From NCBI RefSeq assembly GCF_027943725.1, contig NZ_AP025696.1, positions 1,651,501 to 1,715,500 on the forward strand: a stretch of DNA of 64,000 nucleotides, written 5' to 3'. Below are positions 1-64,000 of this stretch, one piece after another. The stretch comes from Nitrosophilus kaiyonis (GTDB lineage Bacteria; Campylobacterota; Campylobacteria; Campylobacterales; Nitratiruptoraceae). The notes beneath the pieces are model-generated. The model ran no database searches. It was not told where the DNA came from and saw nothing but the letters and a program-made list of their open reading frames with translations. The translations under genes were made by a program, and so were the position numbers. The first letter of the stretch is position 1. Every line of letters begins with the position of its first letter.

Positions 1-1
1 G

Positions 2-121
2 CCAAATTTAAAAAATGCCTTTATTAGTTCATCTGTAGTTAGAACTATACTTAAATTTAATGGTGATGTTAGTCATTTGGTACCTGAAGAGATTGTTGAG
101 GATTTAAAAATTAGTAAATAG
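2..121 (+). CDS. coaD: Phosphopantetheine adenylyltransferase, C-terminal fragment
   Basis: This is the last 39 codons of a gene that enters from outside the window. The frame is open from the first base to a TAG stop. The tail, with [21 protein letters not shown] followed by an acidic end, matches the C-terminal helix of CoaD, where the Ser-Ser-x-Val-Arg segment binds ATP phosphates. CoaD makes dephospho-CoA from 4'-phosphopantetheine and ATP in CoA synthesis. Its place just ahead of tmk is the order I recall from Campylobacter. The stop codon is the start of the inverted-repeat spacer that follows. The catalytic N-terminal HxGH region lies outside the window, so the call rests on the tail and on synteny. 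Confidence 0.8.
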
Positions 122-185
122 TAAGAAGTGATCAGTAATCAGATAAAATTAATTACATACTGATCACTCATTACTAATATCGGAG
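119..185 (+). repeat. Hairpin spacer between coaD and tmk
   Basis: The spacer starts at the coaD stop. It holds a perfect nine-base inverted repeat, AGTGATCAG at 127-135 and CTGATCACT at 160-168. The left arm continues with an ATCAGTA/ATCAGAT tandem and the right arm with CATTACTAAT. It runs straight into the tmk Shine-Dalgarno. No T-run follows the stem, so it is not a classical terminator. It fits the family of two-arm spacers seen elsewhere in the window. Confidence 0.6.
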
Positions 186-190
186 CAAAT

Positions 191-766
191 ATGTATGTTG
201 TTTTAGAAGGAATAGATCGAGTAGGAAAAAGTACTCAAATTGAACTATTAAAAAAAGAGTTTAAAGATGCAATTTTTACAAAGGAACCTGGTGGAACCGA
301 ATTTGGAAAAAAAATAAGAGAAATTGTATTAAATGATTCAATTTCACCAATTGCAGAGGTTTTTCTTTTTTTAGCTGATAGAAATGAACATTTAGAAAAA
401 GTAATAAAACCTAATATTAAAAGATTAATAATAAGCGATAGAGGATTTATTTCTGGTATAGCTTATGCCCATATTAAATCAAATCTATCTTATGAAAAAC
501 TTTTTGAACTAAATGAATTGGCTCTTGAGGAGATTTTTCCAGATAAAATAATTTTTATTGAAATTGACAAAAATGAACTTGAAAAAAGAATGCATATAGA
601 AAAACTTGATTCAATAGAAAAAAGAGGAGTTGATTATCTTTTAAAAGTTCAAAATTTTATGAAAGAGGCATTAAATAGATCAAATATTAAGCATTTAATT
701 TTAGATGCAAATGATGATGTTTTAAAAATAAATAAAAAAATAGTAGATTTTATAAAAAAGGGTTGA
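191..766 (+). CDS. tmk: Thymidylate kinase
   Basis: Phosphorylates dTMP to dTDP with ATP in the cytoplasm, supplying dTTP. The 191-residue length is normal for the family. The P-loop GIDRVGKST is at residues 7-15, the substrate-binding KEPGGTEFGKKIR at 31-43, and the ISDRGF motif with the catalytic Asp-Arg pair at 81-86. The ATG is preceded by GGAG at a good distance. The stop overlaps the beginning of the hisS region, so the two are probably co-translated. Synteny with coaD and hisS supports the call. Confidence 0.95.
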   Translation: MYVVLEGIDRVGKSTQIELLKKEFKDAIFTKEPGGTEFGKKIREIVLNDSISPIAEVFLFLADRNEHLEKVIKPNIKRLIISDRGFISGIAYAHIKSNLSYEKLFELNELALEEIFPDKIIFIEIDKNELEKRMHIEKLDSIEKRGVDYLLKVQNFMKEALNRSNIKHLILDANDDVLKINKKIVDFIKKG

Positions 767-768
767 TT

Positions 769-2007
769 ATGATAAAAGCTTTAAGAGGTATGAAAGATAT
801 TTTACCTCCAGTTAGTGAAAAATATCTTCATTTTATCAATACCGCTTCTAAATTAGCCAATAATTTTGGTTTTGAATATATTGAAACGCCAATACTTGAA
901 GAGACTTCACTTTTTAAAAGAAGCGTTGGTGAGTCAAGCGATATTGTTGGCAAAGAGATGTATGAATTTATAGATAAAGGCGGAAATAGCGTCTGTTTGA
1001 GACCTGAAGGAACAGCTGGAGTCGTTAGAAGTTTTATTGAGCATAAATTTGATAGAAAAGAGGGAATTTTTAGATATTTCTATTATGGACCTATGTTTAG
1101 ATATGAAAGGCCACAGAAGGGAAGACTTAGAGAGTTTCATCAGTTTGGATGTGAAACATTTGGAGAGCCAAGTGTTTATGAAGATGCAAATATGATAATA
1201 TTATTAAAAGATATACTAGATTTTTACAATATCGATTATACATTAAAAATAAACTCTCTTGGCTGTGAAAAATGTATGCCAGTTTATAGAAAAAAATTGA
1301 TAGAGTTTTTAGATACTAAAGAAGCAAAAATTTGTGAAGATTGTATTAGAAGAAAAGCAACAAATCCTATAAGAGTGCTTGATTGTAAAGTCGATGCTTG
1401 CAAAGATGTATATGTAGATGCACCAAAGCTTTTAGATAATTTATGCGAAGATTGTAAAAAAGATTTTGAAAAACTGCAAGATATTTTGCAAAAAAACAAA
1501 ATCTCTTATGAAATTGATATTTTTTTAGTTAGAGGGCTTGATTATTATACAAAAACTGCATTTGAATTTGTAAGCAGTTCGCTTGGTTCTCAAAATGCTA
1601 TTGCAGGTGGAGGAAGATTTGATAGACTAGTTGAATTCATGGGAGGTAAACCAACTCCTGCAATTGGTTTTGCTATTGGAATTGAAAGAATATTAGATCT
1701 TATTGAATTGCCTCAAAATAAAAGAGAGGGAATATATCTTGGAGTTTTAACAGAAAATGCAAAAGATAAAGCATTTGAAATTGCTACAAATTTAAGAAAA
1801 AAACAAAAAGTTATTTTTATATATAATAAAAAAAGCTTAAAAGCACATCTAAAAGGAGCTGACAAATCAAATGCAAAATTTGCAGCTATTATCGGAGAGG
1901 ATGAATTAGAGAAAAATAGTATATGGGTAAAAGATCTTGATGAAAAAAAAGAAGAGATTTTAAAAATAGATTTCTTTTTAAAAAAATTTGGAGAAATTGA
2001 TGTTTGA
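769..2007 (+). CDS. hisS: Histidyl-tRNA synthetase
   Basis: Class II aminoacyl-tRNA synthetase that charges tRNA-His. Visible signatures are RPEGT (about 79-83), the motif 2 segment YYGPMFRYERPQKGR (105-119), the histidine-specific RGLDYYT (255-261), AGGGRFD (279-285) and the motif 3 GIER (304-307). Four Cys pairs (LGCEKC, ICEDC, LDCKVDAC, LCEDC) lie in the insertion between motif 2 and RGLDYYT, as in many bacterial HisRS. I place the start at the ATG with AAGGG six bases upstream. A TTG two codons earlier would overlap the tmk stop and is less likely. The end overlaps speA by eight bases. Confidence 0.96.
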   Translation: MIKALRGMKDILPPVSEKYLHFINTASKLANNFGFEYIETPILEETSLFKRSVGESSDIVGKEMYEFIDKGGNSVCLRPEGTAGVVRSFIEHKFDRKEGIFRYFYYGPMFRYERPQKGRLREFHQFGCETFGEPSVYEDANMIILLKDILDFYNIDYTLKINSLGCEKCMPVYRKKLIEFLDTKEAKICEDCIRRKATNPIRVLDCKVDACKDVYVDAPKLLDNLCEDCKKDFEKLQDILQKNKISYEIDIFLVRGLDYYTKTAFEFVSSSLGSQNAIAGGGRFDRLVEFMGGKPTPAIGFAIGIERILDLIELPQNKREGIYLGVLTENAKDKAFEIATNLRKKQKVIFIYNKKSLKAHLKGADKSNAKFAAIIGEDELEKNSIWVKDLDEKKEEILKIDFFLKKFGEIDV

Positions 2008-3847
2008 TTATGGAATAAAAATATGGTCAAACAATAACTTTTTCATTGAAGATGGTGTTGTTAAAGTAAATTATAAAAATAAGCCATCTTTACTTGAAAT
2101 TACAAAAAAAATAAGAGAAACTGGTATCAGAGGGCCTCTTCTTTTAAGATTTCCTCACTTAATAAAAAAGCAGATTGATACTTTATATAAAGAGTTTCAA
2201 AGAGCTATGAAAACCTTCAATTATGAAGGTGGATTTAATGCTGTTTTTCCTCTTAAAGTTAATCAGTTTCCAAATTTTATATCATCTTTAGTAGATATTG
2301 CAAAAGAGTACAATTATGGACTTGAAGCTGGAAGTAAAGCTGAGCTCATTATTGCTATGGCATACAATAATAAAAATGCACCTATAACTGTTAATGGTTT
2401 TAAAGATAAAGGAATGATAAGCCTTGGCTTTATAGCTGCTAAAATGGGTTTTAATATAACTTTAACTATTGAGGGTTTAAATGAGTTAGAAACTATATTG
2501 GAAGTTTCTAAAGAGCTTGGTGAACCTATCCCAAATATTGGCCTTAGAATTAGACTTCATAGCTCAGGTATTGGAATATGGGCAAAAAGTGGAGGAATAA
2601 ATTCTAAATTTGGTCTTACATCCACTGAACTGCTTGAAGCAGTTGAACTTTTAAAAGAAAACAGTCTATTAGATAGATTTAAAATGATACATTTTCATAT
2701 TGGAAGCCAGATTAGTGAAATTGGCCCTGTTAAAAGAGCTTTAAGAGAGGCTGGCAATATTTATGCTGAACTTAGAAAAATGGGGGCAAAAAATCTAACT
2801 GCTATAAACCTTGGCGGAGGTTTAGCGGTTGAATATTCTCAACATGAAAATCTTCATACAAGAAATTATACAATTACAGAATTTACAAATGATGTTGTCT
2901 TTTTATTAAAAGAGATTGCAGAACAAAAAGGGGTTGTACAGCCAGATATTTTTACAGAATCTGGCAGATTTATAGCTGCGCCTCATGCAGTTTTAATAGC
3001 ACCAGTTTTAGAACTCTTTAGCCAAGAATATACTGAGCGCGGATTAAAACTTAAAAAAAATAATCCTCCCCTTGTTCAAGAACTATATGATCTTTACAAA
3101 ACAATAAATAGAAAAAATGCAATAGAGTATCTTCATGATAGTTTAGATCATATGGAATCACTGCTTACTCTTTTTGATCTTGGATATATTGATCTTCAAG
3201 ATAGAAGCAACACTGAAATATTGGTTCATTTAATAATCAAAAAAGCGATTGAACTAACAAAAAAATCAAATTATCAAGAGCTAAAAAGAATTCAAGATAG
3301 AGTGCAAGAGAGATATCTTTTAAATTTTTCTCTTTTTCAAAGTTTACCTGATTTTTGGGGTTTAAAACAAAGATTTCCAGTTATGCCATTAAATATGCTA
3401 AATATTCAACCTACAAGAAGTGCATCTTTATGGGATATTACTTGTGATAGTGATGGAGAGATAGATTTTAATATAGATTATCCTCTATTTTTACATGATA
3501 TTGATTTGAAAAAAGAAGAATATTTTCTTGCTTTTTTTCTTGTGGGAGCTTACCAAGAAATTTTAGGAATGAAACATAATCTTTTTACCCATCCTACAGA
3601 AGTTACTGTAGAGTTTGATGATAATGGATATAGTCTTGAAAACATTGTTGAAGCCCAAAGTATATTAGATATTTTATATGATATGGATTATGATTTAAAT
3701 GAACTTCAAAGCAATCTAAAAACAAATCTTGCAAATTCAGAACTAATTGAGAGTGAAGAAAAAGAGAAAATTTTCGAATTATTAGCACTTATTTTAAATG
3801 AAAATAGTTATCTTAAAATGACACCTAAAAAGGAAAACAATGAATAA
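2000..3847 (+). CDS. speA: Biosynthetic arginine decarboxylase
   Basis: PLP-dependent fold-III decarboxylase that converts arginine to agmatine, the first step of the agmatine route to putrescine and spermidine. The 615-residue length is typical of biosynthetic SpeA. The PLP lysine sits in FPLKVNQFP near residue 85, followed by [10 protein letters not shown], the barrel segment FHIGSQ and the TESGR region. The start is the ATG six bases after GGAG, overlapping the hisS end. A TTG four codons upstream is the alternative. The stop overlaps cysE by eight bases, so hisS-speA-cysE reads as one coupled unit. No agmatinase or agmatine deiminase gene lies in the window. Confidence 0.94.
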
Positions 3848-4550
3848 AATCTCTTTATGGGAGATCATTAAAGAGGATTTTTCTATTGCATTTCAAAGAG
3901 ATCCTGCTATTAGATCTAAATTTGAATTATTAACTAACTATCCTGGTGTTTGGGCAATATTTTGGTATAGAATTGCAAATAGATTATATAAAAAAGGATT
4001 TAAACTTCTTGCAAGAATACTTATGGGAATAAATCAAATATTTACAGGTATTGATATACATCCAGCAGCTACTATTGGAAGAAGAGTATTTATAGATCAT
4101 GGTATTGGAGTTGTTATTGGAGAAACAACAATTATTGAAGATGATGTTTTAATATATCAGCAAGTAACTTTGGGCGGAGTTAGTTTAGAAAAAGGGAAAA
4201 GACACCCTACTATAAAAAGTGGTACTGTTATAGGAGCTGGTGCAAAAGTTCTTGGAAATATAACTTTAGGCAAAAATGTGAGAATTGGGGCAAACTCTGT
4301 TGTTGTAAAAGATGTGCCAGATGACTCAACAGCAGTTGGAATTCCAGCTAGAATAATAAAAAAAGGTCTTGATAAATCGATGTTAAGTCACAATAAACTA
4401 CCTGATATTGATAAAGAGATGTTTGAATACTTAATAAAAAGGGTGGCTATATTAGAGCATGCATTATTAACTGGTAACAAAAATATACTAAAAGAGGAAG
4501 AAGAGTTAGAACATATATATGAAGCCTTTATAAAATCTATGAAAAGTTAG
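3840..4550 (+). CDS. cysE: Serine O-acetyltransferase
   Basis: Transfers acetyl from acetyl-CoA to L-serine, giving the O-acetylserine used in cysteine synthesis. An N-terminal alpha-helical part (about 1-70) precedes a left-handed beta-helix of hexapeptide repeats that contains [15 protein letters not shown], the catalytic-type DHG and GVVIGETT, then YQQVTLGG. The 236-residue length fits bacterial CysE. The start overlaps the speA stop and has AAGGAAAAC just upstream. The C-terminal helix after residue 170 is longer than the short flexible tail needed for cysteine feedback, so I make no claim about feedback control. Confidence 0.94.
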
Positions 4551-4556
4551 TATAAT
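4551..4556 (+). promoter_or_regulatory. Probable -10 element for aspC
   Basis: A perfect TATAAT lies directly after the cysE stop, 36 bases ahead of the aspC ATG. The upstream sequence is AT-rich without a clear -35, as is usual for sigma-70 promoters in this phylum. Confidence 0.5.
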
Positions 4557-4562
4557 TTCAAT

Positions 4563-4576
4563 GGCACCTCTAAAAC
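4563..4576 (+). repeat. Solo sequence resembling the end of the 11.5-kb MITE
   Basis: GGCACCTCTAAAAC lies in the short leader between the aspC -10 box and its Shine-Dalgarno. It matches the terminal inverted repeat of the element at 11535 except for one missing A. It is a G+C-rich word in an AT-rich spacer. It could be the remnant of an excised or deleted copy, or chance. Confidence 0.35.
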
Positions 4577-4591
4577 TTTAAAAGGATAGAA

Positions 4592-5755
4592 ATGTTTTCA
4601 AAAAGAATTGAATCTCTTTCAGAATCATTAACTATGGCTATAACATCATTAGCAAGGGAGCTTAAAGCTCAAGGTAAAGATATTCTTAGTTTTTCTGCAG
4701 GCGAGCCAGATTTTGATACTCCAAAAGCCATAAAAGAGGCTGCAAAAAAAGCAATAGATGAAGGTTTTACAAAATATACAGCAGTTGAAGGTATTCCGGA
4801 GCTTCTTGATGCAATAAGTGATAAACTAAAAAGAGAAAACAATTTAGAGTATTCAAGAAAACAGATTATTGTTAGCAATGGTGCAAAACAGTCACTTTTT
4901 AATCTTTTTCAAACATTGATAGATGAAGATGATGAAGTTATTATTCCAGCACCATATTGGGTAACTTATCCAGAACTTGTAAAATATAGCGGCGGAAAGC
5001 CTGTTTTTATAGAAACTTCTGAAGAAAATGGATTCAAAATAACACCAAATCAATTAAAAAATGCAATAACTTCAAAAACAAAACTTCTTATATTAACAAC
5101 TCCATCTAATCCAACAGGAGCAGTATATTCAAAAAATGAGCTTGAATCTTTAGCAGAAGTTTTAAAAGGTACAAATATATATGTAGCAAGTGATGAGATG
5201 TATGAAAAATTAACTTATGATGGAGAATTTACTTCCACTGCATCAATCAATGAAGATATGTACAATAGAACAATAACAATAAACGGCCTTAGTAAATCTG
5301 CAGCAATGACTGGATGGAGATTTGGTTATTTAGCCTCTGCTAATGAAGAGATGATAAAAGCTATGAAAAAACTTCAATCACAAAGCACATCAAATATCTG
5401 CTCTATTACACAAAAAGCCGCAATTCCAGGTCTTGATGGAACAATTGATAAAGATATTGAATATATGAAAAATGAATTCAAAAAAAGAAGAGATGAAGCA
5501 GTAGAGCTTTTTAATAAAATTGATGGATTAAATGTTATAAAACCTGATGGTGCTTTTTATCTTTTTGTTAACCACTCAAAAATAGAAAAAGATTCAATGA
5601 AATTTGCAAAAGAGTTACTGGAAAAAGCAGGAGTTGCTATAGTTCCTGGTATTGGATTTGGTAAAGAGGGATATTTTAGATTTAGTTTTGCTACTGATTT
5701 AAATACTATAAAAGAGGGAATTATAAGAATAGAAAATTTTATAAAAAACTACTAA
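4592..5755 (+). CDS. aspC: Class I aspartate/aromatic aminotransferase (AspB type)
   Basis: PLP-dependent aminotransferase, probably interconverting aspartate and 2-oxoglutarate with oxaloacetate and glutamate. It has the subgroup I-gamma features SAGEPDFDTP near residue 30, the cofactor-binding NGAKQS and TTPSNPTGAVYS near 165, and the PLP lysine in LSKSAAMTGWRFGY near 230. Length is 387. The ATG follows AAGGATAG. It is the last gene of the coaD-to-aspC block and seems to have its own promoter in the 41-base spacer. The exact amino-donor range (aspartate, prephenate) cannot be read from sequence. Confidence 0.92.
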   Translation: MFSKRIESLSESLTMAITSLARELKAQGKDILSFSAGEPDFDTPKAIKEAAKKAIDEGFTKYTAVEGIPELLDAISDKLKRENNLEYSRKQIIVSNGAKQSLFNLFQTLIDEDDEVIIPAPYWVTYPELVKYSGGKPVFIETSEENGFKITPNQLKNAITSKTKLLILTTPSNPTGAVYSKNELESLAEVLKGTNIYVASDEMYEKLTYDGEFTSTASINEDMYNRTITINGLSKSAAMTGWRFGYLASANEEMIKAMKKLQSQSTSNICSITQKAAIPGLDGTIDKDIEYMKNEFKKRRDEAVELFNKIDGLNVIKPDGAFYLFVNHSKIEKDSMKFAKELLEKAGVAIVPGIGFGKEGYFRFSFATDLNTIKEGIIRIENFIKNY

Positions 5756-5759
5756 TCTT

Positions 5760-5789
5760 TAGGGTTTTGCCCTACCCCCTTCTTTTTTT
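5760..5789 (+). terminator. Rho-independent terminator after aspC
   Basis: A TAGGG/CCCTA stem with a five-base loop, then a C-run and CTTTTTTT, three bases after the aspC stop. The T-run lies about six bases after the stem, so strength is moderate. Confidence 0.6.
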
Positions 5790-5862
5790 ACTTTAATATT
5801 TTGAAATCTATCATTTTTCTTCAAAAACTTTGCAATTTTCAGCTATTACAATTCTCTTTTGA

Positions 5863-5868
5863 TATAAT
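5863..5868 (+). promoter_or_regulatory. Probable -10 element for nrdJ
   Basis: TATAAT within TTGATATAATAAAG, about 39 bases upstream of the chosen start. A T-rich region lies upstream. The spacer between the terminator and this box is too short for a cobalamin riboswitch. Confidence 0.45.
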
Positions 5869-5906
5869 AAAGATAGTATGCCTTTATTAAAAATATGGAG
5901 AAAGCC

Positions 5907-7856
5907 GTGTATGTTACTGAAAGATTTTTTCTTCCAAATGACTTTAAAGAATATTTAAAAAATTTAAAACCAATTTTTGGATTTGGTGCATTTGGTGAAA
6001 CAACATACTATAGAACATATAGTAGAAAAACAGGACCCAATTCTCATGAACATTGGCCAGATACTATTATAAGAGTAATTGAAGGTATTTTTTCTATAAG
6101 AAAAAACCACTATAGAAAATATAATCTTTCTTGGAGAGATGAAGATTATATTGAATTTGCTAAAAATATGGCAATAAATGCCTTTAAAATGAAATGGCTT
6201 CCTCCAGGAAGAGGCCTTTGGATAATGGGTACAGAATATATTTATGAAAGAGGAAGTGCTGCTTTATATAATTGTGCAGCAGTTGATACAACTGATCTTG
6301 TAAATGCGGCAGATTGGGCAATGGATATGCTAATGGTAGGAGCAGGAGTAGGTTTTAATACTGCTTGGGATGGCAAAGCAAATAAACCAGATAAAAAAAA
6401 TTATCTAATTTATATAATAGAAGATTCAAAAGAGGGATGGGTTAAATCAGTTAGACTATTACTTGAGAGTTATATAAAAAATAGACCATTTTATCGCTTT
6501 GACTACTCTAAAATAAGACCTGCTGGAAGTGAACTAAAAATGTTTGGAGGAATAGCAGGTGGACCTGAGCCTTTAAAAAGGCTACATAAAAATATTGAAA
6601 AGACAATGGATGATTATATAGAAGGAAAAATAGATAAAACAAGATGTGTTGTTGATATTTTTAATGAACTTGGTGTATGTGTAGTATCTGGAAATATCAG
6701 AAGATCTGCTGAAATTGCCATAGGATCACCATATGATAAGACTTTTTTAAATTTAAAAAATTATGAAAAATATCCTGATAGAGCAGAGATTGGTTGGATA
6801 TCGAATAACTCTATTTTAATAAAAGATATTAATGATTATAAAGTATTAGATGAAATAGCAGCATTAATTGAAAAAAATGGAGAGCCTGGTATATTAAATT
6901 TGGAAAATATGCAACATTATGGAAGATTTGGCGAAGAGATAAAAGATAAAGCATGGTTAAGTAATCCTTGTGGAGAGATTGCACTTGAGAGTTATGAACT
7001 CTGTAATTTAGCAGAAATTTTTATAAGCAGATGCGAAAATATAGATGAATTTTTAAAAATGGTTGAATATGCTACATTTTATGCCTCAACAGTTAATCTA
7101 CTTCCAACTCATAGAGAAGAGACAAATAAAATTATTGCAAGAAATAGAAGAGTCGGTGTTAGTGTATCTGGTGTAGCAGATTTTATAGAAAAAAAAGGTT
7201 TTGAAACTCTAATAAAATGGCTAAGAGCAGGATATAAGAAAGTAAGAGAAATAAATAAAAATTTAGCAATTGGTGCTGGAATACCAATATCACTAAAAGT
7301 TACTGCAGTAAAACCATCTGGAACGATAAGTATCTTAGCTGGAACTAGCCCAGGTATGCATTATCCTCCATTTACTTATGCAATAAGAAGAATTAGAATA
7401 GGAAAAAATTCAGAGCTTGGAAAATTTTTAAAAGAATCAAATGTACCATATGAAATAGATATGTATGATGAAAACACTTATGTATTTGAATTTCCAATTA
7501 AATATGACAATCCTAAAAGTGTACAAGATGTAACTGTTTGGGAACAGATGATGATTTTAGCCACACTTCAAAGAGAGTGGTCAGACAATATGGTATCAAA
7601 TACTATAGAATTTTCCAAAGAATATAAAGCAAAAGATATAGCAAATATTTTAAAAGAGTTTTTGCCTATGATAAAATCTGTAACTATGCTTCCAAAAAGT
7701 GATCACATCTACCCTCAAATGCCATTTTCTAAAATTAGTAAAGAGGAGTATGAAAAATTAATGAAATCTTTTCCTAAACTTGACTGGTCAAAATATACAG
7801 GTCATGAAGCAACGGGAGAGAGATTTTGCAGCTCTTTGAGTTGCACATTTAGATAG
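5907..7856 (+). CDS. nrdJ: Adenosylcobalamin-dependent (class II, monomeric type) ribonucleotide reductase
   Basis: Reduces ribonucleotides to deoxyribonucleotides with a thiyl radical generated from coenzyme B12, without oxygen. The sequence follows the Lactobacillus leichmannii RTPR plan: [10 protein letters not shown] near residue 122, [31 protein letters not shown], the active-site [19 protein letters not shown] with Cys-x-Glu near 355 and its partner Cys near 366, [11 protein letters not shown], and a C-terminal CSSLSC (CX4C) like the redox-relay cysteines of RTPR. At about 649 residues it is shorter than RTPR (739). I take GTG as start because GGAG is six bases upstream; an ATG four codons earlier overlaps that GGAG and has none of its own. 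It stands alone behind its own promoter. Confidence 0.88.
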
Positions 7857-7858
7857 AA

Positions 7859-7875
7859 GGAGATAATTATTCTCC
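7859..7875. terminator. Short palindrome between convergent genes
   Basis: GGAGA and TCTCC flank TAATTAT between the nrdJ stop and the stop of the following minus-strand gene. The sequence also encodes the last codons of that gene (GGE). The stem is short, so it is weak as a bidirectional terminator. Confidence 0.3.
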
Positions 7876-8160
7876 TCCTACTATGCCTTCATCTACATCT
7901 GGATTAATATCTTCTGGAATATAATCTTTTCCAAACTCTTTTTTTGCTAAGTTTAATGCATCTATTAAATCATCAATATTCTCATAAGGAATATGAACTT
8001 TCCATTCTGGCTCTTTTGCATTTCCATTTAAAGATATTCCAATACTTACAACAGGTTCGCTTTTCGGTCCATAAGGCTCTGTAACATGAGCTACTGATAC
8101 TACACCCTCTTTTGTTCCATATAAATTAAAAATTTTTATTTCACTTTGAGTTTTAGCCAT
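7867..8160 (-). CDS. Conserved-looking hypothetical protein, 97 residues
   Basis: I do not recognise this protein. It is small, soluble, acidic at the C-terminus (PEDINPDVDEGIVGGE), with no signal peptide, membrane segment or Cys. The middle (KSEPVVSIGISLNGN, then EPEWKVHIPYENIDDLIDALN) suggests a beta-sheet followed by a helix. A good AGGAG precedes the ATG, and a TATACT/TATTAT -10 candidate lies in the 55-base spacer upstream, so it looks like a real, separately transcribed gene. Codon use is like its neighbours. It lies downstream of lpxD on the same strand. Confidence 0.75.
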   Translation of the reverse strand: MAKTQSEIKIFNLYGTKEGVVSVAHVTEPYGPKSEPVVSIGISLNGNAKEPEWKVHIPYENIDDLIDALNLAKKEFGKDYIPEDINPDVDEGIVGGE

Positions 8161-8215
8161 CTCTTCTCCTTTTTCTAACTTAACTATAATAAGTATAACA
8201 AATTTAATTTAAATT

Positions 8216-9169
8216 TTACTTTTTCTTTACAAGCCTTGCTAAAATTGCTTGAAGTTTTAACCACTCTTTATGAAGCATTAAAGGAAAACCAGCATAAGTT
8301 TTTCCACCTTCTATAGATTTTGTAACGCCACCTCTTGCAGCTATAATTGCAAAATCACCAATTTTTAAATGACCAGCAGTTGCACTTTGTCCACCCATCA
8401 CAACATTTCTACCAAGAATAGATGAGCCAGAAATTCCAACTTGAGATGCCATTAAAACATTTTCACCTATAATAGAGTTGTGCCCAATTTGAATTAAGTT
8501 ATCTAGTTTTGTTCCTCTTCTAATAACAGTAGAGTCAAAAACAGCTCTATCAATAGTACAGTTAGCACCAATCTCAACATCATCTTCTATAATAACATTA
8601 CCATTTTGATATATTTTTATATGTCTGCCATCTTTTGTATGAGCAAACCCATACCCATCGCTTCCAATAACTGTACCTGAATGAATAATACAATTTGCTC
8701 CAATAATACAATCCCTATAAATTGTAACATTTGGATAAATTAATGTATTTTTCCCAATTTTTACATTATCTCCAACTACAACTCCACTCATCAAAGTAAC
8801 ATTATCACCAATTTCACTATCATAACCTACATATACATTTGGAGCAATTTTACAGTTTTTACCAATTTTTGGCTTATTTCCAGATATTTGATAAGGCTCT
8901 TTTGCAAAATATTTTGAAATATAAGCCAAAGTAAGATATGGTTCATCACTTACAAGAGCACTTACATTAGAGGGAAGTTCTTTTATAAATTTTTCATGTA
9001 AAATAACTGCAGCAGCATTTGTGGATTTTAAATCTTTTAAATATTTTTTATTTTCCAAAAAAGAGAGTTGGTTTGGACCTGCTTTATCAAGACTTTGTAT
9101 ACCTTCAATTTCTTTATCTTCACCAATATATTTTAAATTTAACTCTTTTGCTAAAAAACTTAATTTCAT
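8216..9169 (-). CDS. lpxD: UDP-3-O-acylglucosamine N-acyltransferase
   Basis: Adds the second 3-hydroxyacyl chain, at nitrogen, to UDP-3-O-acylglucosamine in lipid A synthesis. The N-terminal about 95 residues form the uridine-binding domain (FLENKKYLKDLKSTNAAAVI), followed by a long left-handed beta-helix of hexapeptide repeats (KIGKNCKIAPNVYVG onward) and a C-terminal helical tail. The acyl-transfer segment GSDGYGFA is present, as is QIGHNSIIGENVLMASQVG. Length 317 is normal. It is separated from ilvN by a two-arm repeat spacer whose G-poor arm ends just ahead of the lpxD start. Confidence 0.95.
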   Translation of the reverse strand: MKLSFLAKELNLKYIGEDKEIEGIQSLDKAGPNQLSFLENKKYLKDLKSTNAAAVILHEKFIKELPSNVSALVSDEPYLTLAYISKYFAKEPYQISGNKPKIGKNCKIAPNVYVGYDSEIGDNVTLMSGVVVGDNVKIGKNTLIYPNVTIYRDCIIGANCIIHSGTVIGSDGYGFAHTKDGRHIKIYQNGNVIIEDDVEIGANCTIDRAVFDSTVIRRGTKLDNLIQIGHNSIIGENVLMASQVGISGSSILGRNVVMGGQSATAGHLKIGDFAIIAARGGVTKSIEGGKTYAGFPLMLHKEWLKLQAILARLVKKK

Positions 9170-9187
9170 ATATTTTCCTAAATTTTT

Positions 9188-9322
9188 AATTTAGATATTG
9201 GACATTGGGCATTAGGAATTAGGAATTGGGAATTGGGAATTGGGAATTAATTTCCTTCAGCCTTCAGCCTATTCCACTTCACAGCTTATCCCCTAACTTT
9301 CTAACTCACCTTATTCAACTAC
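9188..9322 (-). repeat. Heptamer-repeat two-arm spacer between ilvN and lpxD
   Basis: On the plus strand 9197-9248 is a clean seven-base tandem: ATTGGAC, ATTGGGC, ATTAGGA twice, ATTGGGA three times, then ATT. It is followed by CTTCAGC twice and CTTTCTAAC-type words up to the ilvN stop. Read in gene sense, a C-poor arm begins at the ilvN stop (GGTAGTTGAATAAGG) and a G-poor arm (TTCCCAA heptads) ends near the lpxD start. The stretch GTGGAATAGGCTGAAGG is shared with the spacer at 31.95 kb. Confidence 0.85.
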
Positions 9323-9786
9323 CTCTCTATTGCAACAACTCCACCTCTAATAATCTCTTTTGGATTAAATCTATCTAAAGCTTTTATAAAATAGCTCACT
9401 CTTTTTGGCTCATCTGCTACCATTACTATAATTCCATCTTTTCCAACATTAGCAATGCTTCCATTATAAGCTCTACATAAGGCCTCTATGTCAGCAAGTT
9501 TTTCACTTAACGGAACTTTTGCTAAAACCATCTCTTTTTCAATTAGCTCTTCATGTTCAATAACTTTATATACTGGAATTAGTTTATGAAGCTGTTTTAT
9601 AATTTGTTCAATTACTCTTGGACTACCGCTTGTAACAATAGTTAATCTTGAAAATTTTGTATTTGGAATTGGAGCAACAGTTAAAGTCTCTATATTATAT
9701 CCTCTTCCAGCAAACAGTCCAGAAATTCTTGATAATACTCCATGTTCATTCTCTACAATTACAGAAATAACTCTTCTTTCATTCAT
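9319..9786 (-). CDS. ilvN: Acetolactate synthase, small regulatory subunit
   Basis: Regulatory subunit of acetohydroxyacid synthase, which activates the large subunit and gives valine feedback. An N-terminal ACT domain (RRVISVIVENEHGVLSRISG, then GRGYNIETLTVAP) is followed by the typical C-terminal domain ending in GIIRGG-like IIRGGVVAIER. Length 155 suits the IlvH/IlvN class with two domains. The start lies two bases from the ilvB stop, so the subunits are made together. The TAG stop is supplied by the repeat word GGTAGTTGAATAAGG of the following spacer. The symbol could equally be ilvH. Confidence 0.94.
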   Translation of the reverse strand: MNERRVISVIVENEHGVLSRISGLFAGRGYNIETLTVAPIPNTKFSRLTIVTSGSPRVIEQIIKQLHKLIPVYKVIEHEELIEKEMVLAKVPLSEKLADIEALCRAYNGSIANVGKDGIIVMVADEPKRVSYFIKALDRFNPKEIIRGGVVAIER

Positions 9787-9788
9787 GA

Positions 9789-11483
9789 TTAGTCCTTATA
9801 CTCTAAAAGCATATTATATAAACTTCCGCCAGCTGGAACCATTGGCAATACATTTTCATATCTATCAATAATAACATCAATTATTGCTACTACACCTTTA
9901 CTTATTGCATCATCAAGAGCTTTATCAAACTCCTCTTTTGTTTCAACTCTATAACCTATACCACCAAAACTTTCAGCTACTTTAACAAAATCGGGCTGCA
10001 TTGAAAGGTCTGTTTCAGCATACCTTTTATCATAAAAAAATGTTTGCCACTGTCTTACCATTCCAAGATAGTGATTATTTAAAACAATATTTATAACTGG
10101 AAGCCTATATTCAACAGCAGTTATTAATTCTTGAATATTCATCAAAATTGATCCATCACCACTAAAATTTATAGATATCTCATCTTTTACACCTCTTTTT
10201 ACTCCCATAGCAGCAGGAAATCCAAATCCCATAGTACCAAGCCCACCGCTTGTAATTAACTCATTTGGTCTAGTAAATGGATAAAATTGGGCAGTCCACA
10301 TTTGATGCTGACCAACATCAGTTGATATTCTTGCTTTACCTTTTAGCTTTTCACCTACTCTTTGAATAACCCATTCAGGTTTTAACACCTCATCGCTATC
10401 TTCATATGTTAAAGGATGAAGCTCATCATATCTTTTTAATATTTCTCTCCAACTCTCATATCTATCTTTATCTACTTTCTCTTTTACTAATGGAAGCATC
10501 TCTTTTAAAACATTTTTTAAATCACCAACTATTGGATAATCTACATGTACAAGTTTTCCTATACTACTTGGATCTATATCAACATGTATAATTTGTGCAT
10601 ATTTGGCAAATTCACTTAGTTTTCCTGTAACTCTATCATCAAATCTTGGCCCTAAAGCAATTAAAAGATCTGCTTCGCTCATTGCCATATTAGCTGCATA
10701 TGAGCCATGCATTCCAACCATTCCAAGAAGCAAAGGATCATCATATCTTAAAACACCTCTTGCCATTAATGTTTCAACAGCTGGAATTCCCGTAAAACTT
10801 ACTAATTCTCTTACTAAATCTGCTGCACCACTTCTAACTATTCCGCCACCAAGATAAAAAACAGGTTTTTTAGCATTAGCTATAGCTTCTACTGCTTTTT
10901 TTATCTGTCTTTTGTTTCCTTTATATGTAGGTTTATAAGTTTCAAGTTTTATCTCATCTGGATAATTAAACTCTCCTATTTGAGCAGTAACATCTTTTGG
11001 TATATCCACATGAACTGGACCTGGTCTTCCACTTCTTGCAAGATAAAAAGCCTCTTTTAAAATTAAAGGAAGTTCATTTACATCTTTTACTAAAAAATTA
11101 TGTTTTGTACAAGGTCTACTAATACCAACAGCATCTATCTCTTGAAATGCATCTGTTCCAATCATAGAAATTGGAACCTGACCACTAATTACAACTAATG
11201 GTATCGAATCCATATAAGCAGTTGCAAGACCAGTTACTGCATTTGTAAATCCTGGTCCTGAAGTAACAAAAGCAACACCAACTTTTCCAGTTGCTCTTGC
11301 ATAACCATCTGCTGCATGGACTGCAGCTTGTTCATGTCTTGTTAATATATGTTGAAAATATTTATGTTTATAAATCTCATCATATACATTCATTATCGCG
11401 CCGCCAGGATATCCAAAAACTACTTCAACATTCTCTTTGCGCATAGCCTCAACAACCATACGCGCACCACTCATCTGCTCCAT
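9789..11483 (-). CDS. ilvB: Acetolactate synthase, large catalytic subunit
   Basis: Thiamine-diphosphate and FAD enzyme that condenses two pyruvates, or pyruvate and 2-oxobutyrate, in branched-chain amino acid synthesis. Visible features are VFGYPGGAIMNVYD with the following RHEQAAVHAADGYARATGKVG (the glutamate that activates ThDP), TSGPGFTNAVTGLATAY, and the C-terminal ThDP/Mg site GDGSILMNIQELITAVEY...NNHYLGMVRQWQ. I start at the second of two adjacent ATGs, five bases after AGGAG; a TTG upstream extends the frame 13 codons but lacks a ribosome site. ilvN follows directly. The MITE-like element lies just upstream and may affect expression. Confidence 0.95.
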   Translation of the reverse strand: MEQMSGARMVVEAMRKENVEVVFGYPGGAIMNVYDEIYKHKYFQHILTRHEQAAVHAADGYARATGKVGVAFVTSGPGFTNAVTGLATAYMDSIPLVVISGQVPISMIGTDAFQEIDAVGISRPCTKHNFLVKDVNELPLILKEAFYLARSGRPGPVHVDIPKDVTAQIGEFNYPDEIKLETYKPTYKGNKRQIKKAVEAIANAKKPVFYLGGGIVRSGAADLVRELVSFTGIPAVETLMARGVLRYDDPLLLGMVGMHGSYAANMAMSEADLLIALGPRFDDRVTGKLSEFAKYAQIIHVDIDPSSIGKLVHVDYPIVGDLKNVLKEMLPLVKEKVDKDRYESWREILKRYDELHPLTYEDSDEVLKPEWVIQRVGEKLKGKARISTDVGQHQMWTAQFYPFTRPNELITSGGLGTMGFGFPAAMGVKRGVKDEISINFSGDGSILMNIQELITAVEYRLPVINIVLNNHYLGMVRQWQTFFYDKRYAETDLSMQPDFVKVAESFGGIGYRVETKEEFDKALDDAISKGVVAIIDVIIDRYENVLPMVPAGGSLYNMLLEYKD

Positions 11484-11530
11484 CATATCTCCTAAGCTTT
11501 TCTTTTTAATTAAAAACGACAAAATTTATC

Positions 11531-11807
11531 TTATGGGCACCTCTAAAAACTATTTATAATTCATAGAAGGCAAAGATGGTGTAAGATTTGGATGAAAAAT
11601 TTTTGAGGTTTAGCCAAAGCTAAATCGATGAAATTTTTCGCCAAAGATTGTACCATATTTGCCTTCCCTTTGGGCTTTCATAAGTTTAGCCTTATACTTC
11701 GTTGTAGCTTTTTGACTATGCTATAGCATAGCCTGCAAAGCTACGCCTCCTCTAAGAACAACCTATAAAAGCTATAAGTTATAAATAGTTTTTAGAGGCG
11801 CCCTTAT
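11531..11807. mobile_element. MITE-like element with terminal inverted repeats and TTAT target duplication
   Basis: The element proper is 11535-11803 (269 bases). Its ends begin GGGCACCTCTAAAAACTATT and GGGCGCCTCTAAAAACTATT; the inverted repeats extend 32 bases with three mismatches. TTAT flanks both ends directly, as expected of a four-base target duplication. It encodes no protein. The interior folds into two large hairpins: GAAGGCAAA near 11567 pairs with TTTGCCTTC near 11664 around an inner TTTAGC/GCTAAA stem, and GTAGCTTT pairs with AAAGCTAC around the perfect palindrome CTATGCTATAGCATAG. Ends and target size resemble the IS5 group, but no transposase is present. It lies between ppx and ilvB and fills the whole gap. 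Confidence 0.82.
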
Positions 11808-11843
11808 TTTATCTAAAAAAATATTTTCTTTATATTTTTATAT

Positions 11844-12755
11844 TTATTTACTTAAAATTTTTTTACATCCTATAAGGGCTACCCCTTCTCTAACACCCTC
11901 ATCACTAACTAAAACTTCATCAAAATCTGCAGTTTTCATAATCTCTTTTAAAATCAGTACTCCTGGTATTATAAAATCTTCTCTACCCTTTCCAACAAGT
12001 TTTGCTCTTTCACTGCTGCTTAATTTTAAAAGTTTATTTAAAGCATTATCAATATCAGTTGGAAAAAGAACTGTTCCATTAACAATATCACTATTATAAT
12101 TTTGATAATCTAAATTTTTTTTAATTGCTGCAATTGTTGTAGGAGTCCCCCCAGTTGCCACAAATCTTTTAGGTTTTCCAAAAATCTCATATGTATCATT
12201 TAAAAATATTTTTATTTCTTCCATATATTTTTTAATACCAAAAACAATATTCTCTTTTGTTTTGAATCTTTGAGCAATTGTAACTATACCAAAATCAAAA
12301 CTTTTTGTAACTATCTCTTCTTTATTTTTTATAACAAATTCAACAGATGCACCACCAATATCACACATTAAAAACTTTTCACTGTTTAGGCCAAGTCTTG
12401 AAAGCAAATGCTCTACTGCTACTGCACTATAAAATCCTTCCATATCAGGATCAATTACTTCAATATCAATTCCAGTTTTTTCTTTTATATATTCAATTGC
12501 CTCTTTTTGATTTTTTGCTTTTCTAAATGCCGCTGTTGCTACAGCTTTTACACTCTCTTTTGAAAAATCTATTCTTTTTTGTATCTCTTTTATAGCTTTT
12601 GCAATTCTATCTAAAGCCTCTTTTGATATTTCAGAGCTTTTTTCAAGATTGTCAGCTGTCTGAACAACTTTTTCATATTCAAAAATCTTATCTAAGGAAT
12701 AACAATCTATCTGTATTGCTCTAAGAGAATTTGAGCCGATATCAATAGCAATCAT
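11844..12755 (-). CDS. ppx: Ppx/GppA family phosphatase (exopolyphosphatase-like)
   Basis: Member of the ASKHA-fold Ppx/GppA family, acting on polyphosphate or pppGpp. The N-terminal phosphate-1 motif AIDIGSNSLRAIQID, the MCDIGGASVEFV phosphate-2 motif near 137 and the ATGGTPTTIAAI segment near 200 are visible. Length 303 equals the short catalytic-core form without the C-terminal HD domain. The ATG overlaps the ilvA stop by one base (TAATG), so it is translationally coupled to ilvA. Which phosphate ester is the real substrate cannot be decided from sequence. Confidence 0.88.
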   Translation of the reverse strand: MIAIDIGSNSLRAIQIDCYSLDKIFEYEKVVQTADNLEKSSEISKEALDRIAKAIKEIQKRIDFSKESVKAVATAAFRKAKNQKEAIEYIKEKTGIDIEVIDPDMEGFYSAVAVEHLLSRLGLNSEKFLMCDIGGASVEFVIKNKEEIVTKSFDFGIVTIAQRFKTKENIVFGIKKYMEEIKIFLNDTYEIFGKPKRFVATGGTPTTIAAIKKNLDYQNYNSDIVNGTVLFPTDIDNALNKLLKLSSSERAKLVGKGREDFIIPGVLILKEIMKTADFDEVLVSDEGVREGVALIGCKKILSK

Positions 12756-13966
12756 TAAGATTCCTCATAAAATCTATATCCATGCTTAGTTAAAAGTTCT
12801 CTTATCTTTTCTTGATGCTCTTTCCCTTTAGTCTCAAGACCTATTGAAACATTTGCATCTCCATATGCCAAAGATGCAGAAGTTCTATCATATCCAATCT
12901 GAACAATATTTGCACTAGCATCTGCTAAAATTTCAGTAAGTTTCATTAAAGAACCTGGTTTATCTATAAGTGTTACTATAAGTTTCATTTTTCTGTATGA
13001 TTTAATTAAACCTTTCTCAATTATTACTGAAAGCATCGTTACATCAATATTACCGCCGCTCAATAAAATAGCAACTTTTGAATTATTATTGATATCAAGT
13101 TTATCGTATAAAAGTGCAGCAACACCAACCGCTCCAGCTCCTTCTACTACCAACTTTTGATTTTCAAGCAAAAACAAAATTGCATCTGCAATCTCTTCAT
13201 CATCCACTTCAACAATATCATCCACACACTCTAAAATAATATCCAAAGTCATTTTTGAAGTATCTCTAACAGCTATACCATCTGCTATTGTTCTAACTTC
13301 AGTTGAATCTATTGGTTTACCAAGCATATATGACTCTCTCATTGCCGGAGCTCCAGCTGCAGTTACACCTATCACTTTTATATTCGGATTTATCTGTTTT
13401 ATTGCACTTGCCATTCCTGCAATTAAACCACCACCTCCTATAGGTACAACAACTGTATCTATATTACTATTTTCTTCTAATATCTCCAGTGCAATAGTTC
13501 CTTGACCTGCCATTACATCCTCATCTGCAAAAGGATGCACAAATACTCTATTTTGTTTTTTTGCTAAATCTTTTGCAAATAGATATGCTTCATCATAATT
13601 TGAACCATGTAGTAAAACTTCTGCTCCATATGATTTAACCCCATTGATTTTTGTAAGTGGTGTATTTTCAGGCATAACAATAGTTGCTTTTATATTATAA
13701 TAGTTTGCACTAAAAGCAACCCCCTGTGCATGATTGCCTGCACTTGCAGCAACTACACCCCTTTTTTTCTCTTCTTCATTTAATAAAGATATTTTATTAA
13801 AAGCTCCTCTGATTTTAAATGCACCAGTGACTTGGAGATTCTCTTTTTTCAAAAAAATATCACATCCAAATCTTTTTGAAAGAATTGGTGCATATGCAAA
13901 AGGTGTTTTTGTAGCAACTTTTGAAACTCTTTTTTGTGCTTCTTTAATTTTTTCCAATTTAACCAT
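12755..13966 (-). CDS. ilvA: Threonine dehydratase (biosynthetic/catabolic type with ACT domain)
   Basis: PLP-dependent deaminase that converts threonine to 2-oxobutyrate, the entry to isoleucine, which ilvBN then uses. The PLP lysine is in TGAFKIRGAFNK near residue 52, SAGNHAQGVAFSA follows near 78, and the phosphate-binding GGGGLIAG is near 176. A single ACT domain occupies the C-terminal about 75 residues (KLIVTLIDKPGSLMKLTEIL). The 403-residue single-ACT layout is that of the shorter IlvA/TdcB-like group. AAAGG precedes the ATG. It shares its first-codon region with a repeat spacer and its end with ppx. Confidence 0.93.
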   Translation of the reverse strand: MVKLEKIKEAQKRVSKVATKTPFAYAPILSKRFGCDIFLKKENLQVTGAFKIRGAFNKISLLNEEEKKRGVVAASAGNHAQGVAFSANYYNIKATIVMPENTPLTKINGVKSYGAEVLLHGSNYDEAYLFAKDLAKKQNRVFVHPFADEDVMAGQGTIALEILEENSNIDTVVVPIGGGGLIAGMASAIKQINPNIKVIGVTAAGAPAMRESYMLGKPIDSTEVRTIADGIAVRDTSKMTLDIILECVDDIVEVDDEEIADAILFLLENQKLVVEGAGAVGVAALLYDKLDINNNSKVAILLSGGNIDVTMLSVIIEKGLIKSYRKMKLIVTLIDKPGSLMKLTEILADASANIVQIGYDRTSASLAYGDANVSIGLETKGKEHQEKIRELLTKHGYRFYEES

Positions 13967-13984
13967 TAAAAACCTTTGTTGTTG

Positions 13985-14160
13985 GTGTAGTGTTTGACAT
14001 TAGACATCGGACATTAGTAATTGGGAATTAGTTTTTAACTATCACTATCCACTATCACTAATCCCCAATAACAAATGACTTAATGACTAATGACTCTAAC
14101 TTTCTCACTTTCTAACTCTCTTACTTTCTAACTCACCCTACTCAACTCACTCAACTAAAT
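13985..14160 (-). repeat. Long heptamer/octamer two-arm spacer between the CoA-binding gene and ilvA
   Basis: On the plus strand, heptads GACATTA, GACATCG, GACATTA, GTAATTG, GGAATTA run from 13996, then CTATCAC/CTATCCA words, then AATGACT words. An octamer array CTAACTTT, CTCACTTT, CTAACTCT, CTTACTTT, CTAACTCA occupies 14096-14135. In gene sense the C-poor arm starts inside the last codons of the upstream gene (AGTTGAGTGAGTTGAG). A 40-base stretch ending TAATCCC is identical to the reverse complement of part of the spacer at 36.65 kb. Confidence 0.85.
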
Positions 14161-14582
14161 AAATTTCTATGATCAACCATAGTACATCTGTTTTGAACGA
14201 CTTTCAAACCAGCATCTTTAGCTTTTTGTGCAGCCTCATTATTGACAATGCCTGCTTGCATCCAAATAACTTTTACATCTTTTCTTTTTATTGCTTCTTC
14301 TACAATTGGTAATACTGCAGCAGGTTTTCTAAAAATATCTATCATATCAATTTTTTCTGGAATATCTGATAGTTTTCTATATACTTTTTCTCCCAATATA
14401 GTCTCCTCTTTTGGATAGACTGGAATTATTTTATATCCAACTTTTTGAAGATATGCAGCAACTTTATGACTATCTTTTGAAGGATTTGGAGAGAGTCCAA
14501 TTACAGCAATTGTTTTTACCTCTTTGAAAATCTCTTTTATTTCATCTAAATTTGCGTTAATTGTAGGAAATTCACACTCCAT
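14151..14582 (-). CDS. CoA-binding protein (YccU-like)
   Basis: Small Rossmann-fold protein of the CoA_binding family, the domain found in succinyl-CoA synthetase alpha and acyl-CoA synthetases. KTIAVIGLSPNPSKDSHKVA near residue 23 is the nucleotide-binding loop, followed by YLQKVGYKIIPVYPKEETILG, DIPEKIDMIDIFRK and the WMQAGIVNNEAAQKAKDAG segment, all typical of this family. Length 143 is normal for the stand-alone form. Its cellular role is unknown; it is not an enzyme by itself. The last residues (LFS) and TGA stop lie in the repeat spacer that separates it from ilvA. Confidence 0.85.
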   Translation of the reverse strand: MECEFPTINANLDEIKEIFKEVKTIAVIGLSPNPSKDSHKVAAYLQKVGYKIIPVYPKEETILGEKVYRKLSDIPEKIDMIDIFRKPAAVLPIVEEAIKRKDVKVIWMQAGIVNNEAAQKAKDAGLKVVQNRCTMVDHRNLFS

Positions 14583-14628
14583 TATATCCCCTTTTTTGAA
14601 AAGATTTTATCAAAACTAAAGTTAATTC

Positions 14629-15402
14629 TTAATAACAATCTCGAGGCAATGTTTTTAAATATTTTATATATTTTTTTATTCTTTCAATTCTATGAATATC
14701 TGAAGGGTGAGTAGATAAAAATTCTGGAATATTTTTTTTGGAAATTTGTATCATCTTTTGCCAAAATCTTATGGCTTCATTTAAATCATAACAAGCTTTA
14801 TACATTAAATATAGGCCCACTTGATCAGCTTCATATTCAAATTTTCTACTATATGGATATATTATTCCATATTTTGAACCAACTCCATATGCCAAATCAA
14901 AAAGTGGACCCCATTTTGAAGAAGATACATTTAAGCCTTTTTCAACTAAATCTCTTGCAATACTGCTTACCATTGCAATGCTTGCTCTTTCACTTCCATG
15001 TCTAAGTATTGCATGGGCTACTTCATGTCCTATAACTGTTGCTAATTGATCTTCGTTATCAACAATTTTTAAAAGTCCAGTATAAACAAAAATTTTACCA
15101 CCAGGAAGACAAAAAGCATTAATCTCTTTTGATTTTAAAACATAAAACTCCCATTGAAAATTTGGATGAAACTCTTTTTCAGCAACTTTTGCAATTCTTT
15201 GTGATACTTTTTTTACAAGCTCATTATAATAAGGGTCTTTTGATAATTTTTGTTTTTTTAAAATTTCTTGTTTTGCTTGCAATCCAAGCTGAATCTCTTG
15301 AGATGGAGAAATTAATATTAGCTGAGACCTATTAATATAAGGATTTTTTGCACATGATAAAAAAAAGATAGGAAAAAGTATAGTTACAAGAAGTCTTTTC
15401 AT
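14629..15402 (-). CDS. M48-family metalloprotease lipoprotein (LoiP/YcaL-like)
   Basis: Zinc endopeptidase anchored in the envelope. The N-terminus MKRLLVTILFPIFFLSC carries a hydrophobic stretch and a lipobox with the lipid-bearing Cys at 17. NRSQLILISPSQEIQLG is the usual lead of this subfamily. The zinc motif is VIGHEVAHAILRHGSERAS near residues 124-142, and YEADQVGLYLM near 190 supplies the third ligand Glu. Length 257 is normal. The family removes misfolded outer-membrane proteins in other bacteria; that role here is inference. It stands as a separate unit between the CoA-binding gene and feoB. Confidence 0.9.
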   Translation of the reverse strand: MKRLLVTILFPIFFLSCAKNPYINRSQLILISPSQEIQLGLQAKQEILKKQKLSKDPYYNELVKKVSQRIAKVAEKEFHPNFQWEFYVLKSKEINAFCLPGGKIFVYTGLLKIVDNEDQLATVIGHEVAHAILRHGSERASIAMVSSIARDLVEKGLNVSSSKWGPLFDLAYGVGSKYGIIYPYSRKFEYEADQVGLYLMYKACYDLNEAIRFWQKMIQISKKNIPEFLSTHPSDIHRIERIKKYIKYLKTLPRDCY

Positions 15403-15433
15403 AATTACCCCTAATTTTTTAAAATGATATCAA

Positions 15434-15458
15434 ATTTTTGGGGCAAAGCCCCAAAAAT
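15434..15458 (-). terminator. Strong hairpin at the end of feoB
   Basis: A perfect 11-pair stem, ATTTTTGGGGC and GCCCCAAAAAT, with an AAA loop, touching the feoB TGA stop. The A/T flanks let it work like a symmetrical terminator for the minus-strand transcript, though no long T-run follows. Confidence 0.55.
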
Positions 15459-17554
15459 CATAAACCAAAAAGGGATAATGTATGATATGCTATAAAAGCT
15501 AAAATCCAAGCTAAAACATTTGGGTAGATAGTATAAAAAGCTCTCCATACCCATTGTGGAACTTCAGCATAAAACGTACTCATAGCAGCAACACAAGGAG
15601 AATAAATCATAATAATAACTATTAAAGCTATTGCAGCTTTAAAATCAATATTTTCCCTTAACTTTTTAATCAAAGTTGAACTGCTCTCATCTACTTCTCC
15701 AACAGCATATAATGTTGCTAAAGTAGATACTACAACCTCTTTTGCTGCAAGTCCACTTAGAGTTGCAACTGACAGCCTCCAATCAAATCCAATTGGTTCA
15801 AAAACTGGCTCAATAAATTTTCCAAAACTTCCAAGATAGCTATTTTCCAACTCTTTTGCAGCAAGTTCATTTTGAAGATTAACTTTTTGCTCATCACTTG
15901 TTGCTAATTCTATTTTTTTTGCATACTCATTTTCTAAATTTTCATTTACTGGATATGAGCTTAAAAACCAGATTATCATTGCAGCGCCTGCAATAAATGT
16001 TCCAGCTTTTTTTATAAATATTTTTGACTTTATCCAAAGCTCCATAGCAAGCGCTTTTATTGATGGAAATCTATATGGTGGCATCTCCATAACAAAAGGC
16101 TCAGGCTCTCCTTTAAAAAGAACCATTCTTAAAATTTTTGCAACTATTAAACCAAGTATTGCCCCTCCAATATATATTGCAAACAATACATTTCCAGCAC
16201 TATGTGTAGGGAAAAATGCAGCTATTAATAAAACATATACAGGAAGTCTTGCACTACAATTCATAAATCCAAGAACAAGCATTGTAATAATTCTATCTTT
16301 TGGATTTTTTAAAGTTCTTGCAGCCATATATGCTGGAACAGTACATCCAAAACCACTTACAAGTGGGATAAACGCTTTTCCTTGAAGACCAAATTTTTTC
16401 AAAAATCCATCAAGTAAAAATGCTGCTCTTGCCATATAACCAGTTTGCTCAAGTAGATTGATTCCTAAAAACAAAATTAAAATATTTGGCAAAAACATTA
16501 TAATTGCACCAACTGCTGGTATTACACCATCAGTTATTACTGAATTTAGATCGCCTTCAGGCAAAATACTTCTTAACCAATTAGCAAAATTTGTTACAGT
16601 TTGGTCAATATAATCCATAGGTATTGAGCCTATCTCAAAAGTTAATTGAAACAGAGCCCACATAAAAAACAAAAATATCGGAAGTCCAAAAATTGGATGA
16701 ATCAAAATATTATCAATTTTGTCTGTTAGAGACTCTTTTTTTGGAAGTATCATTGATTGCATAACAATACTTTTAGATAGAGCATTTCTTTCATTGGCTA
16801 AAATATCTGCTACACTATCTTCATCAAATTCAAGTTTCAATCTTTTTATACTTTCACCAAGCTCTTCATGCAGTTCTAAAAAAATTGGAAGATCATGAAC
16901 AATTTTATAAATATCTTCATCCTTTTCCAATAGCCTAATGACATAAAATCTTGCTAAATCTTTATCTTTAAAATGTGGAGATTTCATTAAAATTTTTGAT
17001 ATATTTTCTATTTCATCCTCTATTTTTTCATTATAAAAAATCTTTCTTTTTGGTTTTGCATTTTTATAAACTTCAATAATTTTATCTACTATTTCATCAA
17101 CGCCTCTGTGTTCTTTAGCAGATGTTAAAATAACTGGAATACCAAGAAGAGTTGAGAGTTTATCTGCATCAATTTTTCCACCTTTTTTTTCTACCTCATC
17201 TATCATATTTACAACAAGAATCATCTTTTTATGCATATCTAAAAGTTGCATTGTAAAAATCAAATTTCTTTGTAAAACATTTGCATCAACTACATTTATA
17301 ATAACATCATAGTCTTCATTTAAAAGATAATTTTTTGCTACATGCTCTTCAGGTGTATATGCATTTAATGAATAGATTCCAGGAAGGTCAACTATCTCAA
17401 TATCAAAATCATCTTTTTTTAAAAAAACCTCTTTTTTTTCAACAGTAACCCCTGCAAAATTTCCAACATGAAGCCTTGCTCCACTCATTGAATTTATAAT
17501 TGAAGATTTTCCAACATTGGGTTGACCAACCATAACTACCTTTATCTTTCCCAT
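15458..17554 (-). CDS. feoB: Ferrous iron transport protein B
   Basis: Inner-membrane Fe2+ transporter with a cytoplasmic GTPase. The G1 loop GQPNVGKSSI is at residues 8-17, G3 DLPGIYSL near 56, G4 VNMIDE near 119 and G5 TSAKEH near 148. A helical GDI-like region precedes the membrane part. Gate motifs FGCTVPAYMAARTL and KEVVVSTLATLY lie in the two membrane halves. Length 698 is usual. It follows feoA on the same strand with a repeat spacer between, and the porin with the Fur box is further upstream. Regulation by iron through Fur is likely if the three genes form one transcript. Confidence 0.96.
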   Translation of the reverse strand: MGKIKVVMVGQPNVGKSSIINSMSGARLHVGNFAGVTVEKKEVFLKKDDFDIEIVDLPGIYSLNAYTPEEHVAKNYLLNEDYDVIINVVDANVLQRNLIFTMQLLDMHKKMILVVNMIDEVEKKGGKIDADKLSTLLGIPVILTSAKEHRGVDEIVDKIIEVYKNAKPKRKIFYNEKIEDEIENISKILMKSPHFKDKDLARFYVIRLLEKDEDIYKIVHDLPIFLELHEELGESIKRLKLEFDEDSVADILANERNALSKSIVMQSMILPKKESLTDKIDNILIHPIFGLPIFLFFMWALFQLTFEIGSIPMDYIDQTVTNFANWLRSILPEGDLNSVITDGVIPAVGAIIMFLPNILILFLGINLLEQTGYMARAAFLLDGFLKKFGLQGKAFIPLVSGFGCTVPAYMAARTLKNPKDRIITMLVLGFMNCSARLPVYVLLIAAFFPTHSAGNVLFAIYIGGAILGLIVAKILRMVLFKGEPEPFVMEMPPYRFPSIKALAMELWIKSKIFIKKAGTFIAGAAMIIWFLSSYPVNENLENEYAKKIELATSDEQKVNLQNELAAKELENSYLGSFGKFIEPVFEPIGFDWRLSVATLSGLAAKEVVVSTLATLYAVGEVDESSSTLIKKLRENIDFKAAIALIVIIMIYSPCVAAMSTFYAEVPQWVWRAFYTIYPNVLAWILAFIAYHTLSLFGL

Positions 17555-17574
17555 TATCTACCTCTTATTGAAAT

Positions 17575-17690
17575 TGGTTAAAAAAGTTAAATTAGTTGAG
17601 TGGTTATATTTTGTTAAGTGGTTTTATAACTATTAGTTCTACTTAACTACTCAACTACTCATCCACTTATCCACTCAACTACTCAACCAA
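17575..17690 (-). repeat. Octamer two-arm spacer between feoA and feoB
   Basis: Plus-strand octamers ACTACTCA, ACTACTCA, TCCACTTA, TCCACTCA, ACTACTCA lie at the feoA end. In gene sense the C-poor arm GGTTGAGTAGTTGAGTGG begins within the last feoA codons and supplies its TAG stop. The G-poor arm (CCACTTAAC, CCACTCAAC) lies towards feoB. The arms pair over most of their length. Confidence 0.8.
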
Positions 17691-17900
17691 AATAGAATCT
17701 GCTTCCTCTTTTCTAAGAGCCACTCTTGTTCCTTCTACATCAACTTCCCATGTCTGTTTTTTTAAAGTGTAATCAAGAAGTTTTATTCTATTTCCTTTTG
17801 TTATTCCCATTGCAGAGAGTCTTCCTTTTATAGGCTCTTTTGCAGTTATTTTCTTTATAACTGCCTCATCACCTATATTCATTTGAGATACTTTTTTCAT
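17679..17900 (-). CDS. feoA: Ferrous iron transport protein A
   Basis: Small SH3-like cytoplasmic partner of FeoB. Features are IGDEAVIKKI at the N-terminus, the central RLSAMGITKGNRIKLLDYT, and the C-terminal VALRKEEADSILVE, all typical of FeoA. Length 73 is normal. The ATG follows AGGAG. The final Val-Glu and the TAG stop are written by the repeat word GTTGAGTAG, so the spacer has grown into the reading frame. It lies eight bases after the porin gene. Confidence 0.92.
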   Translation of the reverse strand: MKKVSQMNIGDEAVIKKITAKEPIKGRLSAMGITKGNRIKLLDYTLKKQTWEVDVEGTRVALRKEEADSILVE

Positions 17901-17908
17901 AATCTCTC

Positions 17909-19066
17909 CTAAAAACTTCTTTTTAATATTACTTTGAAAATATCTTTATCTTCATTTGATTGTGTCATATCATTAATATTCGCATAAACTATTTGTGCTT
18001 CTATATCATACAAAAGCTTTGCTTCTATATATGCATCTATCTCTTTTGTTTCATAACTTTCTTTATCATCTACTTCAAACTTTCCATAAATGAGACCAAA
18101 ATTGTATTCATCAAAGCCATAATCAAAACCTATGTTATAACTTTTTGCATCTTTATCTTCTACCCCGTCAATTGTTTGGTCTTCCATTGATGTAAAAAAT
18201 GGACCGCCACCAAAACTAAACATACTGCCTGTGTCTCCAAACTCTTTATTATATGCTAAAGATAGAGTAAAATTCTTATATGAATTTTCTATCATTGCAC
18301 CAAAAGTTTTAGTATCTATATCATTCATCAAAGATTCTCCACTATCTTTTGCTCTATCAAATTGCAAAGCAAAATTAATTTCTAAATCATTGATACTAAA
18401 TCCATAAGATGATTCTATATAGAAAATATTTGCTATATCATAAAGTTTATATCCCCAGATAGAAAATGCTAAATTATCTTTTTCATATTCAAGTGCTGCA
18501 ATACTTAACCCGTCAGTTTTTTCTTCAATTCCTAATGTTTCATTTAAATTTACAAATTTTTTAATATCTGCTCCATTTTCCCATCCTGCCATTTTATTTA
18601 AATGGGCTAAAGTAAGTATGATATTATCAAAACTACTGTTTTTTATTAGATACCCTTCAAAAAAGTTTGGTGTCATCATTATATCATCACTATCAGCATG
18701 CGGAGAATCAAATAGAAATCTTCCAGCTTTTATTTGTGTATCTTTATATTGATATGATAAATAAGCCTCATTAACAAAACTAAATCCATCTCTTTTTTCG
18801 CCATAAAACTCTTCAGCAATCTCTTCTTTTTTAGGATTTAAGCCAAAATCTTGAAGAGTATACAATGAAACTCCAGCTTTAAATCCATAAAAGTCTTTTG
18901 TATCAAAATGAATATTTCCACCTATTCCAAAAGCTTTTTTATCAATATCTTGTTTTTGGTCAATATAAATATATCCTCCTCTAATTTCCAAATAGTAATC
19001 CAAAAAACTTTCATTAGCAAAAATCATGTTTGCCAAAACTGCAGATAACAACAATCCTTTTTTCAT
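17909..19066 (-). CDS. Outer-membrane beta-barrel porin, probably iron-regulated
   Basis: The first about 18 residues (MKKGLLLSAVLANMIFA) form a signal peptide. The rest alternates short hydrophobic and polar stretches ending in aromatic residues (DYYLEIRGGYIYI, FNFAL-like strands, AKSYNIGFDYGFDEYNFGLI) and closes with VILKRSF, a C-terminal Phe as required for barrel insertion. This resembles the OprD/phosphate-selective-like porins of Campylobacterota. I take the ATG six bases after GGAG as start; an upstream in-frame start would add 12 residues before the signal peptide. A Fur box lies upstream and feoA-feoB downstream, so a role in iron or metal passage is inferred, not shown. Confidence 0.8.
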   Translation of the reverse strand: MKKGLLLSAVLANMIFANESFLDYYLEIRGGYIYIDQKQDIDKKAFGIGGNIHFDTKDFYGFKAGVSLYTLQDFGLNPKKEEIAEEFYGEKRDGFSFVNEAYLSYQYKDTQIKAGRFLFDSPHADSDDIMMTPNFFEGYLIKNSSFDNIILTLAHLNKMAGWENGADIKKFVNLNETLGIEEKTDGLSIAALEYEKDNLAFSIWGYKLYDIANIFYIESSYGFSINDLEINFALQFDRAKDSGESLMNDIDTKTFGAMIENSYKNFTLSLAYNKEFGDTGSMFSFGGGPFFTSMEDQTIDGVEDKDAKSYNIGFDYGFDEYNFGLIYGKFEVDDKESYETKEIDAYIEAKLLYDIEAQIVYANINDMTQSNEDKDIFKVILKRSF

Positions 19067-19130
19067 AATTGTCTCCAAAATAGATTTTATGAAATAGTAC
19101 AAAAAATAAACTTATTTATTTCTTAATCTT

Positions 19131-19149
19131 GATAATCATTATCATTAAT
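19131..19149 (-). promoter_or_regulatory. Fur box upstream of the porin-feoA-feoB genes
   Basis: On the minus strand ATTAATGATAATGATTATC matches 16 of 19 positions of the classical Fur consensus GATAATGATAATCATTATC. It lies about 65 bases ahead of the porin ATG, where a promoter would be. Repression by Fe2+-Fur of the porin, and possibly of feoA and feoB, is the natural reading. The rhodanese gene diverges from the same gap. Confidence 0.82.
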
Positions 19150-19284
19150 ACAATAGGTGCAATTCAAAACTTTTATTTTACAAGATGGAAAAATGTTGTA
19201 AAATTACACTCCAATTATTATAGTTATATATATTTACTTTTATAGTGCATTTGATTAAATTATATTTTTAATTTAGGAGATTTT

Positions 19285-19794
19285 ATGAAAAAGATATTTT
19301 TATTTTTTTTGATATTTGTTGCTGTTTTTGCAGAGGATAAAATCTATTACGAAGATGATATCTCGCCTAAAGAAGCATATGAGATGCAAAAAAATGGAGC
19401 AATTTTAATCGATGTTAGAACTCCTGGTGAGTTTATTTATGCTGGACATGCCATAGGGGCTATAAATATTCCTATTTTTTATTACTCTTTTAAAACAAAA
19501 GATATAAAAAGCAGAATAAATTTTTCTAAGTTAGAGCTTAAAAAATCTAAAGCTTTAGATTCACATAAAATGTATGAAATTATTCCTATAGAAAACAGAA
19601 ATTTTTTAGAAGATGTTAAACAGGTTATCAAAAAATTTCCAAACAGAGCATTGTTAATCATTTGTAGAAGTGGCGCAAGAAGCCAATATGCAGCAAATAT
19701 ATTGGCTAAGAATGGAATAAATGAAGTTTATAATGTAGAAGATGGTTTTATATTTGGTTGGAAAAAATCAAATCTACCATATGGTGGAGAATAG
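19285..19794 (+). CDS. Periplasmic rhodanese-domain protein
   Basis: An N-terminal signal peptide (MKKIFLFFLIFVAVFA) exports a single rhodanese domain. The domain has the opening DISPKEAYEMQKNGAILIDVRTPGEF near residues 26-47, HAIGAINIP near 54, and the active loop IICRSGARS near 131 with the catalytic cysteine. The stretch between them is longer than usual and basic. It would transfer sulfur or bind sulfide or persulfide in the periplasm; the acceptor is unknown. GGAG precedes the ATG. It diverges from the Fur-controlled porin, but the box is closer to the porin. Confidence 0.88.
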   Translation: MKKIFLFFLIFVAVFAEDKIYYEDDISPKEAYEMQKNGAILIDVRTPGEFIYAGHAIGAINIPIFYYSFKTKDIKSRINFSKLELKKSKALDSHKMYEIIPIENRNFLEDVKQVIKKFPNRALLIICRSGARSQYAANILAKNGINEVYNVEDGFIFGWKKSNLPYGGE

Positions 19795-19810
19795 ATATTG
19801 CTTATTCTCC
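19786..19810. terminator. Palindrome shared by two convergent gene ends
   Basis: GGAGAATA and TATTCTCC form a perfect eight-pair stem. It spans the stop codons of both the rhodanese gene and the following minus-strand gene. Both proteins end in Gly-Glu because of it. It can act as a bidirectional terminator, though without strong T-runs. Confidence 0.45.
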
Positions 19811-20080
19811 CCTATTTTCCATCTCATTATAAAACTTCATAAGTTTTTCTCTAACATCTGCAATCATCTCAGGAGTTGCTTTTGGAGATTCAAGCCATAT
19901 AGCTTGGAAATTATCTTTTTGCGTAGTATATACAGATTCATTTAAAAAAGCACTATACTCTTCTATAGTATTACAAAATCTCTCTTCATTTGTCTCTTTA
20001 TTTACAGCTTTAATTACCCATCCGCCAACTCCATTGGGTAAAATTTCAGCTTCTACTATCAATATATCATTATCTTGCAT
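19802..20080 (-). CDS. Conserved hypothetical protein, 92 residues
   Basis: I cannot assign a function. It is a small acidic soluble protein (ILIVEAEILPNGVGGWVIKAVN, then KATPEMIADVREKLMKFYNEM) with one Cys and no export signal. It starts one base after the psd stop and is probably co-translated with it. From memory Campylobacter has a small unassigned gene next to psd too, so the pair may be functionally linked in membrane-lipid synthesis; that is inference. Its last codons form half of the shared palindrome. Confidence 0.75.
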   Translation of the reverse strand: MQDNDILIVEAEILPNGVGGWVIKAVNKETNEERFCNTIEEYSAFLNESVYTTQKDNFQAIWLESPKATPEMIADVREKLMKFYNEMENRGE

Positions 20081-20081
20081 T

Positions 20082-20900
20082 TTAATCCTTTATCCATTTT
20101 GCAACTTTTTGACCAAATTTAACATTTTGTCCAGGTCTTACATCTAATTTTACACTATTTTTTTCAAATAGCATAACAACAGTTGAGCCCATTTTAAAAT
20201 ATCCCAATAATTCGCCTTTATTCATCCAAAGATTATTATATTTATAAATACTTAATTCTCTATTTTTATTTGTTTCTACTCTTTTTTCAAATACCAAGGT
20301 CATTTGCCCTACATTTAAAGCCCCAACAAGAACAATATAAAAAAGTCTATCTTCTTTGTTTTTACACTCAAGTATAACTCTTTCATTTTCTATAAAAAGA
20401 TTTATCTTTTTTTTAAGATATCTTAAATTAACAGGATACAACTTGCCAGGAACATGAATAACTTTTAAAATCTGCATATCACAAGGAACATGATATCTAT
20501 GATAATCTTTAGGAGAAAGATAAAAATTTATAAAATCACCATCATATATTTTATTTAGATTTTCTTTACATTCAATAAGTAAAGAATCAATACTATATTC
20601 CATGCCTTTTATTTGCAAAGATTTATCTTTTTTTAATTTTCCACATTCTGTTATTAATGAATCAGTCGGAGATATTATAGAATCTTCTTGATAATCGATA
20701 TCTCTTTTTTTGATTAGTTCTCTTGTAAATAGTTCATTAAGGCTTTTATAATCTCTTGCCTCTTTAAATTCGCTCATATCTAAACCAAGAAGTTTAATAT
20801 ATGAACTATTGATAAATTTTTGTAATATTGGGTGAAATCTTTTACTTGCAAATTTTCCAAACCCAGCTGATATTATATTTGTTACTACTCTTTTTCTCAT
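20082..20900 (-). CDS. psd: Phosphatidylserine decarboxylase proenzyme
   Basis: Converts phosphatidylserine to phosphatidylethanolamine at the inner membrane. The proenzyme cleaves itself between Gly and Ser of a (L/M)GST motif, seen here as GYFKMGSTVVMLF near residue 238, to form the pyruvoyl cofactor. YLSPKDYHRYHVPCD near 125 carries the conserved His residues, and FTREL near 57 is the usual N-terminal signature. Length 272 is normal. The small hypothetical gene follows at once. The upstream gap is shared with gltX, which is read the other way. Confidence 0.94.
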   Translation of the reverse strand: MRKRVVTNIISAGFGKFASKRFHPILQKFINSSYIKLLGLDMSEFKEARDYKSLNELFTRELIKKRDIDYQEDSIISPTDSLITECGKLKKDKSLQIKGMEYSIDSLLIECKENLNKIYDGDFINFYLSPKDYHRYHVPCDMQILKVIHVPGKLYPVNLRYLKKKINLFIENERVILECKNKEDRLFYIVLVGALNVGQMTLVFEKRVETNKNRELSIYKYNNLWMNKGELLGYFKMGSTVVMLFEKNSVKLDVRPGQNVKFGQKVAKWIKD

Positions 20901-20959
20901 ATAAAGCCCTAAAAAAATTTATGCTAAATATATCAAATTTTGGATAAAATCACAAAACT

Positions 20960-21052
20960 GTTATTTGGAAATTAGGAATTAGTTAAAATAGTCGATTACA
21001 CTCAACTTAAAATCTAATTCCAAATTCCTAATTCCCAGTTACTAATTTAAAG
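20960..21052 (+). repeat. Two-arm spacer upstream of gltX
   Basis: GGAAATTAGGAATTAG at 20968 pairs with CTAATTCC and AATTCCTAATTCCC near 21013-21035. This is the ATTAGGA/ATTGGGA word family. The G-poor arm lies next to the gltX ribosome site, so the orientation is towards gltX even though the neighbouring psd gene diverges. Confidence 0.7.
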
Positions 21053-21059
21053 GAGTTTT

Positions 21060-22367
21060 ATGTTAAGGTTTGCGCCAAGTCCTACAGGAGATATGCATAT
21101 AGGAAATTTAAGAGTTGCTATATTTAATTATATTGTTGCAAAACAAAAAAATGAGAGATTTTTACTTAGAATTGAAGATACTGATATTGAAAGAAATATT
21201 GAGGGAAAAGATAAAGAGATAATGGAAATTTTAAAAAAATTTAATATTAAATGGGATGAGCTTTTATATCAAAGCCAAAATATAAATTTTCATCAAAATT
21301 TTGCATATAAACTACTTCAAGAGAAAAAGGCTTTCGCTTGTTTTTGTACACCACAAGAATTAGAAATTGAAAGAGAAAAAGCTAAAAAAGAAAAAAGAGC
21401 CTATAGATATAGTGGAAAATGTGAAGAGATTACCATAGAGGAAGCTTCAAAAAGAGCTGAACCTTTTGTTATTAGAATCAAAAAGCCAAAATCTTCAATA
21501 AAGTTTGAAGATATTTTAAAAGGAAAAATGAGTTTTGATCCAAATGAAGTTGATTCATTTGTAATTTTAAGAGCAGATGGAAGGCCAACTTACAATTTTG
21601 CATGTGCAATTGATGATATGTTACATGATATTACCTATGTAATAAGAGGCGAAGACCATTTATCTAATACTCCAAAACAGATACATATAAGAAAAGCTCT
21701 CGGATATACAAAAGATATCATATATTGTCATCTTCCAATTATTTTAAATATTCATGGTAAAAAAATGAGTAAAAGAGAAAAGGCCTCTAGTGTGAAATGG
21801 CTCCTTGAAGAGGGTTTTTTGCCAGAAGCTATAGCAAATTATCTAATTTTACTTGGCAATAAAACTCCAAAAGAGATATTTACACTAAACGAAGCAATAG
21901 AGTGGTTTGATTTAAAAAATCTTTCAAATTCAAGCCCAAAATTTGATATAGACAAATTAAGATATATAAACAGAGAACATCTTAAACTACTTCAAGAAGA
22001 AAAACTTGCAAAACTGTTAGGATATGAAGATAGCCAAATAGGAGAATTAGCAAAAATATATCTTGAAGAAGCAAGTACATTAAATGAATTAAAGAATAAA
22101 ATAGATAAAATTTTCAATGAAAAAAGAGATTATAAAGATTTTGAAAAAGAGGCTAATATATTAAAAGAAAATATATTAGAAGTTATAAAAAATAGTGAAA
22201 ATTTTGATGAATTTAAAAAAGAGTTAATGAAAAAGAGTTCATTAAAAGGAAAACAGTTTTTTAAACCTTTAAGAATAATGCTAACTAATCAAGAGCATGG
22301 ACCAGAACTTAGTAAAATTTTTCCAATATTGAAAAATAAAATTGAAGAGGTAGCAAAATGGTGGTAA
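21060..22367 (+). CDS. gltX: Glutamyl-tRNA synthetase
   Basis: Class I synthetase. The HIGH-type motif is in RFAPSPTGDMHIGNLR at residues 3-18 and the KMSKS-type motif is KKMSKREK near 237. RGEDHLSNTPKQIHIRKALG lies between them. Length 435 is short, like the second GluRS of Campylobacterota (GltX2), which in Helicobacter pylori charges tRNA-Gln with glutamate for later amidation. Whether this copy is discriminating cannot be seen here, and any paralog lies outside the window. AAAGGAG precedes the ATG. The end overlaps yggT by ten bases. Confidence 0.93.
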   Translation: MLRFAPSPTGDMHIGNLRVAIFNYIVAKQKNERFLLRIEDTDIERNIEGKDKEIMEILKKFNIKWDELLYQSQNINFHQNFAYKLLQEKKAFACFCTPQELEIEREKAKKEKRAYRYSGKCEEITIEEASKRAEPFVIRIKKPKSSIKFEDILKGKMSFDPNEVDSFVILRADGRPTYNFACAIDDMLHDITYVIRGEDHLSNTPKQIHIRKALGYTKDIIYCHLPIILNIHGKKMSKREKASSVKWLLEEGFLPEAIANYLILLGNKTPKEIFTLNEAIEWFDLKNLSNSSPKFDIDKLRYINREHLKLLQEEKLAKLLGYEDSQIGELAKIYLEEASTLNELKNKIDKIFNEKRDYKDFEKEANILKENILEVIKNSENFDEFKKELMKKSSLKGKQFFKPLRIMLTNQEHGPELSKIFPILKNKIEEVAKWW

Positions 22368-22654
22368 TATCAACACTTTTAGAAGCGATAGCAAATATTT
22401 TACATATGGTTATAAATATCTATATTTGGGTAGTGATTATTGCAGCATTAATAAGCTGGGTTAGACCTGATCCATTTAATCCTATTGTTCAAACTTTATA
22501 TAGATTGACTGAACCTGTATATCATTTTATAAGAAGATATATTCCAACAGTTATTGGAGGAATAGATTTAGCTCCATTGATCGTTATAATTGCGCTTCAA
22601 TTTATTGATCTGTTTTTAGTAAAATTATTGTTTCAATTAGCATATTCACTGTAA
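22358..22654 (+). CDS. YggT family membrane protein
   Basis: Small integral membrane protein with two hydrophobic segments (about 11-33 and 66-95) separated by the family signature SWVRPDPFNPIVQTLYRLTEPV. Family members are linked to osmotic or envelope functions and to correct division-plane placement in some bacteria, but the activity is unknown. It overlaps gltX at its start and slt at its stop (TAATG), so the three are translationally coupled. GAGGTAG precedes the ATG; a GTG one codon later is an alternative start. Confidence 0.9.
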   Translation: MVVISTLLEAIANILHMVINIYIWVVIIAALISWVRPDPFNPIVQTLYRLTEPVYHFIRRYIPTVIGGIDLAPLIVIIALQFIDLFLVKLLFQLAYSL

Positions 22655-24315
22655 TGAGATTTTTAATATTTCTGTTACCTCTTTTACTTTTTTCAAAAGA
22701 GGTAACTCTTGATTTTTTATCTTCAAAACCAGCTTCTGTTGCTAAAGATTATTATATATGGAAATTTTTTGATCAAAATATTACAAAAAAAGAGGCTTGG
22801 GAGGCTTTTTATCAGATAAAAAATGTAAATAGAAAAATCTTTTTAAAATTTGCTCCAAAAAGTGGGGATAGTGAAGTTATAAAAATTGCAAAATGTATGA
22901 AAAAAATAGAATTTCCCAAAGATTCTTCTTGTATTGCTGTTTGGCCGACTCCTTATAGATTTATAAACAAAGATTTTAAAACCCAAGAAAAAATTTTAAA
23001 AAAAATAAAACCATTTAAAATATATACAAAATATTGGATATTACATCAAAAACACCCTTTCTTTTTGCTTCTAAAATATAAACATCTTTTTTTAGATATC
23101 TATATGAGTGTAGGAGATAAATTCAGAGAAGAAACATTAAATTATGCAATTCCAACATATATTTTAAATGATTTAAAAAAAGATAAAAGATTTGATTCAT
23201 TTATTAATTTAGCAGCGACAAATCCAAAACTAAAAAAAGTACATTTTTCTTTTTTTAACTTAAATCCAGATGAACTATCTCATAATAGCAGTTTTATGAT
23301 AGCAATGCTTGCAATAAAATATAATCTTTTAAATTTGGCAAAGAGATATCTAAAAAATGCAAAAGAAAAAGCTTACTATACTTTTGATATTGATAAATGC
23401 AATTTTTGGCTATATCTTATTTCAAAAAATAAAAAATATTTAAATGAGCTACTTAAATCAAAAGATTTAAATATTTATACCTATTATGCTTATGAGAAAA
23501 TGGGTAAAAAAATAAATATAAAAAAAGTAAAATTAGAAAATGAGAGTTTTAAATTTAATGATATTAATAGATCAAAAATAATTTATATCTCATCTCCTGC
23601 TGTTTCAATTGATACAAATAAAAATCAAAACATAAATGACCCATTTTTATGGCTTGAAATTTTAAATAGTATAAAAAATATGAATAAAGAAGAGCTTTTT
23701 AATTATTCTAAAAAATTTAAATCAAAAAAACTATTGCCAGTTTATGCATTTATAATTGAAAAATTATCAAAATATAGCATTCACCCATTTATAACGCCAT
23801 ATGAAAATTTGCTTAAAAATTTGAGTGTAAAAAAGAGAGCTTTAATATATGCTATTGCAAGACAAGAGAGTAGATTCATACCCTCTTCTATCTCTCACTC
23901 ATTTGCATTAGGTGTTATGCAAATTATGCCATTTTTGGCTAAAGCAATTGCAAAAGATAAAAAGATAAAAAATTTTGACTTAGATATGATGTTTAATGAG
24001 AAAAAAAATATTGAATTTGCTATTTATCATCTCAAATTTCTTGAAAAAAAATTATCTCATCCACTGTTAATTGCTTATGCATATAATGGAGGAATAGGTT
24101 TTTTGAAAAGAAAAATAGTTGAAAAAAATATTTTTGATAATAGTAAATTTCAACCATTTTTAGCAATGGAGATGATCCCATATAGTGAAAGTAGAAAGTA
24201 TGGTAAAAAAGTGTTATTAAACTATATAATATATCTTAATATTTTTGAAGAGAAAGAGAAATTAATTTCTCTTATTAAAAAATTAAAACTGTTTGACCAT
24301 AATCATCGCTTTTAA
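22654..24315 (+). CDS. slt: Soluble-type lytic murein transglycosylase
   Basis: Periplasmic Slt70-like enzyme that cleaves the MurNAc-GlcNAc bond with formation of 1,6-anhydromuropeptides. A signal peptide (MRFLIFLLPLLLFS) is followed by a long helical superhelix domain and a C-terminal lysozyme-like domain. The catalytic Glu is in IARQESRFIPSSISHSFALG near residue 404, followed by GVMQIMP and AYAYNGGIGFL. Length 553 is close to Slt70. It overlaps yggT at the start. Its 3' end overlaps the convergent lipoprotein gene by 41 bases. Confidence 0.92.
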   Translation: MRFLIFLLPLLLFSKEVTLDFLSSKPASVAKDYYIWKFFDQNITKKEAWEAFYQIKNVNRKIFLKFAPKSGDSEVIKIAKCMKKIEFPKDSSCIAVWPTPYRFINKDFKTQEKILKKIKPFKIYTKYWILHQKHPFFLLLKYKHLFLDIYMSVGDKFREETLNYAIPTYILNDLKKDKRFDSFINLAATNPKLKKVHFSFFNLNPDELSHNSSFMIAMLAIKYNLLNLAKRYLKNAKEKAYYTFDIDKCNFWLYLISKNKKYLNELLKSKDLNIYTYYAYEKMGKKINIKKVKLENESFKFNDINRSKIIYISSPAVSIDTNKNQNINDPFLWLEILNSIKNMNKEELFNYSKKFKSKKLLPVYAFIIEKLSKYSIHPFITPYENLLKNLSVKKRALIYAIARQESRFIPSSISHSFALGVMQIMPFLAKAIAKDKKIKNFDLDMMFNEKKNIEFAIYHLKFLEKKLSHPLLIAYAYNGGIGFLKRKIVEKNIFDNSKFQPFLAMEMIPYSESRKYGKKVLLNYIIYLNIFEEKEKLISLIKKLKLFDHNHRF

Positions 24316-24751
24316 ATATAAGCTTTTTAGTACCCACAGTTTTTGGAAATTTTACCAAATATAGTTTATACCAAGGTTTTACCATTGGCATCTCTTTTGA
24401 AAGAGAATCTTCATTTGTCAATTTTTTTATATCAAGAGGCTTACTATTATTTAATGATAAATGATATTTTGGATTAAAAAGGCCACTTTTTTCTTCATCA
24501 CTAAAATCATTTGCTATATATACTCTAACAAAAAAATACTCTCCATCTTTATAATTTTTAATTGGATTTAGATATGTAGCTATTATGAAAGCTTTATTTT
24601 CCATAGAAACTACAATCTCACCCTTTTTTGTATATGTAATGGCTCTTTCATAAGGCTTATCTTTGCTAAAAAATGAAAAACCACTTTTTTGTGCACATCC
24701 AGTAAATATTATAAAAACAAAAAAAATAAAAAGAGTAGATATTTTTTTCAT
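24275..24751 (-). CDS. Putative lipoprotein of unknown function
   Basis: The N-terminus MKKISTLFIFFVFIIFTGC ends in a lipobox with Cys 19, so it is probably a lipid-anchored envelope protein. The mature part is beta-rich (GEYFFVRVYIAND, WYKLYLVKFPK) and I recognise no family. Its 3' end lies inside the coding region of slt on the other strand. Campylobacter has, as I recall, an equally placed lipoprotein gene between slt and mobB, which argues that it is real. The ATG is preceded by AAAGGAAT. Confidence 0.8.
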   Translation of the reverse strand: MKKISTLFIFFVFIIFTGCAQKSGFSFFSKDKPYERAITYTKKGEIVVSMENKAFIIATYLNPIKNYKDGEYFFVRVYIANDFSDEEKSGLFNPKYHLSLNNSKPLDIKKLTNEDSLSKEMPMVKPWYKLYLVKFPKTVGTKKLIFKSDDYGQTVLIF

Positions 24752-24874
24752 ATAATTCCTTTTAAACTTTTTAGAAATATTTATTATTCAAACAAAAATT
24801 ATACAAGAAAACAGCTTAACTGGTTTTTATCTAACATTTGGTAAAATTCATTTGATTTTAAATAAAGGGATAAA

Positions 24875-25360
24875 ATGAGATTGGCTATAGCTTTTACTGG
24901 GCCATCAAATAGCGGAAAAACTACTCTTATAGAAAAAATAGCTAAAAAACTAATTGATAAATATAAAATCGTTATTGTAAAAAATGACCCAAAAGATAAA
25001 GCAAAATTTGATATAGAGGGAAAAGATAGTTATAAATTTTTCCAAACAGGAGCAGAAGTGGTCATAACATCTCCTACAAGAACAACATATTTTTCTCATA
25101 GAAAAAAAAATATTGAAAATATTATCAATATGGTTGATGATTTTGATATTATGTTGGTTGAAGGTTTAAAGACTCTGCCGCTTCCAAGAATAGCAATTTT
25201 TAGAAACACTATAGATGAAAGCTATTTTGATTATATAAAAGCTGTAGCTATAGATGAAAGCATAGATAAAAGTAAAATTCCACAAAATATTGAAATTTTA
25301 GATTTGAATGATATTGATTCAATAATAGATTGGATTTTTAAAAACGCAAAAAGGGTTTGA
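24875..25360 (+). CDS. mobB: Molybdopterin-guanine dinucleotide biosynthesis adapter MobB
   Basis: GTP-binding protein that helps MobA attach GMP to molybdopterin for molybdo-enzymes such as nitrate or formate reductases. The P-loop [15 protein letters not shown] is at residues 7-21, and [26 protein letters not shown] near 38-60 is the typical MobB segment. [20 protein letters not shown] near 91 follows. Length 161 is normal. AAAGGGATAAA precedes the ATG. fbp starts one base after its stop. The implied molybdenum cofactor use fits an anaerobic respirer. Confidence 0.93.
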
Positions 25361-25361
25361 T

Positions 25362-26222
25362 ATGCAAGAGATTTTTGAAGCTATAAAAAAAAGCGCAAAA
25401 AAAATTCATCAAGCTATAATTCATGAGGATTTTGGTTATTGTGAGGGAGAAAACTGTTCTGGAGAACAGCAATTAAAACTGGATGTTTTAAGTGATAATA
25501 TTATTGAGGAAGAGCTTTCAAAAATAAACTCTGTAAAAATTTTAGCAAGTGAAGAAAAAAGCGATCCAATAACAATTAATGAAAATGGAAAATATCTAAT
25601 AGGGTATGACCCACTTGATGGAAGTAGTTTAATTGATGTTGATTTAAGTGTAGGATCAATTTTTGGAATTTATGAAAATAGCTTTAACGGAAAGGATCTT
25701 GTGGCATCAGCTTATATTGTTTATGGACCAAGAGTTGAGTTGGTAATTGCAACAATTAAAGTAGAAAGATATATTTTAAAAAATGATGATTTTGTGTTTA
25801 TGGAAGAGTTGAAACTTAATGAAAAAGGGAAATTAAATGCTCCAGGAGGAACACAAAAAGAGTGGTATCCTCATCATAAAGAACTTGTAGAATCATTTTT
25901 TAAAGAAGGTTATCGTTTAAGATATTCTGGAGGTATGGTTCCAGACCTTCATCAAATTTTAGTAAAAGGTGGAGGTATTTTTAGCTATCCAGGGACAAAT
26001 GACAAACCTATGGGTAAGTTAAGAAGAGTATTTGAAGTTTTTCCATTTGCAAATGTTTATGAAAAAGCTGGTGGATTTGCTATAAATGATAAGGGGGAAA
26101 GACTTTTAGATCTAAATATAGAAAACATTCATCAAACAACTCCTTGCTTTTTTGGATCACACTATGAAATCAAAAGAGTTAAAGAGTATTACTCAAAAGG
26201 GAAACAGTGGAAAAAACAGTAG
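25362..26222 (+). CDS. fbp: Fructose-1,6-bisphosphatase class I
   Basis: Removes the 1-phosphate of fructose-1,6-bisphosphate in gluconeogenesis. The metal-binding [20 protein letters not shown] near residues 78-97 is the family signature. [14 protein letters not shown] near 187 and [21 protein letters not shown] near 214 bind substrate and metal. Length 286 is somewhat shorter than the E. coli enzyme. It is tightly packed after mobB, and a small Cys-rich gene overlaps its last 16 bases. Confidence 0.93.
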
Positions 26223-26401
26223 ATCAATATGAAAAAGCTCTTATTGAAAAAACAAAAATTTTAAAAGAGTGCCAAAAAGATAAAAAAATTGATAGTTGTC
26301 TTAAATGTAAAGAGATTATTGGGTGTAAGATAAGAAATGAATATGTAAATGCTGTTTATGAAAGTATGAATAAAGGCCAAGGCGGCGGATTTGAATTTTA
26401 A
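26207..26401 (+). CDS. Small four-cysteine protein between fbp and metG
   Basis: A 64-residue protein beginning at a GTG with AAGGG about five bases upstream, overlapping the fbp stop. The four Cys are arranged C-X7-C-X2-C-X4-C ([19 protein letters not shown]), which could bind a metal ion, and the tail is GQGGGFEF. The rest is charged and helical. I do not know a function. I recall a similarly sized gene in the same place in Campylobacter, so it is probably genuine. Zinc binding is inference. Confidence 0.75.
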
Positions 26402-26416
26402 ATTAAAAGGATTTTT

Positions 26417-28333
26417 ATGCAAAAAAAGATGTATATAACTACTCCTATATATTATGTAAATGATGTTCCACATATTGGTCATGCTTACACAACAATAATA
26501 GCAGATAGTGCTGCAAGATTTTTCAGGCTAAGAGGATATGATACATTTTTTCTAACAGGTACAGATGAACATGGACAAAAGATTGAACAATCTGCAAAAG
26601 CAAAAGGAAAAACTCCAAAAGAATATGCTGATGAGATAAGTGCTAAATTTAAAGAGCTTTGGGACTATTTTGATATTAGCTATGATAAATTTATAAGAAC
26701 AACAGATAAAGAGCATATTATAGGTGTTCAAAAAGCATTTGAGATTATGTATGAAAGAGGAGATATATATAAAGGTACATATGAAGGGCATTATTGTATC
26801 AGCTGTGAAGCGTTTTTTCCTGAATCTCAATTGATAGAGGGTGAATTTTGTCCAGATTGTGGAAAAGTTACAACTATTGTAAAAGAGGAAAGCTATTTTT
26901 TTAGACTCTCAAAATATCAAGAGGATCTACTAAAATGGTATGAAGAGGCGGATCCAATTTTACCAAAATCTAAAAAAAATGAAGTTATAAGATTTGTTGA
27001 AGCTGGTCTTAATGATCTATCTATTACAAGAACAAGTTTTGATTGGGGGATAAAACTTCCTAAATCCATAAATGATCCAAAACATGTTATGTATGTTTGG
27101 CTTGATGCTCTTTTAAACTATATAACTGCTTTAGGGTATGGAACTGATGAAAAATTAATGCATTATTGGCCGGCTGATTACCATCTTGTTGGGAAAGATA
27201 TTTTAAGATTTCACGCAATTTATTGGCCAGCATTTCTAATGAGCCTGGGCCTTCCTTTGCCAAAACATATAGCAGCTCATGGCTGGTGGACAAGAAATGG
27301 CGAAAAGATGAGCAAATCAAAAGGAAATGTTGTTGATCCAAAAAAAGTAGCAGATGCTTATGGATTAGAAAATTTTAGATATTTCTTATTAAGAGAAGTT
27401 CCTTTTGGTCAAGATGGAGATTTTAGTCAAAGAGCGTTAATTGATAGAATAAATAGTGATCTAAGTAATGACCTTGGAAACCTGTTAAATAGAATAATAG
27501 GGATGAGTGGTAAATATTTTGATTATGAAATTAAAAGCTCTGATTTAGAAAAATACCATAAAAAAGAGATTGAAGAGATAAAAAATATAACTCAATCATT
27601 AGAAAAATATATCTATGATATGAAATTCAATCGTTATCTAGAAGAGCTTTGGAAAACTCTATCTATTGCAAACAGATCTATAGACTTTTATGCTCCATGG
27701 AGTAAAATGAAAGAAGGAAAAACAGATGAAGCTATGGCAACAATATCATTAGTTGCAAATATATTAGCCAAATGTGCGATTTTACTCTATCCTATAATGC
27801 CTAAAACCTCTTCTAAAATTGCAGATGCTCTTGATTTTGAAATAAACCAAGAAAGTTTTGAAAAATATATAGAGAATTTTGAATATTTAAATAATTTTAC
27901 AATTAAAAAAATACCACCTCTATTTCCAAAAATTGAAGAACCATTAATGCAAGAAACAAAAAAGGAGCCTAAAAAAGAGGCAAAAAAAGAAACTAAAGAA
28001 GAAAAAGGTTTAATTTCAATTGATGACTTTTTAAAAGTAGAAATAAAAGTAGGTACTATATTAGAAGCAGTTGAAGTTCCAAAAAGCAAAAAACTTCTAA
28101 AAATTATGGTTGATCTTGGTGAAGAAAAGCCAAGGCAGATAGTTGCTGGCATAAAAGAGTACTATAATCCTCAAGATCTTATAGATATGCAAGTTTGTGT
28201 TGTAGCTAATTTAAAACCTGCAAAACTCATGGGGATTTTAAGTGAAGGAATGATTTTAGCTGCTAAAGATGAAGATGGTTTAACTCTTATTTCACCTCAA
28301 AAAAGAAAAAAGCCTGGAACTTTAGTTAAATGA
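26417..28333 (+). CDS. metG: Methionyl-tRNA synthetase
   Basis: Class I synthetase for initiator and elongator tRNA-Met. The HIGH motif is PHIGHAYT near residue 18, the KMSKS motif is GEKMSKSKGN near 298, and the zinc-binding insertion CISCEAFFPESQL...CPDCG lies near 127. After a Lys/Glu-rich linker (KKEPKKEAKKETKEE, about 515-530) a C-terminal EMAPII-like tRNA-binding domain (KVEIKVGTILEAVEVPKSKK to the end) follows. Length 638 includes this domain, which dimerises the enzyme in other bacteria. AAAAGG precedes the ATG. It overlaps the next gene by four bases. Confidence 0.96.
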   Translation: MQKKMYITTPIYYVNDVPHIGHAYTTIIADSAARFFRLRGYDTFFLTGTDEHGQKIEQSAKAKGKTPKEYADEISAKFKELWDYFDISYDKFIRTTDKEHIIGVQKAFEIMYERGDIYKGTYEGHYCISCEAFFPESQLIEGEFCPDCGKVTTIVKEESYFFRLSKYQEDLLKWYEEADPILPKSKKNEVIRFVEAGLNDLSITRTSFDWGIKLPKSINDPKHVMYVWLDALLNYITALGYGTDEKLMHYWPADYHLVGKDILRFHAIYWPAFLMSLGLPLPKHIAAHGWWTRNGEKMSKSKGNVVDPKKVADAYGLENFRYFLLREVPFGQDGDFSQRALIDRINSDLSNDLGNLLNRIIGMSGKYFDYEIKSSDLEKYHKKEIEEIKNITQSLEKYIYDMKFNRYLEELWKTLSIANRSIDFYAPWSKMKEGKTDEAMATISLVANILAKCAILLYPIMPKTSSKIADALDFEINQESFEKYIENFEYLNNFTIKKIPPLFPKIEEPLMQETKKEPKKEAKKETKEEKGLISIDDFLKVEIKVGTILEAVEVPKSKKLLKIMVDLGEEKPRQIVAGIKEYYNPQDLIDMQVCVVANLKPAKLMGILSEGMILAAKDEDGLTLISPQKRKKPGTLVK

Positions 28334-29298
28334 GAATTGAAAATCTTATTTTTCTTATTGGCGGAGAGTTGAAAAACTCTCCTGAAATATCTGTTATAAA
28401 TAATTTTACTTTCGATGTAAATTTAATAAAAAGAGGTGATCTATTTTTTGCAAAAGATAAAAATGAAATAGAGATTGCTATAAAAAATGGAGCTTATGCT
28501 ATTGTTTTTGAAGGGTGGACTCAAATAACTGACCAAGAGATTGCTTGGATAAAAGTTGATAATCTTCAAAATGCTGCATTAAAACTATTAAGATTTTTAA
28601 TAATAAAAGAGCAAATACCTCTTTTTTTAGTAACAGATATTGAATTTGAACTTGCAAAAAATTTATTATTAAACAGTGAAATACTATTTATTGAAGATGA
28701 TTTTATCGATTCATTGATAAATTTTTATCAAAATAGCCCAAAACTGATTTTCTTAAAAGATAAAGAGCTATTAAAAAGATTGGCTTTAGATATTTATAAT
28801 TTAAATAAAACAAAAGAGATAAAAATAATAAATAGATATCTTTTTGAAATATCTTTTGTATTCAATAAAAAATATTTTGAAAGAGTCCAAATATCACCAA
28901 TTTTTATTGATGAATTAAAAAAGGTTCTATCAATTTTTGAAGAGTTTAATATCTTATATAGTTTTAAAAATCTTGAAAATTTTCCCCATTTTAAACCATA
29001 TTTTGTTGATAAATATTTAAATCAATTGGAATTTGGTAAAAGTGATAGAGTTATAATAGTTGAAACTAATGAAAAACTTTTAAAAAGAGAAAAAGAGTTT
29101 TTAAAAAATAATGCAAAATGGGCAAAAAAAATTTTTATAAGCCCAAAATACATAGATAACAATTTTTTAGTCATTAATGAATTTGATAAAATATATGAAA
29201 TTTTGTACAATTTGAACTATAATTTTGCATTAATTGGAATTAAAGACTTTAAATTAAAAAATTTTTCACAAATTAAAAATCAAAAAACACTTTTTTAA
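28330..29298 (+). CDS. Mur-ligase-like protein lacking the ATP-binding domain motifs
   Basis: The first about 100 residues resemble the N-terminal UDP-substrate domain of MurE/MurF ligases: NFTFDVNLIKRGDLFFAKDK (compare DSRxVxxGDLFFAL), then IAIKNGAYAIVFEGW and WIKVDNLQNAALKLL. The central ATP-binding motif GT(N/K)GKT is absent; where it should be there is PLFLVTDIEFELAKNLL. The remainder is long, Phe/Ile/Lys-rich and unrecognised. It has no signal peptide. It overlaps metG (ATGA). It is probably a non-catalytic Mur-ligase relative, perhaps with a structural or regulatory role in wall synthesis; that role is inference. Confidence 0.65.
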   Translation: MRIENLIFLIGGELKNSPEISVINNFTFDVNLIKRGDLFFAKDKNEIEIAIKNGAYAIVFEGWTQITDQEIAWIKVDNLQNAALKLLRFLIIKEQIPLFLVTDIEFELAKNLLLNSEILFIEDDFIDSLINFYQNSPKLIFLKDKELLKRLALDIYNLNKTKEIKIINRYLFEISFVFNKKYFERVQISPIFIDELKKVLSIFEEFNILYSFKNLENFPHFKPYFVDKYLNQLEFGKSDRVIIVETNEKLLKREKEFLKNNAKWAKKIFISPKYIDNNFLVINEFDKIYEILYNLNYNFALIGIKDFKLKNFSQIKNQKTLF

Positions 29299-29310
29299 GG
29301 AGTAAATACA

Positions 29311-30468
29311 TTGGAATCTTCAGATAAACCCTCATCCCTTCATTTATCTGACCTGTTTTCTGCATATTGGGACATCTTTTTTGGTATTATTTTTGGAATT
29401 CTTGCTTTTTTATCTCATACAAAAGGTTTAACTTACACCAGTACAATTTTAGCTGCTATATCAATAGGGGCACTCTCAGTCACAATCTCAGAAATTGCAG
29501 AAATTTTAGCTGAAAGACTTGGAGAGCCTTATGGTAGTTTTGTATTAACATTTAGTGCAGTAGCAGTTGAAATTTTACTATTGTTTATGATTTTAAATGG
29601 AGAAGGACATTCTACAGTTGAGAGTTTAGCAACTGTAAAAAGTGGAATAATATCTGCTGTTATTGTTGATATGAATGTATTGCTTGGACTTGCTGTTTTT
29701 GTAGGTGGACTTGCTTTCAAAGAGCAAGAGCATAATGAAGATACATCAAGTACTTATACAACAATTTTATTTGTTTCAGCACTTGCACTTTTAGTTCCAA
29801 GCTTACTACAATTTTCAGATAATCCTGAAGAAAAATTAACTAAGGCTAGTGTAATAATATCGGTTATGCTTATTCTTTTTTACGTAATTATATATATTTT
29901 TCAAACTAAAACTCACTCTCACTTTTTTAAATCAACTGCAAGAAGTAGAATAATGAGAATGAAAAGAAAAATTGGAGAAGAAGAGGAAGAAGAGGAACAC
30001 TATATTTTTGATAAATTTCCTAATTTTTTAAACCTTTTTATAATATTTCTTTTGATTCTATACGTTGGTTTTGTTGCTGAAATATTTGCCACTGATGGTA
30101 TGCCCGTTTTTAAAGAACTTGGAATCTCGACTGGGCTCGCAGGTTTAATTATAGCTATAATAAGTGTATCTCCTGAACTTTTTACTGCAATTAAAGCTGC
30201 AAAAGATGACCAGATTCAAAGAGTTATAAACATTGCAATGGGGGCATCAACGGTATCTATTTTGTTAACTGTTCCAATACTTATGTTTTTAGCATATATA
30301 AATCATATCCATTTTACATTAGATTTTAACTCTTTACAAATAGGTGCTTTGATATTTACTGTAATACTAGCTTGGAAAACAACAGATGATGGTGAAACAA
30401 ACTATATTGAAGGAATTTCACATTTAATGCTTTTTTCATGTTTTGCAGTCATTGCAGCACTTTATTGA
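29311..30468 (+). CDS. Calcium/proton exchanger (ChaA type)
   Basis: Inner-membrane CaCA-family antiporter. About ten hydrophobic segments are visible in two halves joined by an acidic loop (IGEEEEEEEHYIFDK near 223-237). The first alpha-repeat contains SAVAVEILLLFMILNGE and the second SVSPELFTAIKAAKDDQIQRVINIAMGAS, in the arrangement of bacterial ChaA. Length 385. The start is a TTG eight bases after AAGGAG. It exchanges cytoplasmic Ca2+ (or Na+, K+) for protons; ion choice is not resolved. Its stop is closely followed by a GTTGAGTAG two-arm spacer. Confidence 0.86.
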   Translation: MESSDKPSSLHLSDLFSAYWDIFFGIIFGILAFLSHTKGLTYTSTILAAISIGALSVTISEIAEILAERLGEPYGSFVLTFSAVAVEILLLFMILNGEGHSTVESLATVKSGIISAVIVDMNVLLGLAVFVGGLAFKEQEHNEDTSSTYTTILFVSALALLVPSLLQFSDNPEEKLTKASVIISVMLILFYVIIYIFQTKTHSHFFKSTARSRIMRMKRKIGEEEEEEEHYIFDKFPNFLNLFIIFLLILYVGFVAEIFATDGMPVFKELGISTGLAGLIIAIISVSPELFTAIKAAKDDQIQRVINIAMGASTVSILLTVPILMFLAYINHIHFTLDFNSLQIGALIFTVILAWKTTDDGETNYIEGISHLMLFSCFAVIAALY

Positions 30469-30598
30469 TGCTGAATGGATGATTGGTTGATTGGTTGAGT
30501 AGTTGAGTGGTTTTTATTTCATTATTACTCGACTTTTTTAACTACTCGACCATTTTAACCTTTTTAACTACACAACTATTTTATACTTAAAAGGGTCA
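30462..30598 (+). repeat. Two-arm spacer between the exchanger gene and the TRAP binding protein
   Basis: C-poor words (GATTGGTTGATTGGTTGAG, AGTTGAGTGG) begin at the stop codon. The loop TTTTTATTTCATT is followed by ATTACTCGAC and AACTACTCGACC, which pair back to GGTTGAGTAGTT. The core GTGGTTTTTATTTCATT at 30507-30523 also occurs at 50809 and, reversed, at 60163. Confidence 0.82.
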
Positions 30599-30600
30599 CT

Positions 30601-31692
30601 ATGAAAAGAAGAGTTTTTCTAACAACTACAGCTATTGCTACAGCATCTATTCTTTCTGGTTGCAAAAGAGAAGAAAAACACTATAGCTCAGTAAATATCT
30701 CAAAAAAGAGAAAAATTGAGATAAAACTTTGTACAAGCTGGCCGGCTAATTTTCCTATTATGGGAGAGGGAGTAAATAGATTTGCTAAAAAAGTAGAAGA
30801 TGCAAGTGATGGTGAAATTGAGATAAAAGTATTTCCAAAAAATATACTGGTCCCTGCTCTTGGCGTATTTGATGCTTGTAGCAGTGGCCAAATTGAAGCT
30901 TTTCACTCAGGGCCCTATTACTGGAAAGGAAAAAATGCTGCTTTTAGCCTTTTTGGTGGCTTTCCTTTTGGATTTACATCAGATGAAATGGGCGCATGGA
31001 TGCTTTTTGGAGAGGGACTTAATATTTGGAGAGAGTTATACGCCAAATACAACCTCTACCCTCTTCTTGGAGGAAATACTGGTGTTCAAATGGGAGGTTG
31101 GTTTAGAAAAGAGATAAAAAGCATTGATGACTTAAAAGGTTTAAAGATGAGGATTCCTGGCCTTGGTGGAGAAGTTATGGCAAAACTTGGAGTAAATCCT
31201 ATAAATATTGCTGCAGGTGAAATATATACAGCTCTTGAAAGAGGTGTTATAGATGCTACTGAGTGGGTTGGACCAGCTCTTGATATAAAAATGGGTTTTT
31301 ATAAAGTAGCAAAGTTTTATTATAGTGGTTTTCATGAGCCAGGAAGTGTTTTAGAGCTTACTTTTAATAAAAAATTCTGGGATAAGCTAAATAATGATAT
31401 AAAAGCGATAATTAATTCTTGTGCTAATGAGTTAAATGCAACAATGGTTTATGATTTTCAAGCTCAAAATGCAAAAGCAATGAAAAAATTAAATGAGTAT
31501 GGTGTTATATTAAAAGATTGGCCTGAGGAAATTATAGATGAAGCAAAAAAAGCTCTTATAAAAGTAATAAGCGAGCAAAGTGAAAAAAGCAAAGATTTTA
31601 AAATGGTTTGGGAAAAAATTGAGCCTTTTTGGATGGAAAATAGAAAATGGACAAATATAAGTTTAAAAAACTATTTAAGAATGAGATCGTAA
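30601..31692 (+). CDS. TRAP transporter solute-binding protein (DctP/TakP family), orphan
   Basis: Binds an organic acid in the periplasm for a TRAP transporter. The N-terminus combines a twin-arginine sequence (MKRRVFLTTTAIA) with a lipobox-like ILSGC, so it may be exported folded and lipid-anchored. Family segments are SWPANFPIMGEGVNRFAKKV, FHSGPYYWKGKNAA, the DLKGLKMRIPGLGGEVMAKLG core, GEIYTALERGVIDATEWVGP and FHEPGSVLELTFNK, closest to TakP-like 2-oxoacid binders. Length 363. No dctQ or dctM membrane genes lie within this window on either side. Lactate, pyruvate or another 2-oxoacid is a guess. Confidence 0.88.
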   Translation: MKRRVFLTTTAIATASILSGCKREEKHYSSVNISKKRKIEIKLCTSWPANFPIMGEGVNRFAKKVEDASDGEIEIKVFPKNILVPALGVFDACSSGQIEAFHSGPYYWKGKNAAFSLFGGFPFGFTSDEMGAWMLFGEGLNIWRELYAKYNLYPLLGGNTGVQMGGWFRKEIKSIDDLKGLKMRIPGLGGEVMAKLGVNPINIAAGEIYTALERGVIDATEWVGPALDIKMGFYKVAKFYYSGFHEPGSVLELTFNKKFWDKLNNDIKAIINSCANELNATMVYDFQAQNAKAMKKLNEYGVILKDWPEEIIDEAKKALIKVISEQSEKSKDFKMVWEKIEPFWMENRKWTNISLKNYLRMRS

Positions 31693-32045
31693 TTTTAGGT
31701 AAGTATGGTAAGTGAGCGAGGGTAAAGCGAAGCTTTAAGACAACAACTGCTTGTTGTCTGTACCCGAGCGAAGACGAGAGTATATGCGAAGCCGAAATTC
31801 AAGGAATTTCGTGTCTGAGCATACGAACAGCTGGTTTACCTTGAAGCAAATCAAATGAGCAAAGCGAATGAAGATTTGTGGTTAGATTAGTTGAGTGTGT
31901 TGAATATGGTAAGTATGGCGAGTATGATGAGTGGGGAAATAAGCTGTAAAGTGGAATAGGCTGAAGGTTGAAGGAAAACTAATTCCAAATTCCTAATTCC
32001 CAATTCCCAATGACTAATGTCTAATGACTAATGACTAATTTTATA
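31689..32045 (+). repeat. Composite repeat spacer between convergent TRAP-protein gene and queC
   Basis: This 335-base gene-free stretch holds no plausible gene. From the stop it has C-poor words (GGTAAGTATGGTAAGTGAG), then structured element A (31710-31888), then GGTAAGTATGGCGAGTATGATGAG, GTGGAATAGGCTGAAGGTTGAAGG, and a G-poor arm of AATTCCC and ACTAATG heptads that ends inside queC, supplying its last codons (Ile-Ser-His, TAG). GAAGGTTGAAGGAAAACTAA also occurs on the minus strand at 48.63 kb. Confidence 0.82.
31710..31888 (+). other. Structured dispersed element, copy A
   Basis: About 180 bases, clearly richer in G+C than the surroundings, and matching copy B at 46001-46180 on the other strand. 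It contains a hairpin AGACAACAA-CTGC-TTGTTGTCT at 31738-31759, a second hairpin GAAATTC-AAG-GAATTTC at 31794-31810, and the conserved stretches CGAAGACGAGAGTATATGCG and TCTGAGCATACGAACAGCT. It lies about 20 bases after a stop codon, in the direction of that gene. No protein-like frame stands out. It may be a structured RNA, or DNA recognised by a nuclease or transposase. Confidence 0.75.
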
Positions 32046-32696
32046 TGGTATTTTATCCTTTACTCCAGCTTTTTCAAATCCTTTTAGTCTTAATCTGCAG
32101 CTATCGCAAACACCACAAGCCTCATCTTCAGCTTGATAACAGCTCCATGTAAGTTCAAGCGGTACATCAAGCTCTAATGCTTTACTAACAATATCTTCTT
32201 TATGAAGATGTATAAGAGGAGTTTTTATCTCTATATTTGTTTCATCTTTAGTTCCAAGATTTATAGCTTTTGTCATTGCTTCTATAAAACTCTCTTTACA
32301 ATCTGGATAGCCACTACTATCCTCTTCAACAATTCCTATATAAATTGCTTCTGCTCCCTCTTTTTCAGCTACTGCAGCAGCAATACTTAAAAATATACCA
32401 TTTCTAAATGGTACATAGGTTACCGGAACACCAGGTTTAATCCCTTCAGTTGGTACAGCTATATTTTTATCAACTAATGCTGAGGCTCCAATTTGTTTAA
32501 AAAAAGGAAGGTCTATTTCATAACTTTTGGCACTTAATTTATTTGAAATTGCTCTAAAACATTTTAGCTCTTTATTTTCAGTTCTTTGTCCATAATTAAA
32601 ATGTAATGCAATTATCTCATACCCTTCTTTTTTTGCTATATATGAAGCTACAGCACTATCCATTCCACCGCTAATTATACATACTGCTTTTTTCAT
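32028..32696 (-). CDS. queC: 7-cyano-7-deazaguanine synthase
   Basis: Converts 7-carboxy-7-deazaguanine to preQ0 with ATP and ammonia in queuosine synthesis. The PP-loop [12 protein letters not shown] is at residues 8-19. The zinc-binding cluster near the C-terminus is [20 protein letters not shown] with four Cys. Length 222 is normal. No other queuosine genes are nearby. The last three residues and the stop are written by the ACTAATG repeat of the adjacent spacer. The ATG is preceded by a weak ribosome site. Confidence 0.95.
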
Positions 32697-32725
32697 TTAA
32701 ATCCCAATTTTTTATTGTGATTTTA

Positions 32726-33493
32726 TCAAATTTTTTTAAGAATTTGCAATCCATTATATTTAACTTTTTCAAAACCTTTTATATTTTTTACAATATCAGC
32801 ATGTCCCAATATTAGATATCCTCCTAAATGTAGCAAATCTCTAAAAATCTTTAAAGCTTCTTCTCTTTTTTCATCATCAAAATAGATAAATAGGTTTCTG
32901 CAAAATATAAAATCAAATTTTCCGATACTATAAATTGAATGATCAAATATATTTTGTTGAATAAATTTTATATTTTTTTTATATTCATCTTTGAGCATAT
33001 AACTATTGCCCAATTTTTCAAAATATTTTTCTAATATATTTTGAGGCACATACATAACTCTTCTTTTTGGATAGATTGCTGTTTTTGCTATCTCTAATAC
33101 TTTTGAATTTATATCTGCACCTATTATTTCAAAATTCTCTATATTATTTTCTAAAAGAAATATCAAAAGAGTGTAAGGTTCTTCTCCACTAGCACAAGGA
33201 AGAGATAAAATTTTATATGATTTTGATCTATTTTCTTTAATCTTTTCCACTACAAATTCAAAATGTTTAATTTCTCTATAAAAATAGCTTTCAGAAACAG
33301 TTAAAAAGTTTGTAAAATATTGGAAAAGCTCATCATTACTTTTTAATTCCTCATAAAATAGCTCACAATTAGAAAAATTTAAATCCTTAAAAAATCTAAT
33401 GATTTTTTGCTCTAAAATATTTAATCTACTCTCAAATACAATTCCAGTTCTTTCTTTAAAAAGTTTTAAAATATTAATAAGGCAATTAGTCAT
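32726..33493 (-). CDS. cheR: Chemotaxis protein methyltransferase
   Basis: Methylates glutamates of chemoreceptors with S-adenosylmethionine, for adaptation. The N-terminal helical domain (about 1-75) contains FLTVSESYFYRE, and the SAM-binding Rossmann domain has ILSLPCASGEEPYTLLIFL near 97 and FDFIFCRNLFIYFD near 199. Length 255 is normal. It overlaps cheB by eight bases and forms the end of an mcp-cheB-cheR operon. Confidence 0.94.
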   Translation of the reverse strand: MTNCLINILKLFKERTGIVFESRLNILEQKIIRFFKDLNFSNCELFYEELKSNDELFQYFTNFLTVSESYFYREIKHFEFVVEKIKENRSKSYKILSLPCASGEEPYTLLIFLLENNIENFEIIGADINSKVLEIAKTAIYPKRRVMYVPQNILEKYFEKLGNSYMLKDEYKKNIKFIQQNIFDHSIYSIGKFDFIFCRNLFIYFDDEKREEALKIFRDLLHLGGYLILGHADIVKNIKGFEKVKYNGLQILKKI

Positions 33494-34055
33494 TTAAAAA
33501 TCTTTTTATCTCTTTTATAATTTCATCAAGAGAGAGAACTTCATCACATGCATTTAACTCTTTTGCTCTCCTTGGCATACCATATACAACAGAACTCTCT
33601 TTATTTGAAGCAATAGTTTTAGCCCCCTTTTCTTTTAGCATTAATAGTCCCTCTACACCATCTTCTCCAATACCAGTTAAAATAACTGCAAGAGTATTTT
33701 TTATATCTTTTTTTTCTTTAGCTAAAGATAGAAAAAATCTATTTATATCTGGTTTATAAAATGAGTGATTATCATTTGCTAAAATAAAATATTCATCTTT
33801 ATCATTTTTATAAATTGTATCTTTTTGAGCTGTACAAATATAGATATATCCTTTTTGAATATTTAAAAAATTATCAGTAATTAAAATTGGGATTTTAGTT
33901 ATTGATGAGAGTCTTTTTATAAAATTTTCAATAATTTCAGGCTGCATATGTAAACATATGACTATTGCTCCATCAATTTTTTTATCAAGAGATTTTATAA
34001 TTTTTTCTATTATAGAAGGCCCACCAGTAGAAACACCAATAGCTACTATTTTCAT
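33486..34055 (-). CDS. cheB: Chemotaxis methylesterase, catalytic domain only
   Basis: Removes methyl esters from (and deamidates) chemoreceptors. The catalytic Ser is in [10 protein letters not shown] near residue 9, His in CLHMQPE near 36, and Asp in [13 protein letters not shown] near 130. At 189 residues it has only the esterase domain and lacks the N-terminal receiver domain that CheA phosphorylates in E. coli; the same form is known from Campylobacter. Its activity must therefore be set otherwise than by direct phosphorylation. It overlaps mcp (ATGA) and cheR. Confidence 0.94.
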
Positions 34056-36049
34056 GTTTTAAACTGGTCCAATAAATTACTTAAATCTTCAATCTGTTTG
34101 TATAAATGTTCTGTTGCTGTTGCAATCTCTTCAACACTTCTTGCATTTGAAGATGATATTTCATTGATTTTATCAATATCAGCGATTATCTCTTCTATCT
34201 CTTTACTAATCTCTTTTATTTTTGTTGATGAATCTTTTGATTTATTCACAGTTGTTTCCATAACTTCTGTAATTTCATCTACATCTTTTTCTACTTTACT
34301 TGCTGAATCAGTTAATTTTACGAACTCTTTTGCATTATTTGAAATCAAATTGCTAATTTCATTTATTGAAGAGATTAAACGATTTATAGTTTCATTTATA
34401 GTTTCGACATGTTCGCCAGATTTTTCAGCCAAATTTCTTACCTCTTCTGCAACTACTGCAAAGCCTTTTCCATGCTCACCAGCTCTAGCAGCTTCAATTG
34501 CAGCATTTAAGGCTAGTAAATTTGTCTGATTAGCAATATTTTCTATTAAATCCAAAACATCTTTTGTCTCATCGGCTCTTTTTACAAGATTTTCAAGATC
34601 TTTAACTACTTTAGACTCATTTTCAGCACTCTCTTTAACTATATCTATAAAATTAAGAATAGTCTCTTTTGTACTCTCAAGCTTTTCATTAGCTTTAGAT
34701 ATATCTGAGCTAGATGCATCTAAACTTTTTATAGACTCTTCTAGCGGGGATTTAGTTGCATTAGCTTTATTTGTAGTTTCAGATACTATAGTTGCTTCCT
34801 CTTCTGCTCTTTTTCCTATTTCCATTGCTGTAGAGCTTAACTCTGCTGCTATAGAGGCATCTTCTTGAGCTGCTATTTTTGCTTGTATAATAGCATTTTT
34901 TGAAGAGCTTAAAACTTCATTAATACTTGTAGCTATTTCGCCTATCTCATCTTTTGTATCTAACTCTATTTTTTTCGTTAAATCTTTATTATGTGCAATA
35001 TCCTCAAGAATATTTCTTATTTTAGATATCGGAAGATTTATAGATCTGTATGCTATCAAGTATCCTAATAATAGTGTAATAAATATTGCAACTATAGTGT
35101 ATATTGAATTTATCAAAATATTTTTTTCCTCTTTTGATATTTCAATATCAATACTTTTTATTAATTCTTTAGAGATATAATCTTCCACTTTTTTTAAAAG
35201 ATTTATTTTCATAGTAATCTCTTTAAACCAATAAGATGGATCAATATTGAATCCCCCAATATTTGCTTTTTCTATAGCAATATTTTCCATTCTTTTAACT
35301 TCATCTACAGCTTTTCCTTTTAAAGTCTGTTTATAATAATTTATAAAATTTTGTGGCGCTGCAACTTCAAAAGATTTTAAAAAAGACTTTTGCTCACTTA
35401 TTAAAGTGATAAATTTTACAAAAAAACCTGGAAGAAATTTATCTCTTGCAAAGGTATTTGAAAGAACAGCTCTTTCTATTCCTGCTCTTTCTTTAGAGAG
35501 TAAAAAATTTGTATATGCTATTAACTCTTTTGCTAGCTTTTCATTATGTGCTTTTTTTGAAACCATAGCTATAGTATCTAAAAAAAGCCCATTCATCTTA
35601 GTATAATAGCTAATGGCATCTTTAGCATTAATCTTGAAACTGTCTATTTTATTTCTTACTTTATTAATAATTTGAAGTAAGTTATTTGCTTTTTTAAATC
35701 TATTTTTAATTTTAATATTTATTTTTTCAAAGCTTTCAGATTTTATAAAATTTTCAAGTTCTTTTTTTCTTTTATCAGTTAATTTTCTTTGCTCTTTAAT
35801 CTCCATGCTAAATTTTTTACCACCACTTCCTAAAAATCCTGCAGTCCTTCCCCTCTCTTTTTGCAATTCATGAACAAGATTTGAAATTTTTATAGCAAGA
35901 TAAATCTCTCTTTTTATATCTTGATTCTTGTTTAAATCATGATAATTATTAGAAATTAATATATAAGATAATATTGCAGTACTAAATACAGATATTGCAA
36001 CAAGAAGTATTAGTTTTGCTTTAATTGTCATATCTTTTAAAAAGCCCAT
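34052..36049 (-). CDS. Methyl-accepting chemotaxis protein with nitrate/nitrite-sensing (NIT) domain
   Basis: Inner-membrane chemoreceptor. TM1 is near residues 11-33 and TM2 near 303-326. The periplasmic part has the NIT signature [20 protein letters not shown] near 53-72 and a second helical half with [24 protein letters not shown] region follows TM2, then the long cytoplasmic helical hairpin with the conserved tip [20 protein letters not shown] and [16 protein letters not shown]. It ends in LLDQFKT with no CheR-binding pentapeptide. Directly coupled to cheB. Nitrate or nitrite as ligand is inferred from the family, not proven. Confidence 0.9.
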
Positions 36050-36135
36050 CTAAAATCCTTAAAAAAATGATAATAGATATTTTATTATTTTAATATTTAA
36101 ATTAAATTAAACAACATTATTCTAAAGATTATTTT

Positions 36136-36143
36136 GATACAAT
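36136..36143 (+). promoter_or_regulatory. Probable extended -10 element for ybeY
   Basis: GATACAAT preceded by TT, giving a TG-A-TACAAT extended -10, about 25 bases upstream of the ybeY ATG in the gap between mcp and ybeY. Confidence 0.4.
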
Positions 36144-36167
36144 TTATAAAAAAATTAAGGATTAAAA

Positions 36168-36587
36168 ATGATTGAATTTGATAATAGAACTGAATATCAG
36201 TTTGATATAAAACTCCTTGAAAATATTGCAGATTCTTTAACCCAAAAAGATATAGAGTTAATTTTAACAGATGACGAAGAGATAAAAAAATTAAATAAAG
36301 AGTTTAGAGGTATTGATAAACCAACAGATGTATTAAGTTTTCCATTAGAAGATACTCCTGGATCAATGCTTGGAGTGATAGTCATATCATTGGATAAAGT
36401 TTTGGACGCTGCACAAAAATATGGACACTCTCCTTTAGAGGAATTTGCTCTCTTATTTATTCATGGTCTTTTACATCTTTTAGGATATGATCATGAAAAA
36501 GATTCTGGTGAGATGAGAGAAAAAGAAAAAGAGATTATTGAAAAATTTCATCTTCCTAAAAGTTTAATTATAAGAAATGAGAATTAA
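36168..36587 (+). CDS. ybeY: Endoribonuclease / rRNA maturation factor
   Basis: Zinc endoribonuclease that processes the 16S rRNA 3' end and takes part in ribosome quality control. The zinc site HGLLHLLGYDHEKD near residues 103-116 has the HxxxHxxxxxH pattern. FRGIDKPTDVLSFPLED near 45 is the other conserved segment. Length 139 is normal. AAGG is 11 bases ahead of the ATG, a little far. It begins a plus-strand pair with the exchanger gene, with a two-arm spacer after its stop. Confidence 0.94.
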   Translation: MIEFDNRTEYQFDIKLLENIADSLTQKDIELILTDDEEIKKLNKEFRGIDKPTDVLSFPLEDTPGSMLGVIVISLDKVLDAAQKYGHSPLEEFALLFIHGLLHLLGYDHEKDSGEMREKEKEIIEKFHLPKSLIIRNEN

Positions 36588-36712
36588 GTTAGTTAGAAAA
36601 TTAAAGTCATTAGATATTAGACATTAGTCATTAGGGATTAGTGATAGTGGATAGTGATAGTTAAAAACTAATTACCATTATCTAATTCTAATATCCAGTG
36701 TCAAACTAAAAA
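36583..36712 (+). repeat. Two-arm spacer between ybeY and the exchanger gene
   Basis: C-poor heptads (ATTAGAT, ATTAGAC, ATTAGTC, ATTAGGG) and GTGATAGTGGATAGTGATAG start just after the ybeY stop. The G-poor arm ACTAATTACCATTATCTAA and CCAGTGTC leads to the next ribosome site. A 40-base core is identical, reversed, to part of the spacer at 14.03 kb, and 24 bases of it recur at 43.04 kb. Confidence 0.85.
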
Positions 36713-36722
36713 AGGAGCATTT

Positions 36723-37655
36723 TTGGATTTTTTAATATTTATAATATCTATGGCGGTACTTATAAAAGGTGCTGATATTATTATAAAAGAGTCAGAAAGG
36801 ATTGCTCTGCATTTTAATATATCTGAATTTGTTATCGGAGCAACATTAGTTGCTCTTGGCACAAGCCTACCTGAAATGGCAGCAAGTATTGCAGCAAGTT
36901 ATAACCACAAAAGTGAAATGGCTGTTGCAAATGTTTTAGGAAGTGTGATATTAAATATCACATTAGTTCTTGGTCTAATATTTTTAATAGCAAAAAATAT
37001 ATCTCCAAAAAGAGATATTTTTGCAAAAGATAGTACATGGGCTTTAATACCAGTTTTTGTCTTTATTTTAATGGCATTTGATTCAGTTATAACAAGATTT
37101 GAGGGAATTTTATTTTTAATATTGATGGTTGGATATTTGATATTTTTATCAAAAGAGGCAACACTTTTAAGTGAAGAGATAGATAAAGATTTAGAAAAAG
37201 AGCCATTTAAATGGAGTAAAACTATTATATTTTTAATCCTTGGTTTTATTTTTGTTGTAAAAGGAGCAGATTATGCAGTAGAGAGTGCCTCAAATATAGC
37301 AAGAGAGTTTGGAATAAGTGAATGGATAATTGGTCTATTTCTTATAGCTTTTGGTACAAGTCTTCCAGAATTAATAGTTAGTATAGTAGCGGCAATAAAT
37401 AAAAAAGCTGATATGAGTATAGGAAATATTATTGGATCAAATGCTGCAAATTTTACAGTTGTTCTTGGTTCAGCTGCTTTAGTAAATCCGCTTAAAATTG
37501 ATATTCATAAATATATATTTGATATTTCTACTGCTTTAGTTGTATCAGTAATTTTAGTATTTATAACTGCAAATAGAATGTATAATAAATCTGCAGGTAT
37601 TGCACTTTTATCAATTTTAGCTCTTTTTGCATATAACTCAATTGTACATTTATAA
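36723..37655 (+). CDS. Sodium/calcium exchanger family protein (YrbG-like)
   Basis: Inner-membrane CaCA-family antiporter with about ten transmembrane helices in two inverted repeats. The alpha-1 motif is FVIGATLVALGTSLPEMAAS near residues 36-55 and the alpha-2 motif is IGLFLIAFGTSLPELIVSIV near 208-227, both with the GTSLPE core of the NCX/YrbG group. Length 310 is normal. The start is a TTG seven bases after AAGGAG. It differs in sequence group from the ChaA-type exchanger at 29.3 kb, so the window has two unrelated cation exchangers. It converges with mrdA with no gap. Confidence 0.9.
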   Translation: MDFLIFIISMAVLIKGADIIIKESERIALHFNISEFVIGATLVALGTSLPEMAASIAASYNHKSEMAVANVLGSVILNITLVLGLIFLIAKNISPKRDIFAKDSTWALIPVFVFILMAFDSVITRFEGILFLILMVGYLIFLSKEATLLSEEIDKDLEKEPFKWSKTIIFLILGFIFVVKGADYAVESASNIAREFGISEWIIGLFLIAFGTSLPELIVSIVAAINKKADMSIGNIIGSNAANFTVVLGSAALVNPLKIDIHKYIFDISTALVVSVILVFITANRMYNKSAGIALLSILALFAYNSIVHL

Positions 37656-39449
37656 TTAATGGCCAGCTTTAATATATCCTAGTTCAATAAGTTTATCATA
37701 TATCTTAGATACTATTGGGCCAGCCGCACTACCACCGTGACCGCCATGTTCAACTAATACTGTCACTATATATTTAGGTTTTTTATAGGGCCCATATGTA
37801 GTAAGCCAAGCGTGAGATCTACTGAAATATTTTAATTCATCCTCTTTCATTCTTTTCTTTTCATCTTGTGGAATACCTACAACCTGAGCAGTACCAGTTT
37901 TTCCAGCTATTTTTATTTTTGTATCTATATGAGCAGTAGCTGTACCTTTTGGATGGTTACAAACCTCATACATTGCTTTTTGTATAGTTTTTAATTTTCT
38001 TCTTTGAATATCTGATAGTGCATATTCATATTTTGGTTTATAATCTTTATCAACAAATTTTTTTGCAAAATGAGGGGTTGGAAGTCTTCCTGAAGCAAGA
38101 AGTGCAGTATATCTTGCAATTTGCATAGGAGTTACAAGATCATATCCTTGTCCGATTGAAGCAACTACTGTTTCACCTATATACCATTTTCTATTATATT
38201 TTTTCTCTTTCCACTCTTTGTTTGGAATAATACCTATAAATTCATTTGGAAGATCAACACCAGTTTTTTTTGAAAATCCAAGTTTTTTTAAAGTATCTGA
38301 TATTTTATTAATTCCAACTTTTAAACTTCCTTCATAAAAATAGACATCACAGCTCTCTCTTATAGCTTTTTTCATTCTTGTTTCGCCATGACCAGTAGTT
38401 TTCCAACATCTAAATCTTCTTTTGCCAATTTCTATTGATCCATTACAAAAAAATGGAGTATACTCACTAATCTTTCTCGAATCTAAAAACGCAAGTGCGA
38501 CTCCCATCTTTATTGTTGAGCCTGGTGGATATAATCCATTTATAAGTTTATTTGTAAAAGGGTGATTGAAGTCTGAAATCAATTCAAACCATTTATCTTT
38601 TGATATACCAGATACAAACATATTAATATCATATTCGGGAAAACTTCCAGCAGATAAAATCTCGCCATCTATCCCCATAACTATAGCAACCCCTGCCTTT
38701 CCCTTAAAAAGTTTCTCTATATATTTTTGTAATCTAATATCAATTGATAAAATGAGATTTCTATTTTGTATAGGCTCTTTTATTTCTAAAGTCTCTATCT
38801 CTTCATTAAAAGCAGTTACTTTTACTTTTTTGTAACCAAGTTCTCCTTCAAGATATCTATTATAAAACTTTTCTATTCCAGCTTTACCAATTATTCCTAC
38901 CATTTTAGCAACTTTATCTTTTTTTGCCTCCTTTGGATTTGTTCTTGAAACATAACCTATAATATGCGAAGCAAGATCTCCATTTGGATAAAATCTTTTA
39001 AATGTTGGCTCAACCAAAATATCTGGATTTAAATTTAGTTTTGAATAATATGGCAAGACTTTTTCAAATGGTAAAAAATCAACTACCTCTATAAAATCAT
39101 GATTATAAGGAGAATCTTTTCTTTTATATTTTCTTAACATCTTTTCAAAATCAACCTCTGAAAAGAGCTTTTTTATATATTTTAAATTTTTTTCCAATTT
39201 TTTATATCTTTTTTTATAACTTAGATGTGGTGCTACTTTAATTTTAAAACCTATTTTATTAACTGCAAGTGGATTTAAATTTCTATCTAATATTTCTCCT
39301 CTTGTTGGGATTATCCATTCAGTTTTTATCATATTCTGTTTTGCAAGAATCTCATAATAGCTATTTGATTTTATACTAAGAAAATATAATCTACTTAATA
39401 AAAGTATCCATACAAAAATAAAAATATAAAAAACAATTTTTAGTCTCAT
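37656..39449 (-). CDS. mrdA: Penicillin-binding protein 2 (transpeptidase)
   Basis: Elongasome transpeptidase that cross-links peptidoglycan during lateral wall growth. A single N-terminal membrane anchor (about 5-25) is followed by the PBP dimerisation domain (IIPTRGEILDRNLNPLAVN) and the transpeptidase domain with the SxxK motif PPGSTIKM at about 308-315, SCD at 366-368 and KTGT at 517-520. Length 597 is normal. The stop directly adjoins the convergent exchanger gene. The start overlaps the mreD-like stop by one base, as expected for an elongation operon. Confidence 0.94.
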   Translation of the reverse strand: MRLKIVFYIFIFVWILLLSRLYFLSIKSNSYYEILAKQNMIKTEWIIPTRGEILDRNLNPLAVNKIGFKIKVAPHLSYKKRYKKLEKNLKYIKKLFSEVDFEKMLRKYKRKDSPYNHDFIEVVDFLPFEKVLPYYSKLNLNPDILVEPTFKRFYPNGDLASHIIGYVSRTNPKEAKKDKVAKMVGIIGKAGIEKFYNRYLEGELGYKKVKVTAFNEEIETLEIKEPIQNRNLILSIDIRLQKYIEKLFKGKAGVAIVMGIDGEILSAGSFPEYDINMFVSGISKDKWFELISDFNHPFTNKLINGLYPPGSTIKMGVALAFLDSRKISEYTPFFCNGSIEIGKRRFRCWKTTGHGETRMKKAIRESCDVYFYEGSLKVGINKISDTLKKLGFSKKTGVDLPNEFIGIIPNKEWKEKKYNRKWYIGETVVASIGQGYDLVTPMQIARYTALLASGRLPTPHFAKKFVDKDYKPKYEYALSDIQRRKLKTIQKAMYEVCNHPKGTATAHIDTKIKIAGKTGTAQVVGIPQDEKKRMKEDELKYFSRSHAWLTTYGPYKKPKYIVTVLVEHGGHGGSAAGPIVSKIYDKLIELGYIKAGH

Positions 39450-39859
39450 TATCCCACAACCAAAACAATAAATATTTCTAACAATATATAATAAATATAG
39501 TATAAACCTATCTCAAATAAATCGATATTAAATATTTTATGCAATAAAAATAAAAACATAGGGTAAGATATATAGAAAAAAATTATGGAAAGAATTTTTA
39601 ATAAGGCTGAATTTGAAATAATTTTAAATAATCTAAAAAATAGTGGATAAAGCAAAAGATATAGTAAAAAAGTTGAAAATATTGGGATATTATGATCTAT
39701 TTCAAAAAGTAAAGTATAAAAAAGAATATATATTAAAATAATATTTTTTCTTTCTTTATAGCTATTTAAAAAAAACCAAAATGCTAATCCAAGCATTGGT
39801 GGGAAAAAAGGAAATATAGTTGTTAAGACTTCATAAAATATTGATAAAATAAAGACAAT
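39449..39859 (-). CDS. mreD: MreD-like membrane protein (rod-shape complex), ATT start likely
   Basis: A very hydrophobic protein with about five membrane segments (FILSIFYEVLTTIFPFFPP, LGLAFWFFL, IILIYILFYTLLFEID, FLLYLLLYPLFF, ILLEIFIVLVV), preceding mrdA as MreD does. The similarity is by character and position only. ATG codons in this frame lie inside the upstream acetyltransferase gene and lack ribosome sites. The only well-placed site is AAGG, overlapping the acetyltransferase stop, six bases before an ATT codon, which I take as the start. A start at the upstream ATG (39901) would add 14 residues. Confidence 0.6.
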   Translation of the reverse strand: MVFILSIFYEVLTTIFPFFPPMLGLAFWFFLNSYKERKNIILIYILFYTLLFEIDHNIPIFSTFLLYLLLYPLFFRLFKIISNSALLKILSIIFFYISYPMFLFLLHKIFNIDLFEIGLYYIYYILLEIFIVLVVG

Positions 39860-39867
39860 TAGATGCC

Positions 39868-40341
39868 TTATATTTTTTTGATCATCGATATTTCGTTGCA
39901 TATAGGAAAATGCTTGCATTTTATACAATCTGTCCAAATTTTGTGTTCTGGTATTTTTTCTTTTTCAATTTCTATAAATCCTAATTTTTCAAAAAATTCT
40001 TTATTATAAGTAAGAGACAAAACCTCTTTTACACCAAGATCTTTCCCCTCTTCCAATGCTTTTAAAACAAGATTTTTGCCAATTCCTTTACCTCTGTATT
40101 TTTCATCAACAATTAAACTTCTAATTTCAGCTAATGTTTTTGTATGAATATGAAGAGCTGTAAAACCAGTAATTTTATTATCAATTTTTGCAACAATGTA
40201 AGATCTAATATTTGTTGCAATCTCATCATCACTTCTTGGCAAAATAATTCCATCTTCTACAGCTTTTCTAACAACATGCTGCATCTCATCAATATCATAA
40301 AGTTTTGGTTTTAAAAACTCAATCTTCAAACTTTTTTCCAA
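39868..40341 (-). CDS. argA: Short N-acetylglutamate synthase-like GNAT acetyltransferase
   Basis: GNAT protein using acetyl-CoA. The CoA-binding loop is RSLIVDEKYRGKGIGKNLV near residues 76-94. The C-terminus carries KIWTDCIKCKHFPICNE, a Cys-rich tail typical of the short, single-domain N-acetylglutamate synthases, which start arginine synthesis by acetylating glutamate. LRPRSDDEIA-like ILPRSDDEI near 33 also fits that group. The start codon is a TTG overlapping the engB end; another TTG four codons later is possible. The function is inferred from family resemblance. Confidence 0.75.
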   Translation of the reverse strand: MEKSLKIEFLKPKLYDIDEMQHVVRKAVEDGIILPRSDDEIATNIRSYIVAKIDNKITGFTALHIHTKTLAEIRSLIVDEKYRGKGIGKNLVLKALEEGKDLGVKEVLSLTYNKEFFEKLGFIEIEKEKIPEHKIWTDCIKCKHFPICNEISMIKKI

Positions 40342-40927
40342 AAATATACTCCAATATAACTTTTTTAAGCTCTTCTATTCCTTTTTTTTTCAGATTTGAA
40401 ACAAATATTGCACCATTATGCTCTTTTTTTAATTTTGAAAAATCCTTCTGTTTTAATTTATCAATTTTAGTAAAAACTTCTATCAATTTTTGGTCTGGTC
40501 TTAATATGGATAAAATAAAATTTTTTGCCTCCTCATCTATTTTTAAATTTGGATGTCTTGCATCTCTTATAAATACAAATACTCTTATAGAATCTCTCTT
40601 TTTTATAAAATTTGTTAAATTTTTTTGCCACTCATTTTTTAATGATTTTGAAGCTTTTGCGTATCCAAAACCAGGTAAATCAACAAATCTTAAAGGATAC
40701 CTTTCATCATCTACTTTATATTCTATTTCAAAAAAATTTATTAATCTTGTTTTTCCAGGAGTAGATGAGCTTTTTGCTAAATTTTTTCTATCTACAAGGG
40801 AATTCAAAAGAGAACTTTTTCCAACATTGCTTCTTCCCAAAAAAGCTACTTCACTAAAACTCTCAGGAGGAGCATCTTTAATTGATGGAGCAGAAGTTAA
40901 AAATTCGGCCTTTACAGCCTTAATCAC
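40319..40927 (-). CDS. engB: Ribosome biogenesis GTP-binding protein EngB (YsxC/YihA)
   Basis: Small TRAFAC GTPase needed for assembly of the large ribosomal subunit. The P-loop FLGRSNVGKSSLLN is near residues 28-41, the G3 region RFVDLPGFGYAKA near 77-89, the G4 FTKIDKLKQ near 147 and G5 FVSNLKKKG further on. Length 202 is normal. It starts with GTG inside GTGA, overlapping the lptA stop by four bases, so it is coupled to lptA. Confidence 0.94.
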   Translation of the reverse strand: MIKAVKAEFLTSAPSIKDAPPESFSEVAFLGRSNVGKSSLLNSLVDRKNLAKSSSTPGKTRLINFFEIEYKVDDERYPLRFVDLPGFGYAKASKSLKNEWQKNLTNFIKKRDSIRVFVFIRDARHPNLKIDEEAKNFILSILRPDQKLIEVFTKIDKLKQKDFSKLKKEHNGAIFVSNLKKKGIEELKKVILEYIFGKKFED

Positions 40928-41403
40928 TTTTTAGCCTTTGTTGAATTTTCTTCAACTTTAAATATAAATTTAACAGGTTTTGTTTCACTTCCTTCTACTT
41001 TTGCTTTTCCGCTACTTTTGTTTACAACTATTTTTTCACCGTAGATTTTTCTTTGGTCAGGCATTTGAACTATAAAGACATCTTTTTCAAAGATATACTC
41101 TTTAGAATTTGGCAAATAGATAATTTTTTGTGCCTTTCCCTCATATGTTTTATTATTATCCAAAACAATAAAAAATTTTACATTTTTTATCGCCTCATAT
41201 TTAACAGGTTTTCTTTTTTTATCAAAATAGACTATCACTTTTTGTGCATCAATTTTATCTTTTCCTTTTTTAATATGAACATCTTTAGTAAAAATTGATA
41301 TAAGTTTTTTCTCATCTGCCTCAAAATTTTTTGATGTAATTTCAATATCTTCTGCCAACGCTGACATTAAAAAAAGTATCATTAATAATGCTATTTTTTT
41401 CAT
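40924..41403 (-). CDS. lptA: LPS transport periplasmic protein LptA
   Basis: Periplasmic bridge protein of the LPS export machine. A signal peptide (MKKIALLMILFLMSALA) is followed by the OstA-type beta-jellyroll: ITSKNFEADEKKLISIFTKDVHIKKG, AQKVIVYFDKK, YEGKAQKIIYLPNSKEYIFEKDVFIVQ. Length 159 is normal. It lies between lptC and engB, spaced three bases from lptC and overlapping engB, in the order kdsC-lptC-lptA-engB. Confidence 0.9.
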   Translation of the reverse strand: MKKIALLMILFLMSALAEDIEITSKNFEADEKKLISIFTKDVHIKKGKDKIDAQKVIVYFDKKRKPVKYEAIKNVKFFIVLDNNKTYEGKAQKIIYLPNSKEYIFEKDVFIVQMPDQRKIYGEKIVVNKSSGKAKVEGSETKPVKFIFKVEENSTKAKK

Positions 41404-41406
41404 TTT

Positions 41407-41913
41407 TTACTTCTTATTTTTGATTTTTGCATTAATATTTTTAGCTAAAATTTTACCTTTATTTCTATAATAAATCAAATTATCTCCCAAAACTATGGCA
41501 CTTTTTGTAATTAATTTAAATTTTGTTTTTGTACTAATTATCTCTTTTTTTAAATTATAAACTGCCATATCTGTATAAAACTTAAAATCTTTTGTTTTAT
41601 ATTCAATACTATCATATAAATTTATAATATCTTTTTTGTAAACACCTTTTTTTGCTATTAGATTTTCAATATTTTTATCATTTTTTTTATATTCAAAATC
41701 TTTTATTTCAAATCTATCTTTATATTTTTCTCCAATTTTTCCGATTAGAGTACTTTTTGTACCATTTTTTTCAATTTCATTTAATATAAAATTTTCAAAA
41801 ACAACTTCTGGTATATCTTTGATATTTTTAGGAGAAATTTTATAAGGTTTTAAATATATTGTCCAAAGGATAGAAAAAATTATCAAAAATAGAAAAAAAT
41901 TGATTAATTTCAA
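41407..41913 (-). CDS. lptC: LPS export protein LptC
   Basis: Bitopic inner-membrane protein passing LPS from LptBFG to LptA. The N-terminal helix INFFLFLIIFSILWTIYL is near residues 3-20, and the periplasmic part is beta-rich (FENFILNEIEKNGTKSTLIG, KGVYKKDIINLYDSIEYKTKDFKFYTD). I place the start at the TTG inside TTGA of the kdsC stop, with AAAAGG six bases upstream; another TTG six codons earlier is possible. Assigned from length, topology and the neighbouring kdsC and lptA. Confidence 0.82.
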   Translation of the reverse strand: MKLINFFLFLIIFSILWTIYLKPYKISPKNIKDIPEVVFENFILNEIEKNGTKSTLIGKIGEKYKDRFEIKDFEYKKNDKNIENLIAKKGVYKKDIINLYDSIEYKTKDFKFYTDMAVYNLKKEIISTKTKFKLITKSAIVLGDNLIYYRNKGKILAKNINAKIKNKK

Positions 41914-42416
41914 GCTATACCTTTTGTCCAATAGTTATAATATTCATCAAGTTTTCCCTCTTTTTTTAATAGATATTCTATCATTTCTCTAACTGCCCCT
42001 TCCCCACCATTTCTACTTAAAACAACATCCACATTTTTTCTAATATATTCAATAGCATCATTAGGACAAAAACTTATCCCTACTTTTTTTAAAAGTCTAT
42101 AATCATTCAAATCATCACCAATTGCAGCTATTTTTTCATAATCTATGTTTGAGCTTAATTTTATCTCTTCTAAAGCTTCTACTTTATTATTCATTCCTTG
42201 AAATAGATAATGAATACCCAACTCTTTTGCTCTTTTTTCAACTATCATTGAGTCTCTTCCAGTAATTATTGCAACTTTTTTTCCAAATCTCATCCACTGT
42301 TTTATTGCAAAGCCATCTTTTATATTAAAGCTTTTTATTTCATCACCACTATTTGAATATATTATTTTTCCATTAGTCATACATCCATCAACATCTAAAA
42401 CTATTAAATCTATCAA
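41910..42416 (-). CDS. kdsC: 3-deoxy-D-manno-octulosonate 8-phosphate phosphatase
   Basis: HAD-superfamily C0-type phosphatase that makes KDO for the LPS inner core. Motif I is LIVLDVDGCMTNGKIIY near residues 3-19, motif II IITGRDS near 51 and motif III AIGDDLNDYRLLKKVG near 98. Length 168 is normal, without a cap domain, so it acts as a tetramer in this family. The TTG start overlaps the hisB stop (TTGA) and its stop overlaps lptC. It links histidine and LPS genes into one transcript. Confidence 0.93.
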   Translation of the reverse strand: MIDLIVLDVDGCMTNGKIIYSNSGDEIKSFNIKDGFAIKQWMRFGKKVAIITGRDSMIVEKRAKELGIHYLFQGMNNKVEALEEIKLSSNIDYEKIAAIGDDLNDYRLLKKVGISFCPNDAIEYIRKNVDVVLSRNGGEGAVREMIEYLLKKEGKLDEYYNYWTKGIA

Positions 42417-42985
42417 ACAACACCCTTTGTACTAGGAATGTGAGCTTTCTCATTTATTTTTAAGGCTCTTCTCAATGCAACAGCAAATGACTTAAAAGCT
42501 GCTTCAGCAATATGATGTCTATTTTTCCCTCTTTTTTTAACAATATGAGCAGTTATCTTTGCATTAAATACCAATGCTCTAAAAAACTCTTCAAAAAGTT
42601 CAGCGTCAAATTCGCCAATTTTCCCATCTATATCTACATCATAAACTAAAAAAGGCCTATTACTTAAATCTAAAGCAGACTCTACTGCTGCTTCATCCAT
42701 TACAACAATTGCGTCACCAAATCTTTCCCTATTTTGCAAAGGATATATAGCTTTATATAAAGCCTCTCCTATAACAATACCCACATCTTCCACACTATGA
42801 TGAAAATCTACATGAATATCACCTTTGCATTCAACTTCTAAATCTATTTGTGAATGTTTTGAAAAACTCTCTAACATATGATCAAAAAAACCTATGCCAG
42901 TTTTAATATCATATTTTCCACTTCCTTCAATATCTAGTTTAACAAAAATTTCTGTCTCTTTTGTTTCTCTTTTTATCTCTATCAT
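42413..42985 (-). CDS. hisB: Imidazoleglycerol-phosphate dehydratase
   Basis: Manganese enzyme that dehydrates imidazole-glycerol phosphate in histidine synthesis. The metal and substrate motifs GFFDHMLESFSKHSQIDL near residues 32-49, VDFHHSVEDVGI near 60-71 and RHHIAEAAFKSFAVALR near 157 are present. At 190 residues it is the monofunctional form without the histidinol-phosphatase domain. AAGG precedes the ATG after a two-arm spacer. The other his genes of the pathway are not nearby. Confidence 0.95.
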   Translation of the reverse strand: MIEIKRETKETEIFVKLDIEGSGKYDIKTGIGFFDHMLESFSKHSQIDLEVECKGDIHVDFHHSVEDVGIVIGEALYKAIYPLQNRERFGDAIVVMDEAAVESALDLSNRPFLVYDVDIDGKIGEFDAELFEEFFRALVFNAKITAHIVKKRGKNRHHIAEAAFKSFAVALRRALKINEKAHIPSTKGVV

Positions 42986-42989
42986 GAAA

Positions 42990-43106
42990 ATTCCTTATTT
43001 AATATTAGTAATTGGGAATTGGGAATTAGTATTAAGTTTGGTATTAAACTATCACTATCCACTATCACTAAATTCTACTAATGACTAATGACTAATCTCC
43101 TCTCAT
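42990..43106 (-). repeat. Two-arm spacer between rlpA and hisB
   Basis: Plus-strand order is TAATTGGGAATTGGGAATTAG, then ACTATCACTATCCACTATC, then CTAATGACTAATGACTAAT up to the rlpA stop. In gene sense the C-poor arm (ATTAGTC heptads, GTGATAGTGGATAGTGATAG) comes first and the G-poor arm (CCCAATT words) ends near the hisB start. 24 bases are shared with the spacers at 14.04 and 36.64 kb. Confidence 0.8.
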
Positions 43107-43876
43107 TTCCTTACAACAAATGCACCATCAAACATACCTCTAGCGATGAAATCCCTTGCCTCTTCTTCACTATTAAATCCCATTAACCAAACTCTATATA
43201 AAGGTTTATCATCAACAATAAATTTTTTTATCACAGCTTTATATCTATTATCTACCAAAGAGTATCTTCTTTTTGTAATTAAGGCTCCTTGATACCTTCT
43301 AAATGAGCCTATCTGTACACCAAAATTTGATAATTTTACCTCTTTTTTTACATTTTCCTCTTTTGCTAAAGTTGATATAATTTTATCAAAGCCCAATACT
43401 TGCAGTTCTACAGGAGCAGTTCCCGTTGCAATGATATCCAATTTTTTTGCTGCACTATAGGAAAGATCAATAAGTCTATTTTTAACAAATGGACCTCTAT
43501 CATTAATTCTTACTACAACACTTTTTCCATTTCTCAAATTGGTCACTTTGACCATGGTATTCATAGGAAGAGTCTTGTGAGCAGCTGTAAAATCATACAT
43601 ATTATAATATTCGCCATTGCTTGTTCTTTTCCCATGAAAATTTGGACCATACCAACTTGCAATACCTCTATAGATTGTTCCCACTCTAACAACTGTTGGA
43701 TAATATACTCTGTTTCCAACTTTGTATGGTCTCATTGTAGCTCTGTGAACTGCTTTAGAAGATTTTGGTTTAGAATATACTGCTGATGGATATGTATAAC
43801 TATATCTATTTGCACAGCCAGAAAAAAGAAATGTTATTAGTAAAATAAAATAAAATTTTTTAATTGATAATGACAA
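43103..43876 (-). CDS. rlpA: Septal-ring lytic transglycosylase RlpA-like lipoprotein
   Basis: Envelope lipoprotein that cleaves denuded glycan strands. The N-terminal hydrophobic segment ends in a lipobox (ITFLFSGC). The double-psi beta-barrel has RGIASWYGPNFHGKRTSNGE, MYDFTAAHKTLPMNT and VRINDRGPFVKNRLIDLSY, with the catalytic-type Asp in NDRGPF. A C-terminal SPOR domain (NFGVQIGSFRRYQGALIT to YRVWLMGF) binds septal peptidoglycan. The TTG six bases after GGAG is taken as start; an ATG four codons earlier overlaps that site. It overlaps the mltD-like gene. Confidence 0.92.
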   Translation of the reverse strand: MSLSIKKFYFILLITFLFSGCANRYSYTYPSAVYSKPKSSKAVHRATMRPYKVGNRVYYPTVVRVGTIYRGIASWYGPNFHGKRTSNGEYYNMYDFTAAHKTLPMNTMVKVTNLRNGKSVVVRINDRGPFVKNRLIDLSYSAAKKLDIIATGTAPVELQVLGFDKIISTLAKEENVKKEVKLSNFGVQIGSFRRYQGALITKRRYSLVDNRYKAVIKKFIVDDKPLYRVWLMGFNSEEEARDFIARGMFDGAFVVRK

Positions 43877-45065
43877 GCTTTTCTCCAACTCTAATTAAAT
43901 GATTTTTTTTATCATTGAGTTTTTTTAATTTAGCTACAGTAATCCCATACCTTTTTGAGATAGATAAAAGAGTATCGCCTTTTTTAACTCTATATACTAT
44001 TTTACTCTTTTTTGGTATTGGAATAATTAAAGTTTGATTAATTTTTAATATATTTGATTTTAATTTATTAAAATCTTTTATCATTTTATATGAAATTTCA
44101 TATTTATTAGCAATTTTCGCTAATGAGTCACCCTTTTTAACCTTATAGATTATAAAAGCTTTTTTAATATTTGATGGTTTGTAGTTTTCTTTAAAATCTG
44201 CAAGTTTAATATATGGAATATAAATATCATAATTTTTAGCATATGGTGGAACAAAACCATACTTTAAATGGGCATTTAACTCTCTTAATATAGAACTTTT
44301 TATTCTTATATTTTTTGCTATATCATCAATTACATCACCACCTTTTGCTTTTACAATGGCTAAAGAATAGGCAGAACCTCTATTTAAAATATAATCAAAA
44401 TCGCTTTTCAAAAAATAGTTTTCATCATTTCCAATAAGTGCTAAAGCTATAATTTTTCTAATATATCTCCTACTCTCTTTTGGTAAATATCTCTTTTTAG
44501 GATCGATTAAAACATTTAAATCTTTTGTTTTAGCTCTTTTAATAGCTCTTATTACCCTTCCCTCTCCTGAATTGTAAGCAAGAGCAGCAAGATACCATCT
44601 TCCAAATTTTTTATGAAGATATTTTAGATATTTTATAGCCGCTTTGGTTGATTTTACAGGATCTTTTCTTTCATCAACGTACTCATCAATTCTTAATCCA
44701 TATTTTTTAGCAGTTTGAGGCATAAATTGCCAAATTCCTATAGCTTTTTTATTTGATTTTGCATGTAGTGAAAAATTTGATTCAGCCATAGCCATAAAAA
44801 GAAAAACTTGAGGTATTTTTGCTTCACTTATCAATCTTTTAATTGTAGGAATATATATAAATGAATCACTTTTTGTATTAAAAAAGTGGCTTTTTTTATA
44901 TTTTTTGAACTCTTTTTTAATTGCAATAAAATCTTTATTTGCAATAAAAGATGTATCCACATCAAGACTTCTTAATATTTCTATCTCTTTATTATAAAAT
45001 TTTCCAAAATCAAGACTTGCAAAAATCTGTATAGCAAATAATAGTATTAAAAAAATCTTTTTCAA
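43860..45065 (-). CDS. mltD: Membrane-associated lytic transglycosylase with LysM domains (MltD-like)
   Basis: Periplasmic murein hydrolase. A signal peptide (MKKIFLILLFAIQIFA) is followed by a lysozyme-like domain with the catalytic Glu in FLFMAMAESNFSLHAKS near residue 94 and GIWQFMPQTAKKYGL and AALAYNSGEG after it. Two C-terminal LysM modules, YKVKKGDSLAKIANKYEIS and YRVKKGDTLLSISKRYGIT, bind peptidoglycan. Length 401. The order MltD-RlpA is as in related genomes. The ATG follows GGAG. Confidence 0.9.
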   Translation of the reverse strand: MKKIFLILLFAIQIFASLDFGKFYNKEIEILRSLDVDTSFIANKDFIAIKKEFKKYKKSHFFNTKSDSFIYIPTIKRLISEAKIPQVFLFMAMAESNFSLHAKSNKKAIGIWQFMPQTAKKYGLRIDEYVDERKDPVKSTKAAIKYLKYLHKKFGRWYLAALAYNSGEGRVIRAIKRAKTKDLNVLIDPKKRYLPKESRRYIRKIIALALIGNDENYFLKSDFDYILNRGSAYSLAIVKAKGGDVIDDIAKNIRIKSSILRELNAHLKYGFVPPYAKNYDIYIPYIKLADFKENYKPSNIKKAFIIYKVKKGDSLAKIANKYEISYKMIKDFNKLKSNILKINQTLIIPIPKKSKIVYRVKKGDTLLSISKRYGITVAKLKKLNDKKNHLIRVGEKLVIIN

Positions 45066-45109
45066 AAAATCTCCTCAATTTTTGATTTTGCTTTATTTTA
45101 TTAAAATTT

Positions 45110-45889
45110 TTATAAAAAACATTTAAATAATCTTTTTGCATTCTCTGTAGTTATATTACATACCTCATCAAAATCCATATTCAAAATCTCAGCTATTTTT
45201 TTCGCAATAAATATTGTATAGTAAGGCTCATTTCTTTTTCCTCTATATGGATGAGGAGTGAGATATGGAGAATCTGTCTCTATTAAAATTTTATTTATAG
45301 GAATTTTTGGAAGAATATTTACTAATTTTTTTGCATTTTTAAAAGTTATAACACCACCTATACCAAAGTAGAAATTGTGTTTATCTAAATCCAATAAAAT
45401 CTCACTTGCATTAAAGCAGTGCAACACACCACCAACCTCTTTTGCACCATTTTCTATTAAAATCTCTCTTGAATCAAAACTTGCTTCTCTTATATGAACA
45501 ATTAAAGGCTTATTTACCTCTTTTGCAATTTTTATATGCTCAATAAAAATCTCTTTTTGTCTTTTTTTTATCTTTTCTTTTTCCTTTTGCTCTTTAGGAA
45601 GTCTATAATAATCTAACCCACACTCGCCAACAGCTACACATTTTGGATGATCTAAAAATTTTAAAAGATAATCTTTATCAAACTTATCTATCTCATATGG
45701 ATGAACCCCGGCTGCGAAAAAAACTTCATCATACTTTTCACTAATCTCTTTTGCCCTCTCTAAATCATCAGGATCAGCTCCTGGAATGATAAATCCTTTA
45801 ACATCATGCTCTTTTGCTCTTTTTATAACTTCGTCCAAATCATCTTTAAACCTTTCATCATCCAAATGACAATGTGTATCAATTATCAA
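45110..45889 (-). CDS. tatD: TatD family metal-dependent hydrolase
   Basis: TIM-barrel metal enzyme of the TatD/YcfH family, with DNase activity in studied members. IIDTHCHLDDERF at the start gives the HxH metal site, followed by GVHPYEIDKF near 62, AVGECGLDYYR near 85, PLIVHIREA near 127, LHCFNASE near 154 and LIETDSPYLTPHPYRGKRNEP near 201. Length 259 is normal. It starts with TTG about five bases after GGAG. It is not part of Tat export despite the name. It precedes the mltD gene in the same direction. Confidence 0.92.
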   Translation of the reverse strand: MIIDTHCHLDDERFKDDLDEVIKRAKEHDVKGFIIPGADPDDLERAKEISEKYDEVFFAAGVHPYEIDKFDKDYLLKFLDHPKCVAVGECGLDYYRLPKEQKEKEKIKKRQKEIFIEHIKIAKEVNKPLIVHIREASFDSREILIENGAKEVGGVLHCFNASEILLDLDKHNFYFGIGGVITFKNAKKLVNILPKIPINKILIETDSPYLTPHPYRGKRNEPYYTIFIAKKIAEILNMDFDEVCNITTENAKRLFKCFL

Positions 45890-45896
45890 AATATCT

Positions 45897-46200
45897 CCTT
45901 TTTTAATTAGGCATTAGGAATTAGGAATTGGGAATTGGCCGCTTCACCCCTTATCCCCTTACCTCCTTACTTTCTAACTTTCTAACTCTCTCACTCACAA
46001 AAATCTAACCAAAAATCTTCATTCGCTTCGCTCATTTGATTTTTTTCAATGTAAACTAGCTGTTCGTATGCTCAGACACAAAATTCCTTGATTTCGGCTT
46101 CGCATATACTCTCGTCTTCGCTTCGGGACGCAAGCAAAGCAGTTTGCTTGCTCAAAGCTTCACTTTGCCCTCGCTCACTATCCCGCTATGCCCCTATTCC
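45897..46200 (-). repeat. Composite repeat spacer between recN and tatD
   Basis: This 304-base stretch holds no plausible gene. In gene sense (minus strand) it has GTGGAATAGGGGCATAGCGGGATAG at the recN stop, then structured element B (46001-46180), then C-poor octamers (GTTAGAAA, GTTAGAAA, GTAAGGAG) and a G-poor arm of CCCAATT and CCTAATT heptads just before the tatD ribosome site. The recN TAG stop lies in the word GTGGAATAGG, which also occurs in the spacers at 9.27 and 31.95 kb. Confidence 0.82.
46001..46180 (-). other. Structured dispersed element, copy B
   Basis: Minus-strand copy of the element at 31710. Flanks are nearly the same (GTGAGCGAGGG, GAAGCTTT, CGAAGACGAGAGTATATGCG, TGAGCATACGAACAGCT, AATCAAATGAGC, GAATGAAGATTT). 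The first hairpin, 46130-46151, is GCAAGCAAA-CTGC-TTTGCTTGC on the minus strand: same position, same nine-pair length and same CTGC loop as in copy A but a different stem sequence. It lies about 15 bases after the recN stop in recN direction. Confidence 0.75.
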
Positions 46201-47738
46201 ACTAATCTAGTATTACTTAACATCTTCTTAGCAAACTCTTGAGCCTCTTTTGTTATCTCTTCACCACTTATTATTCTAGCTATCTCTTTAATTCTATCAT
46301 TTAAATTTAACTCTTTTACAACACTTTTTCCATCCTCTTTAGTGACTAAAAAATGTTGATTGGCTAATGAACTAAGCTGAGATTGATGAGATATTGCAAA
46401 AATTTGATATTTTTTTGATAACTCTTTTAATATTTTTGCTACTCCCATTGACTCTTCACCACTAACATTTGCATCAATCTCATCTAAAATCAAAATATGA
46501 TTTTTGATATCTTTATATCTGCTCCATGCAGCCATAAAGGCAAGTCTTAGCCTATTAAACTCTCCTGAGCTTATATTTTTAAAATTTACACCTTGAAGCT
46601 CTAATGAAAAATGATCTGTACCTGTTTCATCCATCTCTTTTGAACTATATTTGATATTTGCTTTTGGAAGTTTTAGATCTTTTATAAATTTGTTAATATC
46701 TTCTTCTAAAAGAGTTGAAGCTTGTTTTCTGTATTTACTCAATTCATCTACTAATTTTTTCAAATCATCTAATAACTTTTGAAGCTCATTTTCTAATTTT
46801 TCCTTTTCAAAACTAATATTTTCATATTTTTTTAACTCTTTAACTTTTTTCTCTCTATATTCTATAGCTTCTTCTATAGAACCATATCTTCTTTTTAATT
46901 CTGATAGCTCTTCAATCCTATTTAAAATATTTTCGATATCCATATCCTCAAGTTCAAGCAATCTTTGCTTTTCATTTTCAAATATCTCTCTTAGTTCATT
47001 CATAGCTTCATCAAAAAAAGAGCTATCTTTTCCTATCTTTTCTAAAGCATCAATGATATAACTTTCATATTCAAAAATATTTTCTGCCCTAGTTATTGCC
47101 TCTTGAATTTTTTCTCTTTTTGAAAGATCTTTCTTGATAGAAATTAATTCCTCATATTCCCCTATTTTAGGAGAGACTCTATCTATTTTTTCAATTTCAT
47201 ATTTTGCAAATTCAATTAAATCATTTACTTTTTTTTCCTCTTCTTTAATCTTTTCATACTCTTCATTTAATTTTTTATATCTGTAATAACTATTTTTAAA
47301 TTGTTCTAAAATATTTTTAAAATCTTCGTATTTTTTTGAAGCAATATCATCTAAAACTTTTATAATATTTTTACTTTTAAAAATTTCTTCATCTTTTTGA
47401 CTCAAATAACTCACATAATTTTTAAAAATTTTTGATAAATTTTTTTTAGATACCATTTGTGAATTAATAAAATATCTTACTTTTTCTTTTTTTATTCCTT
47501 TTATAACTAATAATTCATCATTTTCTATTCCATAATCTTCTAAGTTTAAATCTATATCTAAAGTCACTTCGCTAACAGTAGCATTTTGATTTTTTAGTCC
47601 AAAAAGAGCAAGTATTGAATCAATTAAAACTGATTTTCCAGCACCACTTGGGCCAGTAAAAACAATAAGACCTTTTTTAAATTCTAATGAAATATTTTCA
47701 AAAGATAAGCAATTTTTTAAATAAAATCTCTCAATCAA
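46194..47738 (-). CDS. recN: DNA repair protein RecN
   Basis: SMC-like ATPase acting in double-strand break repair. The Walker A VFTGPSGAGKSVLID is near residues 30-44. Two coiled-coil arms occupy about 140-345 (KKLNEEYEKIKEEEKKVND; KEKLENELQKLLDDLKKLVDEL). The signature ISSGEFNRLRLAFMAAW and Walker B LILDEIDANVSGEES close the ATPase head. At 514 residues it is a little shorter than E. coli RecN. The TTG start abuts the nadK stop and uses its GGGGG as ribosome site. The last residues and TAG are in the repeat word. Confidence 0.92.
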   Translation of the reverse strand: MIERFYLKNCLSFENISLEFKKGLIVFTGPSGAGKSVLIDSILALFGLKNQNATVSEVTLDIDLNLEDYGIENDELLVIKGIKKEKVRYFINSQMVSKKNLSKIFKNYVSYLSQKDEEIFKSKNIIKVLDDIASKKYEDFKNILEQFKNSYYRYKKLNEEYEKIKEEEKKVNDLIEFAKYEIEKIDRVSPKIGEYEELISIKKDLSKREKIQEAITRAENIFEYESYIIDALEKIGKDSSFFDEAMNELREIFENEKQRLLELEDMDIENILNRIEELSELKRRYGSIEEAIEYREKKVKELKKYENISFEKEKLENELQKLLDDLKKLVDELSKYRKQASTLLEEDINKFIKDLKLPKANIKYSSKEMDETGTDHFSLELQGVNFKNISSGEFNRLRLAFMAAWSRYKDIKNHILILDEIDANVSGEESMGVAKILKELSKKYQIFAISHQSQLSSLANQHFLVTKEDGKSVVKELNLNDRIKEIARIISGEEITKEAQEFAKKMLSNTRLVE

Positions 47739-48578
47739 TTACATCCCCCAATGAAGCTTTTCTCTTAAAACTTCAAAATAGTTTCTCTCTAATCTATGAA
47801 TAAGTTTAGCACCAATTTTTGCCTTTTTTATTGTGATAGAATCTTCAGGAGTAAATTCATATATCTCTTGGCCATCTATAACCATTAACGCATTTTCTTT
47901 TACAGTTTTTATCTCTATCTCAAACTCTGCAGGCAATACAAGCGGCCTTTGTGTAAGTGAGTGAGGACATATTGGTGTTAAAATATATGCATCAGTTAAA
48001 GGATAAACTACCGGTCCACCTGAAGCAAGATTATAAGCAGTTGATCCAGTTGGAGTAGAGATAATCAATCCATCTCCATAATATGTATTAAACCATTTTT
48101 TATCTATAAATGCATCAACGTGAATCATTTTAGATATTGAACGCCTTGTAATAACTATATCATTAAAAGAATACATCTTCTCTTTTTTTCCAGATATCGA
48201 TGCTTCCATCATCATACGATTATCAATTCTATATTCACCTTTTTTTAATTTTTTTATAAAGTCTTCAATCTCATTTGGCAAAATATCAGTTAAAAAACCA
48301 AGTTTACCTACATATATTCCAAGAACTGGTTTATGGCATCTATAACTTCTTCTAACTAAAGAGATTAAAGTTCCATCGCCTCCAATAGATACTAAAATAT
48401 CGCTATCTTTACACATTGAATCAAACTCTTGTCCCATAACATCAATCATTGAGGCACTTATGCTATCTATTAAAACTTCAATATTCTCTTTTTCAAAAGC
48501 ACTCTTAATTTTAAAAAAAAGCTCTTTTAATTCAGGTGATGATGGTCTTAAGATTACTCCAACTTTTTTAATATCCAT
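47739..48578 (-). CDS. nadK: NAD kinase
   Basis: Phosphorylates NAD to NADP, with ATP or polyphosphate. The motif ILVSIGGDGTLISLVR near residues 60-75 holds the GGDGT signature. GKLGFLTDI near 92, TPTGSTAYNLASGGP near 163 and the C-terminal VIDGQE follow. Length 279 is normal. AAGGAAATTT precedes the ATG. recN follows without a gap, so the pair is one unit. The upstream spacer is of the two-arm type. Confidence 0.95.
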   Translation of the reverse strand: MDIKKVGVILRPSSPELKELFFKIKSAFEKENIEVLIDSISASMIDVMGQEFDSMCKDSDILVSIGGDGTLISLVRRSYRCHKPVLGIYVGKLGFLTDILPNEIEDFIKKLKKGEYRIDNRMMMEASISGKKEKMYSFNDIVITRRSISKMIHVDAFIDKKWFNTYYGDGLIISTPTGSTAYNLASGGPVVYPLTDAYILTPICPHSLTQRPLVLPAEFEIEIKTVKENALMVIDGQEIYEFTPEDSITIKKAKIGAKLIHRLERNYFEVLREKLHWGM

Positions 48579-48595
48579 AAATTTCCTTCATAATT

Positions 48596-48718
48596 TTAGT
48601 AATTGGTAATTAAGAATTGGGAATTAGTTTTCCTTCAACCTTCCCTCTTCTACCTTTTTCACTTTTTAAATCTTAAATCATACATCCATTACCAATATAC
48701 TAATAACTAATTTTATAT
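48596..48718 (-). repeat. Two-arm spacer in the divergent nadK/aspS gap
   Basis: On the minus strand the C-poor words GGGAAGGTTGAAGGAAAA are followed by CTAATTCCCAATTC and AATTACCAATTACTAA next to the nadK ribosome site. A further CCATTACCAATATACTAATAA faces aspS and pairs with TAGTAATTGGTAATT. Twenty-four bases around GAAGGTTGAAGGAAAA match the spacer at 31.97 kb. Confidence 0.7.
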
Positions 48719-48798
48719 TTCTTAAAGTCATAATTTTATCATAACTTAAACGAAACTCATGTAAAATCAGCCTCAAAAAAACTGTTAAAGGATATGAT

Positions 48799-50556
48799 TT
48801 GAGAACAGATTTCTGTGCTGAATTAAATGAAGAAGATACTGGCAAAGAGGTTGTTCTTTGTGGATGGGCCAATAGCTATCGTGATCATGGTGGTGTAATA
48901 TTTATTGACTTAAGAGATAAAACTGGAATTATTCAACTTGTATGTGATCCTGCAGATAGTCCAGAAGCTCATAAAATTGCTACTGAAGTTAGAGATGAAT
49001 ATGTTTTAATAGCTAAAGGAAAAGTAAGACTAAGAGGCGAAGGTTTAGAAAATCCAAAACTAAAAACCGGGAAAATAGAAGTAGTTGTTGATGAACTAAA
49101 AATAGAAAATAGAAGTGAACCGACACCTTTTGTTATTGGTGATGAAAATGTTAATGAAGAGATAAGATTAAAATATAGATATTTAGATCTTAGAACAAAA
49201 AAAGCTTATGAAACTTTTAGACTCAGAAGTAAAGCTGCAATTGCGGCAAGAAACTTTTTAGATGCAAATGGTTTTTTAGAAGTTGAAACACCTATACTTA
49301 CAAAATCTACTCCTGAAGGCGCAAGGGATTATCTAGTTCCAAGTAGATTATATCCTGGAGAGTTTTATGCACTTCCACAATCTCCACAGCTTTTTAAGCA
49401 GCTTTTGATGGTAAGTGGTTTTGATAGATATTTTCAGATTGCAAAATGTTTTAGAGATGAGGATTTAAGAGCAGATAGACAGCCAGAATTTACTCAAATA
49501 GATGTTGAGATGAGTTTTTGCACTGAAGATGATGTGATAAATATAGCTGAAGGATTGATAAAAACGATATTTGCTGCATGCGGAATAAATATAAAAACTC
49601 CATTTAAAAGAATGCCTTATACTGAAGCTATGGAAAACTATGGAACTGATAAACCAGATTTAAGATTTGATTTAAAACTTGTTGATGTTATTGATATCTT
49701 TGAAAATACAAATTTAAAAGTTTTTAGAGAGATTGCACAATTTAAAAAATTAAATCGTATAAAAGCTCTTCCAGTACCAGGGGGAGAAAAACTAACAAGA
49801 AAAGAGATAGATTCACTAACAGAATTTGTTGCTAAATTTGGTGCTAAAGGCCTTGCTTGGGTAAAAGTAAAAGAGAATAATGAGCTTCAAGGACCTATTG
49901 TAAAATTTTTAAGTGATGAAGAAAAAAATGCTCTTATTGAAAGATGCAATGTAAAAAATGGAGATTTGATATTTTTTGGAGCTGGAAGTAAAAGAGTAGT
50001 TTTAGATTATATGGGAAGATTAAGAGATAGATTGGGTGATATGCTAGGCTTAAAAGATCCAAATGTATATGAATTTTTATGGGTTGTAGATTTTCCTATG
50101 TTTGAAATTGAAGAAGGGCACGTAAAAGTTAAAGCTCTTCATCATCCATTTACAATGCCAAAAAATATAGATGAAGAAGAGATTGAAGATATGACAAGCC
50201 AAGCTTATGATATGGTTGTTAATGGAGTTGAGTTAGGTGGTGGAAGTATAAGGATACATAAAACAGAAATTCAAAAGAAAGTATTTGAAATTCTTGGCAT
50301 AACCCAGGAAGAAGCAGAAGAAAAATTTGGATTTTTACTAGAAGCTTTAAAATTTGGTGCACCTCCACATGGGGGATTTGCTATAGGTTTTGATAGACTT
50401 ATAATGCTTTTAACAAAAAAAGATAATATTAGAGATGTTATAGCTTTTCCAAAAACGCAAAAAGCACAATGTTTATTAACAAATGCACCAAGTAAAGTAG
50501 AGCCAGATCAATTAAAAGAGTTACATATAAGAGTTAGAGAACCAAAAAAAGTATGA
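48799..50556 (+). CDS. aspS: Aspartyl-tRNA synthetase
   Basis: Class II synthetase. An N-terminal OB-fold anticodon domain ([21 protein letters not shown], about 17-37) precedes the catalytic domain with motif 1 [20 protein letters not shown], motif 2 [20 protein letters not shown], the bacterial GAD insertion (about 275-410) and motif 3 [13 protein letters not shown]. Length 585 is normal. Most Campylobacterota lack AsnRS and use a non-discriminating AspRS with GatCAB amidation; that is family knowledge and not visible here. The start is a TTG six bases after AAAGGA. It overlaps the feoA-like gene by four bases. Confidence 0.95.
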
Positions 50557-50780
50557 GATTAATAGACGCAAAAAGTGGTGATATTGTAAAAATTGTTGGT
50601 TTTGAAGGTGAATGTGACGAATTTAAATGTAGATTATCAGCCATGGGTTTTATGATAGGTGATATAATAAAAGTATTAAACAAAGGTTTTTTTGGACCAA
50701 TACAAATAGAAGCAAATGGTGCAAAAATAGCTCTTTGCAGGGGACAAGCACAAAAAATACTTGTTAAAAAAGTTGAGTAG
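50553..50780 (+). CDS. FeoA-domain protein (second copy)
   Basis: A 75-residue SH3-like FeoA-domain protein: [61 protein letters not shown]. The SAMGxxxGDxI core matches feoA at 17.7 kb, but this copy has three Cys and no feoB beside it. It starts within the aspS stop (ATGA) and lies ahead of adk. It may be an FeoB partner acting from a distance or a regulatory FeoA-like domain. The terminal Val-Glu and TAG are written by the repeat word GTTGAGTAG, as in the other feoA. Confidence 0.85.
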
Positions 50781-50888
50781 TTAAGTAATTGAGGGGTTGA
50801 GTAGTTAAGTGGTTTTTATTTCATTACTACTCAACTATTTTAACCACTAAATAATAACAACTCAACCAATTTAACTTTTTTAACTAAT
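50770..50888 (+). repeat. Two-arm spacer between the feoA-like gene and adk
   Basis: C-poor words GTTGAGTAGTTAAGTAATTG and GGGGTTGAGTAGTTAAGTGG begin in the last codons of the upstream gene. The loop TTTTTATTTCATT follows, then CTACTCAACTATTTTAACCA and AACTCAACC. About 48 bases from GAGTAGTTAAGTGG onward match the spacer at 60.15 kb on the other strand with one difference. Confidence 0.85.
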
Positions 50889-50910
50889 ATAACCAAACGA
50901 GGAGAAAACA

Positions 50911-51486
50911 ATGAAAAAGCTTTTTTTAATTATTGGAGCACCTGGTAGTGGAAAAACTACAGATGCTGAAATTATTGCAAAAAGAAATTCTGATAAATTT
51001 GCTCACTATTCTACAGGTGAGCTTCTTAGAGAAGAGGTAAAAAAAGGAACTGCTCTTGGAGCAACAATTGCTAGTTATGTTGACAATGGGAAACTTGTTC
51101 CTTTAGATATTGTAATTGATACCATTGTTAATGCCATTAAAAATAGCGATAAAGAAGTTATTATTATAGATGGTTTTCCTAGAAGCGTTGAACAGATGAA
51201 AGCTCTTGATGAAATACTTTCAAAAAATCCTGATATTAAACTTGAATCTGTAATTGAAGTAGTTGTAAGTGAAGATGTAGCAAGAGAGAGAGTTTTAGGT
51301 AGAGCAAGAGGTGCTGATGATAATGTTGAAGTTTTTAATAATAGAATGAAAGTTTATTTAGAACCATTAGGGGAAATTGAAAAATTTTATGAAGAGAAAG
51401 GATTACTAAAAAAAATTAATGGTGAAAGAACTATCGAAGAGATAGTTGATGAGATGGAAGAGTTTATAAAGAGTAAAATTGGTTAA
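50911..51486 (+). CDS. adk: Adenylate kinase
   Basis: Interconverts ATP + AMP and two ADP. The P-loop [14 protein letters not shown] is near residues 8-21, the AMP-binding region [11 protein letters not shown] near 32 and [12 protein letters not shown] near 84. The LID is the short form ([20 protein letters not shown]) without zinc cysteines, so the total is 191 residues, as in Campylobacter. GAGGAG precedes the ATG. The C-terminal Lys-Ile-Gly and TAA stop are part of the ATTGGTTA repeat words of the next spacer. Confidence 0.95.
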
Positions 51487-51568
51487 TTGGTATATTGGTT
51501 ATTAGTTATTGGTAAAAAGTTAAATATCTAATATACCAATACACAAATAACCAATTACCATTGTTAAA
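51476..51568 (+). repeat. Two-arm spacer between adk and the cinA-like gene
   Basis: C-poor words ATTGGTTAATTGGTATATTGG and TTATTAGTTATTGGTA begin in the last two adk codons. The G-poor arm TAATATACCAATACAC and AAATAACCAATTACCA pairs with them and ends at the next ribosome site. The word TTGGTAT is not used elsewhere, yet the plan is the same. Confidence 0.8.
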
Positions 51569-51576
51569 GGAGTTGC

Positions 51577-52335
51577 GTGTCAATAAAAAATCCAAACTTC
51601 TATCTTGTGATAATAGGTACTGAAATATTAAATGGACGAAGAGAGGATAAACATTTTAAATTTGTAAGAGATGAACTTTTAAAAAGAGGTTGGGAATTAA
51701 CAGCAACTTTTATAATAAATGATAATCCTAGTTTAATAGAAAAAACTTTTAGACTTATTAAAGATGATCCTAAAAGTGTAATGTTTAGTTTTGGTGGAAT
51801 TGGTGCAACTCCAGATGATTTAACAAGAGAGATTGCTGCTAAAGTTTTTAGAAACTCTCAAATGGAAGAGAATAGTAAAGCAAAAGAGCTAATAATTGAA
51901 CAGTTCAAAGAAAAAGCATATCCATATAGAATAAATATGGCAAAATTGCCTAAAAATGCAAAACTATTACCAAATCCAGTAAATAAAGTCCCAGGATTTT
52001 ATCTTGATGAAAGATACTTTTTTGTTCCTGGTTTTCCTCAAATGTCTCATTTTATGATTAAGTATGCTCTTGATAAGTATTATCCAAAAAATAGTGAAAA
52101 ATATAGATATACTATATGTGTTGAAGCAAGTGAAAATGATTTAATGGATATTATGAAAAAAATACCAAAAGATGTTGAATTTTCTTCACTTCCTTCTATA
52201 GAAGAAGGACAATACAAAGATGTTATCTCTATAGCTTCATATAGTAATGATGAAGCAAAAAATTGGATTGAATTTTTTATAAAAGAGGTTGAGAAAAAAG
52301 GCTTTAAATATAAAAAAGGCAAAAATTGCATATAG
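51577..52335 (+). CDS. CinA-like molybdopterin-binding domain protein
   Basis: Corresponds to the N-terminal MoaB/MogA-like domain of CinA (FYLVIIGTEILNGRREDKH, then SVMFSFGGIGATPDDLTRE, GFPQM) without the nicotinamide-nucleotide amidase domain. The C-terminal part (about 165-252) is unlike CinA-C. Similar stand-alone proteins are annotated competence/damage-inducible protein A, though the role is not established; ADP-ribose pyrophosphatase activity is known for other CinA members. The GTG start follows AAAGGAG; a TTG one codon earlier is possible. It overlaps the next gene by ten bases. Confidence 0.8.
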   Translation: MSIKNPNFYLVIIGTEILNGRREDKHFKFVRDELLKRGWELTATFIINDNPSLIEKTFRLIKDDPKSVMFSFGGIGATPDDLTREIAAKVFRNSQMEENSKAKELIIEQFKEKAYPYRINMAKLPKNAKLLPNPVNKVPGFYLDERYFFVPGFPQMSHFMIKYALDKYYPKNSEKYRYTICVEASENDLMDIMKKIPKDVEFSSLPSIEEGQYKDVISIASYSNDEAKNWIEFFIKEVEKKGFKYKKGKNCI

Positions 52336-52601
52336 TCAATCTTCTAATCACTCTTGATCTTCCATATGTAAAGAGTAAAAAAGGTAGAAGAAAAATTATA
52401 AACTCTATAAAAGAGAGATTATCAAAGCATAATCTATCAATTTTAGATATTTCAAGTGAATATCCAAAAGAGGCAGAAATTGCTATTGCTTTTTTATCTT
52501 TAAGTGAAATAGATGCTAAGAAAAAAATTCAAACTATAGAAAAAATTTTAGATAGATATTTTAGTGATGTCGAATACTCCATCTCTTATGAAATTTTATA
52601 G
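52326..52601 (+). CDS. DUF503 / YlxP-like protein
   Basis: Small protein of about 91 residues with the ferredoxin-like pattern of DUF503: NLLITLDLPYVKSKKGRRKIINSIKERLSKHN, ILDISSEYPKEAEIAIAFLS, KKIQTIEKILDRYF. YlxP members occur near ribosome and translation genes in other bacteria, but their activity is unclear. The start is a TTG six bases after AAAGG, inside the 3' end of the upstream gene. Family assignment is by pattern and so moderate. Confidence 0.7.
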   Translation: MHIVNLLITLDLPYVKSKKGRRKIINSIKERLSKHNLSILDISSEYPKEAEIAIAFLSLSEIDAKKKIQTIEKILDRYFSDVEYSISYEIL

Positions 52602-52683
52602 TTTATATATTTAATTTGACTTCTTACTATTTTCCAAATAAAATTTAAAATATTAAAAATATCTACTAAAAAAAGGAAAATAA

Positions 52684-53217
52684 ATGGCTTATATAAATTT
52701 ACCAGAATTTGAAGAGATGACACCTTCTATTCAAGAAAAAGCAAGACCAATTTTAGAAAAAACTGGAACATTGGGAGAAATTTTTAAGCTTTTAGCAATT
52801 GATGAAAATATTTATAATGCTACAGACACAATGGTACAAAACTATCTTTTAAAACAAACTCATCTTCCATACTATATTAAAGAAGCAATTGCTCTTTTAA
52901 TATCAAAAGAGAATAGTTGTAAAATGTGTGTGGATGTACATAAAAATATCGCAAAAATGTTAGGTCTTACACAGGAACAAATTGATGAGATTTTATCCGG
53001 TATAGAAGCAATGCATACAGATGATAAAACAAAAGCTTTACTAAATTTTTGTATAAGGGCTTCAAAAAAAGACAACTATAAAATGACAAAAGAAGATATT
53101 GAAAATATAAAAAATTTTGGCTGGAGTGATGTAGAGATTGTTGAAGCAGTAGCCATAACAGGTTACTTTAATTACATAAATACACTTTCTAATGTATTTG
53201 GACTAGGCAAAGATTAA
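52684..53217 (+). CDS. Carboxymuconolactone decarboxylase / AhpD-like protein
   Basis: All-helical protein of the AhpD-like superfamily. The redox motif CKMCVDVHKNIAKMLG near residues 79-94 has the CxxC...H arrangement used as peroxidase or disulfide reductase active site. Upstream, YIKEAIALLISKENS and downstream the second helical half GWSDVEIVEAVAITGYFNYINTLSNV are typical. Length 177. AAAGGAAAAT precedes the ATG. The role in peroxide or general redox defence is by analogy. It is likely a separate unit, with AT-rich spacers on both sides that hold nothing else clear. Confidence 0.85.
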   Translation: MAYINLPEFEEMTPSIQEKARPILEKTGTLGEIFKLLAIDENIYNATDTMVQNYLLKQTHLPYYIKEAIALLISKENSCKMCVDVHKNIAKMLGLTQEQIDEILSGIEAMHTDDKTKALLNFCIRASKKDNYKMTKEDIENIKNFGWSDVEIVEAVAITGYFNYINTLSNVFGLGKD

Positions 53218-53272
53218 AGTTTATATGTTGTGAAAAAATCTATATATAATCTTAAATAAAAGAAAAATTTAA

Positions 53273-53278
53273 TATAAT
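53273..53278 (+). promoter_or_regulatory. Probable -10 element for ppa
   Basis: TATAAT at the end of a T/A-rich stretch, 29 bases ahead of the ppa ATG. A second TATAAT at 53245-53250 could also serve. Confidence 0.45.
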
Positions 53279-53307
53279 TGCAGCAAATTTTATGTCAGGA
53301 GAAAAAA

Positions 53308-53826
53308 ATGAATATAGAAAAAATTGGACATGGTGAAAATCCAGATAAAGTGCATGCTCTTATTGAAATTCCTTATGGATCAAATATAAAATATGAATTG
53401 GATAAAGAAAGTGGTGCAATTTGGGTAGATAGAGTAATGTATAGTGCAATGTACTATCCTGCAAATTATGGATTTGTTCCAAATACTCTTGCAGCAGATG
53501 GAGATCCTGCAGATATACTTGTTTTAAATGAATACCCTTTGATGCCAGGAAGCGTAATAAAATGTAGACTTATAGGTGTTCTAATCATGGAAGATGAAAG
53601 TGGAATGGATGAAAAACTAATAGCCGTTCCTGTAAGTAAAGTTGATCCTTCTTATGATAACATCAAATCTATTGAAGATTTACCAAAACATACTTTGGAT
53701 AAAATCAAAAACTTTTTTGAAACATATAAAATTCTTGAGCCAAATAAATGGGTAAAAGTTAAAGAGTATAAAGGAAAAGAGGAAGCTCAAAAAATCCTTC
53801 AAGAAGCTATCGATAATTATAAATAA
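53308..53826 (+). CDS. ppa: Inorganic pyrophosphatase
   Basis: Family I cytoplasmic pyrophosphatase that hydrolyses PPi with Mg2+, pulling biosynthetic reactions forward. EIPYGSNIKYELDKESGAIWVDRV near residues 21-44, the signature DGDPADILVL near 69-78, and DDKLIAVPVSKVDP-like DEKLIAVPVSKVDP near 104 are present. Length 172 is normal. AGGAG is six bases before the chosen ATG. An upstream in-frame start would add ten residues not fitting the family. Confidence 0.96.
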   Translation: MNIEKIGHGENPDKVHALIEIPYGSNIKYELDKESGAIWVDRVMYSAMYYPANYGFVPNTLAADGDPADILVLNEYPLMPGSVIKCRLIGVLIMEDESGMDEKLIAVPVSKVDPSYDNIKSIEDLPKHTLDKIKNFFETYKILEPNKWVKVKEYKGKEEAQKILQEAIDNYK

Positions 53827-53832
53827 TTTTTA

Positions 53833-53856
53833 TGGCAATAGATTTTTCTATTGCCA
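53833..53856. terminator. Hairpin between convergent ppa and amiC
   Basis: TGGCAATAG and CTATTGCCA form a perfect nine-pair stem with a six-base loop in the 53-base gap. A/T-rich flanks on both sides allow it to serve both genes, though the T-runs are weak. Confidence 0.6.
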
Positions 53857-53879
53857 ATTAATAAAAATATCTTTAAAGC

Positions 53880-55304
53880 CTACTGATTGTGAATAAAATA
53901 GTTATCAATCCCATCAGCTATACCTTTTGCTAAAAGTTTTTGATATAAAGGATTAAAAATTCTTTTAGCTTCAGTAGGATTTGTGATATATCCAACTTCT
54001 ACTAAAATAGAAGGCATTTGAGCACCTACAAGTACCCAAAATGGCCCTTCCCTAACACCACCATCAACGACATTTTTATATCTTTTTTTAAGATTATATA
54101 AAATTCCTTTTTGTACATCTATCGCAAGCTTATTTGAAGCAACAATCTTCTCTCTATTTAAAAAGTTCAAAAAAGTTTGCTTTGAATAGTAACTCATGGA
54201 AGATAAATCTGCCCTGTTTTCAAGAGCAGCAACTTTTTTAGCTCTTTGACTTCTTGCAGGGGATAGAAAAAAAGTCTCCACTCCTTTCATACTTAAATAT
54301 CTACTTTTTTTAGGTGCAGCATTAGCATGAATTGATATAAATATATCTGCAAATCTTCTGTTTGCATATTTTGTTCTATTTCTCAAAGGAATAAAATAGT
54401 CTTTAGTTCTTGTTAGATAAACTTTATAGCCTCTCTTTTTTAACTCTTTGTATAACTTTTTAGCTATTTGTAAAACTGCATCTTTTTCTTTTTTTCTTTT
54501 ATATCCAATAGCACCTGAGTCCTTTCCACCATGTCCTGGATCTATTACTATAGTTTTAGTTATTGGATAAAATTTTTTATATACACTTTTTTTAATGACA
54601 CTACTTTTTTTATTAACTTTTTGGATTTTGTTAATTGTTGATATATTTTTATTTAATTTATTATCAAATGCAATTTTTAATACATTTTTATCTATTTTAT
54701 AAAAAATATCTACTTTTTTACTATTTTCAAAAACTAGTCTAATTATATCTTTATCAAATTGAGCTATCTTGAGTCTATCCACACTTCTTAATTTATATAC
54801 TCTTTTTGAGTATGGCCAAACTCCTTTAATATCAAAAACCTTTTTATAAACCTTTTTATTTTTGTAATTTAAATCAAAACTTTTTATATCTTTTGTATTT
54901 ATTGAATATAAGAAAACAAAATCTATTTCACCTTTTTTTAAACTTATATTTTTAAGTATATTTTTTTTAGCTTTATCAATTTTTATGTTTCTTTTATTTA
55001 TACGATTATTTAAGCTTTCTTTTTTAATTGTTTTTGGAATTATTGAGTAAAGCTCCTTTTCGTAATCTTTATAATCAAAACCAAGCTTTTTAGAGCTTTT
55101 AATAAGCCCTTTTAAGGCCTCTTTTTTTAGATTTAGATCTGATTCTAGAATTGATCGTATATAAAGAGTTTTAAATTTATTATAAGATTTTAAAATATTT
55201 TCTTTTTTTGAAGATTGAAGAAGTCTATTTGCATCATCAAGCATAGGATTTTGCGATGCAAATAAAGAGACAAAAAGAAGGGTAAGAAAAATTAATCTTT
55301 TAAT
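53880..55304 (-). CDS. amiC: N-acetylmuramoyl-L-alanine amidase (Amidase_3), ATT start likely
   Basis: Periplasmic zinc amidase that splits daughter cells. The catalytic domain (last about 235 residues) has IVIDPGHGGKDSGAIG, DIFISIHANAAPK and SILVEVGYITNPTEAKRI with the His, Glu and His zinc ligands. The first ATG is 20 codons too late, because the upstream frame codes for a clean signal peptide (IKRLIFLTLLFVSLFAS). The only start ahead of it is an ATT with AAGGGG six bases upstream, overlapping the end of the previous gene. I take that as the start. An AMIN-like region precedes the enzyme domain. It pairs functionally with EnvC-FtsEX at 61-63.6 kb. Confidence 0.88.
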   Translation of the reverse strand: MKRLIFLTLLFVSLFASQNPMLDDANRLLQSSKKENILKSYNKFKTLYIRSILESDLNLKKEALKGLIKSSKKLGFDYKDYEKELYSIIPKTIKKESLNNRINKRNIKIDKAKKNILKNISLKKGEIDFVFLYSINTKDIKSFDLNYKNKKVYKKVFDIKGVWPYSKRVYKLRSVDRLKIAQFDKDIIRLVFENSKKVDIFYKIDKNVLKIAFDNKLNKNISTINKIQKVNKKSSVIKKSVYKKFYPITKTIVIDPGHGGKDSGAIGYKRKKEKDAVLQIAKKLYKELKKRGYKVYLTRTKDYFIPLRNRTKYANRRFADIFISIHANAAPKKSRYLSMKGVETFFLSPARSQRAKKVAALENRADLSSMSYYSKQTFLNFLNREKIVASNKLAIDVQKGILYNLKKRYKNVVDGGVREGPFWVLVGAQMPSILVEVGYITNPTEAKRIFNPLYQKLLAKGIADGIDNYFIHNQ

Positions 55305-55305
55305 T

Positions 55306-56397
55306 TTATTCCCCTTCTACAAGTTTTTTCATCAACTCTTTAACAGAAATAAGTTTATCCAATTTGTAACCATTAGCACCGCTAAAAAATAGACCAAGCT
55401 CTTTATCACCCATATATGCATCACTTAATCTATCAGCAATACAATAACCTACCTGTTTTGCTTCTATACCTCTTTGACATGGAGCAACACAGTTACTTAT
55501 ACATTTTATTGCTGGTCCCTCTCTTTTTTCAACAAGATTAACGAGATTTGTTCTAATTCCACGAGCCGGATATCCAACTGGAGATTTTAAAAGCAAAATA
55601 TCCTCTTTTTTTGCATTTAATAAAATCTCTTTAAAATTATCATGCGCATCACACTCAAATGTTCCTATAAATCTTGTACCCATTTGTACACCAGCAGCCC
55701 CAAGTTTTAAAAATTTAACTATATCATTATGATCCCAAATTCCGCCAGCTGCAATAACTGGTATGTCTCCCCAATTTTTAGCTTCTTCTATAACTTGAGG
55801 AACAATATTTTCTAATCTATACTCATCCATAAAACACTGCTCATATGTAAATCCTTGATGTCCTCCACTAAGTGGCCCCTCTACTATAACTGCATCAGGA
55901 ACTCTTTTATATCTTTTTTCCCATCTTTTACATATAATTTTTAGTGCTTTTGCACTTGATACTATTGGAACAAGTGCTACATCACTAAAACCTTCGGTAA
56001 ATTCTGGCATATTAGTAGGAAGCCCTGCTCCAGTAATGATTATATTTGCTCCAGCTTCACAAGAATCTCTTACAACTCTTCCATAATCATTTATCGCATA
56101 CAATACATTACATCCAAGTGGAGCATCACCACAAATCTTTCTTGCATTTTCAAATATTTTAAAAAGGGCTTTTTTTGAATAAAAATTTTCTGTCTCAAGT
56201 GGCCTTCCATTTATATCTTTTTCAATATATTTTTTGTTTTCATAATACCCTGTTCCAACTGAACTAACAACCCCAAGACCACCCTCTTTTGACACAGTCC
56301 CAGCTAATCTATCCCAGCTTATACCTACACCCATTCCACCTTGAATAATTGGATATTTTATCTCATATTTACCTATTTTTAAACTTGCTAATTTCAC
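55306..56397 (-). CDS. Nitronate monooxygenase / FabK-like FMN reductase
   Basis: FMN-binding TIM barrel of the NMO/enoyl-ACP reductase II family. [19 protein letters not shown] near residues 15-33, [18 protein letters not shown] near 135, [22 protein letters not shown] near 215 and [21 protein letters not shown] near 237 hold the FMN phosphate site. A Cys-rich stretch ([21 protein letters not shown] near 302) is typical of the Campylobacterota form. Length 363. Whether it reduces enoyl-ACP or oxidises nitronates cannot be told. It starts with GTG inside the tyrS stop (GTGA). Confidence 0.85.
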
Positions 56398-57596
56398 TTT
56401 TTAACCTTTAATTTTGCAAATTTTCTTTTTCCAACCTGTAAAATATATTCTCCAGGTTCTAAATGAAAATCTTTATCATTTATTTTTTCTTTGTTTACCT
56501 TAACGGCTCCTGCTTGAATATCTCTTCTTGCTTGCGATGTTGAAGGCTCAATGCCACATTCCACTAACGCTTTTGCAATCCATATTGGACCTACTACTTC
56601 ATATTCTTCAATCTCTGTTGGAATCTCTTTTTGTTTATGAACTTTATCAAACTCCTCTTTTGCTCTTTTGGCTTCTTCGTCTCCATGAAATCTAGCAGTA
56701 ATTTCAGCTGCTAGAAGCTCTTTGGCATATTTTGGATGAACTTTTCCGGTTCTTACTCCCTCTTGCAATACCTCTATCTCTTCTAATGTTTTAGAACTTA
56801 AAAGCTCATAATATCTCCACATAAGTTCATCAGAGATACTCATTATTTTAGCAAACATTGTATTAGCATCTTCTGTTACGCCAATATAATTGCCTAAAGA
56901 TTTACTCATTTTTTGAACACCATCCAGACCTTCTAAAATTGGCATCATTATAACTGCTTGCTCTTTTCCTATTCCATAACTTCTTTGAAGTTGTCTACCC
57001 ATCAAAAGATTAAATTTTTGATCAGTGCCGCCTATTTCAATATCGCTTTTCAAATAAACACTATCATATCCCTGAAGAAGTGGATAAATAAATTCACTAA
57101 TTGCTATTGGTTTTCCAGCTTTATATCTTTTTTCAAAATCATCTCTTTCCAACATTCTTGCAACACTAACTAAAGTTGTTAACTCCACTAGTCCATGAGC
57201 ACCAAGTTTTTCAATCCAATGAGAATTAAATAATACATGTGTTTTATCTGGATCTAATATCTTAAAAACCTGTTCTTCATAGCTTTTTGCATTTTTTAAA
57301 ACAGTTTGAGGATCTAGTTTTTTTCTTGTTTCGCTTTTTCCTGTTGGATCCCCAATAGTTGCAGTAAAATCACCTATAATAAATTGTACTATTGCTCCAT
57401 ATTTTTGAAAAGTTGCTAACTTTTGAAGTAAAACCGTATGTCCAAGATGTAAATCTGGAGCTGTAGGGTCAAATCCTGCCTTTACATAATAGTGTTTACC
57501 ATTTTCAAAATAATCTTTTAATAATTTTTCAATTCTTTCTTTATCTATTATCTCTGCAGTTCCTCTTTCTATTTCAGCCAAAGCTTCTTTTATCAT
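56394..57596 (-). CDS. tyrS: Tyrosyl-tRNA synthetase
   Basis: Class I synthetase. The HIGH-type motif is [18 protein letters not shown] near residues 42-59 and the KMSKS motif is [11 protein letters not shown] near 229. An S4 RNA-binding domain is at the C-terminus ([20 protein letters not shown]). Length 400 fits the TyrRS group with HLGH. The ATG follows AGGGG. It is coupled to the FMN reductase gene and separated from spoT by a repeat-like spacer without a right arm. Confidence 0.95.
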
Positions 57597-57635
57597 ATTT
57601 TCCCCTATTTTAATATTTTGTATTAATCATCGAAC

Positions 57636-57702
57636 AAGCAAAAAATCTTAAATTTCACAGCTTTTCTTCACTGCTTCACAGCTTCTTAACTTCATCCCTA
57701 TC
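57636..57702 (-). repeat. One-armed repeat spacer between spoT and tyrS
   Basis: Read in gene sense, C-poor words GATAGGGATGAAGTTAAG, AAGCTGTGAAGCAGTGAAG and AAAGCTGTGAAAT begin at the spoT stop. The words AGCTGTGAAG also occur in the spacer at 9.28 kb. A clear G-poor partner arm is absent, unlike the other spacers. Confidence 0.5.
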
Positions 57703-59842
57703 TCTTATATGCATCATCACTACCAGTAATCTCAATAACTTTCACTTTAGATTCAAGTTTTTTTCTTAAAAGCTCGCTATTTGAAATATCAGTTTCAATT
57801 TCAAGCTCACAAATATTACTATATTCTATATTTCTACCAAGTTCAATTGAGATAATATTAATATCAAGTTTTGCCAAATATCCCAAAAATGAGGCTAAAG
57901 CTCCCTTTTTATTTTGAAGTGATACTAAAAGTTTATATTTTGGCAATCTGCTTCTAGACCACTCTATAAAAAGCATAGGCTCGCCACTGTTTATTAATTC
58001 TGCTGCATGCTCACATAATTTATGATGAATTATAGCAAAATTATTTTTTCTAAAAGCAACTATCTCATCGCCCATTTTAGGATTACAACAGTAATCAAAT
58101 TCAACCCTATTAATATTAAAACTTGAATATATCACAAAATTATCAAAAATCTGCTCTTTTAATTTTATATTTCTTCCACCAATAAAAGGTAAAATCTTTT
58201 TTTCTTTTCTTAAATCAGCTAAAAATCTATTTTTTATCTCTTTAAAAAAATTAATATCAATCGGAACTTTATAGATTGAATTTTTTAAATTATTCTTTTC
58301 AACCCATTTTTCAATCTCTTCTTTTGATACTCTTAACTCACTAGATAAAATATTAATAGCACTTTTAGAATTTATCTCTTTAATTTTTTGTTTGCAAGCT
58401 TGCCTCATCTGCTCTTTTGCTTTAGAAGTTTTCACTGCATCAATCCAACTACATCTAAGTATAGGCTTTTCTGAAGTAATAATTTTAACAATATCACCAT
58501 TTTTAAGCTCTGTTAATAGAGTACTTTTTTGTTTATTTATATAAACCTCTTTTGCTCTATTTCCTATATCGGTATGAACTGCATATGCAAAATCTAAAGC
58601 AACAGCACCTCTTGGTAGCGTAAATATATCGCCTTTTGGAGAAAATACAGATATATCTTCGCTATAAAGATCATTTTTAACAAGTTCCATAAACTCTTCA
58701 ATATTTTCATTTTGAAACTGAAGATTTTCAAGCCATTTTAAATTTATATTATTTGCCCCAATTTTATATTTCCAGTGAGCAGCCACTCCATATTCTGCAG
58801 TTTTGTGCATATCATAAGTTCTAATTTGAACTTCAAAAATTGAGGTATTATCAAAAACTGTAGTATGAATTGTTTGATAACCATTTTCTTTTGGAATAGC
58901 AACATAATCTTTAAATCTCATGATAAGTGGTTTAAAATTTAAATGAATAGCTCCAAGAGCTTTGTAGCAGTCTATTTTATGTTTTACCAAAACTCTAATA
59001 GCAAGTAAATCTAATACTTCTTCGATAGAGATACCTTTTCTTTGCATTTTTAAATAGATTGAATAGTAATGCTTTATTCTGCTTATAATATTAAAATCAT
59101 TTGCTCTAAATCCATTTTTTACTAATACTTTTTTTACATCATCTATAAAATTATTCAATTTTATCTGTAACTCTTGCTTATGTGATTGTATAAAATCATC
59201 AATCTTTTTATATTCATTAGGAAAAATATAATAAAAACTTAAATCCTCTAAAAGATTTTTCAAAAAAGATATACCAAGTCTATGAGCTATTGGAGCATAA
59301 ACTACTAAAGTCTCTTCAGCTATTCTTTTTTGCTTATTTATAGGTAAAGCATCTAAAGTTAGCATATTATGAAGTCTATCACAAAGTTTTATAACTAAAA
59401 CTCTTACATCTTTTATTGAAGCAATAAGAATCTTTCTAAAACTCATTGCAGAAGTTATCAGTTTTTCATTAATATATGAAGGAATTAAGCTTTTATCTCT
59501 AATTTCTACAATTTTTGTCAAACCTTCAACAAGATTTGCGACATCTTTTCCAAAATTTTTATATATCTCTTCGATTGTAATCGGTGTATCTTCAACCACA
59601 TCATGCAAAAGAGCTGCTATTACCATTGTTTCGTCATGAGAAATATATCCAACTATAGAGGCAACAAGAATTGGATGAACCACATAGGGTTCACCACTTT
59701 TTCTAAATTGATTTTCGTGAGCTTTTATTGCAAAATTTAATGCATATTCAACTTTTGGATCTTTTTTTACAACACTAAATAGTATCTCTTTTGATTTTTC
59801 TAAATCTTTGCACTCTTTTATTTTTTCTATAAATTTTTTCAT
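57698..59842 (-). CDS. spoT: Bifunctional (p)ppGpp synthetase/hydrolase
   Basis: Stringent-response enzyme. The hydrolase HD domain has VVHPILVASI and AALLHDVVEDTP near residues 75-88. The synthetase domain has RIKHYYSIYLKMQRKG, DLLAIRVL and FKDYVAIPKENGYQTIHT, with an RFKD loop, the signature of bifunctional enzymes. A TGS domain (ISVFSPKGDIFTLPRGA) and a C-terminal ACT domain follow. Length 714. It is the single Rel/SpoT-type gene in the window and lies after rpoZ on the same strand, 11 bases away. Confidence 0.95.
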   Translation of the reverse strand: MKKFIEKIKECKDLEKSKEILFSVVKKDPKVEYALNFAIKAHENQFRKSGEPYVVHPILVASIVGYISHDETMVIAALLHDVVEDTPITIEEIYKNFGKDVANLVEGLTKIVEIRDKSLIPSYINEKLITSAMSFRKILIASIKDVRVLVIKLCDRLHNMLTLDALPINKQKRIAEETLVVYAPIAHRLGISFLKNLLEDLSFYYIFPNEYKKIDDFIQSHKQELQIKLNNFIDDVKKVLVKNGFRANDFNIISRIKHYYSIYLKMQRKGISIEEVLDLLAIRVLVKHKIDCYKALGAIHLNFKPLIMRFKDYVAIPKENGYQTIHTTVFDNTSIFEVQIRTYDMHKTAEYGVAAHWKYKIGANNINLKWLENLQFQNENIEEFMELVKNDLYSEDISVFSPKGDIFTLPRGAVALDFAYAVHTDIGNRAKEVYINKQKSTLLTELKNGDIVKIITSEKPILRCSWIDAVKTSKAKEQMRQACKQKIKEINSKSAINILSSELRVSKEEIEKWVEKNNLKNSIYKVPIDINFFKEIKNRFLADLRKEKKILPFIGGRNIKLKEQIFDNFVIYSSFNINRVEFDYCCNPKMGDEIVAFRKNNFAIIHHKLCEHAAELINSGEPMLFIEWSRSRLPKYKLLVSLQNKKGALASFLGYLAKLDINIISIELGRNIEYSNICELEIETDISNSELLRKKLESKVKVIEITGSDDAYKR

Positions 59843-59853
59843 ACAATTTCAAA

Positions 59854-60063
59854 TTACTCTTTTTCCATTTCTATTTTTATTAAACCTTCTGCAATCTCCA
59901 TAATTGCAATATCGGTATATTTATATTTTTTCACATCAATATCAATTAAAGGCTCAGAACCATTTGCAAGCTCATTTGCTCTTTTTGCAACTACAACAGA
60001 TAATAGATATCTATCAAAATTTACTCTCTCTAATGCTTTAGCAGCAATTTTTTCAAGTCTCAT
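59854..60063 (-). CDS. rpoZ: RNA polymerase omega subunit
   Basis: Small RNA polymerase subunit that helps fold beta-prime and mediates ppGpp response in many bacteria. RLEKIAAKALERVNFDRYLLSVVVAKRANELANG, then YKYTDIAIMEIAEGLI, match omega. Length 69 is typical. AAAAAGGAG precedes the ATG. It is next to spoT, the same pairing as in many Proteobacteria. Confidence 0.92.
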   Translation of the reverse strand: MRLEKIAAKALERVNFDRYLLSVVVAKRANELANGSEPLIDIDVKKYKYTDIAIMEIAEGLIKIEMEKE

Positions 60064-60075
60064 TAAATCTCCTTT

Positions 60076-60918
<843 letters not shown>

Positions 60919-60982
60919 CTATTTTTAATTTAAAATTTTACTTAAAATCTTATAACAAAACAATTAGAAAAAGAATTTAAAC

Positions 60983-62164
60983 TCATCTTACCTTAATTAA
61001 ATCAAGTGGATTTATGTGATATCTGTTTTTTGTAACTTCAAACGTAAGTTTTGAATTAACCCTTCCTATAACATACCCTTTTTTAACTTTTTTTCCTTTT
61101 TTTATAGTTGGAGCAATTTTGTCAATATGGGCATAAATAGTATATAAACCGTTTTTATGTTTTATAATGATAACATTATTTAAATGTGGAGTCTTTTTGG
61201 CTAAAACAACCCTTCCGTTTAATACATTTTTAACTTTTGCATTTTGTTTTAAAGGCTTTAATTCAATTGATTCATTAAAAATTTTTATATTATAAATTGG
61301 GTCAATATAACTTCCATACTTTTTCACTATAACAAATCTATCTAAAGGTGGTATAGTTTTTGGTCCTTTGTATCTTAAAGTTTTTGCTCTGAGATAAGAT
61401 TTACCTATAGTTTTTACTTTTATTTTTGAAGATTTGTTATCTTTTAATGAAACTTTTTCACTTTTTAAAATTTGTAATTTATTTAATGTTTCTCGTAAGC
61501 TTTTTTGCTCTTTAAGAAGATTTTCAATTGCCTCTTTATATTTTCTTTTTTTATAGCTTAAGAGTTTTAGAGATTCTTTTTTATTTTTTTTAAGTTTTTC
61601 ATACTCTTTTCTTTTTTTATCAAGATTCTCAATCTCATTTTGAAGATATTGTAATTTTTTTAATTCACTATCAGCAATTTTTTTGGTTTCTATAAATTTA
61701 GAATTTAGCATTTTAATTTTTTGTTTTTCAGATTTTTTTAATGCTTTTAATATCTCTTCATTTATAATATCTTCAGTAGTTAAATTTTGGCTTTTTTCTA
61801 ATATAAGAGATTTAGAGAAATATTTTGCTATCAAAATTGTTAGTTTTTCTTTTATTTCATTCTGTTTTTTTAAAAGACTTGATTCATTTTCTTTTATATT
61901 TTTTATTTTCTCTTTACTAATTTTATAAAATTCCTCTTTCTCTTTTAGCTCATCTTGAAGCTTTTTTAATTTTTTATCAATATTTTTAAGAGCTTTTCTT
62001 GTTTTTTCAATATCTTTGGCTATTTTTTCTAATTTTAAATTTAAACCTCTTAAACTTTTCTCTTTTCTATAAAGTTGCTGCTTAGAATAGTATATCTTTC
62101 TTTCCAAATCATTTTTAGCAAATAAAAAAGTAACAAAAATGATTAAAAACCCTATATATCTCAT
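60983..62164 (-). CDS. envC: EnvC-like murein hydrolase activator (degenerate LytM)
   Basis: Periplasmic regulator that links FtsEX to amidases at the septum. A signal peptide (MRYIGFLIIFVTFLFA) is followed by a long Lys/Glu-rich coiled coil (about 20-230) and a C-terminal LytM/M23 domain. Catalytic ligands are lost: where active M23 enzymes have HxGxD there is FNESIEL, and LHFE(V) reads LTFEV. The domain keeps NVIIIKHKNGLYTIYAH. This is the pattern of EnvC, which activates amidases and does not cut itself. It overlaps ftsX by four bases (ATGA). The probable client amidase, amiC, lies about 6 kb downstream on the same strand. Confidence 0.85.
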   Translation of the reverse strand: MRYIGFLIIFVTFLFAKNDLERKIYYSKQQLYRKEKSLRGLNLKLEKIAKDIEKTRKALKNIDKKLKKLQDELKEKEEFYKISKEKIKNIKENESSLLKKQNEIKEKLTILIAKYFSKSLILEKSQNLTTEDIINEEILKALKKSEKQKIKMLNSKFIETKKIADSELKKLQYLQNEIENLDKKRKEYEKLKKNKKESLKLLSYKKRKYKEAIENLLKEQKSLRETLNKLQILKSEKVSLKDNKSSKIKVKTIGKSYLRAKTLRYKGPKTIPPLDRFVIVKKYGSYIDPIYNIKIFNESIELKPLKQNAKVKNVLNGRVVLAKKTPHLNNVIIIKHKNGLYTIYAHIDKIAPTIKKGKKVKKGYVIGRVNSKLTFEVTKNRYHINPLDLIKVR

Positions 62165-62967
62165 TCTTGAATTTGCCTTGTCGAAACTACCAATACACTA
62201 AAAAAAGTTATAATTAAACCGATACCGCCTAAGATAAGACAATCTTTTATGATTTCTTCAAAATTTAATAATATATGCAAATAGCTAAATATATTTTTTA
62301 AAATATCAGAATTTAAAAAATAGTAATAGATCCCAATTAAAAATAGTGTAGCAATAAAAGTATCAACTATAGCAAGCCTAAATAAAACTCCGCTTCTCAT
62401 CCAAAAAGGAGCACCAAAAAGTTCCATGATATACATTCTTTCTTTATGCTCAAAATGCCAAACTTTTATCTGTTTTAAAATAAGTAAAACACTTATAATT
62501 GAAACGATAATTAAAAATATTTTAGATATCTGTTTTGAAATCATTAAAAGATTATATATTTTTGAATGAGTTTTCGAAAATGTTTCAACTCTTTTTATGC
62601 CAGGTATTACTTTTAGTCTTGATTTAATCCATTCTAATTCACTAGTTGAAGGAAAGTGATTTAAATAAATTTGATAAAATTTAGGTAAAAACATCTTTAA
62701 TGTCTCTAAATCTAATGAAATATCTTCCTCTTTAATTTTTTTTATCATATCATCAGGTTTTATTTCTACAATTTTTGAAATATTCAAATATTTTTCAATA
62801 TCATCTTTTTTTAAATTTTTATCTGAAACTATTAAAATAGTATAATCATTTTTAAGATTTATTTCATACTGTTTTATAACTCTATCGAGAATTAAATAAA
62901 ATTCTATTGCAAAAAAAATTGCAAACAATGGAATTATAAGAGATAAATGATTTTTAAGAGATTTCAT
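62161..62967 (-). CDS. ftsX: Cell division ABC transporter membrane subunit FtsX
   Basis: Membrane partner of FtsE. One N-terminal transmembrane helix (SLIIPLFAIFFAIEFYLIL) is followed by a periplasmic domain (about 30-145) and three further helices (FLIIVSIISVLLIL; VDTFIATLFLIGIYYYF; LILGGIGLIITFFSVLVV), with the cytoplasmic MYIMELFGAPFWMRSGVLFR between. Length 268. The ATG inside the ftsE end is taken as the start; an in-frame start six codons earlier is possible. Coupled to ftsE and envC. Confidence 0.9.
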   Translation of the reverse strand: MKSLKNHLSLIIPLFAIFFAIEFYLILDRVIKQYEINLKNDYTILIVSDKNLKKDDIEKYLNISKIVEIKPDDMIKKIKEEDISLDLETLKMFLPKFYQIYLNHFPSTSELEWIKSRLKVIPGIKRVETFSKTHSKIYNLLMISKQISKIFLIIVSIISVLLILKQIKVWHFEHKERMYIMELFGAPFWMRSGVLFRLAIVDTFIATLFLIGIYYYFLNSDILKNIFSYLHILLNFEEIIKDCLILGGIGLIITFFSVLVVSTRQIQE

Positions 62968-63628
62968 AAAGTATCCCATCCTCAATGTGAAAATGTTTAA
63001 AGTTGATATGAATATTTGTTGGAATATGGTGTGTAACGACTAAAACTGTAGCTTTTAACTGCTCTTTGGCAGCAATTAAAAGATTCCAAATAATATTTGA
63101 AGAGTATTCGTCAAGATTTCCTGTTGGCTCATCTGCAAGAATTATAATAGGATTGTGTGCAAGTGCTCTAGCAATTGCAACTCTTTGTTGCTCTCCTCCA
63201 CTTAATTCATATGGATATTTAAAAGCTTTATTAGATAATTTCACATGCCTTAAAAGTCTTTTAGTCTGAGTTTCACAAACATCTTTTGAATGCCCTGCAA
63301 TTAAAAGAGGTAGCATAACATTTTTTTTAACTGTCCACTCATTAATCAATTTATAATCTTGAAAAATTATACCTAGATTTTGTCTTAATCTTATAAGAAA
63401 TTTTCTTTTTATGTTATTTATTTTTATGCCACCAATTTCTAAAATACCACTTTGTGGCTGCAGAGCACCATATAGCGATTTTATTAATGTGGATTTTCCA
63501 CTTCCACTTGGTCCTGTAACAAATACAAAACTTTGACTCTCTATTGAAAAACTACTCTCTTTTATAATAGGTTCATCTTTTTTATACCCAAGTGTTAAAT
63601 TTTTCGCTTTTATGATTTTACTTCCCAT
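62954..63628 (-). CDS. ftsE: Cell division ATP-binding protein FtsE
   Basis: ABC ATPase that powers the FtsX-EnvC link to murein hydrolysis at division. Walker A is VTGPSGSGKSTLIKS near residues 34-48, the ABC signature ELSGGEQQRVAIARALAHNP near 142-161 and Walker B IIILADEPTGNLDE near 163-176. Length 224 is normal. It overlaps trmB by 11 bases and ftsX by 14. Confidence 0.95.
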   Translation of the reverse strand: MGSKIIKAKNLTLGYKKDEPIIKESSFSIESQSFVFVTGPSGSGKSTLIKSLYGALQPQSGILEIGGIKINNIKRKFLIRLRQNLGIIFQDYKLINEWTVKKNVMLPLLIAGHSKDVCETQTKRLLRHVKLSNKAFKYPYELSGGEQQRVAIARALAHNPIIILADEPTGNLDEYSSNIIWNLLIAAKEQLKATVLVVTHHIPTNIHINFKHFHIEDGILYEIS

Positions 63629-64000
63629 TTAGTATCTCTTCTATTTTTTTATGTGCTTTTATATTTCCTCTCGATAATACAGGCTTTTTAGGAAAATATT
63701 CAATTTTATTTTTTGTAATTAATAGATATTTATGCTCCGGCCTATCAAAATTTCCAAATGATATCTTAATCAAATATCTATCACTATCTATTTGATATAA
63801 TTTTTCAAAATGTACAAAAAAATCATCAAATACTTTTGGTTTTGTATCAAAATTTTTTACAATATTTTCAAGATTATATTCTTTTTTAAATTCAAAATCA
63901 AAATCAATTTTTAAGGGCTCGGATTTTTCAATATTTATCATTCTGATATCATAAATATCTTTATTAAGTCTTAACCATCTATCTTCATATTTACTTACAA
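63618..64000 (-). CDS. trmB: tRNA (guanine-N7)-methyltransferase, C-terminal part
   Basis: The frame is open through the left end of this minus-strand gene to the window edge, so this is only the last about 127 codons of a longer protein. SKYEDRWLRLNKDIYDIRM at its beginning is the C-terminal TrmB signature, and HKYLLITKNKIEYFPKKPVLSRGN belongs to the C-terminal extension of the long Campylobacterota form. TrmB methylates guanine-46 of tRNA with SAM; the SAM domain lies outside the window. The trmB-ftsE-ftsX order is that of Campylobacter. A shorter call starting at the internal ATG would be a fragment. Confidence 0.8.
   Translation of the reverse strand, partial: VSKYEDRWLRLNKDIYDIRMINIEKSEPLKIDFDFEFKKEYNLENIVKNFDTKPKVFDDFFVHFEKLYQIDSDRYLIKISFGNFDRPEHKYLLITKNKIEYFPKKPVLSRGNIKAHKKIEEILNGK

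Follow-up and report, generated by a model that had tools for sequence, protein, structure and literature searches.

The window analysed here, a 64-kb stretch of the Nitrosophilus kaiyonis genome, carries between ppx and ilvB a 269-bp sequence (window 11535-11803) that contains no ORF of 80 aa or more (Table 1). Its inverted ends pair over 32 nt with three mismatches (35 nt at 89% with the flanks included), are the strongest inverted repeat of ≤400 bp in the whole window, and are flanked on both sides by TTAT; the coordinates and description given in the initial annotation, a gene-free sequence of 269 bases with such ends, therefore hold. The insertion sits in the spacer upstream of ilvB, within a ppx-ilvB synteny that is kept in 22 of the 22 genomes of the family. 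Comparison of this gap in relatives, proposed in the initial annotation as a check, revealed an empty site in three genomes of the same genus (G001-G003): their spacer reads uninterrupted as GATAAAATAAGATAAA, with one substitution in G001, and aligns with the window sequence from which the element and one TTAT have been removed. The search for further copies, proposed likewise, yielded a second, decayed copy elsewhere in the same genome (83% identity, worn ends), and another member of the genus, G004, has at least 12 places matching the element. Inverted repeats, a target duplication, short length, the lack of a transposase gene, an empty site and dispersed copies together identify the 269 bp, as far as sequence can tell, as a non-autonomous MITE with IS5-type ends inserted at TTAT. 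G002 and G003 also share a truncated relic whose position is orthologous in the two and lies just before a Memo-like gene (L006 1504-1610 and L008 1504-1615; MIREASVAGAFYPG); this is an old, vertically inherited insertion.

Table 1. Features of the MITE and its surroundings, in window coordinates.
Feature	Position	Strand	Evidence
ilvB, acetolactate synthase large subunit, downstream neighbour	9789..11522	-	ORF; tblastn to relatives
Target-site duplication TTAT, left	11531..11534	.	sequence; single copy at the empty site of relatives
Left terminal inverted repeat GGGCACCTCTAAAAACTATTTATAATTCATAG	11535..11566	+	outer 16 bp common to IS5-family IS
Hairpin A, 99 nt: stem, GA/GA 2x2 loop, stem, tip	11567..11665	+	R1 91.9 bits; covariation; wobble
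Central mini-hairpin CCCTTTGGG	11666..11674	.	CCCNNNGGG in most copies
Hairpin B, ~99 nt, inverted homologue of A, tip CTATGCTATAGCATAG	11673..11772	-	R2 80.8 bits; covariation; wobble
Right terminal inverted repeat GGGCGCCTCTAAAAACTATTTATAACTTATAG, written on the - strand	11772..11803	-	end pairing
Target-site duplication TTAT, right	11804..11807	.	empty site of relatives
ppx, exopolyphosphatase family, upstream neighbour	11844..12755	-	ORF; synteny with ilvB

When one mismatch is tolerated, the end motif GGGCACCTCTAAAAAC is found in 35 of 150 relatives, up to 29 times per genome; the reversed motif, used as a control, is almost absent from the same genomes. Complete insertion sequences with the ends of the MITE were found in G029 (1270 bp, TTAA duplication, 343-aa IS5 transposase) and in G028 (1350 bp, 347-aa IS5 transposase). 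Both transposases contain the Pfam domains DUF772 and DDE_Tnp_1 and score 264 and 267 bits, respectively, with the NCBIfam model NF033581, against a cutoff of 140. In G076, an IS and MITEs have the variant end GGGCATCTCTAAAAAC in common. All three IS match the terminal 16 bp of the MITE with few changes, which bears out its assignment as IS5-like. These partners belong to other families of the order, and their transposase is present in only 6 of the 150 genomes searched. The genome of N. kaiyonis itself (G000), a single contig with 99.99% completeness, yielded no relative of it at E<=1e-20, contrary to the suggestion that a transposase elsewhere in this genome moves the element. Because no matching transposase was detected, the window copy is probably orphaned, and its partner may have been lost. 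IS5-family MITEs commonly, though not necessarily, have their partner transposase encoded in the same genome; an interior derived from the partner IS is likewise common and not obligatory.

The structured interior described below is absent from the three IS5 elements with the ends of the MITE (L063, L064, and L105), and the autonomous IS5 and the MITE have only about 16 terminal bp in common. Autonomous IS were seen only for GGGCACC ends; the single-ended matches inspected for the ends TAGACTTC (c7) and AACCTGA (c3) contain ordinary genes, with no recognisable transposase and no complete IS among them. Short core-less elements with the same ends also exist (50-54 bp, and about 110 bp in G055), which means that transposition does not strictly depend on the core. 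Internal-deletion derivatives of 172, 181, 199, 210 and 50-54 bp (L069, L074, L086, L071, L073, L087, and L088) are without one or both hairpins and show apparent micro-homology at some joints.

Folded as single-stranded DNA, the MITE reaches -56.9 kcal/mol, compared with -24.9 +/- 3.5 kcal/mol for shuffled sequences (z -9.3, 0/200). The interior forms two large hairpins, as described initially, and the 16-base palindrome noted at that time makes up the tip of hairpin B. An end-to-end alignment of 20 copies from several families, each of 260-269 bp, shows one layout common to all: an end of about 32 bp, hairpin A of 99 nt, the mini-hairpin CCCNNNGGG, hairpin B of about 99 nt, and the other end. 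The core, made up of hairpin A, the mini-hairpin and the inverted hairpin B, thus measures about 205 nt. Since the covariance model of A also matches B on the opposite strand (27-54 bits, in many copies), the two hairpins are homologous and inverted. Across families, the length of the hairpin unit is constant at about 99 nt and the unpaired features are fixed. Hairpin A has a GA/GA 2x2 loop (AGAT..AGAT), hairpin B has, when read inward, the loop GAGGC/AACGA, and both hairpins have the tip GGACTAGC-NNNN-GCTAATTC; the tip motif of A reads AGG..TA..NNAG.TA..TC.A. The interior of the MITE is a covarying core common to MITEs with other ends, rather than filler. The initial annotation missed it: its MITE reading stands with respect to the ends, the copies and the empty site, and is not supported with respect to a mover in the same genome or to a promoter or terminator brought by the element, since neither a promoter nor a terminator was found above chance in the window copy. 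In one copy (L130 1607-1729), the tip of hairpin B carries about 24 nt extra, which suggests that this tip tolerates insertions.

Between genera, the stem sequences have been largely replaced and the pairing has been retained. In nonredundant sets (<75% identity for A, <80% for B), 97.2% of the cells of hairpin A are paired, 35 of its 40 pairs have changed on both sides, and its covariation score is 0.787, compared with 0.208 for shuffled alignments and at most 0.193 for slid structures. For hairpin B, 90.6% are paired, both sides have changed at 31 of 38 pairs, and the covariation is 0.794 vs 0.217 for shuffled alignments; the first seed alignments gave the same picture for both hairpins. Taken together, the alignments show stems that covary, loops and tips that are conserved, and a core that is coupled to many terminal repeats, and they suggest that the fold of the core itself is preserved by selection.

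The sporadic non-Watson-Crick pairs, counted on the A-first strand, are unevenly distributed, with 59 G.T vs 9 A.C in hairpin A (p 4e-10) and 3 G.T vs 21 A.C in hairpin B (p 3e-4), although these counts come from related copies and are not fully independent; at 75% nonredundancy, the G.T:A.C ratios are 27:6 and 3:15, respectively. An A.C mismatch on one strand is a G.T wobble on the other. Because the asymmetry is opposite for A and B, each hairpin appears to tolerate wobble on the strand that reads inward, and this polarity argues both against a pure homogenisation of the arms and against a single transcript that needs both hairpins folded. A few fixed G.T pairs on the "wrong" strand of hairpin B run contrary to the polarity, and the asymmetry could arise in part from strand-biased mutation. 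We infer that selection maintains the fold of each hairpin on the strand that runs inward from the MITE end next to it, in which case the functional fold would be that of the + strand for hairpin A and of the - strand for hairpin B.

In a search of the order Campylobacterales that scored no more than 10 candidates per genome, the covariance model of hairpin A matches 135 of 399 genomes, in 39 of 87 genera; G004 alone has nine core-model matches. At least eight distinguishable end classes surround the same core with the same spacing: GGGCACCTCTAAAAAC, GAGACCACTGCACAGTATAA, AACCTGARTTCGACRG, GGCGACTCCAAGGGAATAAAC, GGGCTCCTTTATATAATATATA, ATTACYNCACC... (several variants), TAGACTTCCTTCACAAC, and GAACCCTCT..., the last of which is possibly related to the first. 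Two gammaproteobacterial end classes add to these eight. Single genomes can harbour two end classes (e.g., G088, G143, and G348), and the 4-bp duplications seen at insertions include TTAT, TTAA, TATA and TTCA. In f20, one-hairpin versions have TAGACTTCTTKCATAAC ends, and those in G028 have similar ends. All 36 of the two-hairpin copies lie outside long ORFs, between tandem (18), divergent (10) or convergent (8) gene pairs, and the 14 one-hairpin copies examined have no preferred orientation to the neighbouring genes (5 sense-tandem, 4 antisense-tandem, 5 mixed), both samples being small. In family f9, a solo hairpin with the GA/GA loop stands directly after the stop codon of guaA, with its fold antisense to this gene (around 1501-1599 of L180, L181, L183, L184, L186, L188, L189, L190, and L194); in L183, a duplicate of the guaA 3' end lies beyond the solo hairpin, as at the boundary of an island integration.

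In GTDB contigs, the tip pattern is found mainly in Campylobacterota, and also in Ca. Thiodiazotropha, other gammaproteobacterial MAGs and one Saprospiraceae MAG (Bacteroidota). Matches to the models confirm these occurrences (e.g., R2 83.9 bits at L236, 66 and 65 at L246; R1 68 at L234/L258); each gammaproteobacterial genome has 12-35 matches, and the Saprospiraceae MAG has 14 that are weaker. L246 and L230 are stretches of 271 bp whose 35-bp ends are perfect and include an apparent CTAG duplication. The hairpins outside the phylum have 58-65% GC, unlike most campylobacterial copies; simple contamination is therefore disfavoured, although some single MAGs may still be contaminated. No Rfam family matched the MITE or its core at gathering or permissive thresholds, no similar element was found on the plasmids searched, and the exact tip motif was not found in the viral contigs searched. 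The attC core sites (RYYYAAC / GTTRRRY on the folded hairpin) were not obvious in the consensus when it was inspected by eye.

We propose, with a probability of roughly 0.55, that the element is a non-autonomous MITE with IS5 ends from a superfamily defined by its core rather than by its ends, and that a strand-specific DNA fold of this core aids spread or survival. The core would act as a portable aid: it could draw both MITE ends together, or bind a host or transposase protein via the GA-rich loops and the tip motif, and the exchange of ends would let one core use different transposases. Since autonomous IS without the core and core-less short elements exist, the core is more likely to help with efficiency, persistence or tolerance by the host than with the basic cutting step. 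With less assurance, we regard DNA as the active form, either as an extruded cruciform or as a single-stranded hairpin during replication or transposition. A wider formulation, in which the structured interior is the unit under selection, a portable strand-specific DNA module whose fold is conserved in at least two and probably three phyla, which has repeatedly acquired the ends of different insertion sequences and, as a second-order mobile element, parasitises many unrelated transposases through end exchange, is put forward tentatively, as something rather less than an even chance.

The core could instead work as RNA, attenuating, processing or protecting the transcripts that contain it, or as a small RNA. 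Read-through from either side, or starts in either of the inverted ends, would then meet a correctly folded hairpin first, and the core would make intergenic insertions tolerable or even useful. This layout, the exclusively intergenic insertions, a tolerance of G.T that is typical of RNA helices, and tandem GA internal loops and conserved tips of a kind common among RNA motifs all fit such a function. We nevertheless consider it unlikely and favour DNA, because the two-hairpin copies are never inside long ORFs and occur with every arrangement of flanking genes, the one-hairpin copies are indifferent to the direction of neighbouring genes (n=14), and the solo hairpin of f9 folds on the strand antisense to guaA; the lack of a terminator and of an above-chance promoter in the window copy, and of a corresponding Rfam family, points the same way. 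Paired changes could also accumulate with no selection at all if template switching homogenised the arms of a quasi-palindrome, a known mechanism, leaving the core a passive passenger. The copies of 172, 181, 199 and 210 bp from which hairpins were deleted imply that replication slippage does occur at these structures. Homogenisation would, however, erase the GA/GA loop, the 3x3 loop of B and the C.A of the tip, which are kept in nearly all copies, and it sits poorly with the constant unit length and with G.T and A.C intermediates that are strongly asymmetric in opposite senses in A and B, so that we give this explanation only a small chance.

That the MITE is an internal-deletion derivative of an IS5 element with a functionless interior would suit its ends, target duplication and copy behaviour, but the three autonomous IS5 elements lack the core, and the same core is found with unrelated ends and in other phyla; this reading is very improbable. 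We assign still less weight to the possibility that a single-strand (Y1/HUH) transposase uses the hairpins as substrates and moves the core between MITEs, as in REP/REPIN-RAYT systems: two inverted, strand-specific hairpins with mismatches do resemble a REPIN in overall layout, yet neither the five genomes of the genus (G000-G004) nor G027 contain PF01797, and the insertions carry 4-bp duplications of the IS type.

In comparison with known systems, the element resembles IS5-family MITEs (IS5 group, YTAR-type 4-bp duplication) in its GGGCACCTCTAAAAAC ends, 4-bp duplications, multiple copies and lack of an ORF, and differs in that its interior is a covarying double-hairpin core, found with other ends too, and no remnant of an IS. 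MITE interiors are usually seen as inert leftovers of the parent transposon; in this element it is the ends that can be exchanged and the interior that is conserved, with an RNA-like covariation over great divergence. With REPIN/BIME, in which paired inverted REP hairpins are moved by RAYT, the element has in common two inverted imperfect hairpins, an intergenic location and a strand-specific fold, whereas its hairpins measure about 99 nt and its ends are of the DDE type with target duplications. Membership in REPIN/RAYT is disfavoured, as the genus of the window has no Y1 enzyme. Correia/NEMIS, BOX and ERIC repeats are palindromic, short and intergenic, and their transcripts can fold; the core-bearing MITEs are equally short, intergenic and palindromic. 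To our knowledge, each of these is a single sequence family limited to one or a few lineages; in the core, by contrast, the stems have fully diverged and the fold persists across families and phyla. Bacterial MITEs with possible RNA or host effects include MITEAba12 of Acinetobacter and the QMITEs of Coxiella (PMC6382973, PMC5896051), whose abstracts mention no covarying core across end families. In the open-licence literature on bacterial MITEs and structure, we found no description of the core, and its novelty is provisional: the kind of element is a MITE, and the new aspect would be a fold-conserved core with exchangeable ends.

If confirmed, these observations would give bacterial MITEs a defined functional core and explain how one small element exploits several transposase families. 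The GA loops, the tip motif and the strand polarity would then be a testable structure with which to identify whatever protein or process recognises it. The covariance model can also be used to annotate a large, apparently unannotated class of repeats in Campylobacterota and sulfur-oxidising Gammaproteobacteria.

Several further repeats were recorded. MITEs with a single hairpin, about 165 bp long and with TAGACTTCTTKCA(T/A)AAC ends, occur in many copies per genome (L185, L187, L191, L193, L196-L200, L204-L206, and L208), and no complete IS was found for these ends. In G028 (contig C31, L065 284-6044), eight one-hairpin elements of 161 bp with GGGAACCTCT ends follow each other in tandem every 800 bp; this may be a genuine array or an artefact of assembly. 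The window itself contains a second inverted repeat at 50758-50849, with 32-nt arms that are 81% complementary and a 28-nt loop.
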